This document shows, one piece after another, positions 1 to 64,000 of a DNA stretch of 64,000 nucleotides; within the stretch, counting starts at the first letter, position 1, and every line of letters starts with the position of its first letter. This stretch comes from Actinomadura madurae. GTDB lineage: Bacteria; Actinomycetota; Actinomycetes; Streptosporangiales; Streptosporangiaceae. The stretch lies in assembly GCF_900115095.1 (NCBI RefSeq), contig NZ_FOVH01000023.1:62001-126000 (forward strand), written 5' to 3'. Below the pieces are notes generated by a model that had not been told where the DNA came from, searched no databases, and saw only the letters and a list, made by a program, of their open reading frames with translations. Position numbers and translations under genes: made by a program.

Positions 1-96
1 CACGCCGCCCTTGAGCATCTCCGCCATGCCGCGCTTGACGCGGGCGGTCCCGGTCTCGGGCGCGGCGTTCTCAGGAGCGGAAGTGGAAGTGGACAC
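1..96 (-). CDS. pdxS: PdxS, pyridoxal 5'-phosphate synthase lyase subunit (N-terminal fragment)
   Basis: Only the first 32 codons are present; the gene runs off the left edge. The residues TGTARVKRGMAEMLKGGV are the conserved PdxS N-terminus. PdxS builds PLP from a pentose phosphate, a triose phosphate and ammonia delivered by PdxT. I chose the GTG at 96 because GAGGA lies 6 nt upstream; the in-frame ATG at 102 abuts that same sequence. Its position beyond pimA fits the thrS-HIT-pgsA-patA-pimA-pdxS order known from mycobacteria. A TTGACA box lies at 174-179 on this strand, but I see no good -10 at normal spacing. Confidence 0.9.
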   Translation of the reverse strand, partial: MSTSTSAPENAAPETGTARVKRGMAEMLKGGV

Positions 97-232
97 GGGC
101 ATTCCTCACGTGACGGACGACAAGTCGCTTTCCATGGTATTGCCTGCTCGCACGACCTCTCGACCCGGCAGAGTGTCAACGTGCGGCGCCCGCCGCTTAC
201 GAAGTGACGGAACCGGGCGGTGCGCGCATGCG

Positions 233-1264
233 CTATGGGGTGTAAGGCTTGCCGTCGTTGACGAGAAGCACCCAGACCTGGCCGGGGGCGAAGTTCATGG
301 GCTTGCCGTCCGCCGCGGTGAAGGTGGTGCCCTTGCCCTCGGACGGCCGCGACCACTTGGCCTTGTAGGACTTCCCGTCGCGCAGGACGACGGCCCGCCC
401 GGTGCCGGTGGTGTGGATCAGGGGCGTGTAGCTGCCGAGGAAGTCGTGGAACTTCGACCGGGTCGTCTTGGCGTACTGGATGACGACGGTCTTGCCGCCG
501 AGGCGCCCGCCCTCGGCGGCGCGGTCGGGACGCCCGCCCCAGCTGGCGAGCCACCGCTTCTCCTTCGCCGACCAGGTGAACCCCATGGTCGCGGCCGGCC
601 ACCTGGCGGTGAAGGACTTGGTCCGCTTGCCGCCGGCCGGGGCCTCCCCGAAGCGGAACCCGATGTCGCGCGGCTTGCCCGCCTTCGGGGCGCGCTTCAG
701 CAGGTTCTTGGGGTCGGCGTAGAGGTTGTACGGGATGGGCTTGGCGCCGGACCGGAAGTAGGCGCCGCCCGCCTTCTCCTGCGAGATGTCGTACAGCGGC
801 GCCTTCCGGATGTACTTCTTCATCTTGCTCTGGACGCCGGAGAACGCGAACGCGGGGCGCCCGAATTGCGGCAGGATGTGCAGGTCGGAGATGCGGGCGC
901 TGCGCACCGGCCCGACGCGCTTCGGCAGCTTGGACGAGTAGACGGCCATCAGCCGCGTCTCGCCGCCCTCGACCTGCTCGACGTAGACGATGTCGGCGTC
1001 CTTCACGCCGCTCTGCGGGAACGCGGGCGCGGTGTTCTCGATCTTGACGGCGAGGACGGGATTGTCCAGGCCCTTGCGGCCGCCGGTGAACGGGTGCGTC
1101 GCGGGCTCGGGCGTCCCGCTCTCCAGGGGCGTGCCGGAGCTCTTCGGCGGCGGCGCCGTCTTCGGGCCCCCGGAGTCCGAGCAGGCCTGCAGCGCGGCGC
1201 CGGCGACGAGGACGCCGAGACCCGCGGCGACGCGGCCCGGGACGGTGCCCCATACGGAACGCAC
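233..1264 (-). CDS. DUF3048 (YerB-like) lipoprotein
   Basis: A 343-residue exported lipoprotein. It starts with a short Arg-containing n-region and hydrophobic segment (about residues 11-27) ending in the lipobox LQAC, with Cys28 as the lipidation site. A Pro/Ser/Thr-rich linker follows, then the two-part DUF3048 domain known from Bacillus YerB; I recognise stretches such as GPVRSARISDLHIL and ADIVYVEQVEGGETR. The biochemical role is unknown; the protein should sit on the outer face of the membrane. The GTG start has GGGAGG 8 nt upstream, and a -10-like TACCCT is at 1295-1300. The frame stays open for a further 190 codons upstream, but that part is compositionally unlike protein and overlaps the next gene. 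Confidence 0.85.
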   Translation of the reverse strand: MRSVWGTVPGRVAAGLGVLVAGAALQACSDSGGPKTAPPPKSSGTPLESGTPEPATHPFTGGRKGLDNPVLAVKIENTAPAFPQSGVKDADIVYVEQVEGGETRLMAVYSSKLPKRVGPVRSARISDLHILPQFGRPAFAFSGVQSKMKKYIRKAPLYDISQEKAGGAYFRSGAKPIPYNLYADPKNLLKRAPKAGKPRDIGFRFGEAPAGGKRTKSFTARWPAATMGFTWSAKEKRWLASWGGRPDRAAEGGRLGGKTVVIQYAKTTRSKFHDFLGSYTPLIHTTGTGRAVVLRDGKSYKAKWSRPSEGKGTTFTAADGKPMNFAPGQVWVLLVNDGKPYTP

Positions 1265-1359
1265 GATGTACCCCTCCCTTGGACGGTCTGCCAGAGGGTA
1301 GCGAACGTGGTCGGATGCGCCGCCCCGCCCAGCGGTACGGGCCGGCGCCGCCGGTGTGA

Positions 1360-1914
1360 TCAACGCGGCGGTCGGATTCCGGGCGGATCGTCGTCGATCT
1401 CGAAGAAGTCCGGCAGCGGGGCGCGGCCGGCGAGGGGCAGGATCCGGATCAGCGGCTTGCGGCGCGCGATGCGGGCCTGGGACACGGCGTCGTTGTAGAA
1501 GCGGCGGGCGTAGGCGACCTTCGCCGCCGCGGACGACAGCTCCTCCAGCACCGCGCCCCCGTCGCCGGCGCCCCGGGCGGAGAGGGTGTCGACGAACCCG
1601 GGCTGGTCGACGGCCGCGCGCAGCGCCCGGGACAGGTCGCTCTCGGCGAACTCGCGGGCGTCGGCGTCGGCGGTGCGCGCCTCGTGGGCGGCGGTGGCCA
1701 GCACCAGGCTGGTGGCCGGGTCCAGCAGCCGGGACGCGGCCAGCTCCAGCGTGGCGGCGGCCCTCCTGACCAGCGCGGCGTCCAGCGCGGCGCGGGCCGT
1801 CTCGACGCGGACGTGCAGCCGGTCCAGCCGGGTGGCGCGCCACGACACGTACACGGCGACCAGGAAGGCGACGGCGACCCAGAACAGGACGTCGATGATC
1901 CAGTCGTAGGACAT
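1360..1914 (-). CDS. Conserved single-pass membrane protein, possibly LemA-related
   Basis: 184 residues with one N-terminal membrane segment (about residues 5-25, WIIDVLFWVAVAFLVAVYV), then a charged, Ala/Leu/Arg-rich helical region that should face the cytoplasm or envelope. The segment ARRFYNDAVSQARIARR resembles the YN-containing helix of LemA proteins, so a distant LemA relationship is possible. I do not recognise a function. AGGAGG lies 7 nt before the ATG. It sits 11 nt beyond the pimA stop and is probably cotranscribed with the PIM genes. In M. tuberculosis the equivalent place holds a Nudix gene; no Nudix box is visible here. Confidence 0.75.
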   Translation of the reverse strand: MSYDWIIDVLFWVAVAFLVAVYVSWRATRLDRLHVRVETARAALDAALVRRAAATLELAASRLLDPATSLVLATAAHEARTADADAREFAESDLSRALRAAVDQPGFVDTLSARGAGDGGAVLEELSSAAAKVAYARRFYNDAVSQARIARRKPLIRILPLAGRAPLPDFFEIDDDPPGIRPPR

Positions 1915-1925
1915 CCGGCGGCCTC

Positions 1926-3086
1926 CTAGGTGCCGTGGCCGGACTCGACGACGACGGCGCGGCCGCCGGTGACCGTCTCGTAGACCCTCACCACGTCGCG
2001 GGCCACGGACGACCAGTCGTAGGCGCGCACGGCCGCGCGGGCCTCCGCGGACAGCTGCTTGCGGCGGGCCGGGTCGTCCAGCAGCTCGGCCGCCGCCGCG
2101 GCGAGCGCCTCGTGGTCGCCCACCGGGAACAGGACGCCGGCCCGGCCGCCGCGCAGCACCCGGTCGAACGCCTCGATGTCGCTGGCCAGGATCGGGGCGC
2201 CCGCCGACATCGCCTCGGCGAGCACGATGCCGAAGCTCTCGCCGCCGAGGTTGGGCGCGACGAACACGTCCACCGAGTGGTAGGCGCGGACCTTGTCGTG
2301 CTCGCTGACCATGCCGAGCACGACGACGCGCTCGCGCAGCCCGGGCGGCACCCGGGACATCACGTCGCCGGCGTCGCCGGGCCCGGCGAGCAGCAGCCGC
2401 AGCCCGGGCCGGCGGCGGCCGAGGATCTCGAACGCGCGCAGCAGCACCTGCAGCCCCTTGCGGGGCTCGTCCATCCTGCCGAGGAAGCCGAGCGCCTCCC
2501 CGTCCCCGGAGCCGGATGCCCCCGCCCTGCCGCGCCAGCCGGGCAGCGGCTCGGCCATCGCGTACCGCTCGGTGGCGACCCCGTTGGGGATCAGCACCGC
2601 GTCGCCGCCGAGGTGCTCGACCAGGGTGGTGCGGGCGGCCTCGGACACCGCGATCCGGCCGGTGATCTTCTCCAGCGCGCTCTGCAGGATCGGCGCGGTG
2701 ACCGACACCACGCGGGACTTCTCGTAGGACGCGTGGAAGGTGCCGACGATGGGGCCGTCCGCCGCCCAGCAGGCGAGCAGCCCGAGCGAGGGCGCGGCGG
2801 GCTCGTGGACGTGCAGGACGTCGAAGCCGCCGTCGTTGATCCAGCGCCGGACCCGGCCGGCCGACAGGAACCCGAACGCCAGCCGCGCCACCGAGCCGTT
2901 GTAGGGGACGGGCACGGCGCGCCCGGCCGACACGGCGTAGGCCGGCAGGTCGGCCTCGTCGTCGGCGGGCGTGATCACCGACACCTCGTGGCCGAGCGCG
3001 ATCAGCGCCTCGGCGAGGTCGCCGATGTGCTGCTGCACGCCGCCCGGGACGTCCCAGGTGTACGGGCAGACGATGCCGACCTTCAT
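1926..3086 (-). CDS. pimA: PimA, phosphatidylinositol alpha-mannosyltransferase
   Basis: A 386-residue GT-B glycosyltransferase (GT4) that transfers mannose from GDP-mannose to position 2 of phosphatidylinositol, the first step of PIM synthesis at the inner leaflet. Visible features are the glycine loop PGGVQQH (14-20), TFHAS with His118 (the active-site His of mycobacterial PimA), and the donor-site motif GGESFGIVLAEA (281-292). Length and sequence are typical. The start is unusual: a 17-bp tandem duplication places two ATGAAGGTCGGCATCG copies in a row, at 3103 and 3086, and only the ATG at 3086 opens the long frame. It is downstream of patA and pgsA in one operon. Confidence 0.93.
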   Translation of the reverse strand: MKVGIVCPYTWDVPGGVQQHIGDLAEALIALGHEVSVITPADDEADLPAYAVSAGRAVPVPYNGSVARLAFGFLSAGRVRRWINDGGFDVLHVHEPAAPSLGLLACWAADGPIVGTFHASYEKSRVVSVTAPILQSALEKITGRIAVSEAARTTLVEHLGGDAVLIPNGVATERYAMAEPLPGWRGRAGASGSGDGEALGFLGRMDEPRKGLQVLLRAFEILGRRRPGLRLLLAGPGDAGDVMSRVPPGLRERVVVLGMVSEHDKVRAYHSVDVFVAPNLGGESFGIVLAEAMSAGAPILASDIEAFDRVLRGGRAGVLFPVGDHEALAAAAAELLDDPARRKQLSAEARAAVRAYDWSSVARDVVRVYETVTGGRAVVVESGHGT

Positions 3087-3104
3087 GCGATGCCGACCTT
3101 CATG
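3071..3104 (-). repeat. 17-bp tandem duplication over the pimA start codon
   Basis: CGATGCCGACCTTCATG occurs twice with no gap (3071-3087 and 3088-3104). On the coding strand this gives two copies of the pimA start. The upstream ATG (3103) is 17 nt away, so out of frame, and reads six codons (MKVGIA) then TGA at 3085-3083, overlapping the real pimA ATG (3086-3084) as ATGA. The GAGG that overlaps the patA stop is spaced for the upstream ATG. Ribosomes probably initiate there and re-initiate at pimA; this is inference. Confidence 0.9.
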
Positions 3105-3113
3105 GCCCGGTCC

Positions 3114-4043
3114 TCATCCCCCGCCGCCCGCCAGGTCGTCGACCCAGACCTTCTGCAGCATGTGCCAGTCCTCCGGGTGCGCGGCGATGCCCGCCTCGAA
3201 GACCCGCGCGAGCTCCTGGGTCATGGCCTGGATCTTCTCCTGTCTGCCGCCCTCGTCCGGGACCGGGATCTCCTCGTGGACCCGCGCCGCCCAGTACTCG
3301 CCCTCATACCAGAGTGTCACGGGAATGAGCGCGGCGCCCGTCTGCAGCGCGAGCGCGGCCGAGACGGCGGGCATCCGGGCGGTGGCGCCGAAGAACTCGA
3401 CGTCGACACCGCTCGCGGTCAGGTCGCGGTCGACGACGAGGCACACCGGCCGCCCCGCGCGGAGCCGCTGCGCCATCCGCCCGTACGCCGAGGCGCCCGT
3501 GTGGGCGAGGACCTCCATGCCGAGGCTCTCGCGGAACTCGACGAACCGGTCGAACAGCGACTCCGGCTTGAGCCGCTCGGCGACCGTGGTGAACGGGTAG
3601 CCGCAGTGCACGAGCCACGCCCCGGCGTGCTCGTAGTTGCCCATGTGGGGCAGGGCCAGGATCACGCCGCGCCCGGCGTCGAGGTTGGTGAAGATCTTCT
3701 TCTCGCCGGTGACGCGCATCCGGCCGAGGATCCGCCCCCGGTCGTACTCGGGGAGCCGGAACACCTCCAGCCAGTAGCGGAAGTAGGAGCGCAGCACCTT
3801 CTTGCTGAGGACGCGGACCTCGTCGTCGACGGCGTCCTTGCCGAGGACGCGGCACAGGTTCTTCTCCAGCTGCCGCACGCCGCCGCCGTAGCGGTGCCAG
3901 GTGCGGTCGGCGAGGGCGGCGAACGCCAGCCGTGCCGCGCTCTCCGGCATCTTGCGCACGACCGTCCAGCCCAGGGCGTAGACGGCGTCGGTCACCTCAT
4001 CGCGAAGCGACGGCGTAGCCTCTCCGCGGCGGGGCGTGGTCAT
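3114..4043 (-). CDS. patA: PatA, phosphatidylinositol mannoside acyltransferase
   Basis: A 309-residue acyltransferase of the lysophospholipid/lauroyl (LpxL-like) family. It acylates the mannose of PIM1/PIM2 on the cytoplasmic membrane surface. The catalytic HX4(D/E) motif is HMGNYE (His133, Glu138). VCLVVDRDLTASGVDVEFFG and PVTLWYEGEYW are further family blocks. It overlaps pgsA upstream by 4 nt (ATGA), so the two are translationally coupled, and pimA follows after the duplicated start region. The gene order pgsA-patA-pimA is the standard actinobacterial PIM operon and supports the assignment over a generic acyltransferase. Confidence 0.9.
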   Translation of the reverse strand: MTTPRRGEATPSLRDEVTDAVYALGWTVVRKMPESAARLAFAALADRTWHRYGGGVRQLEKNLCRVLGKDAVDDEVRVLSKKVLRSYFRYWLEVFRLPEYDRGRILGRMRVTGEKKIFTNLDAGRGVILALPHMGNYEHAGAWLVHCGYPFTTVAERLKPESLFDRFVEFRESLGMEVLAHTGASAYGRMAQRLRAGRPVCLVVDRDLTASGVDVEFFGATARMPAVSAALALQTGAALIPVTLWYEGEYWAARVHEEIPVPDEGGRQEKIQAMTQELARVFEAGIAAHPEDWHMLQKVWVDDLAGGGG

Positions 4044-4738
4044 CGATGGGGCTCCGGCGTCTTCTGCGCCCCGTTGCCGGCACCGTTGTCGGCCCCGTCA
4101 CCGGCACCGTTCCCGGCATTGTCGCCCGCTCCCGGCCCCGCGCCGTCCCTGGCCTGGACGTAGACGGTGGCGAAACGCTGCCCGACCGTGATCGTGCTGA
4201 GCACGGCGAGCGCCCACAGCGCGACGGCGAGGATGAAGGGGACGCCGAGCCCGTCGAACCCGGCCGCGACCAGCGCGACGATGAGGCGTTCCGCGCGCTC
4301 GGCGATGCCCACGTCGCAGGTGTAGCCGAGCCCTTCGGCGCGGGCCTTGGCGTAGGACACCACGACCCCGGAGACGAGGCAGTACAGGGCGACGGCGGCG
4401 AGGGGCTCCTGGCCGTCCCGGTACAGCCCGATCATCAGCCCGGAGAAGATCGCGGCGTCGGCGACCCGGTCCATGGTGGAGTCCAGGAACGCGCCGAACT
4501 TGGAGATCTTCCCGGTGACCCGGGCGACCGCGCCGTCGAGCATGTCGAACAGCACGAACGCGGTGATGACCATCGTCCCCCAGAAGAACTCCCCTCGCGG
4601 GAAGAGGACGAGCGCTCCGGCGGCGACGCCCGCGGTCCCGATGACGGTGATGGCGTTGGGCGACACTCCGGTCCGCGCGACCGCCTGTCCGACGGGGGTG
4701 AGGACGCGCCCCAGCGCGGGCCTGATCTTGTTGAGCAT
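4040..4738 (-). CDS. pgsA: PgsA, phosphatidylinositol phosphate synthase
   Basis: A 232-residue CDP-alcohol phosphatidyltransferase that joins CDP-diacylglycerol and inositol 1-phosphate, supplying the lipid that PimA mannosylates. The CAP signature D-G-x2-A-R-x8-G-x3-D-x3-D is complete (Asp68, Gly69, Ala72, Arg73, Gly82, Asp86, Asp90). About six membrane helices are visible. The C-terminal 35 residues are a Gly/Ala/Asn/Asp repeat tail of no known function. The start MLNKIRPAL is chosen because it begins the conserved region; the frame remains open upstream for 73 codons with no protein-like sequence. It is the first gene of the pgsA-patA-pimA operon. Confidence 0.9.
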   Translation of the reverse strand: MLNKIRPALGRVLTPVGQAVARTGVSPNAITVIGTAGVAAGALVLFPRGEFFWGTMVITAFVLFDMLDGAVARVTGKISKFGAFLDSTMDRVADAAIFSGLMIGLYRDGQEPLAAVALYCLVSGVVVSYAKARAEGLGYTCDVGIAERAERLIVALVAAGFDGLGVPFILAVALWALAVLSTITVGQRFATVYVQARDGAGPGAGDNAGNGAGDGADNGAGNGAQKTPEPHR

Positions 4739-5064
4739 CGCCGTCCGTTCTCGACTGGTCTCCGGGGTGCCGGCCTCCGCACGCGGGACGGGCCGCCGGC
4801 CGTGGCGCGCCCATCGTAGTGCGGACCTCGCCGGCCCGTGGTCAGGGCGGGGTTTGGGGGCCGCGCGGCACGGACAGATCACGGTTGATTGCCGTTCACC
4901 CCTTGTGGTCCCGGCCATCACGGGAAAGGGTGTTGGCACGGGTGTGACGTCGGTCACGCGCGCTACGAGGTCGGACGCCGCACTCGGACGTCAGGGCCGG
5001 GCCCGCCGGGCCGGGCCCCAGCCGCACGCGGGCCTCCGCGAGAGGCCCGTCCGAGGAGGTAGTC
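4739..5064. other. Divergent intergenic region, pgsA / EF-G2
   Basis: 326 bases with no convincing gene. It must hold promoters for pgsA (left) and the EF-G2 gene (right). It contains a CRP-like palindrome (4943-4958), a G/C-rich double copy of GGGCCGGGCCC near 4994-5019 that can fold on itself, and AGGAGG just before the EF-G2 ATG. In mycobacteria the HIT gene lies directly upstream of pgsA; here it lies about 4.3 kb away. Confidence 0.6.
4943..4958 (+). promoter_or_regulatory. CRP/GlxR-like palindrome
   Basis: TGTGA, six bases, then TCACG matches the actinobacterial CRP/GlxR consensus TGTGA-N6-TCACA in all but the last base. It lies 107 bp before the EF-G2 start and about 205 bp before pgsA. 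That it is bound is inference; short palindromes of this type occur by chance. Confidence 0.35.
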
Positions 5065-7227
5065 ATGGCGGACAAGGGAGGCCACCCGGGAGCCCCCGGC
5101 AGGGCACCGGAGGCCGGCGGGTGCGACAGGGTGCGCAATGTCGCGCTGGTCGGCCATTCGGGGGCAGGCAAGACGACGCTCGTCGAGGCGCTGCTCGCCG
5201 CCACGGGCACGCTGCAGCGGGCCGGCAAGGTCGAGGACGGCACCACCGTCAGCGACTTCGACGAGGTCGAGATGCGCCAGCAGCGCTCGGTCAACCTCGC
5301 GCTCGCCCCGCTCGTGCACGGGGACGTCAAGGTCAATCTCATCGACACGCCCGGTTACGCCGACTTCGTCGGCGACCTGCGCGCCGGGCTCCGCGCCGCC
5401 GACGCAGCGCTGTTCGTGATCTCGGCGGTGGACGGCATCGACGGGCTCACCCGGATGATCTGGGACGAGTGCGCCGCGGTGCAGATGCCCCGCGCGGTCG
5501 TCATCACCAAGATCGACCAGCAGCGCGGCGACTTCGACGACGTGGTCCTCACCTGCCAGGACGTGTTCGGCGAGGGCGTCGCGCCGCTGTACTTCCCGGC
5601 CGGCGGAGGCGACGGCCTGAAGGGCCTGATCGGGCTGCTGTCGCAGCGCTGCCTCGACTACTCCAGCGGGGAGCGCGTCGAGTGCATGCCGGACCCGGAG
5701 TACCTGGACCAGATCTCCGAGCAGCGCGCGTCGCTGATCGAGGGCATCATCCAGGAGAGCGAGGACGAGAGCCTCATGGACAGGTACCTGTCCGGCGAGG
5801 ACATCGACGTCAAGGCGCTCATCGAGGACCTGGAGACCGCGGTGGCGCGCGGCAGCTTCTACCCCGTCCTCGCGACCTCGGTCCCGCACGGCGACCACCC
5901 CGGGCCGGTCATCGGGATGCTGGAGCTCCTGGAGGTCATGACGCAGGCCTTCCCGTCCCCCCTCGAACACGGGATCCCGACCGTGACGCCGGTGAAGGGC
6001 GGGCCGCCCAGGGAGATCACCTGCGATCCCGAAGGCCCGCTGGTCGCCGAGGTCGTCAAGACCACGTCCGACCCGTACGTCGGGCGGATCTCGCTGGTCC
6101 GGGTGTTCTCCGGCACGCTGCGCCCCGACACGACCGTGCACGTCTCCGGGCACGGCATGGAGGACCGCGGCCACGAGGACCACGACGTCGACGAGCGCAT
6201 CGGCGCCCTCACCTCGCCGCTGGGCAAGACGCAGCGGACCATGTCGTCCTGCATCGCCGGCGACGTCTGCGCGGTGGCTAAGCTCGGCCGCGCCGAGACC
6301 GGCGACACCCTGTCCGACCCGGGCTCGCCCGTGGTGATGGCGCCCTGGTCGATGCCGGACCCGCTCCTGCCGGTGGCGATCCGCGCCAAGTCCAAGGCCG
6401 ACGAGGACAAGCTCAGCCAGGCGCTCGGCCGGCTCGTCGCCGAGGACCCGACGCTGCGGCTGGAGAACAACTCCGAGACCCGCCAGCTGGTGCTGTGGTG
6501 CATGGGGGAGGCGCACGCCGACGTGCTCATCGAGAGGCTCCGCAGCCGGTACGGCGTGGAGGTCGAGCGCGTCGACCTGCGCGTGCCGCTGCGGGAGACG
6601 TTCGGCGGCAAGGCCAAGGGCCTCGGCCGGCACGTCAAGCAGAGCGGCGGGCACGGCCAGTACGGCATCTGCCACATCGACGTGGAGCCGCTCCCCTCCG
6701 GTGAGGGCTTCGAGTTCGTCGACAAGATCGTCGGCGGGGTCGTGCCGCGGCAGTTCATCCCGTCGGTGGAGAAGGGCGTCCGGCAGCAGATGGAACGCGG
6801 CGTCTCGGCCGGGTACCCGCTGGTCGACATCAAGGTCACGCTGCACGACGGGAAGGCGCACTCGGTCGACTCGTCCGACATGGCGTTCCAGGCGGCGGGG
6901 GCGCTCGCGCTCAAGGACGCGGCCGGCCAGGTGCCGATCCTGCTGCTGGAACCGGTCGACGAGGTCGACGTGCTGATCGCCGACGAGTACGTGGGCCCGA
7001 TCATGTCCGACCTCACCTCCCGCCGCGGCCGGGTGCTCGGCTCCCAGGCGGTTCCCGGCGGCCGCACCATGATCAAGGCGGAGGTGCCGCAGCTGGAGAT
7101 CATCCGGTACGCGATCGACCTTCGCTCGATGTCGCAGGGGACCGGCACGTTCAGCCGCTCGTTCCTGCGGTACGAGCCGCTCCCGTCGCATCTCGCCGAG
7201 AAGGTGGCCGCCGCCAAGGACGGCTGA
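5065..7227 (+). CDS. Elongation factor G-like GTPase (EF-G2 type)
   Basis: A 720-residue translational GTPase with all EF-G domains, closest in kind to the second, non-essential EF-G paralogues of actinobacteria (M. tuberculosis Rv0120c type). G1 is GHSGAGKTT (30-38), G3 is DTPGYADF and G4 is TKID. The G2 effector segment reads MRQQRSVNLAL where canonical EF-G has ERGITI, so the conserved switch I Thr is absent. Domain IV and V blocks (GGHGQYG, GGVVPRQFIPSVEKGV) are intact. The role is unclear; it is unlikely to replace FusA in translocation. AGGAGG precedes the ATG, and a strong hairpin follows the stop. It interrupts the usual HIT-pgsA adjacency. Confidence 0.88.
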   Translation: MADKGGHPGAPGRAPEAGGCDRVRNVALVGHSGAGKTTLVEALLAATGTLQRAGKVEDGTTVSDFDEVEMRQQRSVNLALAPLVHGDVKVNLIDTPGYADFVGDLRAGLRAADAALFVISAVDGIDGLTRMIWDECAAVQMPRAVVITKIDQQRGDFDDVVLTCQDVFGEGVAPLYFPAGGGDGLKGLIGLLSQRCLDYSSGERVECMPDPEYLDQISEQRASLIEGIIQESEDESLMDRYLSGEDIDVKALIEDLETAVARGSFYPVLATSVPHGDHPGPVIGMLELLEVMTQAFPSPLEHGIPTVTPVKGGPPREITCDPEGPLVAEVVKTTSDPYVGRISLVRVFSGTLRPDTTVHVSGHGMEDRGHEDHDVDERIGALTSPLGKTQRTMSSCIAGDVCAVAKLGRAETGDTLSDPGSPVVMAPWSMPDPLLPVAIRAKSKADEDKLSQALGRLVAEDPTLRLENNSETRQLVLWCMGEAHADVLIERLRSRYGVEVERVDLRVPLRETFGGKAKGLGRHVKQSGGHGQYGICHIDVEPLPSGEGFEFVDKIVGGVVPRQFIPSVEKGVRQQMERGVSAGYPLVDIKVTLHDGKAHSVDSSDMAFQAAGALALKDAAGQVPILLLEPVDEVDVLIADEYVGPIMSDLTSRRGRVLGSQAVPGGRTMIKAEVPQLEIIRYAIDLRSMSQGTGTFSRSFLRYEPLPSHLAEKVAAAKDG

Positions 7228-7242
7228 CCCGGCTGGGCCGAT

Positions 7243-7268
7243 GCCCCGCCCGGCGCCCCGGGCGGGGC
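7243..7268 (+). terminator. Hairpin terminator after the EF-G2 gene
   Basis: GCCCCGCCCGG (7243-7253) and CCGGGCGGGGC (7258-7268) form a perfect 11-bp stem with a 4-nt loop, 16 nt after the stop codon. There is no U tract, as is common in actinomycetes. It ends two bases before the -10 box of the next gene. Confidence 0.65.
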
Positions 7269-7270
7269 TC

Positions 7271-7276
7271 TAGGCT
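7271..7276 (+). promoter_or_regulatory. -10 box for leaderless transcription of the 7283 gene
   Basis: TAGGCT fits TANNNT and ends 6 nt before the GTG at 7283, so transcription would begin at the start codon. No ribosome binding site precedes that GTG. Confidence 0.5.
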
Positions 7277-7282
7277 TGTCCG

Positions 7283-7738
7283 GTGAGTCTTCCTGTCCTC
7301 CGCCTCACGCCTCGCGCGCGGCTCTGGCGGTCCCTCTCCGGCGCCGCGGTCGTCGGCGCCCTGCTGTGCAGCAGCGCGTTCGGAAGCAACGACCATTTCC
7401 CGCTCGGGCCGATGACGCAGTACGCGTTCTCGGTGAAGGACGACGGCGGCACCATCAACTCCTTCTGGCTGGAGGCCGACACCGCCGCGGGCACGCACGT
7501 GGAGCTGTCCCGGGGCGCGGCGGGAACGGGGATGAAGCGCGCCGAGATCGAGGGGCAGATGGACCGGATCGTCCACCACCCGGCCATGCTGCAGGGCATC
7601 GCCGAGGGGCAGCACCGGCTGCACCCGGACTGGCCGAGGCTGACCAGGATCTACGTCGTGCAGGAGATCAGGACGCTCCGGCACGGCAAGGTCGTGTCGA
7701 CGACCAAGCGCAACCGCGTCGTCTGGGACGTGCGATGA
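7283..7738 (+). CDS. Small exported or membrane-anchored protein paired with an HTTM protein
   Basis: 151 residues with an N-terminal hydrophobic segment (about residues 17-33, LSGAAVVGALLCSSAF), either a signal peptide or an anchor. A conserved-looking domain follows, starting FPLGPMTQYAF and ending near VVQEIRTLRHGK. I know such proteins only as companions of HTTM genes in actinobacteria; the function is not established. The GTG start is probably leaderless (-10 box at 7271-7276). The stop overlaps the HTTM start by 4 nt (ATGA), so the two proteins are likely made together and may form a complex. Confidence 0.75.
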   Translation: MSLPVLRLTPRARLWRSLSGAAVVGALLCSSAFGSNDHFPLGPMTQYAFSVKDDGGTINSFWLEADTAAGTHVELSRGAAGTGMKRAEIEGQMDRIVHHPAMLQGIAEGQHRLHPDWPRLTRIYVVQEIRTLRHGKVVSTTKRNRVVWDVR

Positions 7739-8670
7739 CCGCCGCCGCGACCCCGGAGGCGCCGCGTCCCGTCCGGTCCTCGCGGGACGCCGCCGGCCCG
7801 TCCCGCACGGCGTGGGACCGCTGGTGGTTCGGGCCCGTCCCGCGTGCGCGGATCGCGTGGCTGCGGATCATCGGCTACGCGTTCCTGCCGTTCGACATGC
7901 TGCTGCTGACCAGCAGCTCGCTGGCGCACGCGCGGCTGCCGGCCGACCTGTACCGGCCGGTCCTGCTCGGCCGGCTGCTGCACCTTCCCGCGCCCACCCC
8001 GTGGGCCATGTACACGCTGCTGGCGGTGACGATCGGGGCCGGCCTCGTCGCCGCGACCGGCCGCTTACTGCCCCGTGCGAGCGGCTACGCCGCCGCGGGC
8101 GGGTACCTGTGGTGGGTCACGGTCAGCATGTCGTACGGCAAGGTCGACCACGACCACCTGGCGCTCGTCGTCGCGCTGTTCGTGCTGCCGAGCGTCGGGC
8201 GCGCGAAGGTCGGCGACACCGCGCGCTGCGAGGCGTCGGCGTGGTCGGTGCGCGGCATCCAGATCGCGGTGGTCGCGGCCTACTTCCTGTCCGCGTGGGC
8301 GAAGGTGCGCATCGGCGGGTTCCCCGCGTGGCCGAACGGGTCGACCGTCCAGTGGGCACTGAGCCGCCGCGGTACCCCGATCGGACGCGTCTTCATCGAC
8401 CATCCGCTGCTGCTGAAGGCCAGCCAGTGGTTCATGTTCATGGCCGAGGCCATCTCACCGGTGCTGCTGTTCCTGCGCGGGCGGCCCCTGTATCTGCTGG
8501 TGCTGTTCTTCGCGGGCTTCCACGTCGTGACCTACGCGCTGATGACGATCCACTTCCTGCCGCACGCCATCTGGCTCGCCGCCTTCCTGCCGCTGGAGCG
8601 GCTCACCGTGCTGCTGCCCGAGCGGCTGCGCGGCCGGGCACCGGAGGCGGGCGAGCCCGCCGCCTCCTGA
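7735..8670 (+). CDS. HTTM-domain multi-pass membrane protein
   Basis: A 311-residue membrane protein with about seven to eight hydrophobic helices, related to the HTTM domain shared with vitamin K-dependent gamma-carboxylase. An N-terminal cytoplasmic tail of about 30 residues is followed by RIAWLRIIGYAFLPFDML. Mid-protein segments such as SYGKVDHDHLALVV and FLSAWAKVRIGGFPAW are typical of HTTM proteins. No reaction can be assigned. The start overlaps the upstream gene (ATGA). The convergent neighbour is a DCC thiol-redox protein, and HTTM and DCC genes commonly occur together, which hints at a redox-linked membrane process. Confidence 0.8.
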   Translation: MTAAATPEAPRPVRSSRDAAGPSRTAWDRWWFGPVPRARIAWLRIIGYAFLPFDMLLLTSSSLAHARLPADLYRPVLLGRLLHLPAPTPWAMYTLLAVTIGAGLVAATGRLLPRASGYAAAGGYLWWVTVSMSYGKVDHDHLALVVALFVLPSVGRAKVGDTARCEASAWSVRGIQIAVVAAYFLSAWAKVRIGGFPAWPNGSTVQWALSRRGTPIGRVFIDHPLLLKASQWFMFMAEAISPVLLFLRGRPLYLLVLFFAGFHVVTYALMTIHFLPHAIWLAAFLPLERLTVLLPERLRGRAPEAGEPAAS

Positions 8671-8677
8671 CGGCGAC

Positions 8678-9088
8678 TCAGTCGCGGGCGCCGGGACGCT
8701 GCGCGGCCGGCAGCATGCAGGCCGCCGTCCCGCCCGGCATCCGGTGGCGGTTGGCGGCCACGAGGCGGTACACGCCGTGCGCGAGCCAGCTCACCGGCGC
8801 GACGCGCATGACCACCCCGAGCGCCTTCCAGGGGCCGCCGGCCGCGGTCAGCAGCCGCCCGACCGCCTCGGCGCCGCCGCTGACGCGTCCGGCCCGGTCG
8901 ATCCACAGCACCTCGTACTCGGCCCGCTCCGCCGTGGTGCCGAGCGCGTCCAGGTCGGCGAACTGGAAGGCCACGACGGTGGCCTGAACGGGCACGTGCC
9001 GTTCCAGGAACCGGACGGAGGACGTGCAGAAGCCGCAGTCGCCGTCGTACACGAGCACCGGCCGCCCGGGCCGCTCCGGCCCGGTCAT
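8678..9088 (-). CDS. DCC family thiol-disulfide oxidoreductase (DUF393)
   Basis: 136 residues of the DUF393 family, named for its conserved DxC motif region. YDGDCGFC (14-21) gives a CxxC-type pair (Cys18, Cys21) at the end of the first strand in a thioredoxin-like fold, so a thiol-disulfide exchange role is likely. The substrate is unknown. It overlaps the HIT gene upstream by 4 nt (ATGA), implying translational coupling, and converges on the HTTM gene 7 bp away. Confidence 0.85.
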   Translation of the reverse strand: MTGPERPGRPVLVYDGDCGFCTSSVRFLERHVPVQATVVAFQFADLDALGTTAERAEYEVLWIDRAGRVSGGAEAVGRLLTAAGGPWKALGVVMRVAPVSWLAHGVYRLVAANRHRMPGGTAACMLPAAQRPGARD

Positions 9089-9711
9089 GAGGCGGGCCAG
9101 GCGTCGGCGAGCATCTGGCGGGTGTCGCGCAGGAGCTGCGGCAGCACCTTGGTGTGCCCGACGACCGGCATGAAGTTGGTGTCCCCGCCCCAGCGCGGGA
9201 CGACGTGCTGGTGCAGGTGCGCGGCGATCCCCGCCCCGGCGACGAGGCCGAGGTTCATGCCGACGTTGAAGCCCTGCGCGCCGCTCGCCTTGCGCAGCGC
9301 CGTCAGGGACCGCTGGGTGAACGCGGCGAGTTCCAGGTACTCCGGCTCCTCCAGGTCGGCGTAGTCGGCGACGTGCCGGTAGGGGACGACCATCAGGTGC
9401 CCGGAGTTGTACGGGTAGAGGTTCAGCACCGTGAACACCGACTTGCCGCGGGACACGACGAGGCCCTCCTCGTCGGTCATCTCCGGGATCTCGCAGAACG
9501 GGCAGCCGTCGCCCTCGCCCGCGCCCGTCGGCTTGTTCTCGCCCTTGATGTAGGCCATCCGGTGCGGGGTCCAGAGCCGCTGGAAGTTGTCGGGCACGCC
9601 CGCGCCGCCCCTCTCCTCCTCGAAGCGGGGTCTGCGCTCGTCCCCGGCGCCGGCCCCGGGCGCGTCCTCGCGCCCCTGGTGCACCACGGACTCCTCCGGC
9701 TCTGCGGTCAA
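9085..9711 (-). CDS. HIT-domain protein, AP4A phosphorylase-like
   Basis: 208 residues with the histidine triad HLHQHVV (His165, His167, His169) and an N-terminal CPFCEIP segment. This arrangement matches the mycobacterial AP4A phosphorylase encoded between thrS and pgsA (Rv2613c type), which cleaves diadenosine tetraphosphate phosphorolytically. The first 45 residues are acidic and probably disordered. I chose a TTG start at 9711 because AAAGGAG lies 9 nt upstream; the frame runs on upstream but overlaps the divergent Asp23 gene. Downstream it is coupled to the DCC gene. Confidence 0.85.
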   Translation of the reverse strand: MTAEPEESVVHQGREDAPGAGAGDERRPRFEEERGGAGVPDNFQRLWTPHRMAYIKGENKPTGAGEGDGCPFCEIPEMTDEEGLVVSRGKSVFTVLNLYPYNSGHLMVVPYRHVADYADLEEPEYLELAAFTQRSLTALRKASGAQGFNVGMNLGLVAGAGIAAHLHQHVVPRWGGDTNFMPVVGHTKVLPQLLRDTRQMLADAWPAS

Positions 9712-9910
9712 GGCGGCGGTCTCCTTTTGTTCACGGCCTGACCAGCAGCATAGAGAGAGACGCCCGCCGGGCTGTAGCCGGGGAGCCCCGAAGGCACCGC
9801 CGCGGCGGGCCTGCGCGCGCCGCCTCGGACGCCCGCGTCCGGCGGCCCGGCATGGCGTCCGGCGGGCCGTTCCGACACCATGGTCACCCGACCGAACGCA
9901 GGGAGCGATC

Positions 9911-10555
9911 ATGAGCGGGCTCGACAAGCACGGCGCGAACGCGGAGCAGGGACCGGAGGCCGGGCCGAGGCCCGCCTTCTCCGGACCCGGGGCCGGGCGC
10001 CAGGCGTCGGTACCGCCCCAGGGGCCACAGCAGGGAACACAGCAGGGAACGCCGCAAGGGACGCCGCTCTCCGCGCCGCCCGCGCAGCAGGCGGCCCCTC
10101 CCCCGCGCAGCGTGCTGTCGTCCGGGCCGAACGCGGTGCCGATGACGCTGCACGGCTCGTCCGGCGACCTCACCTCGCCGGTGGAGGGCCGCATCACGAT
10201 CGGGGACGCGGTGATCGGGAAGATCGCCGCGTTCGCCGCGCTGGAGGTCGAGGGCGTCGCCGCGCTCACCGCCCGGGACGAGACGCCGAGCGCGGGGGTG
10301 CGCGTGGTCCAGAACGACGACGAGGTGACGGTCGACGTCGCCATCGCCGTCGACTACGGCGTCGTGATCAAGGACGTGGCGAAGGTCGTGAAGGGCAACG
10401 TGGCGCGGGTGGCCGGGATGATGCTGGGGGCGCGGGTCGCCGCCGTCAACGTGTCCGTCGAGGACGTCCGCATGCCGCCCGCCCAGGGAGGCGCCGCGCA
10501 GAAGTCCGGGGCCCGCAAGGCGGCCGCGCCGAACACGGCGCCGCCCGCCCGCTGA
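9911..10555 (+). CDS. Asp23/Gls24 family envelope stress protein
   Basis: 214 residues. The N-terminal 75 are a Gly/Gln/Pro-rich low-complexity region that includes tandem QQGT/PQGT units. The Asp23/Gls24 domain follows (about 90-190), with GRITIGDAVIGKIAAFAA, VEGVAAL and VAVDYGVVIKDVAK as family blocks. These proteins are linked to envelope stress and sit beneath the membrane through partners. The C-terminus is a basic Ala/Pro tail. The ATG has GGGAG 5 nt upstream. It is divergent from the HIT gene and convergent with the 10586 gene; no operon partner is evident. Confidence 0.82.
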   Translation: MSGLDKHGANAEQGPEAGPRPAFSGPGAGRQASVPPQGPQQGTQQGTPQGTPLSAPPAQQAAPPPRSVLSSGPNAVPMTLHGSSGDLTSPVEGRITIGDAVIGKIAAFAALEVEGVAALTARDETPSAGVRVVQNDDEVTVDVAIAVDYGVVIKDVAKVVKGNVARVAGMMLGARVAAVNVSVEDVRMPPAQGGAAQKSGARKAAAPNTAPPAR

Positions 10556-10585
10556 GCACGCCCGGCCCGCCGCGTCCCCCGGACG

Positions 10586-11188
10586 TCACGTGCCGGCGCG
10601 GGCGTAGCACGTCTGCATGGCGACGCCGACGGAGACCGTGTTGACCTTGACTCGCTCGACCAGCTGCGGCGCGACGCCCCTGAAGTGGAACGCGTGCGGC
10701 CCGCCGCTCCGCACGGTGGTCTGCTGGGACTGGGGCTCCCGCCCTCGCAGCGACAGCTCGGCCCGGATCGCGCCGCTTGAGGCGACCGTGACGACGACGT
10801 CCACGCCCGTGGCGGTGGCCTTGTAGAACGCCGTCCCCTTCGGGCACCAGCCGATGCCGCCGGAGCCCTGAGTGGGGATCACCGGCCCGCCGCCCTGCCC
10901 TCCGGACCCGCCGCCGTCCTGCCCGGGCGGATACGGCCGGCCGCTCCCGTCCTGCTGCGGCACCGGGTTCGTCGGGGTCGCCGGGAGCCCGGAACCGTTC
11001 GGCGCCCCGCCCGCCGGCGCGGACGGGCCGGCGGTCCCCTGGGCGCCGGCGGCGCCCTTCCCGCCGTCGTCGGTGAGCGGCATGAGCAGCACGATGACGG
11101 CCGCGGCGACCAGCGCCAGCGTCCCGGTGTAGCCGGCGATCCGTGCCCAGAGCGACCGCGCCGTCCGCGCCGGCCTCCTGGACTTCAT
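10586..11188 (-). CDS. Membrane-anchored protein with Gly/Pro-rich linker
   Basis: 200 residues: a basic N-terminus (KSRRPARTARS), one membrane helix (about residues 19-38), a low-complexity Gly/Pro/Ala linker to about residue 105, and a small extracytoplasmic domain from GIGWCPKGTAFYK to CYARAGT. The two Cys (in GWCPKG and QTCYARAGT) may form a disulfide. I do not recognise the family. An ATG at 11188 is preferred, with GGGGAG 9 nt upstream; a GTG at 11212 is also in frame. It lies about 107 nt downstream of thrS on the same strand and could be read through from it. Confidence 0.65.
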   Translation of the reverse strand: MKSRRPARTARSLWARIAGYTGTLALVAAAVIVLLMPLTDDGGKGAAGAQGTAGPSAPAGGAPNGSGLPATPTNPVPQQDGSGRPYPPGQDGGGSGGQGGGPVIPTQGSGGIGWCPKGTAFYKATATGVDVVVTVASSGAIRAELSLRGREPQSQQTTVRSGGPHAFHFRGVAPQLVERVKVNTVSVGVAMQTCYARAGT

Positions 11189-11295
11189 CTCCGCTGTCTC
11201 CCCGGTCCTCACACGTGGTCGATGAGGCTACCAATTCCGTCCCGGTCAGGGTGCCCGGACCGGGCCGTGCCCGCGGGACGGGCACGGCCCCCGGC

Positions 11296-13281
11296 TCAGA
11301 TCTGGACGCGCGCCTCGACGGCCTTGACGATCTCGTCCACGGCCTCGGCGATCGGGACCCCGTTCTTCTGCTCGCCGCTGCGGTACCGGAACGACACCGC
11401 GTCCTTGGCGACGTCGTCGTCCCCCGCCAGCAGCATGTACGGGACCTTCTGCTTCTGCGCGTTGCGGATCTTCTTCTGCATCCGGTCGGAGGAGGTGTCG
11501 ACCTCGACGCGGAGACCGTGCTCGCGCAGCTTCGCCGCGACCTTCTCCAGGTGCGGGACGTGGGCGTCGCCGATCGGGATGCCGACCGCCTGGACGGGCG
11601 CCAGCCACGGCGGCATCGCGCCCGCGTAGTGCTCCAGCAGCACGCCGAAGAACCGCTCGATCGACCCGAACAGCGCCCGGTGCAGCATCATCGGCCGCTG
11701 CCGGGTGCCGTCCGCCGCCTGGTACTCCAGGCCGAACCGCTCGGGCTGGTTCGGGTCGACCTGGATGGTGGACAGCTGCCAGGTCCGGCCGATCGCGTCC
11801 TTGGCCTGCACGGAGATCTTCGGGCCGTAGAACGCGGCGCCGCCCGGGTCGGGGACGAGGTCGAGCCCGGTGGACTCGGCGGCCTCCCGCAGCGCGGCGG
11901 TGGCCTTCTCCCACATCTCCTCCGAGCCGATGAACTTCTCGGACTCGTCCCGGGTGGACAGCTCCAGGTAGAACTCGTTCAGCCCGTAGTCGCGCAGCAG
12001 GCCGAGGACGAAGTCGAGGAGCCGCTTGATCTCCTCGCCCATCTGCTCCTCGGTGCAGTAGATGTGCGCGTCGTCCTGGGTCATGCCGCGGACGCGGGTG
12101 AGGCCGTGCACGACCCCCGACTTCTCGAACCGGTACACCGACCCGAACTCGAACAGCCGCAGCGGCAGCTCCCGGTAGGACCGGCCGCGCGCCCGGTAGA
12201 TCAGGTTGTGCATCGGGCAGTTCATCGGCTTGAGGTAGTAGTCGCCGCCGTCGACCTCCATGGCCGGGAACATGTCGTCCTTGTACCAGCCGAGGTGCCC
12301 GGAGGTCTCGAACAAGTGGCCCTTGGAGATGTGGGGGGTGTTGACGAACTCGTACCCCTCCTCCTCGTGCCGGCGGCGCGAGTAGTCCTCCATCACCTTG
12401 CGGACGGCTCCGCCCTTCGGGTGGAAGACGGCGAGGCCGCTGCCGATCTCGTTCGGGAAGGAGAACAGGTCGAGCTCGGCGCCGAGCCTGCGGTGGTCGC
12501 GCTTCTCGGCCTCCTCCAGGAACCGCAGGTACTCGTCCTGCTTCTCGCGCGACTCCCACGCGGTGCCGTAGATCCGCTGGAGCTGCGGGTTCTTCTCGCT
12601 GCCGCGCCAGTAGGCGCCGCCGCTGCGCATCAGCTTAAAGGCGGGGATGACGCGGGTGGACGGCAGGTGCGGGCCGCGGCACAGGTCCTTCCAGCGCAGC
12701 TCGCCGGACTTGGCGTCGAGGTTGTCGTAGATGGTCAGCTCGCCGCCGCCCACCTCGACGTCGGCGCCGTCGGCGGCGTCCTCGACCGGCCCGGCCCCCT
12801 TCAGCCCGATCAGCTCCAGCTTGTAGGGCTCGGCGGCCAGCTCGGCACGGGCGTCCTCCTCCGAGACGGGACGGCGGGAGAACCGCTGCCCCTGCTTGAC
12901 GATCTCGCGCATCCGCTTCTCGATGCGCTTGAGGTCGTCGGGGGTGAACGGCTCGGCGACGTCGAAGTCGTAGTAGAAGCCGTTCTCCACCGGCGGGCCG
13001 ATGCCGAGCCTCGCCTCGGGGAACAGCTCCTGGACGGCCTGCGCCATCACGTGCGCGGCGGAGTGCCGCATGATCGCCCGGCCGTCGTCGGAGCCGATCT
13101 CGACGGGCTGGACGGCGTCGCCGTCGGCCAGCTCGCCGGCGAGGTCGCGCAGCTCGCCGTTGACGCGGGCGGCGACCACGGTGCGGCCGTCGGCCTCCAG
13201 TGCCTGCCCCGCGGTGGTGCCCGCCGGCACCGCCCGCTCGCTCCCGTCGAGGGTGATGCGCAGCTCAGACACGGTGGACAC
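11296..13281 (-). CDS. thrS: ThrS, threonine-tRNA ligase
   Basis: A 661-residue class II aminoacyl-tRNA synthetase charging tRNA-Thr. It has an N-terminal TGS domain (about 1-65), the editing/SAD domain with [10 protein letters not shown] (HxxxH-type site), the catalytic core with the zinc-binding Cys in NCPMHN and motif 2 around [15 protein letters not shown], and the C-terminal anticodon-binding domain (about 560-661). The GTG start is set by GAGGAG 5 nt upstream. The 240-nt region before it carries a small ORF with consecutive Thr codons and a 17-bp hairpin, so expression is probably controlled by attenuation. The family order thrS-HIT-pgsA is broken here by several genes. Confidence 0.95.
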
Positions 13282-13410
13282 GGGTACTCCTCGCGATGGT
13301 GGGTTGGGATCAGCGGGTTCCGATGCTATCGACTCGGGGTGTCCCCCGGACGCATGCGGCTCCATCGGCCGCTCCTCTCGTCGGGCGGAGGCCTGGCACG
13401 TCCCCGGACA

Positions 13411-13448
13411 GCGGAAGGGCCCCGGGAACGCTCCCGGGGCCCTTCCGC
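13411..13448 (-). terminator. Putative attenuator hairpin upstream of thrS
   Basis: GCGGAAGGGCCCCGGGA (13411-13427) and TCCCGGGGCCCTTCCGC (13432-13448) form a perfect 17-bp stem with a 4-nt loop. It starts 8 nt after the stop of a small Thr-rich ORF and ends 129 nt before thrS. No U tract follows. It could instead be the terminator of the MFS gene that ends at 13573, but the intervening ORF favours an attenuator. Confidence 0.7.
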
Positions 13449-13456
13449 GTGCGATG

Positions 13457-13522
13457 TCAGGACATGCCGCGTTCGCGCCGGGAGTGACCCGGCGTCGTCG
13501 TCTCGAAACACGCGAGCGGCAT
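13457..13522 (-). CDS. Putative threonine leader peptide of thrS
   Basis: A 21-codon ORF reading [16 protein letters not shown] and ending at TGA 13459-13457. Residues 8-10 are three consecutive Thr codons (ACG ACG ACG). Directly after them CCGGG and CCCGG can form a small stem within the ORF. The same CCCGG, extended to UCCCGG, is complementary to CCGGGA in the 5' arm of the downstream hairpin (13411-13448). Stalling at the Thr codons would cover CCGGG and free UCCCGG to block the terminator: a classical attenuation layout. A TACAGT -10 box ends 6 nt before the ATG, so the ORF is probably leaderless. The mechanism is inference. Confidence 0.65.
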
Positions 13523-13528
13523 GCCACC

Positions 13529-13534
13529 ACTGTA
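13529..13534 (-). promoter_or_regulatory. -10 box for the thrS leader transcript
   Basis: TACAGT on the minus strand lies 6 nt before the ATG of the leader ORF and is preceded by GGC (an extended -10-like context). A -35 at 17-nt spacing (GTGCCG) is weak. The position would give a leaderless leader peptide. Confidence 0.45.
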
Positions 13535-13572
13535 GCCGACGGTCACGCGCGCGGCACGGCGGTTCCGCGCGG

Positions 13573-15048
13573 TCACGCGCGGGCCCTCGGCGCTCTCGGG
13601 GCTCTCGGGGCTTCGAGCCGGTCCATGTCCTCCAGCTCGCGCCCCTTGGTCTCGGGGACGGCGCGGAACACGAACACGAACGCCAGGATGGAGAACAGCG
13701 TGTAGATGCCGTAGGCCAGGCCGAGCGAGAAGCCGGAGATCCCGGGGAAGGTCGTGGTGACCAGCCAGTTGGCGAGCCACTGCGCGGCCGCGGCGACGGC
13801 CAGCGCGGAGGCCCGGATGAAGTTGTTGAACATCTCGCCGAGCATCACCCACACGACCGGGCCCCAGGTCGCGGCGAAGGAGGCGACGAACACGTTGGCC
13901 GCGACGAGCGCGACCGGCCCGGCGAGGCCGCCGAGGCGCGGGTCGCCGTCCACCACGGGCGCGGTCGCGAAGCAGGCGGTGAGGACGCCGAGGGAGACCG
14001 CCATCCCGGCGGCGCCGGTGAGCAGCAATGGGCGCCGCCCGATCCGGTCGACGAGGGCGATCGCGACCAGCGTGAAGGCGACGTTGACCACCGAGTTGAT
14101 CACCGAGGTGAGCATCGCGTCGTCCTCGGAGAACCCGACCGCCTGCCACAGCGAGGACGAGTAGTAGAAGATCACGTTGATGCCGACGAACTGCTGGAAG
14201 ACCGACAGCAGGATGCCGGCCCACACGATCGGCAGCAGGCCGAGCCGGGGCCCGCGCAGGTCGCGCAGGTGCACGGGCCGGTCCGCGGCGATGGACCGCG
14301 CGATCTCGCCGATCTTGGTGTCCACGTCGCCGCGGCCCATGACCCGCCGCAGCACCTGCCGCGCGCGGGCCGTCTCGTGCTTCTTGACGAGGTAGCGGGG
14401 CGACTCGGGGATGGTGGTGGCGATCACGCCGTACATCACGGCGGGGACGACGCAGCTGGCGAACATCCAGCGCCAGGCGCCGCCGCCCCAGGGGAACGTC
14501 CCGGTGGCGCCGCCGTCCGAGACCTGGGCGATGACGTAGTCGACGACGAGCGCGGCGAAGATCCCGAGCACGATCGCCATCTGCTGCAGCGAGCCGAGCC
14601 GCCCGCGCAGCTCGGCCGGGGCGATCTCGGCGATGTAGGCGGGGGCGATCACCGACGCGGCGCCGATGGCGAGGCCGCCGACCAGCCGCCAGAAGGTGAG
14701 GTCGACCGCGCTGAAGGCCAGCGCCGAGCCGAGCGAGCTGACCACGAACAGCACGGAGGCGATCAGCATCACCCGCACGCGGCCGATCCGGTCGCCGAGC
14801 GGCCCGGCGAACCAGGCGCCGGCGGCGCAGCCGAGGAGCGCGGCGGACACGACGAAGCCGACGGCGAAGCCGCCGAGGCCGAACTGCTCCTTGAGCGCGT
14901 CGACCGTCCCGTTGATCACGGAGGAGTCGTAGCCGAACAGGAAGCCGCCGAGTGCCGCGGCGCCCGCGAGGAGCACCGCGATGGCCGACGAGTGCGCCGG
15001 CCCCTCCGCCCGATCGTCCGCCGCCGTCCCGCTTCCCGGTGCGCTCAT
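13573..15048 (-). CDS. Sugar-porter family MFS transporter
   Basis: A 491-residue, twelve-helix major facilitator of the sugar porter subfamily. Signatures are GFLFGYDSSVING in helix 1, PESPRYLV before the central loop, FVGINVIFYYSSSLW in helix 7, RIGRRPLL between helices 8 and 9, and PETKG after helix 12. These place it with proton-linked hexose/pentose importers of the XylE/GLUT type; the specific sugar cannot be read from sequence. The ATG at 15048 is chosen because the family's N-terminus begins there; the ribosome binding site is weak. It appears monocistronic, with the thrS leader region 50 bp downstream. Confidence 0.88.
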   Translation of the reverse strand: MSAPGSGTAADDRAEGPAHSSAIAVLLAGAAALGGFLFGYDSSVINGTVDALKEQFGLGGFAVGFVVSAALLGCAAGAWFAGPLGDRIGRVRVMLIASVLFVVSSLGSALAFSAVDLTFWRLVGGLAIGAASVIAPAYIAEIAPAELRGRLGSLQQMAIVLGIFAALVVDYVIAQVSDGGATGTFPWGGGAWRWMFASCVVPAVMYGVIATTIPESPRYLVKKHETARARQVLRRVMGRGDVDTKIGEIARSIAADRPVHLRDLRGPRLGLLPIVWAGILLSVFQQFVGINVIFYYSSSLWQAVGFSEDDAMLTSVINSVVNVAFTLVAIALVDRIGRRPLLLTGAAGMAVSLGVLTACFATAPVVDGDPRLGGLAGPVALVAANVFVASFAATWGPVVWVMLGEMFNNFIRASALAVAAAAQWLANWLVTTTFPGISGFSLGLAYGIYTLFSILAFVFVFRAVPETKGRELEDMDRLEAPRAPRAPRARA

Positions 15049-15100
15049 GGGGGCGGATCTTCCCGGGAGAGGGAACCTTATGCGGGACGCTTGACCCGGG

Positions 15101-15733
15101 TCACTCGCGGATGGCGATTCCCAGCACATGCGGTGAGGCCGGGTTGCCCCGGCCCGGCTCGGGGAACTCGAAGCGCCGCTCGGTCCGCACGGTGAAGCCG
15201 CCGCGGGCGATCCACTCGCTCGTCGGGCGGGTGAGGTGGCAGCCCGCGGCGAAGAACGGCCAGAGCACGTCGGCGCACCGCTGGAACCGGACCTTCCCCG
15301 GCGTGGCCCCCCGCACGTGCTCGTAGTAGCGCAGCTCGCCGCCCGGTCTGAGGGCGCGCCGCAGCTCGGCCAGCGCGCGGGCGGGGTCGCGGACCGAGCA
15401 GAGCACGAGCGACGCCACCGCCACGTCGAACGACGCGTCGTCGACGTCGAGGTCCTCGGCGACGCCGGGACGGACCGTCACCGGCACCGGGGCGCGGCCC
15501 GCCGCGTGGTCGGCCTTCGCGCGCAGCCGCGGCTCGGGTTCGAGCGCGACGACCTCGGTGACCTCCGGCGGGTAGTGGGCGAAGTTGGCCCCGTATCCGG
15601 CGCCCACCTCAAGCACGCGGCCGGACGCCCCGGCGAGCAACTCGGCGCGGTGCGCGTCGCCGCCCGCCCTGGCGCACTGGGCGTCCAGCCGCGGATAGAG
15701 CCGGGCGAAGATCGGATGGCTCAGGTCGCTCAT
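15101..15733 (-). CDS. Class I SAM-dependent methyltransferase
   Basis: 210 residues of the Methyltransf_11 type. Motif I is VLEVGAGYGANF, with an acidic residue at the end of strand 2 in VVALEPEPRLR and the later blocks ASFDVAVASLVLC and LRPGGELRYYEHV. The C-terminal third (FQRCADVLWPFFAAGCH) resembles METTL7/phospholipid-type methyltransferases that act on small thiols or lipids; the substrate is unknown. MSDLSHP at 15733 is the natural start; an upstream in-frame ATG adds ten non-conserved residues. No operon partner is evident. Confidence 0.82.
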   Translation of the reverse strand: MSDLSHPIFARLYPRLDAQCARAGGDAHRAELLAGASGRVLEVGAGYGANFAHYPPEVTEVVALEPEPRLRAKADHAAGRAPVPVTVRPGVAEDLDVDDASFDVAVASLVLCSVRDPARALAELRRALRPGGELRYYEHVRGATPGKVRFQRCADVLWPFFAAGCHLTRPTSEWIARGGFTVRTERRFEFPEPGRGNPASPHVLGIAIRE

Positions 15734-15794
15734 CCCCGCAGTGTCCGCCGCCCCGGCGATCACCGCAAGATCGCGGCGCGGCGGCGCGCCGCGG

Positions 15795-16280
15795 TCACCA
15801 GTCGTCGGCGGACTCGTCGGCCAGCCGGACGAGCTCGCCGTCCGGGCCGAGGTCGTAGCGGCGCATGGCGGCCAGGGGCGGCGAGTAGACGTGCACGCTC
15901 ACGGCGGGCGCGTCGCCGGTGTTGCGCACGTCGTGGACGTAGCCGGGGCCGAACGCGCGGGCCTGCCCGGCGCCGATGTCCTGCCGGGTGCGGACGCGGT
16001 CCTCCTCCAGCGTGCCGAGGGCGACGGCGAAGGCGCCCGCGGAGCCGCCGTGGTCGTGGAACCCGGTGGACTGGCCCGGCAGCCAGCTGATCAGCCAGAT
16101 CTCGTGGTCGGCGTCCAGGTGGACGCGCTCGTACCAGCGCCCGTCCGGGTCGAGGCGGACCCGGCGCACCCACTCGTGCGGGGCGGCGGCGATCTCGCGG
16201 GCCCGCTCGGCGAGCCGCGGCGGGGCGAAGCGGCCGTCCCCGGTTCCGGGCACGGCGACATCGGTCGTGGTGACGGTCAT
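15795..16280 (-). CDS. Cysteine dioxygenase (type I)
   Basis: A 161-residue cupin that oxidises L-cysteine to cysteine sulfinate with ferrous iron. The metal ligands are visible in FHDHGGSAG (His75, His77) and GYVHDV (His116). As in other bacterial enzymes, the Cys of the mammalian Cys-Tyr crosslink is replaced (Gly in HDHGG). GAGGAG lies 10 nt before the ATG. A small ORF of the conserved actinobacterial cysteine-leader type lies 45 nt upstream on the same transcript, which suggests control by cysteine availability and supports the substrate assignment. Confidence 0.9.
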   Translation of the reverse strand: MTVTTTDVAVPGTGDGRFAPPRLAERAREIAAAPHEWVRRVRLDPDGRWYERVHLDADHEIWLISWLPGQSTGFHDHGGSAGAFAVALGTLEEDRVRTRQDIGAGQARAFGPGYVHDVRNTGDAPAVSVHVYSPPLAAMRRYDLGPDGELVRLADESADDW

Positions 16281-16325
16281 CCGGGTCGTTCTCCTCGTGG
16301 TGTGGGCCGTTCGTCCTCGCCGGTT

Positions 16326-16409
16326 TCAGGACGGGCGGCGACACAGCGCGCTGGCCTGGCGGCGCAGGTCGACGTGGAGGCGCTCGTGGCGGAGTCCGGT
16401 GATCGTCAC
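16326..16409 (-). CDS. Cysteine-type leader peptide upstream of cysteine dioxygenase
   Basis: A 27-codon ORF with a GTG start. Its core RHERLHVDLRRQASALC matches the short actinobacterial 'putative leader peptides' of the form RxHVDLxRxxSALC found before sulfur-metabolism genes. The single Cys codon is near the end (residue 23). A promoter with TTGACT (16440-16445) and ATCCTT (16416-16421), 18-nt spacer, ends 6 nt before the GTG, so it should be leaderless. Only 45 nt separate its stop from the dioxygenase ATG, and I see no terminator hairpin between them, so control may act on translation or via re-initiation. The mechanism is inference. Confidence 0.75.
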   Translation of the reverse strand: MTITGLRHERLHVDLRRQASALCRRPS

Positions 16410-16415
16410 GGCGAC

Positions 16416-16445
16416 AAGGATGGTCCAGATTCCCCATAAAGTCAA
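16416..16445 (-). promoter_or_regulatory. Promoter of the cysteine leader/dioxygenase transcript
   Basis: The -35 is TTGACT (16440-16445) and the -10 is ATCCTT (16416-16421), with an 18-bp spacer on the minus strand. The predicted start point coincides with the leader GTG at 16409. Confidence 0.5.
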
Positions 16446-16542
16446 TCGGAAATAACAGGTAGCCGATACCCAGGGGCCGGGCCGGATCTCCCTCCAGGGG
16501 GGCAGGTCAGTGCGGCGCCGCGCGTTCTAGGCTCACGACCAA

Positions 16543-17796
16543 ATGAACGAACCAGACCACCACGCATCCGGCGGCAAGGCCCGGCTGGTCGCCGGCGTCC
16601 GCGCCGCAGTCGTGCCCGGACGGGACGACCCGGCCGTCATGCTGCTGCCCGGGTCCCTCGCGCTGCGCGTCCCGATCCTGGTCTTCCTGCTGGCGCTGAC
16701 GGTCGGCTTCACCGGCGGGTCCATCGCGATCCCGATCCAGATGTACGGCGTCGATCCGGGGCTGGCGTGGCCGCTCGGCGTGCTGCAGGCGACGCCGCTG
16801 ATCTTCGCGGCCCGGTGGCCGCTCGCCGCCTGGCGGATCGCGATGACCGGGCTGGTGCTCACGGTCATCGTCCGGCACGGCGACGGCTTCATGCCGTGGC
16901 CGGTGACCGCGATCCTGGCCCTGGTCGTCATCCTGTTCTTCACCGGCGTCGGAGCCGACCGGCAGACCACCGTCGGCGTCGGCACGGTGACGATCGCCGC
17001 GGCGCTCCTGCCCGCGGTGCTGCTCGGGATGCCGGGCTGGTTCGGGATGATCCTCGCCGGGATCGCGGCGCTCGCGCTGACGTTCGGCGACGCGGTCGGC
17101 GGGCGGCACTCGGCCGTGGAGGAGCTGCGCCGGCGCGAGGAGCAGCACCGCGCCGACCTGGCCCGGCAGGCGGTGCTGGAGGAGCGCGCCCGCATCGCCC
17201 GCGAGCTGCACGACGTGGTCGCGCACCACATGTCGGTGATCGCGATGCAGGCGGAGGCCGCCCCCTACAAGATCCCGGACCTGCCGGACGCCGCCCGCCA
17301 GACGTTCGGGGTGGTCCGGGACGCGGCCCGCGAGGCGCTCACCGAGACGCGCCGGGTCGTCGGGCTGCTGCGCGCGGACGACGAGGGCGCCGAGCGCGCC
17401 CCCCAGCCCGGCCTCGACCGGCTGGACGACCTGGTCGCCGCGGCCCGCCGCTCCGGGCTGTCGGTCGCGACCGTCGTCGTGGGGATGCCGCGCCCGCTGA
17501 ACGCCGGCGTCGACCTGTCGGCGTACCGGATCGTCCAGGAGTCGCTGAGCAACGCCTCCCGTTACGCGCCGGGCTCGCGGGTGCACGTCGAGGTGAAGTA
17601 CGGCACCGGCTCACTCGTGGTGTCGGTCACCGACGACGGCGCCCGCGGCGAGCCGGAGCAGTCGCAGGGCGGCGGCCACGGGCTGGTCGGCATGCGCGAG
17701 CGCGTGACGATGCTCGGCGGGAGCCTGGACGCCGGGCCGCTGGACGACGGCTGGGCGGTCGCCGCCGAACTGCCCTATGGGGATCCGGACCGATGA
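16543..17796 (+). CDS. NarL-type sensor histidine kinase
   Basis: A 417-residue kinase. Five or so membrane helices span residues 40-185. A short coiled linker leads to the HisKA_3 dimerisation domain with RARIARELHDVVAHH (phospho-acceptor His223), then HATPase_c with DDLVAAARRSGL, an N box at YRIVQESLSNASRY and a G box at GGGHGLVGMRERV. There is no large extracellular sensor, so the signal is probably in the membrane. It is followed 37 nt later by its response regulator. A -10-like TAGGCT is at 16528-16533, giving a very short or no leader. Confidence 0.9.
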   Translation: MNEPDHHASGGKARLVAGVRAAVVPGRDDPAVMLLPGSLALRVPILVFLLALTVGFTGGSIAIPIQMYGVDPGLAWPLGVLQATPLIFAARWPLAAWRIAMTGLVLTVIVRHGDGFMPWPVTAILALVVILFFTGVGADRQTTVGVGTVTIAAALLPAVLLGMPGWFGMILAGIAALALTFGDAVGGRHSAVEELRRREEQHRADLARQAVLEERARIARELHDVVAHHMSVIAMQAEAAPYKIPDLPDAARQTFGVVRDAAREALTETRRVVGLLRADDEGAERAPQPGLDRLDDLVAAARRSGLSVATVVVGMPRPLNAGVDLSAYRIVQESLSNASRYAPGSRVHVEVKYGTGSLVVSVTDDGARGEPEQSQGGGHGLVGMRERVTMLGGSLDAGPLDDGWAVAAELPYGDPDR

Positions 17797-17821
17797 TCGC
17801 CGGGACCTTCACCGGGACCCG

Positions 17822-17827
17822 TAAGGT
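17822..17827 (+). promoter_or_regulatory. Possible internal -10 box for the response regulator gene
   Basis: TAAGGT ends 6 nt before the GTG at 17834, in the 37-nt gap after the kinase. The spacing is that of a leaderless start, so the regulator may also be transcribed on its own. Confidence 0.35.
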
Positions 17828-17833
17828 TGGTTC

Positions 17834-18508
17834 GTGACGATTCGGGTGCTGATCGCCGACGACCAGGTGATGATCCGCGACGGGCTCGCGGCGCTGCTGT
17901 CCTCCGATCCCGGGATCGAGGTGATCGGGCAGGCGGGCAACGGCCGCGAGGCGGTGGAGATGGCCCGCCGGCTCGACCCGGACGTGGTCGTGATGGACAT
18001 CCGGATGCCGGAGATGGACGGCCTCGCCGCGACCGCCGAGCTGGCGGGCGACCTCGACCCCGACGCCGACCCCGCGGCGGCGCGGCCGAAGGTGCTCGTC
18101 CTCACGACGTTCGACCTGGACGAGTACGTCTACGAGGCGCTCGGCGCGGGGGCGAGCGGGTTCCTGCTCAAGGACGCGTCGGCCGCCGACCTGGTGACCG
18201 GCGTCCGGGTGGTGGCGGCCGGGGACGCGCTGCTCGCCCCGTCCATCACCCGGCGGCTGATCGGCGACTTCGCCCGCCGCCGCCGGCACCAGCGACCGAG
18301 CCCGAAGGCCACCGCCGGCCTGACGCCGCGCGAGCTGGACGTGCTGCGGCTCATCGCCCGCGGCCTGTCCAACGCCGAGATCGCCGCCGAGCTGGTGCTG
18401 GCCGAGCAGACGGTCAAGACGCACGTGGGGCACGTGCTGACCAAGCTCATGCTGCGCGACCGCACCCAGGCCGTCGTCTACGCCTACGAGAACGGCCTGG
18501 TCGGCTAG
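17834..18508 (+). CDS. NarL/LuxR-family response regulator
   Basis: 224 residues. The N-terminal receiver has the acidic pocket (ADD at 8-10), phospho-acceptor Asp55 in VVVMDIRMPEMDG, and the conserved Lys in GFLLKDAS. The C-terminal GerE/LuxR helix-turn-helix is LTPRELDVLRLIARGLSNAEIA. A basic linker (RRRRHQRPSPK) joins them. The partner is the kinase directly upstream. No transporter or enzyme gene is linked on this strand, so its targets cannot be guessed. A GTG start is used because the receiver begins immediately after it. Confidence 0.9.
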   Translation: MTIRVLIADDQVMIRDGLAALLSSDPGIEVIGQAGNGREAVEMARRLDPDVVVMDIRMPEMDGLAATAELAGDLDPDADPAAARPKVLVLTTFDLDEYVYEALGAGASGFLLKDASAADLVTGVRVVAAGDALLAPSITRRLIGDFARRRRHQRPSPKATAGLTPRELDVLRLIARGLSNAEIAAELVLAEQTVKTHVGHVLTKLMLRDRTQAVVYAYENGLVG

Positions 18509-18517
18509 GGGCCGGCC

Positions 18518-19471
18518 TCAGCGCGAGGGATCGAGGACGAGCTTGCCGGTGGTGCGGCGGGCGCGCAGGTCCTCGTGGGCCCGCCGGACCTCGGTGAGCC
18601 CGTACTCGCCGCCGCCGATCACGCGCAGGCGGCCCTCCGTCGCGAGACCGAACAGCTCGCCCAGGGCCTGGCCCATCACGTCGCCGGGCAGCCGGAACAC
18701 GTGCGCCAGCCACATGCCCGAGATCGTGGTGGAGTGCGCCATCAGCGCGGCGGGCCGGACGGGTGCCGGCTCCTTGCGCGAGGCCATGCCGTAGAAGGCG
18801 AGGCGGCCGAACGGGGCGAGGGCGCGCAGGCTCTGGTCGGTGACCGTGCCGCCGGTCATCTCCAGCACGGTGTCGACGCGCCTGCCCTCGTTGGCCTCGA
18901 TGAGCGCGTCCTTGAGGTCGGGCTCGTTGGCGTCGATCGCGACGTCGGCGCCGAGGTCGAGGGCGAGGGCGCGTTTCTCCTCCGACGACGCGGTGGCGAT
19001 GACGCGGCCGGCGCCCCAGGCCTTGGCGAGCTGGACGGCGAGCGTCCCGACCCCGCCCGCGGCGGCGTGCACGACGACGGACTCGCCCGGCGCCAGGTGC
19101 ACGCTGCGGCGCAGCAGCAGCCATGCCGACGCGCCCTGGACGATCATGCCGAGCGCGGTGACGTCGTCGATGGCGTCCGGGACGTCCCAGGCCAGCGCCT
19201 CGGGCGCGACGGCCTTCTCGGCGTAGCCGCCGGTGCCGACGAGCGCGACGACGCGGCGGCCCCCGGCGGTGCCGACGACCTCGCCGCCCGGCACCATCGG
19301 CAGCGTGGACGCCGACAGGTAGCTGTTCTCGGCCTGGTGGGTGTCGGCGTAGTTGATCCCGGCCCGCGCGACGTCGATGAGCAGATGGCCCGGCCCGGCG
19401 ACCGGGTCGGGCAGCTCGGTGACGTTCAGGACCTCGGGCCCGCCGAACTCGGTGATCTGGATGGCGCGCAT
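18518..19471 (-). CDS. Quinone reductase-type zinc-independent alcohol dehydrogenase family protein
   Basis: A 317-residue MDR-superfamily oxidoreductase of the NADPH:quinone reductase (QOR) type. The N-terminal GroES-like domain has GINYADTHQ. The Rossmann domain has the nucleotide loop AAAGGVGTLAVQLAKAWG. Zinc-binding Cys and His residues of true alcohol dehydrogenases are absent, as expected for quinone reductases. It converges on the response regulator gene and lies 28 nt downstream of the SDR gene on the same strand, so the two may form an operon controlled from the divergent promoter at 20247-20292. Confidence 0.85.
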   Translation of the reverse strand: MRAIQITEFGGPEVLNVTELPDPVAGPGHLLIDVARAGINYADTHQAENSYLSASTLPMVPGGEVVGTAGGRRVVALVGTGGYAEKAVAPEALAWDVPDAIDDVTALGMIVQGASAWLLLRRSVHLAPGESVVVHAAAGGVGTLAVQLAKAWGAGRVIATASSEEKRALALDLGADVAIDANEPDLKDALIEANEGRRVDTVLEMTGGTVTDQSLRALAPFGRLAFYGMASRKEPAPVRPAALMAHSTTISGMWLAHVFRLPGDVMGQALGELFGLATEGRLRVIGGGEYGLTEVRRAHEDLRARRTTGKLVLDPSR

Positions 19472-19499
19472 GACTCTCCTTCGAAGGCCTGGAGCCCGC

Positions 19500-20246
19500 T
19501 CAGCGCGGGCCGGGGACGCCGCGGAACGCGAACGGCTCGGACGGGCGTCCGGGTACGACGTACCAGGCCTCGCCGGTCCCGTCGGCGTTCAGGATGCGCA
19601 TGAACGCCTCGACGACGTCGCCCACGTCCAGGATCGGGAAGCCGGTCTCCTCAAGCTGCCCCTTCATCGGGGTGAGGATGTCGGTGTCGGCGAAAGAGGG
19701 GCAGAGCGCGTTCACGCGGACGCCCTCCTCGGCGAACGTCGGGCCGAGGGCGCGGACGAGGCCGACGACGGCGGCCTTGTTCGCGCCGTAGACGGGGTCG
19801 AACGGCGTCGCCGTCAGCGCGGCCATGCTGGCGGTGGCGACGATGTCGCCGCCGCCGCGGGCGCGCAGGGCCGGCAGCGCGGCGTGCGCGCCGAACACGA
19901 CGCCGTCGAGGTTGATGCCCATGGCCCGCCGGTACGCGGCGAGGTCGAAGTCGTCCCCCACGCCGCCGCTCCCGGCGACCCCGGCGTTGAGGAACGCCAC
20001 GTCCAGGCCACCGAACCGCTCGACGGCGGTCGCCACGGCGGCCTCGCTCGCGGCGGGCTCGCGGACGTCGCAGCGGACGAACGCCCCGTCCAGCTCCTTC
20101 GCCAGCGCGTCCCCGGCCTCCGCGTCGACGTCGGCGAGGACCACGCGGGCGCCCTCGCCGGCGAGCCGGCGCGCCACCGCGGCGCCGATGCCGTTGGATC
20201 CACCCGTGATCAGCGCGACCTTGCCGGTGCCGTCGAAGGCTGGCAT
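19500..20246 (-). CDS. Short-chain dehydrogenase/reductase
   Basis: A 248-residue classical SDR. The cofactor loop is TGGSNGIG (14-21), with an Asp after strand 2 (LADVDAE) that favours NAD over NADP, FLNAGVAG in the NAG position, a catalytic Ser region ATASMAAL and the YGANK active site (Tyr and Lys). The substrate is not evident; linkage to an acyl-CoA dehydrogenase suggests fatty-acid or beta-hydroxyacyl oxidation. It is divergent from that dehydrogenase across a 46-bp gap containing a perfect palindrome, so both sides are probably controlled by the TetR protein at 21513. Confidence 0.87.
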   Translation of the reverse strand: MPAFDGTGKVALITGGSNGIGAAVARRLAGEGARVVLADVDAEAGDALAKELDGAFVRCDVREPAASEAAVATAVERFGGLDVAFLNAGVAGSGGVGDDFDLAAYRRAMGINLDGVVFGAHAALPALRARGGGDIVATASMAALTATPFDPVYGANKAAVVGLVRALGPTFAEEGVRVNALCPSFADTDILTPMKGQLEETGFPILDVGDVVEAFMRILNADGTGEAWYVVPGRPSEPFAFRGVPGPR

Positions 20247-20262
20247 GGGGACTCCTTCCCGA

Positions 20263-20284
20263 AGTAACTGACTCGTCAGTTACT
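20263..20284. promoter_or_regulatory. 22-bp palindromic operator, likely for the local TetR
   Basis: Arms AGTAACTGAC and GTCAGTTACT are perfect inverted repeats separated by 2 nt. The right end overlaps a TACTCT -10 box (20281-20286) that lies 6 nt before the acyl-CoA dehydrogenase ATG. Binding would block transcription of that gene and its tetR partner and, from the other strand, the SDR gene. Confidence 0.75.
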
Positions 20285-20292
20285 CTAGCGGA

Positions 20293-21516
20293 ATGGACTT
20301 CGGTTTGAGCGAGCGGGCCGGGGAGTACCTCGGCCGCCTCCAGGAATTCATGGACACCCACGTCTACCCGGCCGAGCCGGTCTACGCCGCCCAGCGGGCG
20401 GAACTGCGCGCGGCCGGACGCGAGCACCACGTCCCGCAGGTCGTCGAGGACCTCAAGGTGGAGGCCCGCAAGCGCGGCCTCTGGAACCTCTTCCTGCCCG
20501 ACAGCGAGGACCCCGCGCACGGGCTCAGCGTCACCGACTACGCCTCGCTCGCCGAGGTGACGGGACGCTCCCCCAGCCTCGCGCCCGAGGCCGTGAACTG
20601 CGCGGCGCCCGACACGGGCAACATGGAGGTCCTGCACCTGTTCGGGACGCCCGAGCAGAAGGAGAGGTGGCTCACGCCGCTGCTGAACGGCGAGATCCGC
20701 AGCGCGTTCGCGATGACCGAGCCGGACGTGGCGAGCTCGGACGCCACCAACATCTCCACCCGCATCGAGCGGGACGGCGACCACTACGTGATCAACGGCC
20801 GCAAGTGGTGGATCAGCGGCTCCGCCGACCCGCGCTGCAAGATCATGATCGTGATGGGCAAGACGGACCCGGAGGGGCACCCCTACCGGCAGCAGTCGAT
20901 GGTGCTGGTCCCGCTGGACACGCCCGGGGTGGAGGTCGTCCGCCCGCTGCCGGTGTTCGGCTACCAGGACCAGCACGGCCACTGCGAGATCACCTTCACC
21001 GACGTCCGCGTCCCGGTGGAGAACCTCGTCGGCGAGGAGGGCGGCGGCTTCGCGATCGCGCAGGCCCGCCTCGGCCCCGGCCGCATCCACCACTGCATGC
21101 GCGCGATCGGGATGGCCGAGCGGGCGCTGGAGCTGATGTGCGAGCGCGCGGTGTCGCGCGTGGCGTTCGGCGGCCCGCTCGCCAAGCAGGGCGTGGTGCG
21201 CGAGCAGATCGCCGAGTCGCGGATGGCGATCGAGCAGGCCCGGCTGCTCACGCTGAAGACCGCCTGGATGATCGACAGGCACGGCGTCCAGGCGGCGAGG
21301 TCGGAGGTGGCGGCCATCAAGGTGATCGCCCCGCGCGTCGCGCTGGAGGTCGTCGACCGTGCGATCCAGGTGCACGGCGGCGCCGGCGTCAGCGACGACA
21401 CGCCGCTGGCCGGCATGTGGGCGGGCCTGCGCACGCTGCGCCTCGCGGACGGGCCGGACGAGGTCCACGTCCGGTCCGTGGCCCGCGCCGAGCTGGGCAA
21501 GTACCTCGGCACATGA
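20293..21516 (+). CDS. Acyl-CoA dehydrogenase (ACAD10/11-like)
   Basis: A 407-residue FAD-dependent acyl-CoA dehydrogenase. [15 protein letters not shown] is the flavin/substrate signature, [14 protein letters not shown] the middle domain, and [14 protein letters not shown] with [16 protein letters not shown] the C-terminal block typical of the ACAD10/11 group, which act on long-chain, branched or 4-hydroxy-acyl-CoAs. It introduces the alpha,beta double bond in beta-oxidation. The ATG is probably leaderless, with a -10 box at 20281-20286 inside the operator. The tetR gene starts within its stop codon (ATGA), forming a two-gene unit. Confidence 0.9.
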
Positions 21517-22184
21517 CCGGTGAAGCGGGGGAGGTCGCGCCGGACCCGGGCGTGCGGCGGCGGATGCCGCACGCCCGGCGGCGCGAGCAGCTGCTCCAGG
21601 TGGCGCTGGAGGAGTTCGGCAGGCGCGGCTACCACCTCACCCAGATGGAGCACGTGGCGGCCGCCGCGCGGGTGTCGAAGGCGCTGCTGTACCAGCACTT
21701 CGCCTCGAAGGAGGAGCTGTTCGCCGAGGTCACCGAGGCGATCGTCGCCGAGCTGACCGGCCGGCTGAACGAGGCCGTGCTGGCGGCGCACGGCTCGGCC
21801 GACGGCATCCGGGCGATGATCCGGGTGCTGTTCGACTACGCCACCGAGGAGCCGGACGCGTGGGCGCTCGTGGTCCGGCACCTGGACAAGCCCGAGGTGG
21901 GGCTGGAGCTGCGGGAGCTGCGCGACCGGCTCGGCACGGCGTTCGCCGACCTCCTGCTGCGCCGCCGCCGCGCCGACCCGGCCCTCTCGCCCGCCGCGCT
22001 CGAGGTGAACGAGCGGCGGGCGCGGCTCCTCGTCCCGCTGATGTACGGGTCGATGCTGTCGATGGTGTCGTGGTGGCTGGAGCACCCGGACACCCCGCGC
22101 GAGCGCGCCGAGCAGATGGCCGTGGAGTTCATCTGGCTCGGTCTGGACCGGCTCCGCGCGGGCGAGCGGCTGCCGAGGGAGTAG
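21513..22184 (+). CDS. TetR/AcrR-family transcriptional regulator
   Basis: 223 residues. The N-terminal helix-turn-helix domain (about 18-68) includes [18 protein letters not shown] and [17 protein letters not shown]. The C-terminal ligand-binding half is of the fatty-acid regulator type. It is translationally coupled to the acyl-CoA dehydrogenase gene, and the 22-bp palindrome at 20263-20284 is the natural operator, giving autoregulated control by an acyl-CoA-type ligand (inference). Its last 56 nt overlap the convergent ROK gene, an unusually long antisense overlap. Confidence 0.88.
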
Positions 22185-23211
22185 GGCGCCGCCGGCCGAA
22201 CACCTCGTCGCGGACGAGGTCGAGAGCGGTCAGCACGGCGCCGCGCAGCACCGCGTCGCCCTCGACGCGGCCGGCGCGCACCTCGGTGGCGGCCGGGCTG
22301 AGGACGCCGAGCCGGCCGGCGACCAGCCCGGCCAGCCGGTCGCCGCCGGCCCGTCCCTGCGCGCCGGCGAGCACGACGAGCCCCGGGTCCACGACGGCGA
22401 CGAGCACGAACACGGCCTTGGCGATGCGGGCGGCGATCTCCCCGTCGTCCAGGGTCGCGACCGCCCGCGTGTCGAGCAGGTCGCAGAAGTCCGCGTCGCC
22501 GAACTTCAGCAGCCCCACCTCGCCGGCGCCGCCGGACGCGCCGCGCCGGAGCCGCCCGTCCAGGACGAGGGCACCGCCGACGCCGTCGTCCAGCCACAGC
22601 ATCGCGAAATCGTCCCGGCCCGCCGCCGCGCCCTCCCGGTGCTCGGCGACGGCGCCCAGGTTCACCTCGTTCTCCATGACCACCGGCGCGCCGAGCCGGT
22701 CCTGGAGCACCGCGCCGAGGTCGGGCCGCCAGCCCGGGACGCCGCTGTCGGTGGCGAGGCCGGTGCGCGGGTCGATCAGGCCGGGGGCGCCGAGGACGAC
22801 CGTGTGCGGGACGCGGGCGCCGGCCGCCTCGGCGACCGCCTCGGCGACGAGCGCGGCGAGGTCCGGTGCGGCGGGCAGCGGACGGGACGCCGCCCCCGCC
22901 GGGTCGCCCGCGATGTCGGCGACGCCCACGTGCACGGCGTCGCGGCGCAGGTTCACCCCGGCGACGTGGGCGCGGTCGGCGACCAGCCCGTAGAGCCGGG
23001 CGTTCGGGCCCCGCCGGTCGGCGCCGGTCTCCCCCGCGACCTCGATCAGGCCGCCGGCGCGCAGCCGCTCGATCAGATCGGACACCGTCGGCCGCGACAG
23101 CCCGGTCAGCGTCCGCAGCTGCGGGGCGGTCAGCGGGCCGCGCTCCAGCAGCAGGTCAAGCGCGAGCCGGTCGTTGATCGCGCGGGCCATCGTGGGGTCG
23201 GCGGTCTGCAC
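22129..23211 (-). CDS. ROK-family transcriptional regulator
   Basis: 360 residues with an N-terminal winged helix (LTAPQLRTLTGLSRPTVSDLIERL) and a C-terminal ROK sugar-kinase-like domain. The domain keeps VLGAPGLIDPRTG, MENEVNLGAVAEHREG and WLDDGVGGALVLDG, but the CxCGxxGC zinc motif of NagC/Mlc is missing (the region reads DFCDLLDTRA). The start is set at a GTG (23211); an ATG 21 nt downstream is possible. It is divergent from an MFS gene, with two direct repeats between them. The 3' end overlaps the tetR gene by 56 nt. It probably controls the MFS gene and itself in response to a sugar-like ligand. Confidence 0.85.
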   Translation of the reverse strand: MQTADPTMARAINDRLALDLLLERGPLTAPQLRTLTGLSRPTVSDLIERLRAGGLIEVAGETGADRRGPNARLYGLVADRAHVAGVNLRRDAVHVGVADIAGDPAGAASRPLPAAPDLAALVAEAVAEAAGARVPHTVVLGAPGLIDPRTGLATDSGVPGWRPDLGAVLQDRLGAPVVMENEVNLGAVAEHREGAAAGRDDFAMLWLDDGVGGALVLDGRLRRGASGGAGEVGLLKFGDADFCDLLDTRAVATLDDGEIAARIAKAVFVLVAVVDPGLVVLAGAQGRAGGDRLAGLVAGRLGVLSPAATEVRAGRVEGDAVLRGAVLTALDLVRDEVFGRRRPTPSAAARPRGAGPDRAR

Positions 23212-23225
23212 GGCCCCATGGTAGT

Positions 23226-23271
23226 AGGCAGGGAGCCTGCCTGATCCCCTTTTCATCAGGAAGCCTGCCTG
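23226..23271. promoter_or_regulatory. Twin operator repeats between the ROK and MFS genes
   Basis: CAGGGAGCCTGCCTG (23229-23243) and CAGGAAGCCTGCCTG (23257-23271) are 15-bp near-identical direct repeats whose starts are 28 bp apart. The first also forms the inverted repeat AGGCAG/CTGCCT (23226-23242). They abut a TAGTTT -10 box (23273-23278) lying 7 nt before the MFS ATG. They are probable ROK-regulator binding sites. Confidence 0.65.
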
Positions 23272-23285
23272 TTAGTTTCTGCGCC

Positions 23286-24476
23286 ATGACCTCTCGGCCT
23301 TCGCGTGAGCATCGCGCCATCGCGATCGTGTTCGTCCTGCACGGCGCCGTCGCGGGCACCCTGGCGACCCGCATCCCGTGGATCCAGGACCGGCTCGACC
23401 TGTCCCCCACCATTCTCGGCTTCGCCTTGCTCTGCCCCTCCATCGGCGCCTTCGGCGCGATGCCGACCGCGAGCCGGCTCGCGCACCGGATCGGCGAGCG
23501 CCGGGCCACCCGCCTGCTGATCGCGGCGTGGTGCGCGGCCGTGGCGCTCCCCGCCCTCGCCCCGGCGCCGGCCTTCCTGTTCGCCGCGATGCTGCTGTTC
23601 GGCGCCGCGGCCGGGATGTCCGACGTGGTCATGAACGGGCACGCGGTGTCGGTGGAGCGGCATCTGCGGCGGCCGATCATGTCCGGCCTGCACGGCCTGT
23701 GGTGCGTCGGCAGCCTCGGGGCCGGCGGGGCCGGCGTCCTCGCCGCGCACGCCGGCGTGGACGCGCGGCTGCACCTCGGGCTCGTCGCGGCCGTGCTGGT
23801 GGCCGCGGGCGCCGTGGCGGGACGGGGTCTGCTGCGCGTCCGGCCGTCCGCCTCCGCTCCGGCCCCGCGCCGGTTCGCACTGCCCACGAGGGCCGTCCTC
23901 GCCATCGGCGTCGTCGGCTTCTGCGCGACGTTCGCCGAGGGCGCGAGCGCGGACTGGGCGGCCGTCTACCTGACCGAGGTGGCGGGCGCGGGGCCGGGAT
24001 CGGCCGCCGCGAGCTACACGATCTTCATGTCGTGCATGGCGGCCACCCGCCTGGCCGGCGACCGGCTGGTGCGGCGGTTCGGGCCGGTGCGGACCGTCCG
24101 GTACGGGGGCGTGGTGGCGGTGCTGGGCGGCGTGCTCGTCGTGGCGTCCCGCGCGCCGTGGCCCGCCATCGCGGGCTTCGCGCTGCTCGGCATCGGGGTG
24201 GCGACGACGCTGCCGCTGGTGTTCGCGGCGGCGGGCGACGCCGGCGCGACGCCCGGGGAGGGCGTGGCGGAGGTCGCGACGATCACCTACCTGTCGGGGC
24301 TCACCGCGCCCGCCGTGACCGGCTGGACGGCCGGCGCGCTGTCCTATCCGGCCGCGTTCGCGCTGATCACGTGCGTGGCCGGGGTGATGTCGGTGACCGC
24401 CGGCGCGCTCGCCCCGCGCGGCGGCGACCCGAAGGCCCCGGCGCCGGAGCCGTCCGGCGACGTCGTGCGCCGGTGA
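23286..24476 (+). CDS. MFS transporter (YbjJ-like)
   Basis: A 396-residue major facilitator with about twelve helices. The loop 2-3 region SRLAHRIGERRATRL, the FAEGASADWAAVYL stretch in helix 7 and MSDVVMNGHAVSVERHL are features of the YbjJ/FucP-like branch. The substrate is unknown. The likely leaderless ATG lies 15 nt after the second operator repeat, so regulation by the divergent ROK protein is expected. A hairpin terminator follows, shared with the convergent cold-shock gene. Confidence 0.82.
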   Translation: MTSRPSREHRAIAIVFVLHGAVAGTLATRIPWIQDRLDLSPTILGFALLCPSIGAFGAMPTASRLAHRIGERRATRLLIAAWCAAVALPALAPAPAFLFAAMLLFGAAAGMSDVVMNGHAVSVERHLRRPIMSGLHGLWCVGSLGAGGAGVLAAHAGVDARLHLGLVAAVLVAAGAVAGRGLLRVRPSASAPAPRRFALPTRAVLAIGVVGFCATFAEGASADWAAVYLTEVAGAGPGSAAASYTIFMSCMAATRLAGDRLVRRFGPVRTVRYGGVVAVLGGVLVVASRAPWPAIAGFALLGIGVATTLPLVFAAAGDAGATPGEGVAEVATITYLSGLTAPAVTGWTAGALSYPAAFALITCVAGVMSVTAGALAPRGGDPKAPAPEPSGDVVRR

Positions 24477-24506
24477 CCGGGGCGCCCGGCCCGCGAGCAC
24501 GCGAAA

Positions 24507-24533
24507 GGCCGGGGACGGCGAGCGTCCCCGGCC
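24507..24533. terminator. Bidirectional hairpin terminator
   Basis: GGCCGGGGACG (24507-24517) and CGTCCCCGGCC (24523-24533) form a perfect 11-bp stem with a 5-nt loop between the convergent MFS and cold-shock genes. Confidence 0.7.
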
Positions 24534-24557
24534 CTCGGTGCGCTGATTCCGCCGCGG

Positions 24558-24839
<282 letters not shown>

Positions 24840-24948
24840 TCACCCGGAGAAAACGCTTCGAGACTGCCTGGCTCCCGGCCGCGGCCGGACGCCATCGTGC
24901 AACACACCGAACCTACCCGATGCGGCCCGGGTTGGGGGAACCGACACC

Positions 24949-26199
24949 CTACGCAAGATCGGCGAGTGCCGCTGCGGCCCGGTGGCAGTCGTGGAAGGTG
25001 CAGTACAGCGGGACGGGCGCGAGCCGGACGATATCGGGCTCGCGGGCGTCGGCGATCACCCCGTGCCGGTCGGCGAGCGCGCGGACGAGGCCGCCCGCGC
25101 CGGCCACCCGCAGCGAGAGCTGGGCGCCCCGGGCCGCCGGATCGGCCGGCGTGATGGTCTCCAGGCCGGCCGCGCGCAGCCGGGACGCCAGGTAGCCGGT
25201 GAGGCGCTCGCTCTTGCCGCGCAGCGCCTCCATCCCGACCCGGTCGAAGATCTCCAGGGACGCCAGGACGGGCGCCAGCGCCATGATCGGCGGGTTGGAC
25301 AGCTGCCAGGCGTCGGCGGACGCCGGCGGCGCGATGCCGGGGTCCATCCGGAACCGCACCGCCGGGTCGGTACCCCACCAGCCCTGCAGCTTCGGCACCG
25401 AGGCGTCCCGGACGTGCCGCTCGTGGACGAAGCATCCGGCGACCGCGCCCGGCCCGCCGTTGAGGTACTTGTAGGTGCACCACGCGGCGAAGTCGGCGTC
25501 CCAGTCGTGCAGCCGGAGGGGGACGTTCCCGGCGGCGTGCGCGAGGTCCCAGCCGACGACGGCGCCGGCGGCCCGGCCCGCCTTGGTGATCGCCGCCATG
25601 TCCATGAGCTGGCCGGTCAGGTAGTTGACGCCGCCGAGCAGGACCAGCGCGATCGTGTCGCCCTCGCGTTCGAGACGGGCGAGGACGTCCTCGGTGCGCA
25701 GGTTGTCCTCGCCGTCGCGGGGCCTCAGCCGCACGACCGTCGCGTCCGGGTCCAGCCCGTGGTGGACGGCCTGGCTGGCGACCGCGTACGAGTCGGACGG
25801 GAACGCGGTGTCCTCGATGACGATGCGGGTCCGCCTCCCGGCGGGCCGGTAGAAGCTCGCCATCAGCAGGTGCAGGTTGACGGTCAGCGAGTTCATCGCG
25901 ACGACCTCGTGCGGCCGCGCGCCGACGAGCCGGGCCGCGGGTTCGCGGAGCAGCTCGTGGTAGTCCACCCACGGGCGGCGCCCCCGCGTGTGCGCCTCGA
26001 CGGCGAGCCGCGCCCAGTCGTCCAGCTCCTCGCGGAGCCGTCCGGCCACGCTCCGCGGCTGGAGGCCGAGAGAGTTGCCGGCGAAGTAGGCGGCCTCCTC
26101 GTAGGTCCCGCCGGGCGCCGGCGGGACGAGGAACTCGCCGCGCAGCGTGGGCAGCGGGTCGGTCTCGTCGAGCCGCCGGGCCTCGTCCTCGTCGCTCAC
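24949..26199 (-). CDS. kynU: Kynureninase
   Basis: A 416-residue PLP enzyme cleaving kynurenine or 3-hydroxykynurenine to anthranilate or 3-hydroxyanthranilate plus alanine. The PLP lysine is Lys244 in WCTYKYLNGGPG; GWDLAHAAGNVPL, GNSLGLQP and MNSLTVNLHLL are kynureninase blocks. The GTG start is preceded by AAGGA. It is the last gene of a seven-gene run that degrades 3-hydroxyanthranilate, so the physiological product is probably 3-hydroxyanthranilate. A kynurenine 3-monooxygenase is needed for that and is not in the window. Confidence 0.93.
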   Translation of the reverse strand: MSDEDEARRLDETDPLPTLRGEFLVPPAPGGTYEEAAYFAGNSLGLQPRSVAGRLREELDDWARLAVEAHTRGRRPWVDYHELLREPAARLVGARPHEVVAMNSLTVNLHLLMASFYRPAGRRTRIVIEDTAFPSDSYAVASQAVHHGLDPDATVVRLRPRDGEDNLRTEDVLARLEREGDTIALVLLGGVNYLTGQLMDMAAITKAGRAAGAVVGWDLAHAAGNVPLRLHDWDADFAAWCTYKYLNGGPGAVAGCFVHERHVRDASVPKLQGWWGTDPAVRFRMDPGIAPPASADAWQLSNPPIMALAPVLASLEIFDRVGMEALRGKSERLTGYLASRLRAAGLETITPADPAARGAQLSLRVAGAGGLVRALADRHGVIADAREPDIVRLAPVPLYCTFHDCHRAAAALADLA

Positions 26200-26210
26200 T
26201 GCGTCCTTCC

Positions 26211-28295
<2,085 letters not shown>

Positions 28296-28403
28296 CCCAG
28301 TCCCCCGCGGGGGGCCGACCCCCCGCACCCCCCGGTTCGCTTCGCTCATCCCTGTCCCCTGCGGGGGGCCGACCCCCCGCACCCCCCGGTTCGCTTCGCT
28401 CAT
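28296..28403 (-). repeat. 54-bp tandem repeat, two copies, in frame with the deaminase
   Basis: Units 28296-28349 and 28350-28403 differ at only about three positions. Each ends with CAT, so each begins with ATG on the minus strand and encodes [14 protein letters not shown] plus four residues ending in GTG(Gly-Thr-Gly). Each holds a G/C-rich inverted repeat (GGGGGGCCGACCCCCC). The first ATG overlaps the stop of the decarboxylase gene. The repeat could be a dispersed palindromic element, a coding N-terminal extension, or both. Confidence 0.85.
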
Positions 28404-29146
28404 CAGGTGGTGACCTCCGCACTTCCGAGGCCCGCGCCGGTGACGCGGACGTGGGCGTCCTTCGGCAGCGGGACGGCGGCCGTCGCGGCGCCGGCGAGGA
28501 CGATCCAGCCGGGTTCGAGCGCCATCCCGGCGCCGAGCGCGAGCCGCGCCGCCGCCCGCAGCGACCGCGCCGGGTCGCCGAGGATCGCGGCGGACGAGCC
28601 CGTCTGGACGGGGCGCCCGTCGATCTCCATGAGCAGCCCGGCGTTGGACACGTCGCGGGGCGGGTGCCAGGCCCCGAACCCGAACCGGGCCGCCGACGCG
28701 TTGTCGGCGACGACGTCCGGGAGCGTGAACTCGAAGCCGGTGTAGCGGGAGTCGAGCACCTCGAACCCGACCGCGACCCCGGCGACGGCGGACTCGACCT
28801 CGGCGGCGGAGCGGACCTCCCGCCCGATCAGGTAGGCGATCTCGGGCTCGATCCGGGGATGGATGAGGCGCGACACGTCCACCGACGACTCGGCCGTCAT
28901 CCGGTCGGTGAGCAGGCCCCAGATGACGTCGTCCACGCCCATCTGGACCATCTTGGCGCGGCTGGTGAAGCCCATCTTCACCCCGGCGAGGCGCTCGCCC
29001 CGCCGGAGCCGCAGGTCGATGCCGGCGCGCTGCACCGCGTAGGCGGTCGCGACGTCGAGCGGCGTCCTCGCGGTGAGCTTCGGGATCGCCCTCACGTCAC
29101 GGGCGGCCTCGTCCAGCGTCGCGGCCAGCGCGTGCACGTCCGCCAT
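28403..29146 (-). CDS. 4-oxalocrotonate decarboxylase
   Basis: 247 residues of the hydratase/decarboxylase (MhpD/DmpH, FAH-related) family. Metal-site residues appear in [16 protein letters not shown] (Glu pair) and [15 protein letters not shown]. It converts 4-oxalocrotonate to 2-oxopent-4-enoate, normally in a complex with the hydratase encoded just upstream. Which of the two paralogues is decarboxylase and which hydratase is assigned by sequence flavour ([17 protein letters not shown] here) and is less certain than the family. The ATG overlaps the upstream stop (TGATG) and has GGAGG 7 nt before it. Confidence 0.8.
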
Positions 29147-29931
29147 CACGAGTCCTCCTTGCCGAACGCGACGCGGACGTCGCCGAGCCCGTCGATGCGC
29201 GCCTCGAACACGTCGCCGGGGGCGGCCGGGACCACGGGGCCGAGCGCGCCGGTCAGCACGGTGTCGCCGGCGCGCAGCGGGCGGCCGACCTCGGCGAGGG
29301 TGTCGGCGAGCCACAGCGCCGCGTTCAGCGGATGGCCGAGGCAGGCGGCGCCGTTGCCGGTGGAGACCTGCTCGCCGCGCCGCTCCATCACCATCCCGCA
29401 CAGCCGCAGGTCGACGCCGGTGAGCGGGACGGGGCGGTTGCCGAGGACGTACATGCCGGAGGAGGCGTTGTCGGCGACGGTGTCGGCGAGCGTGATGTCC
29501 CAGTCGCGGACGCGGCTGCCGACCACCTCGATGGCGGGCAGCGCGAACGCGGTCGCGCGGATCACGTCGGCGACGGTGTGCCGTTCGTGGGTCAGGTCCC
29601 GGTCGAGCACCAGCGCGACCTCGGCCTCGGCGCGCGGCTGCAGGACGGCGCCGGCGGGGATCTCCTCCCCGTCCGGAACGGCCATGTCGGCGAACAGCAT
29701 GCCGAAGTCCGGGCTGTCCACCCCGATCTGCCGCTGCACCGCCCGCGACGTGAGGCCGATCTTGCGTCCGGCGAGGCGGCGGCCCTGTCCGAGCCAGCGT
29801 TCGGTGAGCCGGTCCTGGACGGCGTAGGCGTCGCCCGCGGCCGTGATCAGGTCGCGGACGGGCGCGCACGGGGTGCCGGTCGCGTAGGCGCCGAGGAGCC
29901 GGTCGGCGGCGGCGTCGATGTCGGTGGTCAC
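29146..29931 (-). CDS. 2-oxopent-4-enoate hydratase
   Basis: 261 residues of the MhpD/DmpE/NbaH family. [14 protein letters not shown] supplies the metal-binding Glu residues, with [20 protein letters not shown] and [14 protein letters not shown] as family blocks. It hydrates 2-oxopent-4-enoate to 4-hydroxy-2-oxovalerate, usually in complex with the decarboxylase that follows. A GTG at 29931 is used; the frame continues upstream over the dehydrogenase gene without protein-like sequence. The aldolase and acylating acetaldehyde dehydrogenase that normally finish this route are not in the window. Confidence 0.82.
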
Positions 29932-29942
29932 GGGGCTCGCTC

Positions 29943-31379
29943 TCAGATCTGGACGCAGATGTTGACGGGTTCGGAGAAGAAGTCCAGGGAGTACTCTCCG
30001 CCTTCTCTGCCGATCCCGGACGCCTTGACACCGCCGAACGGCGTGCGCAGGTCTCGCAGGTTCCAGCAGTTCACCCAGACGATGCCCGTTTCGAGGCGCG
30101 GGGATACCCGGTGCGCCCTCGACAGGTCCCGTGTCCACACCGTGGACGCGAGCCCGTACGCGCTGTCGTTGGCGAGCGCGAGGGCCTCCTCCTCGGCGTC
30201 GAACGGCGCGAGGTGGCAGACCGGGCCGAAGATCTCCTCCTTCACCGTGCGGGCCGTCTCGGGGAGCCCGGTGAGGACGGTCGGCTCGACGTGGAAGCCG
30301 CCGTCGCGGGCGTCGCCGAACTCCGGCACGCCGCCGCCCGCGACGACCGTGGCGCCCTCCTCGCGGGCGAGCCGGTAGTACGACAGGACCTTGTCCCGGT
30401 GCTCCGCCGAGATCATCGGCCCGTAGCCGTCCAGCGCCCGGGCACGCTCACCGAGCCTTGCGGCGAACTCCTCGAAGACGGGCCGTTCGACGTAGACGCG
30501 CTCGGTGCAGAGGCAGATCTGGCCGGAGTGGGTGAAGGACGAGCGGACCGTTCCCTCCAGGGCCGCGTCGAGATCGGCGTCGGCGAAGACGAGCGCCGGG
30601 TTCTTGCCGCCGAGCTCGAACGAGACGGGCGTGACGTGGTCCGCGGCGTTGCGCATGATCGCGGCGCCGGTGGCCGACTCGCCGGTGAACGCGATCGCGT
30701 CCACGCCGGGATGGCCGGTGAGGAACTCGCCCGCCGCGCCCGCGCCGTGCCCGTGCACCAGGTTGAACGCGCCGTCCGGGAGCCCGGCCTCGTCGATGAC
30801 CCGTGCGAGGAGGGTCGCGGTGGACGGGGTCTCCTCGGACGGCTTGGCGACGACGGCGTTCCCGGCCGCGAGCGCCGGCGCGACCTTCCAGGTGAGCAGG
30901 AGCAGGGGGAGGTTCCACGGCGAGATGACCGCGACCACGCCGAGCGGCTTGCGGACGGTGTAGTTGAGCGCCTCGCCCGTTCCGCCGCTCCACCCGGGGA
31001 CCTGGGTCGTGTACGCCCGTTCGGGGCGCCCGTACAGCAGGTCGGCGTACGCGCGGAAGTTCCCGATCGCCCGCGGGACGTCGACGGTCGAGGCGAGGTC
31101 CCGCGGCTTGCCGGTGTCGGCGACCTCGGCGTCGACGAACTCCTCGAACCGCTCCTGGACGCCGTCGGCGATCCGCCGCAGCGCGGCGGCCCGGCCGCCG
31201 GTCCCCGCCGATCCCCACGCGCCCTTCAGCGCGGCCCGCGCGGCGGCCACCGCGTCGTCGACGACCTCCCGCGTCGCCTCGGGGACGGAGCCCAGCTCGG
31301 TGCCGTCCACCGGCGCGACGAGCGGGAAGGCCGGCCCGTCCGAACGGAACACCCCGCCGATGTAGTGCTCGGCCTTCAT
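29943..31379 (-). CDS. 2-aminomuconate semialdehyde dehydrogenase (aldehyde dehydrogenase family)
   Basis: A 478-residue NAD-dependent aldehyde dehydrogenase of the 2-hydroxymuconic/2-aminomuconic semialdehyde group (ALDH8-like; NbaE/AmnC). The general base is Glu255 in FELGGK, the nucleophile Cys289 in SGQICLC, and the cofactor loop is FTGESATG. It oxidises 2-aminomuconate semialdehyde to 2-aminomuconate. It is the first gene of the seven-gene catabolic operon and is divergent from lysR; GGGGAGGAG precedes the ATG. The operator-like palindrome at 31461-31480 lies 82 bp upstream. Confidence 0.9.
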
Positions 31380-31460
31380 CCCAGCTCCTCCCCGATGCTC
31401 CGGCACCCCCGATCCTCTGCCCGCCCGGCTATGCCTGGCAAATACCAAACAACCTGGGAG

Positions 31461-31480
31461 CTATCACGAACTCGTGATAG
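31461..31480. promoter_or_regulatory. 20-bp palindromic operator of the kynurenine-pathway LysR
   Basis: CTATCACGA and TCGTGATAG are perfect inverted 9-bp arms separated by 2 nt. The site lies 10 bp before lysR and 82 bp before the dehydrogenase gene, where a LysR activator site that also represses lysR is expected. A degenerate copy lies at 33341-33360. Confidence 0.75.
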
Positions 31481-31489
31481 TAAGGCGGC

Positions 31490-32431
31490 ATGCGCGCGAT
31501 CGATCTGCTCAACGGGCGGCTGAAGCTGCGGCACCTCGTCCTCGTGGTCGCCATCGCCGACCAGGGAAGCGTGCTGCGGGCCGCGGAGCACCTGCACCTG
31601 GCGCAGCCCGCGGTGACGCGGAGCCTGCGCGAGGTCGAGGGCATTCTCGGCGTCGACCTGTTCACGCGCGGCCCGCGCGGGGTGACGCCCACGATGTTCG
31701 GCGACGCGTTCGTCGAGCACGCCCGCGCCGTCCTGGCCGAGTTGCGCCGCGCCGGCGAGCGCATCACCGGGCTCGCGGACGGCGCGGTCGGCACCGTCGC
31801 CATCGGCACGCTGCTGGCCGGCTCCAACGTCCTGCTCCCCCGGGCGATCGCGGCGTTGAAGCAGGACAGGCCGGGCATCACCGTCATCGTCCAGGAGGCC
31901 ACGTTCGACGCCCAGGTGCCGCGCCTGCTGGACGGCGAGATCGACCTCATCCTCGGCCGCCTCAATCCGATCGACGACCTGCGCGGCCTGCGCCAGATCA
32001 CCCTCTACGGCGAGCCGGTCCGCCTCGTCGCCCGCCGCGGCCATCCGGCCCGGTCCCTCCCGGAGCCGGGCCTCGCCGACCTGCTCGCCTACCCGTGGGT
32101 GCTGCCCCTCGAGCAGACGGCGCTGCGCACCGAGCTGGAGCAGGTGTTCCGCGCCGAGGGCCTCGAACTGCCCGGGAACCTGGTCGAGTGCACGTCGGTC
32201 CTGACCGTCCGGACGCTGGTCCGCGACACCGACATGATCGCCGCGCTCCCCGAGCTCGTCGCCCGCACCGACGCCGACATCGCGCCGCTCCCGGTGCCGC
32301 TGGAGACCGTCCGCCGCCAGGTGGGGGTCACGCTGCCCGCGCACCGGGCGCCGACCCCGTCCGCCCGGCTCATGCTCGACCACCTGCGGCGCGAGGCCGC
32401 CGCGATCACACGGCGCGAACCAGGTCGATGA
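31490..32431 (+). CDS. LysR-family transcriptional regulator of the kynurenine/3-hydroxyanthranilate genes
   Basis: 313 residues. The N-terminal winged helix (LKLRHLVLVVAIADQGSVLRAAEHLHLAQPAVTRS region) and C-terminal LysR substrate-binding domain resemble the GbpR/PcaQ branch that controls aromatic catabolism. It is divergent from the catabolic operon and has a 20-bp palindrome 10 bp upstream of its ATG, suggesting autorepression and activation of the operon by a pathway intermediate (inference). It overlaps the convergent arylformamidase gene by 26 nt. Confidence 0.88.
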   Translation: MRAIDLLNGRLKLRHLVLVVAIADQGSVLRAAEHLHLAQPAVTRSLREVEGILGVDLFTRGPRGVTPTMFGDAFVEHARAVLAELRRAGERITGLADGAVGTVAIGTLLAGSNVLLPRAIAALKQDRPGITVIVQEATFDAQVPRLLDGEIDLILGRLNPIDDLRGLRQITLYGEPVRLVARRGHPARSLPEPGLADLLAYPWVLPLEQTALRTELEQVFRAEGLELPGNLVECTSVLTVRTLVRDTDMIAALPELVARTDADIAPLPVPLETVRRQVGVTLPAHRAPTPSARLMLDHLRREAAAITRREPGR

Positions 32432-33266
32432 GCGCCTTGCCCGGCATGGACGCGGCGTCGGCCAGGTCGAGGACCACGTCGAAGTGGTCGCGCCCCGGCA
32501 CGATCATCAGGTCGCCGGCGTCCCAGCGCGGATGGAACAGCCGCGACTGCGCCAGGAAGCCGTCCCCGTCGTGCTCGGCGGCCACGACGACGGCCGGGCA
32601 CCGGTAGCGCGCCGGCAGCAGCGCCGGGCTGAGCGCCGCCGCCCGTTTTAGGTCGAGCCGGACGTGCTCGTTGACGTAGACGCGGGTGATCGGCCGGATG
32701 TCGAACAGCCCGCTGATCGGCATGGCGGCCTTCACGACGTCCTCGGGCAGCCCGAGCGGCGCCTGCCAGCCGCCGACCATCGCCATGCCGGTGAGGTGCC
32801 CGCCCGCCGAACTGCCCCCGACCACGATCCGCCGCGGGTCGAGCCCGTGCTCGCGCCCGTGGCGGTGGACCCAGGCGATGGACGCCCGCACCTGCCGGAC
32901 GATCTCCTCCAGCGTCGCCGCCGGCGCGAGCGTGTAGTCGGGCACGACCGTCGCGACGCCCTGCTCGTAAAGCGTCCGCGCCATGAACGACGAGACGTCC
33001 CGCGACAGCGCCATCCAGTAGCCGCCGTGCAGGAACACGAACACGGGACGCGGTTCGTCACCGACTCCCCACACGTCGAGACGCTCGCCGCTGGCCTCGT
33101 CGTAGACGATCCCCCGATGCCCGGGAAGCCCTTCGACCGCCTGCTCGGACATCTCGCGATACCGCGCCATGTGCCTCTCGAACAGCTCGGGGCCCGCCTT
33201 CCGCCGCACGTTGTAGGCGACGTCCAGTTCCTCATCGGTGAGCCCGCTTCCCGGCCAGTCGTCCAT
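32406..33266 (-). CDS. Arylformamidase (kynurenine formamidase), alpha/beta-hydrolase type
   Basis: A 286-residue alpha/beta hydrolase. HGGYW (80-84) and the nucleophile elbow GSSAG (Ser153) with GRDHFDVV for the His are typical of animal/bacterial AFMID-type kynurenine formamidases and related HSL esterases. It would hydrolyse N-formylkynurenine to kynurenine, supplying KynU. The neighbourhood strongly favours this over a generic esterase. GGAGGGG lies 7 nt before the ATG. A degenerate copy of the lysR palindrome lies 75 bp upstream, so it may belong to the same regulon although it is transcribed separately. Confidence 0.82.
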   Translation of the reverse strand: MDDWPGSGLTDEELDVAYNVRRKAGPELFERHMARYREMSEQAVEGLPGHRGIVYDEASGERLDVWGVGDEPRPVFVFLHGGYWMALSRDVSSFMARTLYEQGVATVVPDYTLAPAATLEEIVRQVRASIAWVHRHGREHGLDPRRIVVGGSSAGGHLTGMAMVGGWQAPLGLPEDVVKAAMPISGLFDIRPITRVYVNEHVRLDLKRAAALSPALLPARYRCPAVVVAAEHDGDGFLAQSRLFHPRWDAGDLMIVPGRDHFDVVLDLADAASMPGKALIDLVRAV

Positions 33267-33340
33267 TGCCGCACCCCTCCCCATCCCCCCGCAGCCTCCC
33301 GCCCGCCGCCGGAATGATCAAATACCCGTCCCGCCCCGGG

Positions 33341-33360
33341 CTATCACGGCCCGGTCATGG
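33341..33360. promoter_or_regulatory. Degenerate copy of the LysR palindrome before the arylformamidase gene
   Basis: CTATCACGG, 2 nt, CGGTCATGG: the left arm matches the 31461 site at 8 of 9 positions and the right arm is partly conserved (6 of 9 complementary), with the same 9-2-9 geometry. It lies 75 bp upstream of the arylformamidase ATG and overlaps the 3' end of the ABC-F gene. Confidence 0.5.
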
Positions 33361-34938
33361 CTCCGTCCAGAGCGGGGCGGCGGACTCCAGGACAAGGCCG
33401 GCCGACGTGAAGATCAGGTAGCGGTCGAAGTCCGCGGCGAACCAGCGGTCGTGGGTGACGGCGAGGACGGTCCCCGAATAGGACGCCAGGCCCTCCTGGA
33501 GTGCCTCGGCGCTGGCGAGGTCGAGGTTGTCGGTGGGCTCGTCCAGCAGCAGCAGCGTCGCGCCGGACAGTTCCAGCAGCAGGATCTGGAGCCGGGCCTG
33601 CTGGCCTCCCGAGAGCGTCTCGAACGCGCGGGCGCCGGCGGGGGCCAGCTCGTAGCGGGCGAGCGCCGCCATCGCGTCGTTGCGGGTGAGCGCCTTCTCC
33701 GCCATGACGATGTCCGCGGGTGTGCGTCCGCGCAGGTCGGGGCGCGTGTGGGTCTGGACGAAGTGGCCGGGCACCACGCGGGCGCCCAGGTGGAAGGCGC
33801 CGCTGTGCGGGACGGGCTCTCCTGCGAGGAGGCGCAGGAACGTCGATTTGCCCGAGCCGTTCGATCCCAGTACCGCGACGCGTTCGCCGTACCAGATCTC
33901 CGTGTCGAAGGGCCGCGTCAGCTCGGCCAGTGCGAGCGAGTCGCAGACGACCGCTCGTTTGCCCGTGCGCCCGCCCTTCAGGCGGATCCTCACGTTCTGT
34001 TCCTTCGGGGCGCTCTGCGGGGGTCCTGCCTCTTCAAACCGTTGCAGCCGGGTGCGGGCGGCCTGGTAGGACGAGGCGAGCGCGTCGTTGTTGGTCGCAC
34101 GCTGCCGGAGCGTATGGACGAGCCGCTTGAGACGAGCATGTTCCTCGTCCCAGCGGCGGCGCAGTTCGTGGAGGCGTTCGGTGCGTTCACGGCGCGCCTG
34201 GGCGTAGCCCGCGAATCCACCGCCGTGCACCCAGACGTCGCGCGGCTCCACGGTGACGATGCGGTCGGCCGTCTCGGCGAGCAGCCACCGGTCATGGGAC
34301 ACCAGCAGGACGGTCTTCCCCGTGGCGCGCAGTCTCCCGGCCAGCCACTCCTTGCCCGGCACGTCGAGGTAGTTGTCGGGCTCGTCCAGGAGGAGCACCT
34401 CGTCCGGGCCGCGCAGCAGCGCCTCCAGGACCAGGCGCTTCTGCTCGCCGCCGGAGAGGGTGGTCACTCCGCGGGCCTTCACCTCGTCGAACGGCAGCCC
34501 CAGCGCGGCCGTCGTGCAGGTGTCCCAGACGACCTCGATGTCGTATCCGCCCGCGTCCGTGTAGGCGGTGATGGCCTCCGCGTAGGCGAACTGGCTGCGC
34601 TCGTCGTCCCCCACGTCCCGCTCGGCCCGCGCCAGCTCGTCCGCCGCGGTCCGCACGCGTTCGGGCGCGACCGAGAGCAGCAGCTCGCCGACGGTGCGGT
34701 CATCGCGGATACCGCCGATGAACTGGCGCATCACGCCCAGGCCGCCGGTGCGGGTCACGGACCCGTCCGAGGGCCGGACGTCCCCCGCGATCAAGCGCAG
34801 GAGCGTCGTCTTCCCCGCGCCGTTCGGGCCGACGAGCGCCGCCTTGGCGCCCTCACCGACGCGGAAGGAGACGTCGTCCAGCAGGAGGCGCCCGTCGGGC
34901 AGCGCGTAGGTCAGGCGGCCCACTTCGACATGCCCCAC
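33355..34938 (-). CDS. ABC-F family ATP-binding protein
   Basis: 527 residues with two ABC domains and no membrane segments. Walker A motifs are GPNGAGKTT and GSNGSGKST, signatures LSGGEQKR and LSGGQQAR, and Walker B LLLLDEP in each half. The linker is rich in Arg, Glu and Leu (coiled). ABC-F proteins bind the ribosomal E site and either tune translation or give antibiotic resistance. The first-half signature and short linker do not let me assign a subfamily; a resistance role is possible because a divergent TetR regulator lies next to it. Confidence 0.88.
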   Translation of the reverse strand: MGHVEVGRLTYALPDGRLLLDDVSFRVGEGAKAALVGPNGAGKTTLLRLIAGDVRPSDGSVTRTGGLGVMRQFIGGIRDDRTVGELLLSVAPERVRTAADELARAERDVGDDERSQFAYAEAITAYTDAGGYDIEVVWDTCTTAALGLPFDEVKARGVTTLSGGEQKRLVLEALLRGPDEVLLLDEPDNYLDVPGKEWLAGRLRATGKTVLLVSHDRWLLAETADRIVTVEPRDVWVHGGGFAGYAQARRERTERLHELRRRWDEEHARLKRLVHTLRQRATNNDALASSYQAARTRLQRFEEAGPPQSAPKEQNVRIRLKGGRTGKRAVVCDSLALAELTRPFDTEIWYGERVAVLGSNGSGKSTFLRLLAGEPVPHSGAFHLGARVVPGHFVQTHTRPDLRGRTPADIVMAEKALTRNDAMAALARYELAPAGARAFETLSGGQQARLQILLLELSGATLLLLDEPTDNLDLASAEALQEGLASYSGTVLAVTHDRWFAADFDRYLIFTSAGLVLESAAPLWTEP

Positions 34939-34999
34939 GGGACCTCCCTCGCACAGTGTTCGATAACCAAATCATTGATCCGGTACTCGTCCAATGTAC

Positions 35000-35005
35000 T
35001 ACCCT
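35000..35005 (+). promoter_or_regulatory. -10 box for the TetR gene
   Basis: TACCCT ends 6 nt before the GTG at 35012, placing the transcription start at that GTG. This argues for 35012 as the start codon over the ATG at 34994. Confidence 0.45.
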
Positions 35006-35011
35006 GGGTCC

Positions 35012-35677
35012 GTGAACGAGAGCGTGTGGTTGCGCGAAGGCCGTCCCCGGCGGGAGGCGCCGCCGCTGACGCGGGAGCGCATCGTCGCCGAGGCCGTGGC
35101 GCTGCTGGACGAGGAGGGCGCCGGACGGCTGACGATGCGCCGGCTCGCCGAACGCCTGAACACCGGGTCGACCACCCTGTACTGGCACGTCGAGACCAAG
35201 GACGACGTGGTGGAACTGGCGCTCGACGCCGTCTTCGGCGACGTCCCCGTCCCCGCGCCGGGACCGGACTGGCGCGCCGATGTGGTCGCGCTGATGTCGG
35301 GCTGGCGGCGCGCGATGCTCGGCCATCCGTGGTCGGCGGCGGTCCTCGGCGGGCGCCCGCTCCTCGGCCCGAACGTCCTCGCCCGGACCGACTTCCTCTA
35401 CGCGAGGCTCGCCGGCCTGGGGCTGAGCGGCGCGCGCCTGGCCACCGCCGCGTACTCGGTGGCCAACTACGTCATCGGCTCAGCGCTGATGGAGGTCGGC
35501 GCCCGCGGTCAGGACGCCGGCGGGGAGCAGGGCGCCGCAGAGTACCTCGCCCGCAACCGCGAGCTGTATCCGAGCCTCGCCGAACACGGCCATCTCAACG
35601 ACGACGGCTGGGACGCCGCGTTCACCGAGGGGCTGAACTGCCTTCTCGACGGTCTCGGCCGGCTCAGTTCCCGCTGA
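35012..35677 (+). CDS. TetR-family regulator with TetR_C-type ligand domain
   Basis: 221 residues. The N-terminal helix-turn-helix is of the tetracycline-repressor kind (LTRERIVAEAVALLDEEGAGRLTMRRLAERL, with TTLYWHVETKDDV as the recognition segment). The C-terminal half matches the TetR_C all-alpha ligand domain. The gene is divergent from the ABC-F gene and converges on the acylase gene (14-nt overlap). It probably represses the ABC-F gene in response to a small molecule. An ATG at 34994 is in frame, but the -10 box favours the GTG. Confidence 0.85.
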   Translation: MNESVWLREGRPRREAPPLTRERIVAEAVALLDEEGAGRLTMRRLAERLNTGSTTLYWHVETKDDVVELALDAVFGDVPVPAPGPDWRADVVALMSGWRRAMLGHPWSAAVLGGRPLLGPNVLARTDFLYARLAGLGLSGARLATAAYSVANYVIGSALMEVGARGQDAGGEQGAAEYLARNRELYPSLAEHGHLNDDGWDAAFTEGLNCLLDGLGRLSSR

Positions 35678-38021
35678 GACCGATGACGTCCAGCCCGGGA
35701 GCCTTGCTGATCTCATCGGCGCAGAAGCGTTCGGTCACCCATGCCTTCCTTGAGAACAGGCGGGTCTGGTCGGCGTAGTGCGGGGAGGTGGGGTCGGCCG
35801 ACTGGGAGTAGGTCAGCAGCGTCCGGGTGTCGGGGCAGGCGTCGCCGTCGAAGGAGACGACCTGGACGTAGCTGGAGCCGGTCGTGACCTCGGTGTAGCC
35901 CTTCCCCGGCGTCCACGGCGCCTCGATCTTGTTGAGGATGCCGAGGTCCTCCGTGCCGCCGCCGAGCGGGATCCGCTCACCGTTGCGGACGACGTACTGG
36001 TGGTCGCCCAGCGGAGCGTCGAGCGGCATGCCGGACGACTTCAGCTCGGCGACGGCGTCCAGGAGGGCCTTGCGCGCCGCCCAGGAACCGGTGTTGAAGT
36101 CGCGGGGCGTGCCGACCGGGTCGGACGCGTCGAAGGGGGTCTTCCACAGGTCCCAGGCGTCGGTGGCCCTGCGCCAGTAGCGGTCGAAGAGCATGGCTCC
36201 GCGGCTGCCGGCGTCGGCCGTCCCGTCCCACTTGGCGAGGATGTCGCACGGCTCGCCGAGGCGCATGTCGCGGCACATGGCCACCGTGCCGGACGCCGCG
36301 AGCTCGCCCGCGTGGTTCCGGTCGGCGAAGACGAGGCTCTGCATATCGGCGCGCGTGAAGCGGCCCTCGGCGAGCTGGTCCCGGACGGCGACCAGGCCGC
36401 TGCGGGTGCGGAGCGAGCGGGCGGCCTTCTCGTCGCCGATGATCCGGTCGTAGCCGGTGAGCGGTTCGCCCGGATTCGACAGCCAGTAGCTGTCGTTGGA
36501 GTTGGTGACGTAGTCGGCGCGGGTCAGCACCGGGTAGCGGCCGGGGTCGAGGATGCCCGGCTGGACGGTGCCCGGGGCCCTGCCGGGGGCGCAGGACGAT
36601 CTGGTCCCGTCCAGGATCGCCAGGCCGCCCTGCCGGAAGGTCAGGTGGCCGAGCAGGGTGTTGCAGCGGTCCGCGAACTCGTCGGTGACGTTCGGCAGGA
36701 CCTGGATCTGGGCGAAGAGCGCCTTGCCGCGCGAGTCGGCGGCGATGGTGTTCACCCACGGCAGCCCCTGGGTCCCCTTCAGCGCGCGGACGGCGTCATC
36801 GGTGGTGCGCGCCTTGCCCAGCGCGAGCGAGGTGTTGGCGAGGCGCAGGTTCGTGGCGTTCGGATCTGTGATCGCGTAGGCGTTCCAGGTCGTCCAGGGC
36901 AGGTCGATGGACGACACGGACGTGACGATCGGTCCGTACCGCGTGCGCCACTGCGTGGTGGTGACGGGCTTGAGCGAACCGTCGGGCTGCTTGGCCTGGA
37001 CGGTGACCCGTTGCCGGGTCATCTTCTCCCTCTTGCCGTCGACGAGGTAGGACGTCGGGTCGCCCGGTACCAGGCGCAGTTCGGTGAGCGTGAAGGGGAC
37101 GCCCGTCGCGACGGTGTGGCTCCAGGCGAACGTCGAGGTGTGGCCGATGTTGACCGAGGGCGCGCCGAGGAGGGCGCCGCCGCTCACGTCCAGCTCGCCG
37201 GGGATCGTCTGGTGCGTCTGCCAGAAGCGGCGCCCGTTGTGCCAGGGATAGTGCGGGTTGCCGAGGAGGAGGCCCCGGCCGTTCGCCGTGGCGCCGCCGC
37301 CCACGGCGATGGCGTTGCTGCCCATGCCGGCGTCCGCCATGAGGTTCCGGGCCCCCTCGGCGGCCTTCTCAGGCGGCTGCGTCGAGGGCTTCACCGCGTT
37401 CTCCGCGGGCGGCTCGGCCCTGGTGATCTGGTCGGTCACCATGCCCGAGCCGCCGAGCATCGCCAGCGCGTAGCCGCGGCGGTAGACGTCCTTTTCGGTG
37501 ACCGGCCGCAGCCACCGGGCTCCCTTGCAGGCCGGGTCGGTGATCTCGCCCTCGCGCAGGAACCGGTTGAAGCCCGCCGCCCAGCCCCGGCTGAGCCGCC
37601 GCACGTCCTCGGTGGGTCCGTACGGGGCGGGCGCCGCCGCCAGCCGCTCGACGATCCCGCTGTCGTTGACGGCGGTGAAGAACGCGTCGCTGGCCAGGTT
37701 GGTGGACGCCGAGGACAGCGACCCGTCCGGCCGCTCCGAGGGCCCGAAGTACCTGGAGCGTTCCCCGCGCAGGGTGACGACGCCCTGCGCGATGAGGCAC
37801 GCGTTGTCCTTCGCCGCCGCGTACCCGGTGCCGTACCCGAGACCGGCATAGTCCTTGGCGGTGATGTGCGGGATGCCGTACTCGGTGTAGCGGATCGTCG
37901 CGGACATGCCTCGTCCGCCGACGGTCGCGGCGGACGCTGCACCTGGGGTCAGGAGGGCGACGGGGATCAGCAGGGCGGCGGCCAGGGCGGCTCCCGCCAC
38001 CGGCGATGCGGTGCGCGGCAT
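35664..38021 (-). CDS. Secreted penicillin acylase-family N-terminal nucleophile hydrolase
   Basis: A 785-residue Ntn hydrolase with a Sec signal peptide (about 1-31, cleavage near ASAA). As in penicillin G acylase and the AHL acylase PvdQ, it should self-cleave between Gly234 and Ser235 in GMGSNAIAVGG, giving an alpha chain, a spacer and a beta chain whose N-terminal Ser is the nucleophile. GNPHYPWHNGRRFWQTH is the conserved block after it. Family members cleave amides with acyl side chains: penicillins, acyl-homoserine lactones, cyclic lipopeptides such as echinocandin. The substrate here is unknown. AAGGAG lies 5 nt before the ATG. Confidence 0.88.
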   Translation of the reverse strand: MPRTASPVAGAALAAALLIPVALLTPGAASAATVGGRGMSATIRYTEYGIPHITAKDYAGLGYGTGYAAAKDNACLIAQGVVTLRGERSRYFGPSERPDGSLSSASTNLASDAFFTAVNDSGIVERLAAAPAPYGPTEDVRRLSRGWAAGFNRFLREGEITDPACKGARWLRPVTEKDVYRRGYALAMLGGSGMVTDQITRAEPPAENAVKPSTQPPEKAAEGARNLMADAGMGSNAIAVGGGATANGRGLLLGNPHYPWHNGRRFWQTHQTIPGELDVSGGALLGAPSVNIGHTSTFAWSHTVATGVPFTLTELRLVPGDPTSYLVDGKREKMTRQRVTVQAKQPDGSLKPVTTTQWRTRYGPIVTSVSSIDLPWTTWNAYAITDPNATNLRLANTSLALGKARTTDDAVRALKGTQGLPWVNTIAADSRGKALFAQIQVLPNVTDEFADRCNTLLGHLTFRQGGLAILDGTRSSCAPGRAPGTVQPGILDPGRYPVLTRADYVTNSNDSYWLSNPGEPLTGYDRIIGDEKAARSLRTRSGLVAVRDQLAEGRFTRADMQSLVFADRNHAGELAASGTVAMCRDMRLGEPCDILAKWDGTADAGSRGAMLFDRYWRRATDAWDLWKTPFDASDPVGTPRDFNTGSWAARKALLDAVAELKSSGMPLDAPLGDHQYVVRNGERIPLGGGTEDLGILNKIEAPWTPGKGYTEVTTGSSYVQVVSFDGDACPDTRTLLTYSQSADPTSPHYADQTRLFSRKAWVTERFCADEISKAPGLDVIGLSGN

Positions 38022-38099
38022 CGGGGCTCCTTGATCACAGAGGCCCCGCAAAGCTGACATATGCCAGCGGTCCTGGCAAGGTCCGGTCCCGGTCAGGGC

Positions 38100-38882
38100 C
38101 TAGAGGACCTTGCTCAGAAACGCCTTCGTCCGCTCGTTGGTGGGGTTGTCCAGGATGTCGGAGGGACGGCCCGACTCGACGATCACGCCGCCGTCCATGA
38201 AGACGACGCGGTCGGCGACCTCGCGGGCGAAGCCGATCTCGTGCGTGACGACGATCATGGTGAGGCCCTCCTCGGCGAGGGTCTTCATGGTGTCCAGGAC
38301 GTCCCCGACCAGCTCGGGATCCAGCGCCGAGGTCGGCTCGTCGAACAGCATCAGCTTCGGCCGCATGGCGAGGGCGCGGGCGATCGCGACGCGCTGCTGC
38401 TGGCCGCCGGACAGGTGCCGGGGGTAGCTGCCCGACTTGTCGGCGAGGCCGACCTTGGCGAGCAGCTCGCCGGCCCGCGCCCGGGCCTCGGCGCGAGGCT
38501 CGCCGCGCACGCCGGTGGGCGCCTCGATCACGTTCTGCAGCACGGTCAGGTGCGGGAACAGGTTGAACTGCTGGAACACCATGCCGATCTCGCGGCGCTG
38601 CCGGGTGATGGCGCGCTTGCGCAGGTGCCGGACCCTGCCGCCGGCGGCGGTGAAGCCGATCAGCTCGCCGTCGACGTGGACGGAGCCCCCGTCGATGGTC
38701 TCCAGGTGGTTCACGCAGCGCAGGAACGTCGACTTGCCCGACCCGGACGGCCCGAGCACCACCACGACCTCGCCGGGGCTCACGTCGAGGTCGACGCCCT
38801 TCAGCACCTCCAGGTGCCCGAACTTCTTGCGGACGTTGCGCGCCCGCACCATCGGCACGGACTCCTTCACAGCGGCGGTCAC
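38100..38882 (-). CDS. Polar amino acid ABC transporter, ATP-binding subunit
   Basis: A 260-residue ATPase of the GlnQ/HisP type. Walker A is [10 protein letters not shown] loop [12 protein letters not shown], signature LSGGQQQR, Walker B LMLFDEP and switch His in VVTHEIGFA. It powers import through the permease encoded just upstream. The GTG start overlaps the permease stop (GTGA) and has GGAGGT 6 nt before it. It is the last gene of the five-gene operon beginning at 42525. Confidence 0.93.
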
Positions 38883-39817
38883 GGCGACACCTCCGGGGCG
38901 GGGCGGCGGCGCCGCATCAGGACGAAGTCCCAGAAGCCCTGCCGGGCGTTGCGGGTCGCGCCGCGCGAGTAGTGGTGCTCGATGAACGACTGCCCGACGT
39001 ACAGGATCGAGGTGATCACCAGGTACCAGAGGCAGGCGACGAGCAGCAGCGGGATGGTCTGGAACGTCCGGTTGTAGATCGACTGGACGGTGTAGAGCAG
39101 GTCGGCCAGCGCGATCACGCTGACCAGCGAGGTGGCCTTCAGCATGTTGATCACCTGGCTGCCGGTCGGCGGGATGATGAACCGCATCGCCTGCGGCAGC
39201 ACGATCCGCCGGAAGGTGCGGGCGCCGCCCATGCCGAGCGCCTGCGCCGCCTCGGTCTGGCCGGGGTCGACGGCCAGCAGGCCACCGCGGATGATCTCCG
39301 CCATGTAGGCGGCCTCGTTCAGGCCGAGGCCGAGGATGGCCGCGATCAGCGGGGTGATGAGGTGGTTGGTGTCGCCGTGCAGGAACTCCGGCCCGAACGG
39401 GATGCCGACCGAAAGCCGCGGCATGAGCGCCGACAGGTTGTACCAGATGACGAGCTGCACGAGGACGGGCACGCCGCGGAAGAACCACACGTACAGGCCG
39501 CAGGCGGTGCGCAGGAGCGGGTTGTCGGACAGCCGCCCGACCGCGAGCAGGACACCGCCCGCGATCCCGACCGCCATCGCGATGACGGTCAGCTCGATCG
39601 TGATGGCGATGCCGTCGCCGATGATCGAGGCGTTCATGTAGCGGCCGACGACGTCCCACTGAAAGTTGTCGTTGGTCCACAGCAGGTGCGCGAACTGGAC
39701 GGCCAGGACGAGCACGACGAGCGAGGCGACCCACCGCAGTGGGTGCCGGACGTGGGCGGCGCCCGCCACGTCGACGTCGGCGACGGTGTCGCGGGACTGC
39801 TCCTTGGTCAGGGTCAC
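38879..39817 (-). CDS. Polar amino acid ABC transporter, permease subunit
   Basis: A 312-residue inner-membrane permease of the HisM/GlnP family with an unusually long N-terminal cytoplasmic tail (about 28 residues) before the first helix. About five to six helices and the EAA loop ([22 protein letters not shown]) are visible. One permease gene only, so it probably acts as a homodimer. It starts at GTG 39817, 7 nt after the binding-protein stop, and overlaps the ATPase gene by 4 nt. Confidence 0.9.
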
Positions 39818-39824
39818 GTCCGGT

Positions 39825-40766
39825 TCACCCCTCTCTGGGCGCCAGGTTCACGCCCGGCTTGTCCAGCATGTTGGAGGCCAGGCCCCACTTGGTCATGACC
39901 TTCTTGTAGGTGCCGTTCTCGATGAGCTTGCGGAACCCTTCGAGGAGAACGTCCCGTAGCGGCGAGTCCTTGGCGACCACCGAGCCCTGGTACAGGTCGT
40001 CGAACCCGTTGGGCTTGCCGGTCCCGGCCAGTTCGAGGTCGTCGCCCGACTGCTTGACGAAGTAGCTGAGCGGCGCCTGCGAGGAGAAGAACCCGTCGGC
40101 CCGGTGCGACCGGACCGCGAGGATCGCGGTCGGCTGGTCCTTGTAGGACTGCACCTCCACGGCGGGCTTGCCCTCCTGGACGCACTTGGCGGACTGCTTC
40201 TTGACGACGTCCTCGGCCGAGCCGCCCGCCATCACGGAGATCTTCGTCCCGCACGTGTCGGTGATCGAGTTGATGTGCTTGGGGTTGCCCTTCAGGACGG
40301 CGAACACGACGAACTCGCGGACCCAGTCGACGAAGTCGTTGGCGGCCTCGCGCTCGGGGAAGTCGCCGACCGGGCCCATCGCGAAGTCGTACCGGCCGGC
40401 CTTGATCCCGGTGAGCAGGCTGGGCAGCCCGTCCACGGTGACGTGCTCGATCTTGACGCCGAGCAGCTGGCTCAGCGCCGTCGTCAGGTCGGCGGACGCG
40501 CCGCTCAGCGACCGCCCGTCCGAACCCGCGATCTCGTAGGGCGGGAACGACCCGTTGTTGACCGACACCAGCCTGCCCGACGCCTTGGTCTTCGCGGGCA
40601 GCCGGTCGTGCAGCCCGCGGTCGAGGGTCTGGCGGAGCTGGGCCTCGTCGACGCCCTGCGACGACTTGCCGTTCAGGATGCCCTCCGCCTCCGGCGGGTT
40701 CGCCCCGCACCCGGCGGTCCCCGCGAGCAGGGCCGCCGCGGACAGGGCGGCGATGGCGCGTCTCAT
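39825..40766 (-). CDS. Polar amino acid ABC transporter, substrate-binding lipoprotein
   Basis: A 313-residue lipoprotein: signal peptide with lipobox AGC (Cys20), then a family 3 solute-binding fold (NGSFPPYEIAGSDGRSL, GIKAGRYDFAMGPVGDFPER, DGFFSSQAPLSYFV). The ligand is probably a small amine or amino acid derivative; the linked nitrilase and decarboxylase-like proteins suggest it is not an ordinary amino acid. GAGGAG precedes the ATG, which overlaps the nitrilase stop (ATGA). Confidence 0.9.
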   Translation of the reverse strand: MRRAIAALSAAALLAGTAGCGANPPEAEGILNGKSSQGVDEAQLRQTLDRGLHDRLPAKTKASGRLVSVNNGSFPPYEIAGSDGRSLSGASADLTTALSQLLGVKIEHVTVDGLPSLLTGIKAGRYDFAMGPVGDFPEREAANDFVDWVREFVVFAVLKGNPKHINSITDTCGTKISVMAGGSAEDVVKKQSAKCVQEGKPAVEVQSYKDQPTAILAVRSHRADGFFSSQAPLSYFVKQSGDDLELAGTGKPNGFDDLYQGSVVAKDSPLRDVLLEGFRKLIENGTYKKVMTKWGLASNMLDKPGVNLAPREG

Positions 40767-41572
40767 GCGGACTCCTCTACGGGACGGATGGACGGGTCGA
40801 CGCGGAACCGGCGGTTGGCGAGCACGGGCAGCCGGCCGCGGGCGTCGGCGAGCTCGTCCCGGTCGGCGATGGCCCAGAGCAGGCCGGGACGCTCGCCCAG
40901 CCGGTCGCGGACGATGCCGAGCGGGTCGACGACCATGCTCGATCCGATGTTGCGGCGGCCGCACTCGCCGGAGGCCGCGACGTAGCAGGTGTTCTCCAGC
41001 GCGCGGGCGGTCACCATGACCTGCCAGTGCCATTCCTTGGCGGGGCCGCGCACCCAGGCCGCCGGCACGGCGAGCACCTGCGCTCCCGCGTCGACCAGCA
41101 GCCTGGCCATCTCCGGGAATCGTACGTCGTAGCAGGTCATGAGTCCGACGCGCCAGCCGGCGCAGTCGAGGACGACGGGCTCGCCGTCGCCGGGCGTCAC
41201 CCGGTCCGACTCGCGCGCCCCGAACGCGTCGTACAGGTGCACCTTGCGGTAGACGGCGGCCAGCTCGCCGTCCCGGACGGCGACGAGGGTGTTGAAGACC
41301 TTGCCGTCCCCGGCCGGTTCGTGGACGCCGGCGACGACCGTCGTCCGCGAACCCTCGGTGTGGGCGCGCAGGCCGGTCACGAACGGGCCGTCCAGCGGCT
41401 GCGCCGCCCCGGCGATCCGCTCCGGCTCGTCGATGAACAGGGCGAGGGAGTCCTCGGGGAGGACCAGCAGATCCGCCCCGCCCTCGACCGCCTCGTCGAT
41501 CAGCCCCATGCAGGTCTTGAGATTGGTCTGCCAGTCCTCGGTGGAGGCGAACTGGCCCACGGCGATCCTCAT
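40763..41572 (-). CDS. Carbon-nitrogen hydrolase (nitrilase/amidase family)
   Basis: 269 residues of the nitrilase superfamily. The Glu-Lys-Cys triad is visible: Glu40 in LVLPED, Lys110 in YRKVHLYD and Cys147 in MTCYDVRFPE. The closest groups are omega-amidase/NIT2-like and carbamoyl-hydrolase-like enzymes; a true nitrilase is less likely. It is coupled by ATGA overlaps to the upstream decarboxylase-like gene and the downstream binding-protein gene. It probably deaminates an imported amide or a product made from it. Confidence 0.88.
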   Translation of the reverse strand: MRIAVGQFASTEDWQTNLKTCMGLIDEAVEGGADLLVLPEDSLALFIDEPERIAGAAQPLDGPFVTGLRAHTEGSRTTVVAGVHEPAGDGKVFNTLVAVRDGELAAVYRKVHLYDAFGARESDRVTPGDGEPVVLDCAGWRVGLMTCYDVRFPEMARLLVDAGAQVLAVPAAWVRGPAKEWHWQVMVTARALENTCYVAASGECGRRNIGSSMVVDPLGIVRDRLGERPGLLWAIADRDELADARGRLPVLANRRFRVDPSIRPVEESA

Positions 41573-42525
41573 CCGAAGAGCTCCTCGGCCTTGATCGGGC
41601 GGGGCGCGATGCCCTGCTCGTGCAGTTCCGCGCAGAACGCGGAGGTCATGGCGGCGTTGGCCGCGGTCCCGTAGGGCATCCAGTCGGGACCGAAGATCCG
41701 CGCCTGCTGCTCCAGCTCGTCCAGGAGCCAGGGCGTGGTGTCGGCGAGCAGCCGCCGGCGCTCCAGCCACATCCGCTTGGACTCCTCGAACGCGTCCTGG
41801 AGCGATTCGGGGAGCCAGGGGTGCTCGTCCACGACCTCGCGTTTGAGGGCGAGGAGGTGGATCCCGGGGACGAAGCCCGTCCGACCGAAGTACGCCGCCT
41901 CGGCGCCGCGGTAGTCCCCGTACAGGTGGCGGAACCGGCCGCGGGCGGTAAACATCTCCGGCGGCATGAACGGCGTGAAGATCGCGTCGAACGTCCCGTC
42001 GGCGAGCCCGTCGACGAGGGCGGTCTCCGCGACCCGTGCGTTGCCGGGCAGCGGGCGGGGGCCGACGCGGTCCTTGCCGGTCTCGCCGGTCGTCAGGGGT
42101 CCGATCCGCCACTGGACGGCGGACAGGTCGACGCCCTCGGCCCGCAGCAGCGCCCGCGTCCAGGTGTTGCCGGAGTCGGGCCAGCCGGTGAGGCCGATCG
42201 TCGCGCCCGCGAGCTCCCGCGGCGAGGTGAGCGGGCTGTCCCGGCGGACCAGCACGCAGCGCTGCCGGAAGCCGCGCATCAGGAAGACCGGCAGGCCGAC
42301 GAGGCGGTCGTCGCCGCCGGCGCGGCCGAGGGCGTACCGGCTGAAGGACGTCTCGCCGCCGTGCAGGCCCGGCTCGGCGAGGACGTCGGGGGTGATGTCC
42401 CGGGTCTCGATCTCCAGGGCCGCCCCGCGGGCGCGCGCCCGGCCGGTCAGCAGCGGGACGACATGGTCCCAGTCCCGCACCGCCAGGCGTATCCGTGGAA
42501 TCGGCACGACGCTCCATTTCCGCAT
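41569..42525 (-). CDS. 4,5-dihydroxyphthalate decarboxylase-like protein (SBP fold)
   Basis: 318 residues with a periplasmic-binding-protein fold but no signal peptide, so cytoplasmic. HGGETSFSRYALGRAGG and GLPVFLMRGFRQRCVLVRRDS match the Pht5 (4,5-dihydroxyphthalate decarboxylase) group, whose members include enzymes and binding proteins of unknown ligand. It is the first gene of the operon with a nitrilase and an amino acid ABC transporter and is divergent from mocR. Either an aromatic or heterocyclic carboxylate is decarboxylated here, or the protein acts as a ligand sensor; the sequence does not decide. Confidence 0.75.
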   Translation of the reverse strand: MRKWSVVPIPRIRLAVRDWDHVVPLLTGRARARGAALEIETRDITPDVLAEPGLHGGETSFSRYALGRAGGDDRLVGLPVFLMRGFRQRCVLVRRDSPLTSPRELAGATIGLTGWPDSGNTWTRALLRAEGVDLSAVQWRIGPLTTGETGKDRVGPRPLPGNARVAETALVDGLADGTFDAIFTPFMPPEMFTARGRFRHLYGDYRGAEAAYFGRTGFVPGIHLLALKREVVDEHPWLPESLQDAFEESKRMWLERRRLLADTTPWLLDELEQQARIFGPDWMPYGTAANAAMTSAFCAELHEQGIAPRPIKAEELFG

Positions 42526-42567
42526 GTGGGAGGGGTTTCGAAGGCGCCTCGGGGGCGACGCGTCCCG

Positions 42568-42596
42568 ACTCTAGGGTCTGTTTGTAGCCAGTACAA
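42568..42596 (-). promoter_or_regulatory. Promoter of the transport/catabolic operon with an inverted repeat
   Basis: On the minus strand TTGTAC (42591-42596) and TAGAGT (42568-42573) are spaced by 17 bp, putting the start point about 36 nt before the 42525 ATG. The inverted repeat TTGTA-GCCAG-TACAA (42582-42596) covers the -35 region, a good position for MocR control. Confidence 0.5.
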
Positions 42597-42602
42597 TGGG
42601 GC

Positions 42603-42620
42603 TTTTGTTACTGCACAAAA
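42603..42620. promoter_or_regulatory. Second inverted repeat upstream of the MocR gene
   Basis: TTTTGT and ACAAAA are perfect arms around TACTGC. The site lies 7 bp downstream of the first repeat (42582-42596) and shares the TTGT...ACAA layout. The two together are a likely MocR-binding region between the divergent genes. Confidence 0.5.
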
Positions 42621-42636
42621 CTTGGCGGAGGGGTTC

Positions 42637-43971
42637 GTGATCGACGCGCCATGGCTGGCCGAGCGCATCGGCGACCGGACGGCCCGGGGCATCGCCGCCG
42701 CGCTGACGAGCCTGATCCGCAGCGGGGAGATCCCGGCGGGCACCCGGCTGCCGACCGTCCGGGGCCTCGCGGCCGAGCTCGGGGTCAGCCCCGGCACCGT
42801 CGCCGACGCCTGGACGACGCTGCGCCGGCACCGCGTCGTCAGCGCGCAGCGGCGCCGCGGCACGGTGGTGATCGGCCCGCCCAACGTCCCGCATCCGGCC
42901 CGGTACGAGCGGATCGGCGAGTTCGGCACCCGGCTCGCGATCGACCTCGCCGTCGCCGCGCCCGACCCGGCCCTGCTGCCGCCCCTCGACGCGGCGCTCG
43001 CCGCCGGGGCGCGCACCGCGAACCTGAACGACTACACCCGCGAGACGATCACGCCCGCGCTGCGCGCGGCGGTCGAGCCCGGCTGGCCGTTCCCCGCACC
43101 CGGCCTGCTGACCGCCGGAGGCGGCTACGAGGGCGTCCAGCTCCTCTGCCAGACGGTCGCCGTCCCCGGTGACCGGATCGCCGTCGAGGACCCGACCGGC
43201 GCCCGCCTGCTGGACATCCTGGAGGCGCAGGGAGCGGAGATCGTCCCGGTCGCCTGCGACGCCGAGGGCCCCGTGCCGGACTCCCTCGCCGAGGCCCTCG
43301 CGTCCAGGCCCGCGGCGTTCGTCTACCAGCCGCGCGCGCACACCCCCCGCGGGCACGCGCTGACCGCCGGCCGCGCCGCCGACCTCGCCGCGCTCCTCGC
43401 CCGCGTCACCACGCTCGTGATCGAGGACGACGGCACCGGCGAGGTGTCCGCCTCCCCCGCCGTCAGCGTCGGGACGCACCTGCCGGAGCGCACCGTCCTC
43501 GTCCGCTCGTACTCCAAGTCGCACGGGCCCGACCTGCGCATCGCCGTGATCGGCGGCGCGGCCGAGCCGGTCGAGCGGGTCCGGGTGCTGCGCAGCTTCG
43601 GCACCGGCTGGACGAGCCGCATCCTGCAGGACGCCCTGGCGTACCTGCTGGCCGACGCGGCCACCCGCGAGGTCGTCGCCCATGCCCGCCGCACCTACGC
43701 CGAGCGCCGCGACGCGCTGGCCTCCGCGCTCGCCGAACGCGGCGTCGCGACCGGCAACCGCGACGGCCTGATGCTGTGGGTTCCCGTCGCGGACGAGTCC
43801 GGCGCCCTGGTCACGCTGGCCGCGCACGGTGTCGCCGCCGCGCCGGGCAGCCGCTACCAGGTCGTCCCGTCCGCGCCGCACCTGCGGATCGCGACGAGCC
43901 GCCTGCACGACACCCCGATCCCGATCCCGGAGCTGGCCGACCTGGTCGCGCTGGCCGCCCGCCCCAGCTAG
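42637..43971 (+). CDS. MocR/GabR-type PLP-dependent transcriptional regulator
   Basis: 444 residues: an N-terminal GntR winged helix (about 15-80, SGEIPAGTRLPTVRGLAAELGVSPGTVADAW region) fused to an aminotransferase class I fold (about 105-440). The PLP lysine is Lys294 in RSYSKSHGPDLR. MocR proteins use bound PLP to sense amines such as GABA or to sense vitamin B6 itself. The divergent operon imports and degrades a nitrogen compound, so an amine effector is likely. GGAGG lies 5 nt before the GTG start. The stop overlaps the Nudix gene stop (CTAG). Confidence 0.9.
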   Translation: MIDAPWLAERIGDRTARGIAAALTSLIRSGEIPAGTRLPTVRGLAAELGVSPGTVADAWTTLRRHRVVSAQRRRGTVVIGPPNVPHPARYERIGEFGTRLAIDLAVAAPDPALLPPLDAALAAGARTANLNDYTRETITPALRAAVEPGWPFPAPGLLTAGGGYEGVQLLCQTVAVPGDRIAVEDPTGARLLDILEAQGAEIVPVACDAEGPVPDSLAEALASRPAAFVYQPRAHTPRGHALTAGRAADLAALLARVTTLVIEDDGTGEVSASPAVSVGTHLPERTVLVRSYSKSHGPDLRIAVIGGAAEPVERVRVLRSFGTGWTSRILQDALAYLLADAATREVVAHARRTYAERRDALASALAERGVATGNRDGLMLWVPVADESGALVTLAAHGVAAAPGSRYQVVPSAPHLRIATSRLHDTPIPIPELADLVALAARPS

Positions 43972-44411
43972 GGAAGGAGGCCGGGCAGGTCGTCCGCGTA
44001 CTCGCTCAGGTAGACGGCGAGGGTCTCGGGGATGAGGTCGATCTCCGCGAGACCGGCGGGCGTGCACGGGACGAGGTCGACGTCGTAGCGGCCCTTGGCC
44101 GGGTCGTCGAACTCGGGGCCGTGCCTGCGGGACAGGTCCATCGTCTCCAGGCGGCACACGTAGAAGGTGTTCAGGCGGTGCACTTCGGGGCTCTGCTCGC
44201 CGCACGCGAACACCTGGCGGAGCGGCCCCGCGGTCGCACCGAGCTCCTCGTCCAGCTCCCGGCGCAGGGCGGCCTCCGGGCTCGCGTCGGTGGGCTCGAT
44301 CTTGCCGCCCGGCGTCGTCCAGTAGACGGGACGGTCCGGACGGGTGCGGCGCAGCAGCACCAGCGCGTCGCCGTCCAGGAGGAGGGCGCGGACGGCCCGG
44401 CGGACCCTCAT
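43968..44411 (-). CDS. Nudix hydrolase
   Basis: A 147-residue Nudix protein. The box reads GGKIEPTDASPEAALRRE then LDEELG, one residue longer than the usual loop between the Gly and the RE part; the metal-binding Glu residues are present. MutT-like proteins hydrolyse nucleoside diphosphate derivatives; the substrate is unknown. It overlaps the response-regulator gene upstream by 4 nt (ATGA) and is probably cotranscribed with that two-component system. Confidence 0.87.
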   Translation of the reverse strand: MRVRRAVRALLLDGDALVLLRRTRPDRPVYWTTPGGKIEPTDASPEAALRRELDEELGATAGPLRQVFACGEQSPEVHRLNTFYVCRLETMDLSRRHGPEFDDPAKGRYDVDLVPCTPAGLAEIDLIPETLAVYLSEYADDLPGLLP

Positions 44412-45046
44412 GGGTTCAGGTAGGCGAGGACCGCGAGGACGCGGCGGTGCCCGCTGTCGGACGGCGGCAGCCCGAGCTTGGCGAAGATCGCGCCGATGTG
44501 CTTGCTGACCGACCGCTCGGTGATGACGAGGGTGGTCGCGATCGTGGCGTTGCCGAGGCCCTGCGCCATCAGACCGAGCACCTCGTGCTCGCGCGGGGTG
44601 AGCGCCTGGAGGGGGTCGTGGCGCGACGTCATCAGCTGGGAGACGACCTCGGGGTCGAGGGCGGTGCCGCCCGCGGCGACGCGGGACAGGGCGTCCAGGA
44701 ACTCGTCGACGCGGCTGACGCGGTCCTTGAGAAGGTATCCGACGCCGCCGGCGCCGCCCGCGAGCAGCTCGGCGGCGTAGGTCTCCTCGACGTACTGCGA
44801 CAGGACCAGGACCGGCAGGTCCGGCAGCCTCTTGCGGGCCTCGATCGCCGCGCGCAGCCCCTCGTCCCGGAACCCGGGCGGGAGCCGGACGTCGAGGACG
44901 GCGGCGTCCGGGCGGTGCTCCAGCAGCGCGGGCAGCACGTCCTGCCCGGTGGCGGCGGCCGCGACGACCTCGTGGCCGTCGGATTCGAGCAGCATGACGA
45001 GGCCCTCGCGGAGCAGGGCGTTGTCCTCCGCGATCACGATCCGCAC
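44408..45046 (-). CDS. LuxR-family response regulator
   Basis: 212 residues. The receiver has AED at 6-8, phospho-acceptor Asp52 in AAVLDVRLP and the conserved Lys in GYLLKDRV. The output domain is LuxR-type (LTPREHEVLGLMAQGLGNATIA). It starts inside the kinase 3' end (13-nt overlap) with a GTG. Its likely target is the divergent ABC exporter at 46427, across a region holding a 22-bp palindrome. Confidence 0.9.
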   Translation of the reverse strand: MRIVIAEDNALLREGLVMLLESDGHEVVAAAATGQDVLPALLEHRPDAAVLDVRLPPGFRDEGLRAAIEARKRLPDLPVLVLSQYVEETYAAELLAGGAGGVGYLLKDRVSRVDEFLDALSRVAAGGTALDPEVVSQLMTSRHDPLQALTPREHEVLGLMAQGLGNATIATTLVITERSVSKHIGAIFAKLGLPPSDSGHRRVLAVLAYLNP

Positions 45047-46254
45047 GGCAGCTCCACCTCGAGCGTCGTCCCTTCCCCGTCGGGGCTGTCGAGGCGGGTC
45101 GTCCCGTCGAGCGCCGCCACCCGGCGGCGGATGCCCGCGAGGCCGCTGCCGCGGTCCGGGTCGGCCCCGCCCTTGCCATCATCCCGCACGCTGATCGTCA
45201 GCCGGCCGGGTTCGCGGCGGACCGCGACCCGGCCGTACCGGGCGCCGCTGTGCTTGGCGATGTTGGTGAGGGCCTCGGCCACGACGAAGTAGGCGGCGGC
45301 CTCGACGGCGGCGGGCGCCCGGCCGTCCTCGACGTCCATCTCGACGGGGATCGGCTGCCCGGCGGCGAGCGCGCGCAGCGCCCCGGCCAGGCCCCGGTCG
45401 GACAGGATCGGCGGGTAGATGCCGCGGATCACCGTCCGCAGCTGGGTGAGCGCCTCCTCGATGCCCTCCCGGGCCTCCAGGAACAGCGCCCGCGCGGCCT
45501 CCGGGTCGCCGTCGAAGCGGCGGTCGGCGAGCCCGAGCCGCAACGCGGCGGCGACGAGCTGGGCCTGCGTGCCGTCGTGCAGGTCGCGCTCGATGCGGCG
45601 CAGCTCGGCGCCGTGCGCCTCCAGGGCCTCGGCGCGGGTCTCGGTCAGCTCCTCGACCCGCTCGGCGAGGCTCGTGCGGCGGGTCGGGGACAGCAGGGCC
45701 TCGGCGAGCCGCGCCTGCCAGCGGACGAGCCGCGGCACCAGCCACAGCAGGACGGCGAGATCGAAGGCGCCCTGGAGGAAGGGCATCGTCAGCGCCTTCG
45801 GCCAGCTGTCCAGCGTGATGAACGCCGACTGGGAGCCCTCCGGCGCCGCCCACCACCACAGGGGCAGCGACAGCGTGAACGGGATCGACGGCCAGATCCC
45901 CACCGCGATCATCGCCGTCCCGAGGGCGGTGACGCCGTGGAGCGCCAGCCAGGCCACGTCCCGCCAGGTGGACGGCGACCGCAGCAGCCGGCGCGCCTCG
46001 GCCAGGCCCTCCCCACGGGATGGCGGGTACGGCTCGGGGATCTCGCGCCCCAGGACGCGGCCGGCGCGGCGCCGCTCCGCGCTCGCCAGCGCCCGCAGCG
46101 GCTTCACGGCCGACGGAAGCGAGGGCAGGGCGATCGGAAGCAGCGCCAGGACGGCCGCCAGCGGGACGAGCCCGGCCAGCGCGGGGAGGCCGGTGCGCAG
46201 CGCGCGCACCAGCTCCGCGGTCGCGTCCGCGCTGCGTCTCAGAGCCCCGTCCAT
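45034..46254 (-). CDS. NarL-type sensor histidine kinase
   Basis: A 406-residue kinase. Membrane helices lie at about 22-45, 100-122, 124-137 and 157-175, with no sizeable extracellular domain. The HisKA_3 domain carries RRIERDLHDGTQAQL (His226), and HATPase_c has VVAEALTNIAKHSGA and GSGLAGIRRRV. The lack of an external sensor and the linked ABC exporter recall BceS/LiaS-type kinases that sense a transporter or membrane stress. The ATG at 46254 follows GAGG; the frame extends upstream into non-coding sequence. Confidence 0.88.
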   Translation of the reverse strand: MDGALRRSADATAELVRALRTGLPALAGLVPLAAVLALLPIALPSLPSAVKPLRALASAERRRAGRVLGREIPEPYPPSRGEGLAEARRLLRSPSTWRDVAWLALHGVTALGTAMIAVGIWPSIPFTLSLPLWWWAAPEGSQSAFITLDSWPKALTMPFLQGAFDLAVLLWLVPRLVRWQARLAEALLSPTRRTSLAERVEELTETRAEALEAHGAELRRIERDLHDGTQAQLVAAALRLGLADRRFDGDPEAARALFLEAREGIEEALTQLRTVIRGIYPPILSDRGLAGALRALAAGQPIPVEMDVEDGRAPAAVEAAAYFVVAEALTNIAKHSGARYGRVAVRREPGRLTISVRDDGKGGADPDRGSGLAGIRRRVAALDGTTRLDSPDGEGTTLEVELPCGS

Positions 46255-46317
46255 GTCACCTCGCAGGACACCGTAAGGGACGCCGGGGCACCGCGCACCC
46301 GGGCCTGCACCCATGCC

Positions 46318-46339
46318 GTGGTGTAGCCCGCTACACCAC
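46318..46339. promoter_or_regulatory. 22-bp perfect palindrome between the kinase and exporter genes
   Basis: GTGGTGTAGC and GCTACACCAC are perfect 10-bp arms separated by CC. The site lies 64 bp before the kinase ATG and 88 bp before the exporter ATG. It is a probable binding site of the LuxR-type regulator at 44408. A TAGGTT -10-like box for the exporter is at 46384-46389. Confidence 0.7.
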
Positions 46340-46426
46340 CGATTCGGTAGTGCGGTGCAATGTGCCCGGCCCCCTCCGGAACCTAGGTTCGTCCAGGTGA
46401 GAGGTGGCGTCCCCCGGAGGGAAGAC

Positions 46427-47173
46427 ATGACGACGATGACGGCCGGGGCCCCGGCGCCGGCGACGGTCCTGGACGCGGTCAGCCTGGACGCGGTCAGCAA
46501 GACCTACGGCGAGGTGCGGGCGCTGGACGGCGTCACCCGCACGTTCCCGCGCGGCGGGTTCACCGCCGTGATGGGGCCGTCCGGGTCGGGCAAGAGCACG
46601 TTCCTGCACTGCGCGTCCGGGCTCGACCGCCCGACCGCCGGCACCGTCCGGATCGGCGGCGTCGAGCTCGGCCGACTGGGCGAGGCGAAGCGGACCCGGC
46701 TGCGCCGGGAGCGGATCGGGTTCGTCTTCCAGGCGTTCAACCTGATCCCGTCCATGGACGTCGAGCAGAACATCACGCTCCCGCTGCGGCTCGGCGGCGC
46801 CGAGGCGGACCCGGCCTGGCTCGGCGAGGTCGTCGCGCGGGTCGGGCTCGCGGACCGGCTCCGGCACCGGCCGTCGGAGCTGTCGGGCGGGCAGCAGCAG
46901 CGCGCCGCGCTCGCCCGCGCGCTGATCACCCGTCCGGAGGTCGTGTTCGCGGACGAGCCGACCGGGGCGCTCGACCCGCGCACGGCCCGCGACGTCATGC
47001 GGATGCTGCGCGAGGCGGTGGACCTGACCGGCCAGACCGTCGTGCTGGTCACGCACGACCCGATGGCGGCCGCGTGGGCCGACTCGGTCGTCTTCCTCAG
47101 CCGCGGCCGGATCGTGGACGAGCTGGCCGCCCCGACCGTGTCCGCCGTCATGGCCCGCTGGGAGACGCTGTGA
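46427..47173 (+). CDS. ABC transporter ATP-binding protein (MacB/LolD type)
   Basis: 248 residues. Walker A is [10 protein letters not shown] loop VFQAFNLIPSMD, signature LSGGQQQR, Walker B VVFADEPTGALD and switch His in VTHDPMAA. The DEPTGALD form is typical of type VII (MacB/BceA/LolD) exporters, which do not carry substrate across the membrane channel but extrude from the outer leaflet or transmit force. GGAGG precedes the ATG. The permease start overlaps its stop (GTGA). Confidence 0.93.
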   Translation: MTTMTAGAPAPATVLDAVSLDAVSKTYGEVRALDGVTRTFPRGGFTAVMGPSGSGKSTFLHCASGLDRPTAGTVRIGGVELGRLGEAKRTRLRRERIGFVFQAFNLIPSMDVEQNITLPLRLGGAEADPAWLGEVVARVGLADRLRHRPSELSGGQQQRAALARALITRPEVVFADEPTGALDPRTARDVMRMLREAVDLTGQTVVLVTHDPMAAAWADSVVFLSRGRIVDELAAPTVSAVMARWETL

Positions 47174-49596
47174 AGGGCAGGGGGCCGTCCGCCGGGATCT
47201 TCGTGGCGCTGGCGTTCGCGGCGGCGCTCGTCGGGGCGTGCGGGGTCCTGCTGGAGTCGGCGCTGCGGGCGCACGCCCCGGTCGAGCGGTTCGGTGCCGC
47301 CACGGCGATCGTGACAGGGCCGCAGAGCGTCGAGGACCGGATGAAGCGGTTCGGTGACGAGCCGGAGGAACAGAGCCGCCCTTTGACCGAGCGCGCGCCG
47401 GTCCCTCTCGCGGTCGCGGCGAAGCTGCGCGCCGTCCCGGGGGTGCGGGCCGTGGTGGCGGACGTCTCCTTCCCCGTCCTGCTCTCCACCGGCCGGGCCG
47501 TGACCGGCCACGGCTGGGAGTCGGCGGCCCTGCGTCCCTACAGCCTCAGCGCGGGCCGCGCGCCACAGGCACCTGACGAGGTGGTGCTGAGCGCCTCCAC
47601 CGGCATCAGGCCGGGCGACCCGGTCCGGGTGCAGGCCGGCGGGACGCCCCGCCCGTACCGGGTGTCCGGGCTCGTCGCGGACGGTCCCGGCGCGGCCTTC
47701 TTCACCACGGCGACCGCCGCCGCCCTCGGCGGGCACCCGGGCCGGGCCGACGCCCTCGCGGTCGTCGGCGACGCGGACGGGGACGCGCTCCGCGAGGCCG
47801 CCCCGGGGCTCACCGTCGCGACCGGGGCGGCGCGCGGCGACGCCGAGGACCCGGCCGTGGCCGCGGCGCGCCCCGGCATCGTGGAGCTGGCCGCCTCGTT
47901 CGGCGGCCTGGCCGTGCTGACCGCGCTCGTGGTCCTCGGCGGACTGATCGTCCTGTCGGTGCGGGAGCGGGGCCGCGAGCTCGCGCTGCTCCGGGCGGTC
48001 GGGGCGACGCCGGGCCAGGTCCGGGGCGCGGTCGTGCGGGAGACGACGCGCATCGCCGTCCCGGCCGCGCTGACCGGCGGCGCGCTGTCCCTCGCGCTCG
48101 GCGCGGGGATGCACGCCGCGATGATCCGCAAGGGCGTGCTGCCGGACGGGTTCGGGCTGTCGCTCAGCCCGCTGCCCGCGCTGGCCGCGGTCGCGACCGC
48201 GGTCCTCGCCGCCGCCGTGACCTCGCTCGTGGCCGCGCTGCGGGTGTCGCGGATCCGCCCGGTGGAGGCGCTCGGCGAGACCGCGGCCGAGCCCGGCCGC
48301 CTGCCCCGGTGGCGCGTCGTCACCGGCGTGGTGTTCCTCGTCATCGGCCTGAACGCGCTCGGCTTCTCGGCCGGTGCGACCGGGCCCGCCGCGAACGCCT
48401 CGCTCGGCGGCCTCGTCATCTCCCTGATCATCGCGACGGCCTTCCTCGGCCCCCTGCTGGCCCGGTTCGGCAACCGGGTCCTCGGGCGGGCCGCCCGGAC
48501 CGTCGCCCCGGTGTCCGGGCGGATGGCCCAGCACGCGGCCGGCGCCGCCGCGCTGCGCGCCGGGTCGCTGATCACGCCGGTCGCCCTGGCCGTCGCCTTC
48601 GCGGGCGTCCAGCTGTTCGCGCAGTCCACAGTCGCGCACGCCGCGCGGGTGCAGGCGGAAGAGGGCCTTCGCGCCGACCGGGTCGTGGTGTCGTCCGGCC
48701 CCGGCCTCCCGCACGGGGTCGCCGAGGCGGTGCGCCGCGTCCCCGGCGTGACGGCCGCGACGCCGGTCAGGCGCACCGGCGTCGTCATGGCGGTCAAGGA
48801 GCTGGGCGAGAAGAACCTCCGTTCGCTGGACGCCCGCGGCATCGGCCCGGACGCCGCGGCGACCATGGACCCCGACGTCTCCTCGGGCCGGCTCGCCGAC
48901 CTGCGCGGGAACGCGGTCGCGCTCAGCCGGGACGTGGCGGGCGGCTTCGACGTCGGCGACACGGCGGCGCTGTGGCTCGCCGACGGAACGCGCGTCCGCG
49001 CCCGCGTGGTGGCGGTCTACGGCCGGGGCTTCGGCTTCGGCGACGTGCTGCTCCCGCGTGACCTGGTCGCCGCGCACTCGTCGGCTCCGCTAGACGACCA
49101 TGTCCTCGTCCGCGGAGACGCGGACCTGACGGCCGTCACCGCCGCCTACGCCGGCGTCCGGGTGGTCTCCCCCGCCGCGTTCCGGACGGGCCTCTCGCAG
49201 GAGATCAGGCTGCAGGGGTTCGTCGGCCGCGTGATCGTCGCGGCGATCACCGGGTTCATCCTCATCGGGCTCGTCACGACGCTCGCGGTGGCCACGGCGG
49301 CGCGGCGGCGCGAGTTCGCCCTGCTGCGGCTGGTCGGCGCGACCCGCCGCCAGGTGCTGCGGATGCTGCGGCTGGAGGCCGCGATCGTGCTCGGCACCGG
49401 CATCGCGGCCGGGACGCTCATCGCGACCGTGACGCTGCTGACCTTCGCGGCGGCCGTCACCGGGCTCCCGCTCCCCTCGGTCCCGCCGCTGACCTGCGCG
49501 GCCGTCCTGCTCGGCACGGCGGGCCCCGCCGCCGCCGCGATCCTCCTGCCGGCGCGGGCGGTCCTGCGCCGGCGCACCTCCCCCTCCCTCTCCTGA
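47170..49596 (+). CDS. FtsX-like ABC transporter permease (duplicated)
   Basis: An 808-residue permease with two FtsX domains. An N-terminal helix is followed by a large extracytoplasmic domain, a three-helix FtsX block (about 245-360) ending RVSRIRPVEALGE, a middle helix pair, a second extracytoplasmic domain and a C-terminal FtsX block (RREFALLRLVGATRRQVLRML). This is the usual actinobacterial partner of a MacB-type ATPase. Roles proposed for the family are export of peptides or lipids and antibiotic detoxification; none can be fixed here. It is probably under control of the divergent two-component system. Confidence 0.9.
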   Translation: MKGRGPSAGIFVALAFAAALVGACGVLLESALRAHAPVERFGAATAIVTGPQSVEDRMKRFGDEPEEQSRPLTERAPVPLAVAAKLRAVPGVRAVVADVSFPVLLSTGRAVTGHGWESAALRPYSLSAGRAPQAPDEVVLSASTGIRPGDPVRVQAGGTPRPYRVSGLVADGPGAAFFTTATAAALGGHPGRADALAVVGDADGDALREAAPGLTVATGAARGDAEDPAVAAARPGIVELAASFGGLAVLTALVVLGGLIVLSVRERGRELALLRAVGATPGQVRGAVVRETTRIAVPAALTGGALSLALGAGMHAAMIRKGVLPDGFGLSLSPLPALAAVATAVLAAAVTSLVAALRVSRIRPVEALGETAAEPGRLPRWRVVTGVVFLVIGLNALGFSAGATGPAANASLGGLVISLIIATAFLGPLLARFGNRVLGRAARTVAPVSGRMAQHAAGAAALRAGSLITPVALAVAFAGVQLFAQSTVAHAARVQAEEGLRADRVVVSSGPGLPHGVAEAVRRVPGVTAATPVRRTGVVMAVKELGEKNLRSLDARGIGPDAAATMDPDVSSGRLADLRGNAVALSRDVAGGFDVGDTAALWLADGTRVRARVVAVYGRGFGFGDVLLPRDLVAAHSSAPLDDHVLVRGDADLTAVTAAYAGVRVVSPAAFRTGLSQEIRLQGFVGRVIVAAITGFILIGLVTTLAVATAARRREFALLRLVGATRRQVLRMLRLEAAIVLGTGIAAGTLIATVTLLTFAAAVTGLPLPSVPPLTCAAVLLGTAGPAAAAILLPARAVLRRRTSPSLS

Positions 49597-49610
49597 AAGG
49601 AGACGTCATC

Positions 49611-49781
49611 ATGACCAACTCCACCCGCTGGACCCTGTTCGCGATCCTCATCGCCGTCAACGTCATCTCCAACGTGGTCCTCGGCGACGCCTGGCTGCAG
49701 ATCGTCGTCAGCGCCGTGACCGGCGCCGCCGTCGTCGCGGTGCTGATCGACTACCTGCTCCGGGGGCGGCGCGAGCGCTGA
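49611..49781 (+). CDS. 56-residue double-spanning membrane protein
   Basis: A short gene 14 nt after the permease. AAAGGAG sits 8 nt before the ATG. The product starts MTNSTRWTLFAILIAVNVIS and has two hydrophobic helices (about 7-23 and 31-50) with a basic tail RGRRER. The strong ribosome site, codon pattern and position at the end of the exporter operon support a real gene. It may be an accessory subunit of the exporter; I do not recognise a family. Confidence 0.75.
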   Translation: MTNSTRWTLFAILIAVNVISNVVLGDAWLQIVVSAVTGAAVVAVLIDYLLRGRRER

Positions 49782-49795
49782 TCCCGCCCCGCCCC

Positions 49796-49841
49796 GGCCG
49801 CCCGGGACGGACGAACCGCACGGCTCGTCCCCCGGGCGGCC
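49796..49841 (+). terminator. Hairpin terminator after the exporter operon
   Basis: GGCCGCCCGGG with ACGA on the left (49796-49814) pairs with TCGT and CCCGGGCGGCC on the right (49825-49841), with a small internal mismatch and a 10-nt loop. It begins 15 nt after the small-protein stop. Confidence 0.6.
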
Positions 49842-49892
49842 CCGCCGCCGTTACGATCGCCACTGGCATGCTCTGTACCGGAACGGCGTGAA

Positions 49893-50729
49893 ATGGATGA
49901 TGTGGAGGTCCGGCACCTGCCGGGCGATCTGCCGCAGCTGTTCGACGGCGGCGCCGGGGACGGCGCGGCCGGGCGGACGCTGTCGGCGCCGCTGCCCGAC
50001 GGGGACCTGATCTGGCCCGACCCCGGCTACCCGCAGCGGCAGTTCCTCATGCGGCCCGCCTTCTGGCTGAGCGACGACCCGGTCGGCGGGCAGGTGTGGG
50101 CCAGGTTCCGCGCCGAGCACCCGCGCTCGGGCCTGTGGCCCCTGCTGATGGACGAGACGGACCAGCCCTGGGCGGCCGGCCAGATCGCCCCCGAGCCGGT
50201 CGCCGAGGTCGGCAACTACCAGCCCCACGCGTTCATGTACGAGGTGTGGGCCGACTGGGCGGAGCAGGCGGACGGCGACCACGACGACCTCGCCCCGTTC
50301 GGCCGGCACTGCCCCGGGCCGGCCCCGGCGGGCGTCCCGGTCGACGACCCGGACGCCGTGGCCGACCGGCACGCCCGCGCGCTCGCCGCCCGCGGCCTGT
50401 CGCTCGGCCTGGTGGCGGTGGACCGGGGCGCCGACGCGCTCGCCGCCGTCGGCTGGCAGGGCGCTCTGAACCACAACGAGTGGACCGCGCCGCTCGCCGC
50501 CGTCCTGCGAGGCTGGGAGGACCGGTTCGGCGCGCGCGTCATCGGGCTCGGCTTCAACACGCTGGAGCTCAGCGTCGCCGCGCCCCCCGTCACCACCCGG
50601 CACGCCGTGCACGTCGCGGCCGAGCACTGGGCGTTCTGCCCGGACATCCTTTTCCAGGGCCCGGGGACGCTGGCCGGCTACGCCGAGGAGATCCGCGGCA
50701 AGACCAACTGGTCATTCTGGTGGGACTGA
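49893..50729 (+). CDS. DUF4253-domain protein
   Basis: A 278-residue soluble protein. The C-terminal 110 residues (ALNHNEWTAPLAAVLRGWEDRFGARVIGLGF and HWAFCPDILFQG regions) match DUF4253, a domain of unknown function common in actinomycetes and found in some toxin-immunity contexts. The N-terminal half has acidic, Pro- and Trp-rich sequence. A -10-like TACGAT is at 49852-49857. It stands alone between two terminated or unrelated units. No function is assigned. Confidence 0.78.
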   Translation: MDDVEVRHLPGDLPQLFDGGAGDGAAGRTLSAPLPDGDLIWPDPGYPQRQFLMRPAFWLSDDPVGGQVWARFRAEHPRSGLWPLLMDETDQPWAAGQIAPEPVAEVGNYQPHAFMYEVWADWAEQADGDHDDLAPFGRHCPGPAPAGVPVDDPDAVADRHARALAARGLSLGLVAVDRGADALAAVGWQGALNHNEWTAPLAAVLRGWEDRFGARVIGLGFNTLELSVAAPPVTTRHAVHVAAEHWAFCPDILFQGPGTLAGYAEEIRGKTNWSFWWD

Positions 50730-50802
50730 CACCAAAGCCAAAAGGTGGTCATCTCACGTAAACGTCCAGGTCAGTACCGGTGGGACCCGCCGATTCCGCG
50801 GT

Positions 50803-50808
50803 TACCGT
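50803..50808 (+). promoter_or_regulatory. Possible -10 box upstream of the stressosome operon
   Basis: TACCGT lies 113 bp before the RsbR ATG. A GTG 7 nt after it opens a 13-codon ORF (50816-50857) that would be leaderless; I see no leader-peptide signature in it, so it is listed only as part of the operon's upstream region. Confidence 0.25.
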
Positions 50809-50920
50809 GGTGCGGGTGAGCACCGGGTGGCGCGGCCGGGACGACCTCCTCGAATGATGCGCGCGGGCGACCCCCGCCGAGCGGCCGCCGTCCGGACCGG
50901 GGCACGGAGGGAGCGCGGCG

Positions 50921-51754
50921 ATGACCGACGGCTCGGGCGATGTACGGATCACGGAGCTGCTGCGCTCTTGGCGGGAGCCGGTGCTGGCCCGCTGGGTCGA
51001 GCTGGTGACCCCCGGCATCCGCGGCAGGCTCACCGAGCATGAGGTCCAGGCGGAGCTGGGCGAGTTGTACGGGCTGGTCGAGCGCTCCCTGGAGGGCGAC
51101 GACGCGGCCTCGGGCGAGCTGCGGGCGACGCTGGCGGAGATCTCGCGCAGCCGGGCCCGGCAGGGGTTCAGCCCGCGCGAGACCGCGATCAGCGTGTTCG
51201 CGCTGAAGCAGGCGCTGTACGAGCAGATCAGGACCACCCGTGACCAGCGCGCCTACAGCGAGATCATCGACTTCTCGGCCTACGTCGACGAGCTCGGGCT
51301 GGCGACGTTCGAGACCTACGCGGCGGCGCGCGAGCAGGTCATCGCCGACCAGGCCGAGCAGCTGCTGGAGCTGTCCACGCCGGTGGTGAAGCTGTGGGAC
51401 GGGGTGCTCGGGGTCCCGCTCGTCGGAACCCTCGACTCCGCGCGCACCCAGGTCGTGATGGAGACGCTGCTGCAGACCCTGGTGGACACCGGCTGCCGGT
51501 TCGCGGTGATCGACATCACCGGCGTGGCCGCCGTGGACACCGAGGTCGCCCAGCACCTGATGAAGACGGTGATGGCGGCCCGGCTGATGGGCACGCACTG
51601 CGTGATCTCGGGGATCCGGCCGCAGATCGCCCAGACGATCGTGACGCTCGGCATCGAGTTCGGCGACATCGTGACCAAGCCGACCCTGGCCGACGCGCTG
51701 GCGTACACGCTCGCGCTCCGCGGCGTGCGGGTGGTCGCCGGGCGGGAGGACTGA
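50921..51754 (+). CDS. RsbR-type stressosome co-antagonist
   Basis: 277 residues. The N-terminal half (about 10-150) is an all-helical RsbRD-type sensor domain with no haem or flavin motif visible. The C-terminal STAS domain (about 160-270) carries the phosphorylatable Thr region VGTLDSARTQ and DITGVAAVDTEVAQHL. In the Bacillus model RsbR and RsbS form the stressosome scaffold that holds RsbT until stress. It has GGGAG before the ATG and is followed by rsbS with a 1-nt overlap (TGATG). Confidence 0.9.
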   Translation: MTDGSGDVRITELLRSWREPVLARWVELVTPGIRGRLTEHEVQAELGELYGLVERSLEGDDAASGELRATLAEISRSRARQGFSPRETAISVFALKQALYEQIRTTRDQRAYSEIIDFSAYVDELGLATFETYAAAREQVIADQAEQLLELSTPVVKLWDGVLGVPLVGTLDSARTQVVMETLLQTLVDTGCRFAVIDITGVAAVDTEVAQHLMKTVMAARLMGTHCVISGIRPQIAQTIVTLGIEFGDIVTKPTLADALAYTLALRGVRVVAGRED

Positions 51755-52140
51755 TGGAACGGGTGCCGATCCTGAAGATCGGGGACGTCCTGCTTGTGTC
51801 GATCCAGACCGACCTGCAGGACCAGACCGTCATGGCGCTGCAGGAGGATCTCGCCGAGCGGGTCTCCGGCACCGGCGCGCGCGGCGTCGTGATCGACATC
51901 ACCGCGGTGGACATCGTCGACTCGTTCATCGGCCGGATGTTCGCCACCATCGCCGCCATGTCGCGGCTCATGGACGCCGAGACGGTGGTCGTCGGGATGC
52001 GCCCCGCGGTGGCGATCACGCTGGTGGAGCTCGGGCTGTCGCTGGGCGGGGTGCGCACCGCGCTGGACCTGGAGGAGGGCATGCGGCTGTTCGGCGCCGG
52101 GCCGCCGGACGCCCGCACCGCCGCGGCGGGCGGCCCATGA
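51754..52140 (+). CDS. RsbS-type stressosome antagonist
   Basis: A 128-residue single STAS domain. DITAVDIVDSFIGRMFATIAAM contains the conserved Ser (DSF) that RsbT phosphorylates. It lies between rsbR and rsbT with stop/start overlaps on both sides (TGATG and ATGA), so the three stressosome proteins are made in fixed proportion. The C-terminal 20 residues are an Ala/Gly/Pro tail absent from short homologues. Confidence 0.93.
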   Translation: MERVPILKIGDVLLVSIQTDLQDQTVMALQEDLAERVSGTGARGVVIDITAVDIVDSFIGRMFATIAAMSRLMDAETVVVGMRPAVAITLVELGLSLGGVRTALDLEEGMRLFGAGPPDARTAAAGGP

Positions 52141-52547
52141 CCCTGCCGCCCGGCGGCGAGATGCCCATCGCCTCCAACGACGACGTCGTCCGCGTCCGGC
52201 ACCTGGTCCGGTCGGCCGCCGCGGCGGCGGGGCTGTCCCTGGTCGACCAGACCAAGATCGTCACGGCGGCGAGCGAGCTGGCCCGCAACACCTACGCGCA
52301 CGGCGGCGGCGGGACGATGCGGGTGGAGCAGGCCACCGGCGAGGGAGGCCGCCGGGGCGTGCGCGTCGTCTTCACCGACAGGGGGCCCGGCATCGCGGAC
52401 GTGGACCAGGCGCTCAGCGAGGGATGGACGAGCGGGACGGGCCTCGGGCTCGGCCTCTCGGGCGCCCGCCGGCTGAGCGACGAGTTCAGCCTGTCGAGCG
52501 AGGTGGGGAAGGGCACCACGGTGACGGTGGCCAAATGGCTCCGCTGA
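52137..52547 (+). CDS. RsbT-type serine/threonine kinase
   Basis: A 136-residue GHKL ATPase. The N box is ASELARNTYAHGGGG, the G1 box DRGPGIAD, and G2 GTGLGLGLSGARRLSDEF. RsbT phosphorylates RsbR/RsbS and, once released, activates a PP2C phosphatase (RsbU type). The probable downstream phosphatase is the receiver-PP2C protein at 55301 or the fusion that follows. It overlaps rsbS by 4 nt and the next gene by 13 nt. Confidence 0.93.
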   Translation: MTLPPGGEMPIASNDDVVRVRHLVRSAAAAAGLSLVDQTKIVTAASELARNTYAHGGGGTMRVEQATGEGGRRGVRVVFTDRGPGIADVDQALSEGWTSGTGLGLGLSGARRLSDEFSLSSEVGKGTTVTVAKWLR

Positions 52548-53587
52548 ACGGCGGCGGATGGACGACCAGCCCGCCGGCGGGCGACTCGCTGCTGGTGCGG
52601 GTGGAGGAGCCGAGCGCGGCGGCGGGCGTGCGGCGGCGGATCACCGCGTTCGCCGAGCGGCTCGGGTTCGGCGGGGAGCGCCTCGGCCAGGTCCAGCTCG
52701 CGGCGACCGAGGCGGCCACGAACCTCGCCAACCACGCGCGGCAGGGCGAGATGGTGGTGCGGATCGTCCGGTCCGGTGAGACCGCGCTGCTGGAGTTCGT
52801 CTGCGTGGACCGCGGGCCCGGCATCGCCGACGTGCCGGCCTCACGCGCGGACGGCTACTCGACCAGCGGCACCCTCGGGCTCGGGCTCGGGTCGATCGAG
52901 CGGCTCGCCGACCGCTGCGGGATGTTCTCGCTGCCCCGGACGGGCACGGTGCTGTACGCGCGGTTCCTGCCTCCGGGCACGCCCGCCGGGCAGGACGGCG
53001 CGGACCCGCCGTTCGCCGGCCTCACCGTGACGATCGAGGGCGAGGAGGTGTGCGGCGACGCGTACACGGCGCGCCTGGCCGACGGCACGGTCCACGCGCT
53101 GCTCTGCGACGGCCTCGGGCACGGCCCGCTGGCCGCGCGGGCGGCGTGGGAGGCCGTCAGGGCGGCACACGAGGCGGCGCCGCCGGCCCGGCCCGGCGAC
53201 GTCCTGCGCCACGTCCACCGGCGGATGTCGGCCACCCGGGGCGGCGCGGTCGGCGTCGTCTCCGTCGACCCGGCGGCCGGGCGGGTGCGGTTCGCGGGGA
53301 TCGGGAACATCGGCGCATGGATCGTCGGGCCGGAGCGCCGCACCGGGATGATCTCCGTCCCGGGGATCGCGGGCGTCCATGCCGACCGGATCCGGGAGCA
53401 CTCCTACGACCTGCCGCCGGACGCGGCGGTGGTATTGCACTCCGACGGCCTGACCGGCCGGTGGGGCCTCGCCGACCAGCACGGCCGCCGCGACCCGATG
53501 CTGATCGCGGCGACCCTGCTGCGCGACGCCGGGGTGCGGCGCGACGACCGGTCCGTGCTCGCCGTCACCACGGCCGGATGGGAGTGA
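52535..53587 (+). CDS. Fused GHKL ATPase and RsbX-like PP2C phosphatase
   Basis: 350 residues with two domains. Residues about 15-145 are a second RsbT/RsbW-like ATPase (ATEAATNLANHAR, DRGPGIADVP, GTLGLGLGSIERLADRC). Residues about 155-350 are a small PP2C domain (LCDGLGHGPLAARAA, HSDGLTGRW) of the RsbX/SpoIIE kind. RsbX resets the stressosome by removing phosphates from RsbR and RsbS; the fused ATPase may add kinase activity or bind an anti-sigma partner. It follows rsbT with a 13-nt overlap. Confidence 0.87.
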   Translation: MAPLNGGGWTTSPPAGDSLLVRVEEPSAAAGVRRRITAFAERLGFGGERLGQVQLAATEAATNLANHARQGEMVVRIVRSGETALLEFVCVDRGPGIADVPASRADGYSTSGTLGLGLGSIERLADRCGMFSLPRTGTVLYARFLPPGTPAGQDGADPPFAGLTVTIEGEEVCGDAYTARLADGTVHALLCDGLGHGPLAARAAWEAVRAAHEAAPPARPGDVLRHVHRRMSATRGGAVGVVSVDPAAGRVRFAGIGNIGAWIVGPERRTGMISVPGIAGVHADRIREHSYDLPPDAAVVLHSDGLTGRWGLADQHGRRDPMLIAATLLRDAGVRRDDRSVLAVTTAGWE

Positions 53588-53591
53588 CCGC

Positions 53592-55304
53592 ATGGCCGGC
53601 GACCTGCTCCGCATGGAGATCGTGGACGAGCACGGCGTGTTCGCCGTCCGCCAGGCCGGCCGGCACGTCGCCGCCGCGGTCGGCCTCGACCACCAGGACC
53701 AGGTCCGGGTCGCCACCGCGCTCAGCGAGGCCGGGCGGCAGCTGTACGCGTCCGCCGGGAGGGTGTCCGTCGCGTTCCGCCTCGACGACGGCGGGCGGCC
53801 CGGCCTGGTGATCGAACTCGATCTCGGGCGGGCCCGGCCGGACCGCCCGCCGGAGTCGCTGGACGCGGCGGCCCGCCTGATGACCCTGATCGAGGAGGAC
53901 CGGACCGGCGACCGCGACCGGATCCGGCTGCGCAAGGACCTGCCCGCCAGTGCCGCTCCGATGGCCGACGAGGACGTCGCCGCCCTGCGGGTCCGGCTCC
54001 GCCGGCTCCGGCCCGCCACCGCCCTTGAGGAGCTCAGGACGCAGAACGCCGAACTCCTCGCCGCGCTGGAGGAGCTGCGGAACCTCAACGCCGAGCTGGA
54101 GGCGACCAACCACGGCGTGATGGCCCTCTACAACGAGATCTCCGAGGAGCTGGAGGAGACCAACAGCGGCGTGGTGGCGCTGCACGCCGAGCTGGAGGAG
54201 AAGTCCGACCAGCTGCGGAGGGCGGTCGAGGTGAAGAACCGCTTCTGGGCCAATATCAGCCACGAGCTGCGCACCCCCGTGAACGGCATCATCGGCCTGT
54301 CCCGGCTGCTCCTCGATCCCGCCGCCGAACCGGTCACCCCGGAGCAGCGCCATCAGATCATCCTGATCGGGGAGACCGGCGGCACCCTGCTGGCGCTGGT
54401 CGACGAGCTGCTCGACATGGCGAAGGCCGAGCAGGGCAGGCTGGAGCCGCGGCCCGCGCCGGTGAACGTCCCGGCGCTGCTGAAGCACCTGGCGGAGCTG
54501 ATGGGCCCGATGGCCGAGCAGGCCGGGCTCACGCTCTCCGTGGACGTGTCCCGCGCGCCCCCCGTCATCGTGACCGACCGGGAGATGCTCTCCCGCATCC
54601 TGCGGAACCTGGTGGGCAACGGGCTGAAGTTCACGGCGGAAGGGGAGGTCCGCCTCGCCGCCGGAGCGACGTCCCGGCACACCGAGTTCGTCGTCACCGA
54701 CACCGGCGTGGGCATCCCGCCCGACGAGCAGGAGCGGGTCTTCGAGGAGTTCTACCAGGCGCCGGGCGGCACGGCGCGGGGAACCGGGCTCGGCCTGCCC
54801 TACGCCCGCCACCTCGCCACCGCGCTCGGCGGCGAGCTCCTCCTGGAGAGCGCCGAGGGCGAGGGCACGACGGTGACGCTGCGGCTGCCGCCCTACCGGC
54901 CCCTGGCCGAGCTCGGCCTCGGCCACGTGCTGATCGCCGATGACGACGACGCGACCCGCCGGCTCCTGCGCGGCCTGGTGGAGGAGGCCGCGGAACGGGT
55001 CAGCGAGGCCGCCGACGGCCGTGCCGCGCTCGCCGCCGTCGCCGCCGACCCGCCCGGCCTCATCCTGCTGGACCTGCGCATGCCCGGAGTGGACGGCGTC
55101 GACGTCCTCGCCGAACTCCCGCCGGAGCCGCCGGTCGTGCTGGTCACCTCGGCGGACGTGACGGTTTCGGACGACCCGCGGCTGGCTCGCGCGGGCGCAA
55201 TGCTGGCCAAGGACAGGATCGGCCCGGAGACGCTCGCCGACGCGGTGCGCGCCGCCCTGGCCGATGGCACCGCCCGCCCCCGCGACGCCGGGGGGCCGGC
55301 ATGA
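53592..55304 (+). CDS. Hybrid sensor histidine kinase / response regulator
   Basis: 570 residues. Residues 1-125 are an N-terminal domain of unclear type; 140-215 a strong coiled coil (ELRTQNAELLAALEELRNL region); 215-285 HisKA with SHELRTP (His224); 325-435 HATPase_c (NGLKFTAEGEV, DTGVGIPP, GTGLGLPYARHLA); and 445-560 a receiver with ADDDD (449-453), Asp494 in LLDLRMPG and Lys540. No membrane helix, so cytoplasmic. Its place inside the rsb operon suggests that it feeds a signal to the receiver-PP2C protein encoded next, 4-nt overlap. Confidence 0.9.
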   Translation: MAGDLLRMEIVDEHGVFAVRQAGRHVAAAVGLDHQDQVRVATALSEAGRQLYASAGRVSVAFRLDDGGRPGLVIELDLGRARPDRPPESLDAAARLMTLIEEDRTGDRDRIRLRKDLPASAAPMADEDVAALRVRLRRLRPATALEELRTQNAELLAALEELRNLNAELEATNHGVMALYNEISEELEETNSGVVALHAELEEKSDQLRRAVEVKNRFWANISHELRTPVNGIIGLSRLLLDPAAEPVTPEQRHQIILIGETGGTLLALVDELLDMAKAEQGRLEPRPAPVNVPALLKHLAELMGPMAEQAGLTLSVDVSRAPPVIVTDREMLSRILRNLVGNGLKFTAEGEVRLAAGATSRHTEFVVTDTGVGIPPDEQERVFEEFYQAPGGTARGTGLGLPYARHLATALGGELLLESAEGEGTTVTLRLPPYRPLAELGLGHVLIADDDDATRRLLRGLVEEAAERVSEAADGRAALAAVAADPPGLILLDLRMPGVDGVDVLAELPPEPPVVLVTSADVTVSDDPRLARAGAMLAKDRIGPETLADAVRAALADGTARPRDAGGPA

Positions 55305-56893
55305 CCGGCACGCCCGCGTGCACGACGCTGGTGGTCGACGACAACGACACCAAGCGGTACATCATCGGCAGCTGGCTGCGCCGCGCCGGGCACGTCGTGG
55401 TGGAGGCCGCGTCCGCGGCGGAGACCTGGCGGCGGCTCGCCGAGCACGAGATCGAGCTGGTGGTGCTGGACGTGCGGCTGCCGGACATGAGCGGCATCGA
55501 GGTCTGCGAGCGGATCAAGTCCGCGCCGCGGACGGGGTCGCTGCCCGTGATCCACATCTCGGCGCACGCCGTGGACATCGCGGACCGCGTCCACGGGCTG
55601 CGCCGGGGCGCCGACGCCTACATGACCGACCCGATCGACCCCGGCGAGTTCCTCGCGACCGTGGAGGCGGTGCTGCGCTACTACCGGGCGCTGCACCGGG
55701 CCGAGCGGATGGCCTCCCGGCTGGCGGCCTTCACCCGCACGTCCCTGCGGATCAACGCCGCCGGATCCTTCGAGGAGCTCGCCGCGGTCGCGGTGCACGG
55801 CGCCCACACGATCTTCGGGACGCCGGCCGCGGTGTTCACCCAGCCGCTGGAGGGCAGACCGGTGCGGACCGTGGAGCGCGGCGGCGGGCCGGAGTACCGC
55901 GACCATCCGTCCGGCCTGCTGCCCCGGCTGGTCGGCATGACGGGGCTCGCGGACGACACCGGGACCGAGGTCAGGCGGGTGCCCGCGCACGCGTGGCGGG
56001 AGCTGCTGCCCGACACGGTGGTGGAGGGGGACGCCGTGATCGCGGTCTCGCGGCTCAAGGCGGACCGGCCGGCCGCCGCGATCGTGATCGACGCCCGCGG
56101 CGTCCCGGAGAAGGGCGACACCGAACTGCTCCGCCAGCTCGGCCAGACCCTGGCCCTCGCGATGGAGGCGCTCAGGTCCTACACCGAGGAGCACACGGTC
56201 TCGCTCACCATCCAGCGCAGCCTCCTCCCCGCGGCGACCCCGCCGGTGCCCGGCTGGGCCTTCGCCGTCCGGTACGCGCCCGCCGGCGACCAGGCGGAGG
56301 TCGGCGGCGACTTCTACGAGGTCCTCGACCGCGGCGACCGGGTCCTGGTGGCCATCGGGGACGTGCAGGGCCACTCGCTGCTCGCCGCGACGGTGATGGC
56401 GGAGATCCGGCACGCGCTGCGGGCCTTCGCCGCCGAAGGCCACGACGCCGTCACGATCCTGCGGCTGCTGAACGACGTGATGGAGCGCTACCACGGCGAC
56501 CAGACCGCGACGATGTGCCTGCTGACGCTGGATCCCCGCACGGGCGCCGCGCAGGTCGCCAACGCCGGGCACATCCCGCCGCTGCACATCTCGGGCGGCC
56601 GGGCCCGCTACGGCTCGGGCGGCGGCGTGCTGCTCGGGTTCCCCGTGGAGGACGTGGCGGTCGAGGAGACCGTGGTGCCGCCGGGCGGCATCGTCATGCT
56701 GCTCACCGACGGGCTGATCGAGGACCGCGGCATCCCGCTGGGCGACAACCTGGAGCGGCTGCGGGCCGTCGCCGGCCGCGCGGAGGACGACCTCGAACGG
56801 TTCAGCGACCGCGTGCTCGCCGAGTTCGGGCACCGCGAGGACGACGTCGCGATGATCGTGCTCCGCCGCGACGGGGCCCGCGGCGCCGCCTGA
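55301..56893 (+). CDS. Receiver-GAF-SpoIIE (PP2C) phosphatase, RsbU-like output
   Basis: 530 residues. An N-terminal receiver (Asp13/Asp14, Asp57 in VVLDVRLPDMSG) is followed by a GAF-like region (about 150-285) and a PP2C/SpoIIE domain (about 315-525, EVGGDFYEVL, IGDVQGHSLLAA, LLTDGLIEDRG). The receiver's conserved Lys is replaced by Asp110 in YMTDPIDP, so phosphorylation signalling may differ from the norm. The PP2C metal Asp residues are present. It should dephosphorylate an anti-sigma-factor antagonist encoded elsewhere. It is the last gene of the stressosome operon. Confidence 0.9.
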   Translation: MTGTPACTTLVVDDNDTKRYIIGSWLRRAGHVVVEAASAAETWRRLAEHEIELVVLDVRLPDMSGIEVCERIKSAPRTGSLPVIHISAHAVDIADRVHGLRRGADAYMTDPIDPGEFLATVEAVLRYYRALHRAERMASRLAAFTRTSLRINAAGSFEELAAVAVHGAHTIFGTPAAVFTQPLEGRPVRTVERGGGPEYRDHPSGLLPRLVGMTGLADDTGTEVRRVPAHAWRELLPDTVVEGDAVIAVSRLKADRPAAAIVIDARGVPEKGDTELLRQLGQTLALAMEALRSYTEEHTVSLTIQRSLLPAATPPVPGWAFAVRYAPAGDQAEVGGDFYEVLDRGDRVLVAIGDVQGHSLLAATVMAEIRHALRAFAAEGHDAVTILRLLNDVMERYHGDQTATMCLLTLDPRTGAAQVANAGHIPPLHISGGRARYGSGGGVLLGFPVEDVAVEETVVPPGGIVMLLTDGLIEDRGIPLGDNLERLRAVAGRAEDDLERFSDRVLAEFGHREDDVAMIVLRRDGARGAA

Positions 56894-56930
56894 CACCACA
56901 CCGCCTGACACCACGCCGCCTGACACCACA
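56886..56930 (+). repeat. 15-bp tandem repeat, three copies, at the operon end
   Basis: CCGCCTGACACCACA occurs at 56886-56900, 56901-56915 (one mismatch) and 56916-56930. The first copy contains the stop codon of the phosphatase gene; because the unit is 15 nt, each further copy places another in-frame TGA. Confidence 0.85.
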
Positions 56931-56986
56931 CCGTGCCGCCCGCTCCTCTACGATGCGGCGGAGGACGGCGAGGGGGTCGGCGACGG

Positions 56987-58123
56987 ATGCGAGGCGGCAG
57001 GGGGCTCTGCGCGGGCATCGCGGCGGGAATCGTCCTCACCCTGGCGGCCGACGTCGGCGTCATCGTGCACGACCGGGCGGACGGCGGGCCGGCCAAGGCC
57101 GGAAACCTCGTCTCGGTGGACCAGGCGCCGCGGACGCCCACCGTCGCGCCGCTCACCCGCCGGTACACGCCGCACCTGCTCGTGGCGGGCCCGTCCTCCT
57201 TACCGCCCCAGGCGGTCGAGCGGGCGAGGCGGCTCGACGGCGTCGCCGGGGTCACGGTCGTGGACGCCGCGCGGGCGCAGGTCGGCGGGCGCCGCATGGG
57301 GCTGCTCGGCGTCGACCCGTCGGGGTTCCGGGCGTTCGCCCCCGGGCCCACCGCCGAGTCCGACCAGCTGTGGCAGACCATCGCCCTGGGCGGCCTGGCC
57401 GTCTCGTTCGAGTACGGCCGGGACGCGCTGCCGCTGGGCTCGGTCGTCACCGCGGGCCGCAGCACGAGCCCGGGGCGGGTCCGCGTCGGCGCCTACGCGT
57501 CGATGGGCATCGGCGACATCGACGCGGTCGTGTCGCGCCGGCAGGCCCGCGCGCTCGGCATGCCGGACGGGAACGGCCTCGTCGTCAGCGCCCCGAAGGC
57601 CGACACCGCGAAGCTGGCGAAGCGGCTGCGGCGGATCCTTCCGCGCGGCACGAGGGTGGCGGCGCTGGCGACGCCGAAGACCCCGGCCGGCTCCGGGAAG
57701 CGGAAGAACCGGCCGCAGGTCACGGGGCGTCCGGACGGGGCGTCCGGCGACCGCACGCCCATCACCGGCAACATGATGACCCCCACGATGCGGACCGTCC
57801 TGCTGGAGATCGCCGGCATGTTCGGCCCGTTCCCGGTGATCGGCTGCCACCGCTCCACCGGCGACCCGCAGGACCACGGCGACGGCCGCGCCTGCGACTT
57901 CATGGAGAGCACCGGCGGCCGGATGCCGAGCGCGGGCGCCCAGCGGCACGGCGACCAGGTCGCCGCGTACGCCGTGGCCAACGCGCGCCGGCTCGGGATC
58001 TCCTACGTCATCTGGAAGCAGCGGATCTGGAACGTCCGCGGCGGCGGCTGGCGGCCGATGGAGGACCGCGGCAGCATCACCCAGAACCACTACGACCACG
58101 TGCACATCTCGGTGCTGCGCTAG
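56987..58123 (+). CDS. Membrane-anchored cell-wall protein with M15-like C-terminal domain
   Basis: 378 residues: a basic N-terminus and one helix (about 5-27), an extracytoplasmic region of unknown fold (about 60-225), a basic Pro/Lys linker, then a C-terminal domain (about 255-378) of the ARB_07466-like type. DHGDGRACDF and HYDHVHIS place His, Asp and His as in the zinc site of M15 D,D-peptidases (HxxxxxxD ... HxH-like). A peptidoglycan role outside the membrane is likely but activity is unproven. A TACGAT -10 box is at 56949-56954. The gene is monocistronic and convergent with the SpoIIE gene. Confidence 0.78.
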   Translation: MRGGRGLCAGIAAGIVLTLAADVGVIVHDRADGGPAKAGNLVSVDQAPRTPTVAPLTRRYTPHLLVAGPSSLPPQAVERARRLDGVAGVTVVDAARAQVGGRRMGLLGVDPSGFRAFAPGPTAESDQLWQTIALGGLAVSFEYGRDALPLGSVVTAGRSTSPGRVRVGAYASMGIGDIDAVVSRRQARALGMPDGNGLVVSAPKADTAKLAKRLRRILPRGTRVAALATPKTPAGSGKRKNRPQVTGRPDGASGDRTPITGNMMTPTMRTVLLEIAGMFGPFPVIGCHRSTGDPQDHGDGRACDFMESTGGRMPSAGAQRHGDQVAAYAVANARRLGISYVIWKQRIWNVRGGGWRPMEDRGSITQNHYDHVHISVLR

Positions 58124-58130
58124 GGCCCGG

Positions 58131-60134
58131 TCACGGCAGTTCCTGCTCGCACCAGACCACCTTGCCGCCCTTGGTGCGGCGGACGCCCCAGCGCTGCGCC
58201 AGCCGCCCCACCACGTGCAGGCCGCGACCCGACTCGCTCGCGTCGTCCTCCTCCTCGTCGTGGTGGCGGATGCGGGGCCGCCCGTCCGAGGAGTCGAACA
58301 CCTCGCAGACCAGCCCGCCCTCCCGCACCAGCCGCAGCACGATCCGGCCGCCCGCGTGCCGGATCGCGTTGGTGACCAGCTCGGACGCCAGCAGCGTGGT
58401 CGTGTAGGCCATGTCCTCCAGGCCCCAGCGGGCCAGCCGGTCGCGGATCAGGCCGCGGGCGCGGCGGACGGCGGCGGGCTCGGCCGGCAGCTCCCAGGAG
58501 GCGTGCCGGTCGGCGGGGATGCGCGCCAGCCGCGCCACGAGCATCGCGATGTCGTCGCGGTGCTGGTCGTCGTAGACGCCGTCGAGCGCCGCCTGGCACA
58601 GGTCCTCCAGCGGCCGCGCCGCGGCGCCCGGGCCGAAGGTCGCCTGCAGCCGGGCGAGCCCGTCGTCGATGTCGCGGGCCCGGTTCTCCACCAGGCCGTC
58701 GGTGTAGAGGAACAGCAGCGTGCCGTCCTCGACGGTGAACTCGCGGCTGACGATCGGGCCCTCGCCCCCGACGCCGAGCGGCGGCGCGGGCGGCACCGGC
58801 AGGTACTCCGAGTCGGCGCCGGGCGGGACGAGCAGCGGCGGCAGGTGCCCGGCGCTGGCGACCTCGCACCGGCCGCTGACCGCGTCGTAGACGACGTAGG
58901 CGCAGGTGGCGAAGTGCGGTTCGCGCTCGCCGAGCGTCTCCATCAGCCAGTCGAGCCGCTCCAGCGCCTCGGCGGGCGGCAGCTCCAGGCCGGCGAGGGT
59001 GTGGATCGCGGTGCGGAGCCGGCCCATGGTGACGGCGGCCTTCACGCCGTGCCCGGCCACGTCCCCGACCACGAGGGCGACCCGGCCGCCGGGCAGCGCG
59101 ATCGACTCGTACCAGTCGCCGCCGACCTCGATGAGGCGGCTACCTGGCAGGTACCGGTGGTGCACCTCGACCGGCGACGGAGCCGACAGCCCGGTCGGGA
59201 GCAGGCTGCGCTGCAGGGTCAGCGCCGTCGCGCGCTCCCGCGAGTACTGCCGGGCGCTCTCGATGAAGATGGACGCCCGGTTGGCGAACTCCATCCCGAT
59301 CTCGACGTCGTAGGCGTCGAACGGCCGGTGCGCGGCGTTGCGCGTGCACACGAAGAAGCCGAGGACACCCGCCGCCGACGCGATCGGCAGCAGCAGCATC
59401 GAGGCGCCCTTGAGCAGCTCGGCGACGGGAGGCCGCCGCCACGCGGCGGCGAGCCTGGCCGCGCCCTCGCCGCCGAGGGCGCGCAGCACCGGCTCGCCCG
59501 ACTGCAGGCACAGCACGTGCGGGGTGCCCTCCGGGTAGACGAGGGACTCCCCCGTCGGGAAGGTCGCGTCCCAGGCCGGATCCTCGTCGTCGAACCCGAT
59601 CGCCATCCGGCGCAGCTGCGGGCCGTCCGGGCCCTCCGGCGGCTCGTCGGCGTCGATATGGCTCTCCAGGAGCATCAGCGCGCCGGAATTGCAGAAATGC
59701 GGGACGAGGACGTCCATCAGGCCGCGGGCCAGCATTTCCAGGTCGAGCGTGGAGCCGATCCGCGGCAGCGCGTCGTCCAGCAGTGCCCGCCGGATGACCG
59801 CCGGGTCGACGAAACGGTCCGCGAGCGGCACCGGCACCCGGACGACGGCGAGCGCGACGACGTCGGGCGCGCCGCCGTTCATCGGGTGGACCGTTACGAC
59901 CGCGTCGAGCGACCCGCCCGCGGGGTTCTCCACGGCGAGCATGGCGGTGCGCTCCCGCCTGGCCTTCAGCGCCTCCAGCAGCGGCTCCCGGGCGCCGGGG
60001 ATGACCTCGTCCAGGTGCGCACCCAGCAGGTCGTCCGGGTCCGGGCGCAGCACGGCGGCGGCATTGCGGTCGAACTGAAGAATTCTCCCCGACGAGTCCA
60101 TGCCGAGAATGAGAATTCGGGTGGACGACTCCAT
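58131..60134 (-). CDS. PAS-GAF-SpoIIE phosphatase with C-terminal RsbW-like ATPase
   Basis: 667 residues. A PAS-like N-terminus (about 1-110), a GAF domain (about 130-285), a SpoIIE PP2C domain (about 305-515, VGGDWYESI, VGDVAGHGVKAA, LYTDGLVENRA) and a C-terminal GHKL ATPase (about 530-667, LASELVTNAIRHAGG, GRGLHVVGRLAQRWG). This is the standard large actinomycete phosphatase that acts on anti-sigma-factor antagonists, with its own anti-sigma-like kinase domain. An ATG at 60134 is preferred because a CATAAT -10 box ends 6 nt before it; an ATG at 60152 is in frame. Confidence 0.88.
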   Translation of the reverse strand: MESSTRILILGMDSSGRILQFDRNAAAVLRPDPDDLLGAHLDEVIPGAREPLLEALKARRERTAMLAVENPAGGSLDAVVTVHPMNGGAPDVVALAVVRVPVPLADRFVDPAVIRRALLDDALPRIGSTLDLEMLARGLMDVLVPHFCNSGALMLLESHIDADEPPEGPDGPQLRRMAIGFDDEDPAWDATFPTGESLVYPEGTPHVLCLQSGEPVLRALGGEGAARLAAAWRRPPVAELLKGASMLLLPIASAAGVLGFFVCTRNAAHRPFDAYDVEIGMEFANRASIFIESARQYSRERATALTLQRSLLPTGLSAPSPVEVHHRYLPGSRLIEVGGDWYESIALPGGRVALVVGDVAGHGVKAAVTMGRLRTAIHTLAGLELPPAEALERLDWLMETLGEREPHFATCAYVVYDAVSGRCEVASAGHLPPLLVPPGADSEYLPVPPAPPLGVGGEGPIVSREFTVEDGTLLFLYTDGLVENRARDIDDGLARLQATFGPGAAARPLEDLCQAALDGVYDDQHRDDIAMLVARLARIPADRHASWELPAEPAAVRRARGLIRDRLARWGLEDMAYTTTLLASELVTNAIRHAGGRIVLRLVREGGLVCEVFDSSDGRPRIRHHDEEEDDASESGRGLHVVGRLAQRWGVRRTKGGKVVWCEQELP

Positions 60135-60140
60135 CGCTCG

Positions 60141-60146
60141 ATTATG
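60141..60146 (-). promoter_or_regulatory. -10 box for the SpoIIE phosphatase gene
   Basis: CATAAT (one mismatch to TATAAT) ends 6 nt before the ATG at 60134 on the minus strand, as for a leaderless mRNA. No clear -35 is visible. Confidence 0.45.
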
Positions 60147-60194
60147 GGACATGGCGCGGCCGGATGAGGCCGATACGGGAGGGGAATCCGCCCG

Positions 60195-60968
60195 TTACCG
60201 ATGCGTGCGGGTCTCGTCCAGGAACTGCCTCCAGGTCCGCTTCCCCACCGCCCGGTCCGGAGTCAGATGGCGGCCTTCCCGGAATCCGCGCGCGGCCTTC
60301 CCCGGCAGCGGCAGCGGCAGCCGCACGGGCTTGCGCAGGCCGCGAGCCGCCAGGTAGTCCCGCATCATCTCCTCGGCGGTGAGCACCTCCGGGCCACCCA
60401 TGTCATCCACCCGCCTCGCGGGACCGGCGGCCAGCGCGAGTTCGGTGAGGCGCTCGGCGACCTCTCCGACGTCGATCGGCTGGTCGCGCAGGTTCCTGGG
60501 CAGCGCCACCACCCCGGGGATCTTGGTGAGAACGGTGAAGACCATGTCCGGGAGCGTGTGGAACTGGGTGGTGCGCAGGATCGTGTACGGCAGGCCGGAG
60601 TCCTCGACGAGCCTCTCCACCGCGTGCTTGGTCCGGTAGTAGCTGTAGGGGATCTTGTCGACGCCGACGATCGAGATGTAGATCAGGTGCGGCGCGCCCT
60701 GCCTGCGCGCGGCCTCGACCAGCCTGCGCGTGGCCGCCAGGTCCCGTTTGGTGTGGAACGGGTCGCTGGCGCAGTGCACGATCGTCTCCACGCCCTCGAG
60801 CGCGGCGTCGATGCCCTCGCCCTTCCACAGGTCGCCCTTGTGCCAGGTCACGCCTGCCTCGGGTTCCCGCGCGCGGCGGCTCAGCCCGTGCACGTCCGCG
60901 CCCGCCTCGGCGAGCAGCCGGGTGACCGGCGTGCCGAGCGTGCCGCTCGCTCCGGTGACGAGAATCAT
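60195..60968 (-). CDS. NmrA-like NAD(P)-binding protein (atypical SDR)
   Basis: 257 residues of the NmrA/atypical SDR group. The cofactor motif is TGASGTLGTPV (about 5-15). YYRTKHAVERLV keeps a Lys but not the full YxxxK catalytic pair in the classical position, so a sensor or isomerase-like role is as likely as a dehydrogenase. ILRTTQFH is a family block. GGAGGA lies 4 nt before the ATG at 60968; four in-frame codons upstream give an alternative ATG. No operon partner is clear; it follows the spermidine-synthase-like gene by 34 nt on the same strand. Confidence 0.83.
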   Translation of the reverse strand: MILVTGASGTLGTPVTRLLAEAGADVHGLSRRAREPEAGVTWHKGDLWKGEGIDAALEGVETIVHCASDPFHTKRDLAATRRLVEAARRQGAPHLIYISIVGVDKIPYSYYRTKHAVERLVEDSGLPYTILRTTQFHTLPDMVFTVLTKIPGVVALPRNLRDQPIDVGEVAERLTELALAAGPARRVDDMGGPEVLTAEEMMRDYLAARGLRKPVRLPLPLPGKAARGFREGRHLTPDRAVGKRTWRQFLDETRTHR

Positions 60969-61002
60969 CGTTTCCTCCATCTCAACGTGGCGCCGCCGCG
61001 GG

Positions 61003-61863
61003 TCAGGGCCTCCCGAAGACCTGCGGCGGCGGGACGGGCGTGACGATCTCCTCGCCGTCGCGCAGCGGCGCGGCGCCCGCGCAGAAGGCGGCGAGGTCGC
61101 CGCCCTCCAGCAGCCGCGCCCGGACGATGCCGCCCGCCGCGCGGCGGGTCAGCTCCGCCACCGGGAGCGGCTCGCGCGACGCGGCGACGATCAGGTTGCC
61201 GAAGCGGCGGCCCCGCAGCACGCCGGGATCGCCCATCAGCAGCGTGTGCCGGAACACCGAGCGGACCGTCGCGGTCACCCGCCGGGCGAACGGCAGCCGG
61301 AAGCCGTCTGCGACGTTGGCCAGGTAGACGCCGGCTGGACGCAGCACCCGCGCCGCGTCCAGGACGAACTCGCGGGTCGCGAGCTCCGGCGGCATCGACG
61401 CCCCGGCGAACGCGTCCATCACCACGAGGTCGTCGGCCTCGTCCGCGAGCGCCGCGACCCCGGTGCGCCCGTCGGTGACGCGGATCCGCAGGCCGGGGAC
61501 GCCCTTGACCGGCAGCTGCTCCCGGACGAGCTGCACCAACTCCGCGTCCGGCTCCAGCACGATCTGCCTGGAGCCGGGCCGCGTCGCGGCGATGTAGCGG
61601 GGCAGCGTGCATCCCGCGCCGCCGATGTGGACCGCGTCGAACGCCTCGCCGTCCGGCCCGAGGGAGTCGACCACGTCGCCCATCAGCCGCATGTACTCGA
61701 AGTCGAGGTAGGTCGGGTCGGCCAGGTTCACGTACGACTGCGGCACGCCGTCGACGAGGAGCATCCAGCCGCCGTCGCGGTCGGCGTCCCGCAGGAGCTC
61801 GGCCTCCCCGCCGTCGATCTCGTAGGTTCGCGCCCGGGGTCCGTGCCTGCCCTTGCGTGCCAT
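61003..61863 (-). CDS. Spermidine synthase-like methyltransferase-fold protein
   Basis: 286 residues with the aminopropyltransferase fold. Visible blocks are VDGVPQSYVNLADPTYLDFEYMRLM (start of the spermidine-synthase domain), VHIGGAGCTLPRYI in place of the usual GGGxG loop, VLEPDAELVQLVRE and VVMDAFAGASMP. The Asp pair that binds putrescine and the decarboxylated SAM site are not clearly conserved, so true spermidine synthesis is doubtful. Such proteins are widespread in actinomycetes. ATG 61863 is chosen with GGTGGAGG close upstream; a GTG at 61872 is also possible. Confidence 0.82.
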   Translation of the reverse strand: MARKGRHGPRARTYEIDGGEAELLRDADRDGGWMLLVDGVPQSYVNLADPTYLDFEYMRLMGDVVDSLGPDGEAFDAVHIGGAGCTLPRYIAATRPGSRQIVLEPDAELVQLVREQLPVKGVPGLRIRVTDGRTGVAALADEADDLVVMDAFAGASMPPELATREFVLDAARVLRPAGVYLANVADGFRLPFARRVTATVRSVFRHTLLMGDPGVLRGRRFGNLIVAASREPLPVAELTRRAAGGIVRARLLEGGDLAAFCAGAAPLRDGEEIVTPVPPPQVFGRP

Positions 61864-61906
61864 GGCCTCCACCCTACGGACCGCGCGACGCGCGGCCCGC
61901 CGTACC

Positions 61907-62926
61907 TCACGTCCGTTCCGTCAGAGTGACCTCAGCCGCGAAATGGCACGCGCTGGGATGGGCGGAACCGTCCCGCGCCCGGAGCGCGGGCTCCTCCTCC
62001 GCGCAGACGTCCCGCGCCTTCCAGCACCGGGTCCGGAACCGGCAGCCGGACGGCGGGTCCATCGGCGACGGCGGCTCCCCCTCCAGCCGGATCTGGTCCG
62101 TCCAGACGGCCGCGTCCGGGTCGGGCACCGGCACCGCCGACAGCAGCGCCTGCGTGTACGGGTGGGTCGGGTGCTCGTAGATCTGCTCCTCGTCGCCGGT
62201 CTCGACGACCCTGCCCAGGTACATGACGGCGATCCGGTCGGAGATGTGGCGGACGGCGGCGAGGTCGTGGGCGATGAACACGTAGGCCAGGCCGAGCTCG
62301 CGCTGCAACTCGGCGAGGAGGTTCATCACCTGCGCCTGGACCGAGACGTCCAGGGCCGACACCGGCTCGTCGCACACGATGACGTCGGGCCGCAGCGCCA
62401 GGGCGCGGGCGATCCCGACGCGCTGCCGCTGCCCGCCGGAGAACTGGTGCGGGTACCGGTTGACGTGGCCGGGGTCGAGGCCGACCAGCTCCAGCAGTTC
62501 CTGGACGCGCCGGCGCCGCTCGCCCTTCGGCGCGGCCTCCGGGTGGATCGCGAACGGCTCACCGACGATGTCGCCGACCGTCATGCGCGGGTTGAGGGAC
62601 GAGTACGGGTCCTGCATCACCATCTGGATGCGGCGGCGCAGCGCCCGCAGCTCGGGCCTCGGAAGCGCGAAGACGTCGCGACCCTCGAAGCGGACCGTCC
62701 CGGCCGTCGGGCGCTCGGCGGCGAGCAGCAGTTTCGCCAGCGTCGACTTGCCGCAGCCGGACTCCCCGACGACGCCGAGGGTCTCGCCGCGGCGCAGCTC
62801 CAGGTCGACGCCGTCCACGGCCTTGACGTGCCCGACCGCCCGCTTGAGCACGATGCCGCGAGTCACCGGGTAGTGCTTGACGAGCCCCTCCACCTGGAGG
62901 ATCGGCTGCTCACTCTGCTCCGGCAC
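61907..62926 (-). CDS. Dipeptide/oligopeptide ABC transporter ATP-binding protein (DppF/OppF type)
   Basis: 339 residues. Walker A is [10 protein letters not shown] loop [14 protein letters not shown], signature FSGGQRQR, Walker [13 protein letters not shown]. The C-terminal oligopeptide-transporter extension includes [18 protein letters not shown], a Cys cluster that in this family can hold an iron-sulfur cluster or zinc. GGAGGT lies 5 nt before the GTG start, inside the 3' end of the preceding ATPase gene (17-nt overlap). It is the last gene of the transporter operon seen here. Confidence 0.93.
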
Positions 62927-63956
62927 CGTGCACCTCCGCGGCGAAGTGGCAGGCGGCGTCGTGCCCGGGCGCGACCGTCACGAGCGGCGGCGCCTCGGCG
63001 GCGCAGACCGCCTCGGCGCGGGGGCAGCGCGGCTGGAACGGGCAGCCGGGCGGGAGCGCGGCCGGGTTCGGCGGCGAGCCCTTGATCGGCACGAGCGCCG
63101 CGTCCCGCCGGTCGAGCCGCGGCACCGAGGCCAGCAGCCCCCGGGTGTAGGGGTGGGCGGGCCGCGCGTACAGCTCGCGGGCGGGCGCCTGCTCGGCGAC
63201 CGACCCGGCGTACATGACGACGATCCGGTCCGCGACGCCGGCGACCACGCCGAGGTCGTGGGTGATCAGCACCATGCCCATGCGCAGCTCGTCCTGGAGC
63301 GTGGCGAGCAGCCGCATGATCTGCGCCTGCACGGTCACGTCGAGCGCGGTGGTCGGCTCGTCGGCGATCAGCACGTCCGGGTCCAGGGCCAGCGCCATCG
63401 CGATCATGATGCGCTGGCGCATGCCGCCGGAGAACTGGTGCGGGTAGTCGCCGAGCCGCTCGGCGGCGGACGGGATCCGGACCCGCTCCATCAGCTCGAC
63501 GGCCTTGTCCCGGGCCGCGCGGCGCCCGAGCCCGCGGTGCACCCGGTACATCTCGCGGAGCTGGTCGCCGACCGTGAAGACGGGGTTCAGCGCGGTCAGC
63601 GCGTCCTGGAAGATCATCGAGATGCGGTCGCCGCGGTAGGCGCGGCGGCGCTTCTCGGGCAGGCCGAGCAGTTCCTCGCCGCGCAGCTTCACCGACCCGC
63701 GCTCGATCCGGGCGGGCGGGACGTCGAGGATGCCCATCACGGCCTGCGCCGCGACGCTCTTGCCCGACCCCGACTCGCCGAGGATCGCGAGCGTCTCCCC
63801 TTCGGCGAGCGTGTACGACAGGCCGTTCACGGCGTGGACGTCCTGGTCGCGCACGCGGAACCGCACGTGCAGGTCGTCGACCTCCAGCAGCGGCGCCCCC
63901 GGCCGGGGCGCCGGTACCGGGTCGTCCTTCAGTTCCGTGCTCATGTCTCCGATCAC
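62910..63956 (-). CDS. Dipeptide/oligopeptide ABC transporter ATP-binding protein (DppD/OppD type)
   Basis: 348 residues. Walker A is [10 protein letters not shown] loop [12 protein letters not shown], signature FSGGMRQR, Walker [13 protein letters not shown], and the C-terminal oligopeptide extension has [17 protein letters not shown]. It pairs with the next ATPase as a DppDF heterodimer. The GTG at 63956 overlaps the permease stop (GTGA) and is used here; an ATG at 63944 is also in frame and has GGAG only 2 nt upstream. The substrate-binding and first permease genes lie beyond the right edge. Confidence 0.92.
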
Positions 63957-64000
63957 CGCAGCTTCGGGTCGAGGGCGTCGCGGACGGCGTCGCCGAGCAT
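63953..64000 (-). CDS. Dipeptide ABC transporter permease (DppC type), C-terminal fragment
   Basis: Only the last 15 codons are visible: [15 protein letters not shown] and TGA. This is the standard C-terminus of DppC/OppC permeases (GDALRDALDPRLR-like). The stop overlaps the DppD start. The rest of the gene lies beyond the right edge. Confidence 0.88.
   Translation of the reverse strand: MLGDAVRDALDPKLR

Follow-up and report, generated by a model that had tools for sequence, protein, structure and literature searches.

Why is the threonyl-tRNA synthetase gene of Actinomadura madurae preceded by a very short open reading frame that encodes three consecutive threonines and stops just short of a perfect hairpin? 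The locus lies in the window analysed here, a stretch of 64,000 nt of contig NZ_FOVH01000023.1, and an initial annotation had read it as a threonine leader peptide and attenuator in front of thrS. Conservation, stall folding and codon usage lend support to that reading, and we consider it very likely that the short ORF, here called thrL, acts as the sensing element in a ribosome-mediated attenuation of thrS transcription.

On re-reading, the coordinates of the ORF, its ACG triplet, the TACAGT box 6 nt before the ATG, the 8 nt that separate the ORF from the hairpin at 13448-13411 of the window and the perfect 17-bp hairpin itself were all exact (Table 1). The small stem CCGGG/CCCGG is also present and slightly longer than originally noted, with 7 bp (CGCCGGG/CCCGGCG). 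The position of the -10 box predicts a leaderless thrL transcript. The leader peptide ends in RRERGMS and its target is a full-length thrS, in which 21/21 Thr codons are ACC. We set the start of thrS at GTG 13281, 129 nt beyond the hairpin, because relatives align from this codon. The thrS frame stays open 5′ of it, and an in-frame ATG at 13365, 28 codons before the GTG and with GAGAGGAG 6 nt upstream, might serve thrS as another start on P1 transcripts. Folding of the 131-nt region gives -84.6 kcal/mol, well below the value of 200 shuffles (-61.3, sd 3.89; z -5.99). When the 64-kb window was scanned for a TANNNT box, a gap of 5-8 nt, a start, a short ORF that repeats some residue in three successive codons and a hairpin of at least 14 bp within 70 nt, the thrL locus was the only match; 20 random sequences of equal dinucleotide make-up gave none. 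A T-box was not found by Rfam in positions 8000-20000 at E values up to 5, the only hits being six sub-threshold chance matches.

Table 1. Features of the thrL leader region (13534-13411) and of thrS, in window coordinates.
Feature	Position	Strand	Basis and remarks
P1 -10 box TACAGT	13529..13534	-	Read directly; 6 nt before thrL ATG; leaderless transcript predicted
thrL leader ORF, 21 codons, ATG at 13522	13457..13522	-	Translation; frame open in 60/60 genus loci
Regulatory codons ACG ACG ACG	13493..13501	-	Codon count over 60 genus loci
Stem 1 (1:2), CGCCGGG/CCCGGCG, 7 bp, arms 13494-13488 / 13482-13476	13476..13494	-	Alignment; excludes antiterminator
Segment 2, CUCCCGG, 5′ strand of antiterminator	13478..13484	-	Stall folding
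Segment 3, CCGGGAG within hairpin 5′ arm, 3′ strand of antiterminator	13431..13437	-	Pairing check and stall folding
Terminator-like hairpin, perfect 17 bp, 4-nt loop, without proper U-run	13411..13448	-	Covariation
Outer stem AUGCCGC (13522-13516) / GCGGCAU (13470-13464), start-codon region to ORF end	13464..13522	-	Folding and partner swap
P2, second -10-like box TAGCAT, 41 nt before thrS start, 3′ of hairpin	13323..13328	-	Motif in genus loci
thrS Shine-Dalgarno (SD) GAGGAG	13287..13292	-	Read directly
thrS, threonyl-tRNA synthetase (ThrRS), GTG start	11296..13281	-	TIGR00418, 648 bits

An alignment of upstream regions had been named in advance as the test of the leader, and the ORF, its Thr codons and the following hairpin are kept in all 60 loci of the Actinomadura-like genus. 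The sample consists of 60 genomes searched with ThrS, of which 60 yielded thrS, and the upstream DNA of every one was read (L001 was dropped as a duplicate of L002). The thrS of the window shows 89-90% DNA identity to those of Actinomadura rudentiformis and A. terrae, both of which carry the leader, and ~83% to the next genera. A TANNNT box precedes an in-frame start by 6-10 nt at every locus and by 6-7 nt at 58, a spacing that is partly by construction since the leader start was taken as the nearest in-frame ATG or GTG with such a box 3-11 nt before it. The frame is open in 60/60, though it also served to find the start, and the number of codons preceding the first Thr ranges from 6 to 20. 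Thr-Thr-Thr is encoded by 57 leaders and the remaining three have two Thr among the three positions. The first Thr codon is ACG in 60/60, the second is ACG in 52, ACC in 6, GCG in 1 and GAG in 1, and the third is ACG in 59 and GCG in 1. The hairpin core GGCCCCGGGA occurs at all 60 loci, 14-28 nt past the stop codon.

Beyond the genus, the class-level set held 89 loci, 13 of them without a located thrS and two with too little upstream DNA. A TTTPG leader was found at none of the other 74, which all had 400 nt or more upstream, and it is absent from all 64 named non-Actinomadura loci scanned (66 of 80 named loci were scanned, L327-L340 being left out). These two scans rule out a leader before thrS throughout the whole class. 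Other short TT-containing ORFs with a box (L065, L101 and L323) were judged by eye to be unrelated to thrL. One genus member carries an extra, divergent ThrRS-like gene (G027:C3:12452-13623, in pieces of 50% and 39% identity), which is possibly a resistance copy against a ThrRS inhibitor.

Covariation backs the hairpin and, by one event, stem 1. The cores were aligned for the 57 distinct sequences among the 60, and one further step on the genus leaders used 54 of 60. Across the 57 distinct leaders the model of stem 1 plus hairpin shows both-side changes in 78 cells, where shuffles give 21.2 (0/500 as high), and nearly all of the 78 lie in the hairpin; the count of further pair types was not above shuffles (317/500 as high). 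The lower hairpin pairs 78-112, 79-110 and 80-109 (alignment numbering) account for 25, 24 and 26 both-side changes, and the combination of these with nine frozen pairs, 81-108 to 89-100, fits a putative double pairing duty. In stem 1, 99.5% of cells are paired across the 57 distinct rows and five pairs are invariant; its single compensatory change, GC to AU in L016, alters the peptide from Gly to Asp. The antiterminator core CCCGG/CCGGG is paired in 57/57 rows (one by G-U); the two outer pairs of the antiterminator are lost in 15 and 18 rows. It does not covary in these 57 rows (253/500 shuffles as high) and, because its core hardly varies, covariation is unable to support it. In the outer stem, own partners pair better than swapped ones over 56 distinct loci (mean -18.8 against -16.1 kcal/mol, 0/200 shuffles as good, with kinship ignored).

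The window sequence was then folded with a ribosome assumed to occlude 13 nt, counted from where the A-site codon begins. In nascent RNA reaching to the hairpin loop, stem 1 forms when no ribosome is present. With the first, second or third Thr codon in the A site, CUCCCGG pairs with 13437-13431 over 7, 7 and 5 bp respectively, and with a Pro, Gly or stop codon there neither stem 1 nor the antiterminator forms. In full-length RNA the hairpin was preferred in both cases tried (no ribosome and Thr2), even with the 5′ part masked, and since it wins at equilibrium any switch can only be kinetic. The proposal that stem 1, antiterminator and hairpin are mutually exclusive is upheld by complementarity and stall folding and left without backing by antiterminator covariation.

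As a putative terminator the hairpin is strong and covarying (median -33.9 kcal/mol) and lacks a proper U-run: the 8 nt after the stem contain 1-4 T in the 60 loci, TTT occurs within 12 nt in 32/60, and a sigma-70 and U-run terminator scan found nothing. Moreover, a TA[CG][CG]AT box lies 3′ of the hairpin, 20-110 nt before thrS, in 52/60 genus loci, and TAGCAT-like boxes before thrS were seen by eye in seven family loci that have no leader. This P2 box suggests that part of thrS transcription may escape attenuation. P2 is likely to be the old promoter, to which P1 and thrL were added later; basal thrS expression would then bypass the attenuator. A transcription start downstream of 13448, which the initial annotation had counted as evidence against a leader, is thus partly present as the conserved TAGCAT box at 13328-13323, which may start unattenuated thrS transcripts.

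To place the leader in the family, a covariance model of the genus leader (R1) and a model of the type-B leader described below (R2) were run over the same 298 genomes. R1 found type-A leaders before full-length thrS in nine further genera, at 26 loci (24 of them read, L181-L204, plus those of G300 and G192); 22 of the 24 have Thr-Thr-Thr, and L194 and L198 have Thr-x-Thr. Its matches also included a second kind, the type-B leader (typically MK/QRAxxTTTPExVPAR), which stands in front of thrS2, a short paralogue; one step on these type-B leaders used 28 of 29, with L214 left out and L226 and L228 trimmed by 12 nt. Five of 59 R1 loci read (L213, L217 and L236-L238) are plain hairpins and not thrL, and weak R1 matches in G228 and G337 had neither leader nor ThrS and were discarded. 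thrS2 aligns only to the catalytic and anticodon-binding part of ThrS, has no Pfam match to the second-additional (editing) domain, and has ThrRS as its closest solved relatives.

A ThrS2 search placed the paralogue in at least 113 of the 298 genomes, counting those with a listed match above the level of the main thrS and leaving weak matches aside. R2 matched 16-196 nt upstream of thrS2 in 110 of the 113. Of the other three, G253 has a leader that R2 missed, and the copies in G366 and G373 are 5′-truncated; in G373 a leader with a thrS2 start sits 20 kb from the truncated copy. Eight R2 matches of at least 49 bits fall in genomes without a listed thrS2. Five of these (G231, G273, G289, G352 and G419) are at thrS2 fragments or decayed copies, that of G376 has a thrS2-like start by eye and no tblastn match, that of G215 lies at a contig end next to what by eye is the 5′ end of thrS2, and that of G292 is likewise at a contig end. 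Type-B leaders, some of them intact, stand before decayed or fragmentary thrS2 in L258, L260, L454, L455 and L459, where the leader appears to have outlived its gene and to mark a lost thrS2.

Full-length thrS carries the leader in 65/298 genomes (39 of the genus and 26 others), and none of these 65 has thrS2, each giving a single ThrS match at E up to 1e-60 among the matches listed. By genus, thrS2 is found in 29 of 68, type A in 10 and both in none (P = 0.0022 on the assumption of independent genera, which does not hold). In the other 120 genomes neither thrS2 nor a type-A leader is among the matches listed, save thrS2 remnants in several. R2 also matched 32 of the 61 genomes of a Streptomyces set, defined as the genus of G148, whose thrS has 84-94% DNA identity to named Streptomyces in four loci compared. 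The 29 strongest of these loci all precede thrS2 and all encode TTTP[ED]. No TTP leader was found before the housekeeping thrS of 21 named Streptomyces, up to 450 nt upstream (two had only 205 and 342 nt). Across the class R2 matched 46/276 genomes in five families, some of these matches being a different, aromatic leader.

R2 matches of 134-143 nt (16 fetched, L241-L256) were set aside, as most are this aromatic leader before a DAHP-synthase-like gene (by eye) and not thrL. It reads MQRNFWRFYGYRP... in L241, L243-L251, L254 and L255 (for example around base 213 of L244), with related forms in L252, L253 and L256, and most have a TATAGT-like box and a start-to-stop pairing GCAGCG/CGCTGC; it is probably an attenuator responding to aromatic amino acids. 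In L205 a type-A-like leader, MAYGHASTTTPGVPRRDAA near base 132, and a hairpin stand before a gene for a ferric-reductase-like membrane protein (by eye), and the fragmented assembly concerned (G212) gave no thrS match. In L206 and L228 the type-B frame ends early or shifts past the Thr codons with the stem sequence kept, and L355 has another tail; the peptide tail is therefore hardly under selection. In L181-L204 and L206-L239, ~30-80 nt after the start of the hairpin, a pre-SD segment (for example CACUCGCC or UCGCUCCC) can base-pair with the hairpin apex. Own partners were compared with swapped ones, and 0 and 1 of 200 shuffles were as good (kinship ignored; no apex was found in L195, L201 and L205); by eye the segment also pairs with the SD. 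At these loci, which are type B or non-genus type A, the segment may contribute a translational control.

These last observations bear on whether the leader might act through translation, Rho-dependent termination or RNA stability instead of intrinsic termination. Such an action would accommodate a hairpin without a U-run and a segment that can pair with both apex and SD. Against it, a perfect, covarying hairpin right past the ORF is what a terminator predicts, and direct masking of the thrS start is impossible in the window because 129 nt, including the P2 box, separate the hairpin from thrS. We regard control at these other levels as unlikely.

Codon usage provides a further line of evidence. 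ACG is expected to be read by its own tRNA, tRNA-Thr(CGU). The Thr codons of the leaders are ACG in 171/177 cases in the genus, 61/71 in other type-A leaders (23 leaders, including L205 and excluding L194 and L198, where no Thr run was found), 87/87 in type B of the family and 84/84 in type B of Streptomyces (28 of 29 leaders). The codon is rare in the attenuated genes, with ACG 8/639 in thrS of 30 genus loci, 14/480 in other type-A thrS (5′ parts, 23 of 24 loci) and, of ACC+ACG, 3/256 and 1/277 in thrS2 of the family and of Streptomyces, counts that come from related loci and are not independent. In genes without the attenuator ACG use is 14-45%: it makes up 166/617 in the main thrS of 21 named Streptomyces and 27/189 in that of seven family genomes, and 277/1243 in alaS and 574/1281 in valS (30 genus genomes each). 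The share of G-ending codons in attenuated genes is 19-72% for Ala, Pro, Ser, Val, Leu, Gly and Arg, and hence ACG avoidance is not a general preference of these genes. In four genomes with both paralogues the main thrS has 7, 5, 14 and 3 ACG, and thrS2 has none among 10, 7, 11 and 13. According to the selective-charging theory, leaders use the codon most sensitive to starvation (PMC1183508), from which a target's avoidance of the same codon would follow naturally.

The codon split also bears on the possibility that the hairpin is a mere terminator of the MFS gene upstream, with an accidental ORF in front of thrS. This gene lies on the same strand as thrL and ends at 13573, and an MFS homologue is present in the fetched stretch of 53/60 genus loci. 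Yet the hairpin is kept at the seven loci without such a homologue, where the upstream gene is methyltransferase-like in five and points away in L058 (by eye), and the arrangement is likewise kept in the Streptomyces thrS2 loci, 0/29 of which have an MFS homologue nearby. Moreover, the Thr codons and the spacing of start and box are conserved, and the codon split has no place in such an account. The seven loci and their upstream genes led us to reject the hairpin as a terminator of the MFS gene only, which we consider very improbable. Least probable of all is an autorepression by leader-bound ThrRS, as at E. coli thrS, in which the Thr codons would be incidental. It is favoured by thrS being the target and by the high degree of structure in the RNA. 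Against it, the stem 1 loop varies in sequence between species, a long distance separates the hairpin from the start codon, and both the Thr codons and the ACG avoidance of thrS would be left unexplained.

We therefore return to the ribosome-mediated attenuator and propose the following course of events. Judging from the -10 box, RNA polymerase would start at or beside the thrL ATG, and because the transcript would start there the ribosome would begin at the 5′ end of the RNA. With plentiful charged tRNA-Thr for ACG, the ribosome would reach the stop codon, and the 17-bp hairpin would form and stop the polymerase. When this charged tRNA is scarce, the ribosome would stall on one of the three ACG codons and cover the 5′ arm of stem 1; the freed CUCCCGG could then pair with CCGGGAG in the 5′ arm of the hairpin, and the polymerase would continue into thrS. 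P2, beyond the hairpin, may supply basal thrS. As thrS is almost without ACG, its mRNA would be translatable while ACG decoding is limiting. Weighing against an attenuator are the missing U-run, the equilibrium fold that favours the hairpin, the antiterminator that shows no covariation and loses its outer pairs in some rows, the bypass through P2, the 3/60 leaders without a Thr triplet, the 74 class-level loci outside the genus that lack a TTTPG leader (type A was later found in nine further genera of the family), the leader of L205 before an unrelated gene and the model matches that are not thrL.

Taken together, the data lead us to favour, with some reserve, a codon-polarised switch. Here thrL would measure the ACG-reading tRNA-Thr alone, and the ThrRS gene under its control, purged of ACG, could be made exactly when that tRNA is empty. 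The attenuator would be placed on at most one ThrRS gene per genome, namely thrS2 if present and the housekeeping thrS in some lineages without thrS2. thrS2 would then be an emergency ThrRS, and the only ThrRS of Actinomadura would have been turned into one.

How does this compare with known systems? The thr operon attenuator of E. coli combines a leader peptide of Thr codons with alternative hairpins and controls biosynthesis genes. The thrS/thrZ pair of B. subtilis consists of two ThrRS genes that are T-box-regulated under starvation control, with no leader peptide, and differs in this from the window, which has no T-box match. The E. coli thr leader has eight ACC codons (PMC1183508), in contrast to the ACG codons and synthetase target of the leader in the window. 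Selective-charging theory was developed on E. coli (Elf and Ehrenberg 2005, PMC1183508). In the present case the leader is actinobacterial, and the codon that it uses is the opposite of the one in its target. Candidate ribosome-mediated attenuators on actinobacterial aminoacyl-tRNA synthetase genes have likewise been described, for other amino acids, as leaders of Streptomyces leuS and trpS, in a study that reports no conserved structure upstream of threonine operons (Seliverstov et al. 2005, PMC1262725, as far as its available text goes).

The closest relative is thrL (SLIV_19412) of Streptomyces lividans TK24, MKRVRPFLETTPGFVPAR, which precedes thrS (SLIV_19410), is reported to be leaderless from RNA-seq and is followed by one hairpin without a U-run (PMC8079986, Table 4). 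The initial annotation knew of no leader-peptide attenuator for an actinobacterial thrS, a statement that this entry makes wrong in the letter, though the S. lividans leader is of the sister type. Both are short ORFs with consecutive Thr codons (ETTPG in S. lividans) and a hairpin without a U-run before a ThrRS gene, the window leader being predicted leaderless from the position of its -10 box. They differ in that the S. lividans peptide has two Thr in a row and ends in VPAR, as in type B, and the window peptide ends in RRERGMS. We read 29 type-B leaders of Streptomyces, every one of them in front of thrS2, and 27 of these end in VPAR; from this ending we infer that SLIV_19410 is probably a thrS2. 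In the available text of the papers compared, a thrS leader appears only in PMC8079986 and not in PMC1262725, PMC4833913, PMC13236596 or PMC1183508, and the words thrS and threonine are absent from that of PMC4833913 and PMC13236596. SCO3778 is not mentioned among the literature matches listed. In mainly open-access literature, with the exclusion not sought by name, we found no description of a leader on the housekeeping thrS, of the exclusion between attenuated thrS and thrS2 or of the codon split. Thus this kind of leader is known and its sister is in print, and the paralogue exclusion and the codon split are the new parts.

In summary, the housekeeping thrS would be one more actinobacterial synthetase gene that a leader peptide controls. 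ThrRS genes that have an attenuator and those that lack one differ more than 10-fold in their use of the codon that the leader reads, which offers a natural test of selective charging. Lastly, many actinobacteria have a second ThrRS that lacks editing, and these data suggest for it a possible role as a reserve enzyme, made in response to threonine starvation or ThrRS inhibitors.
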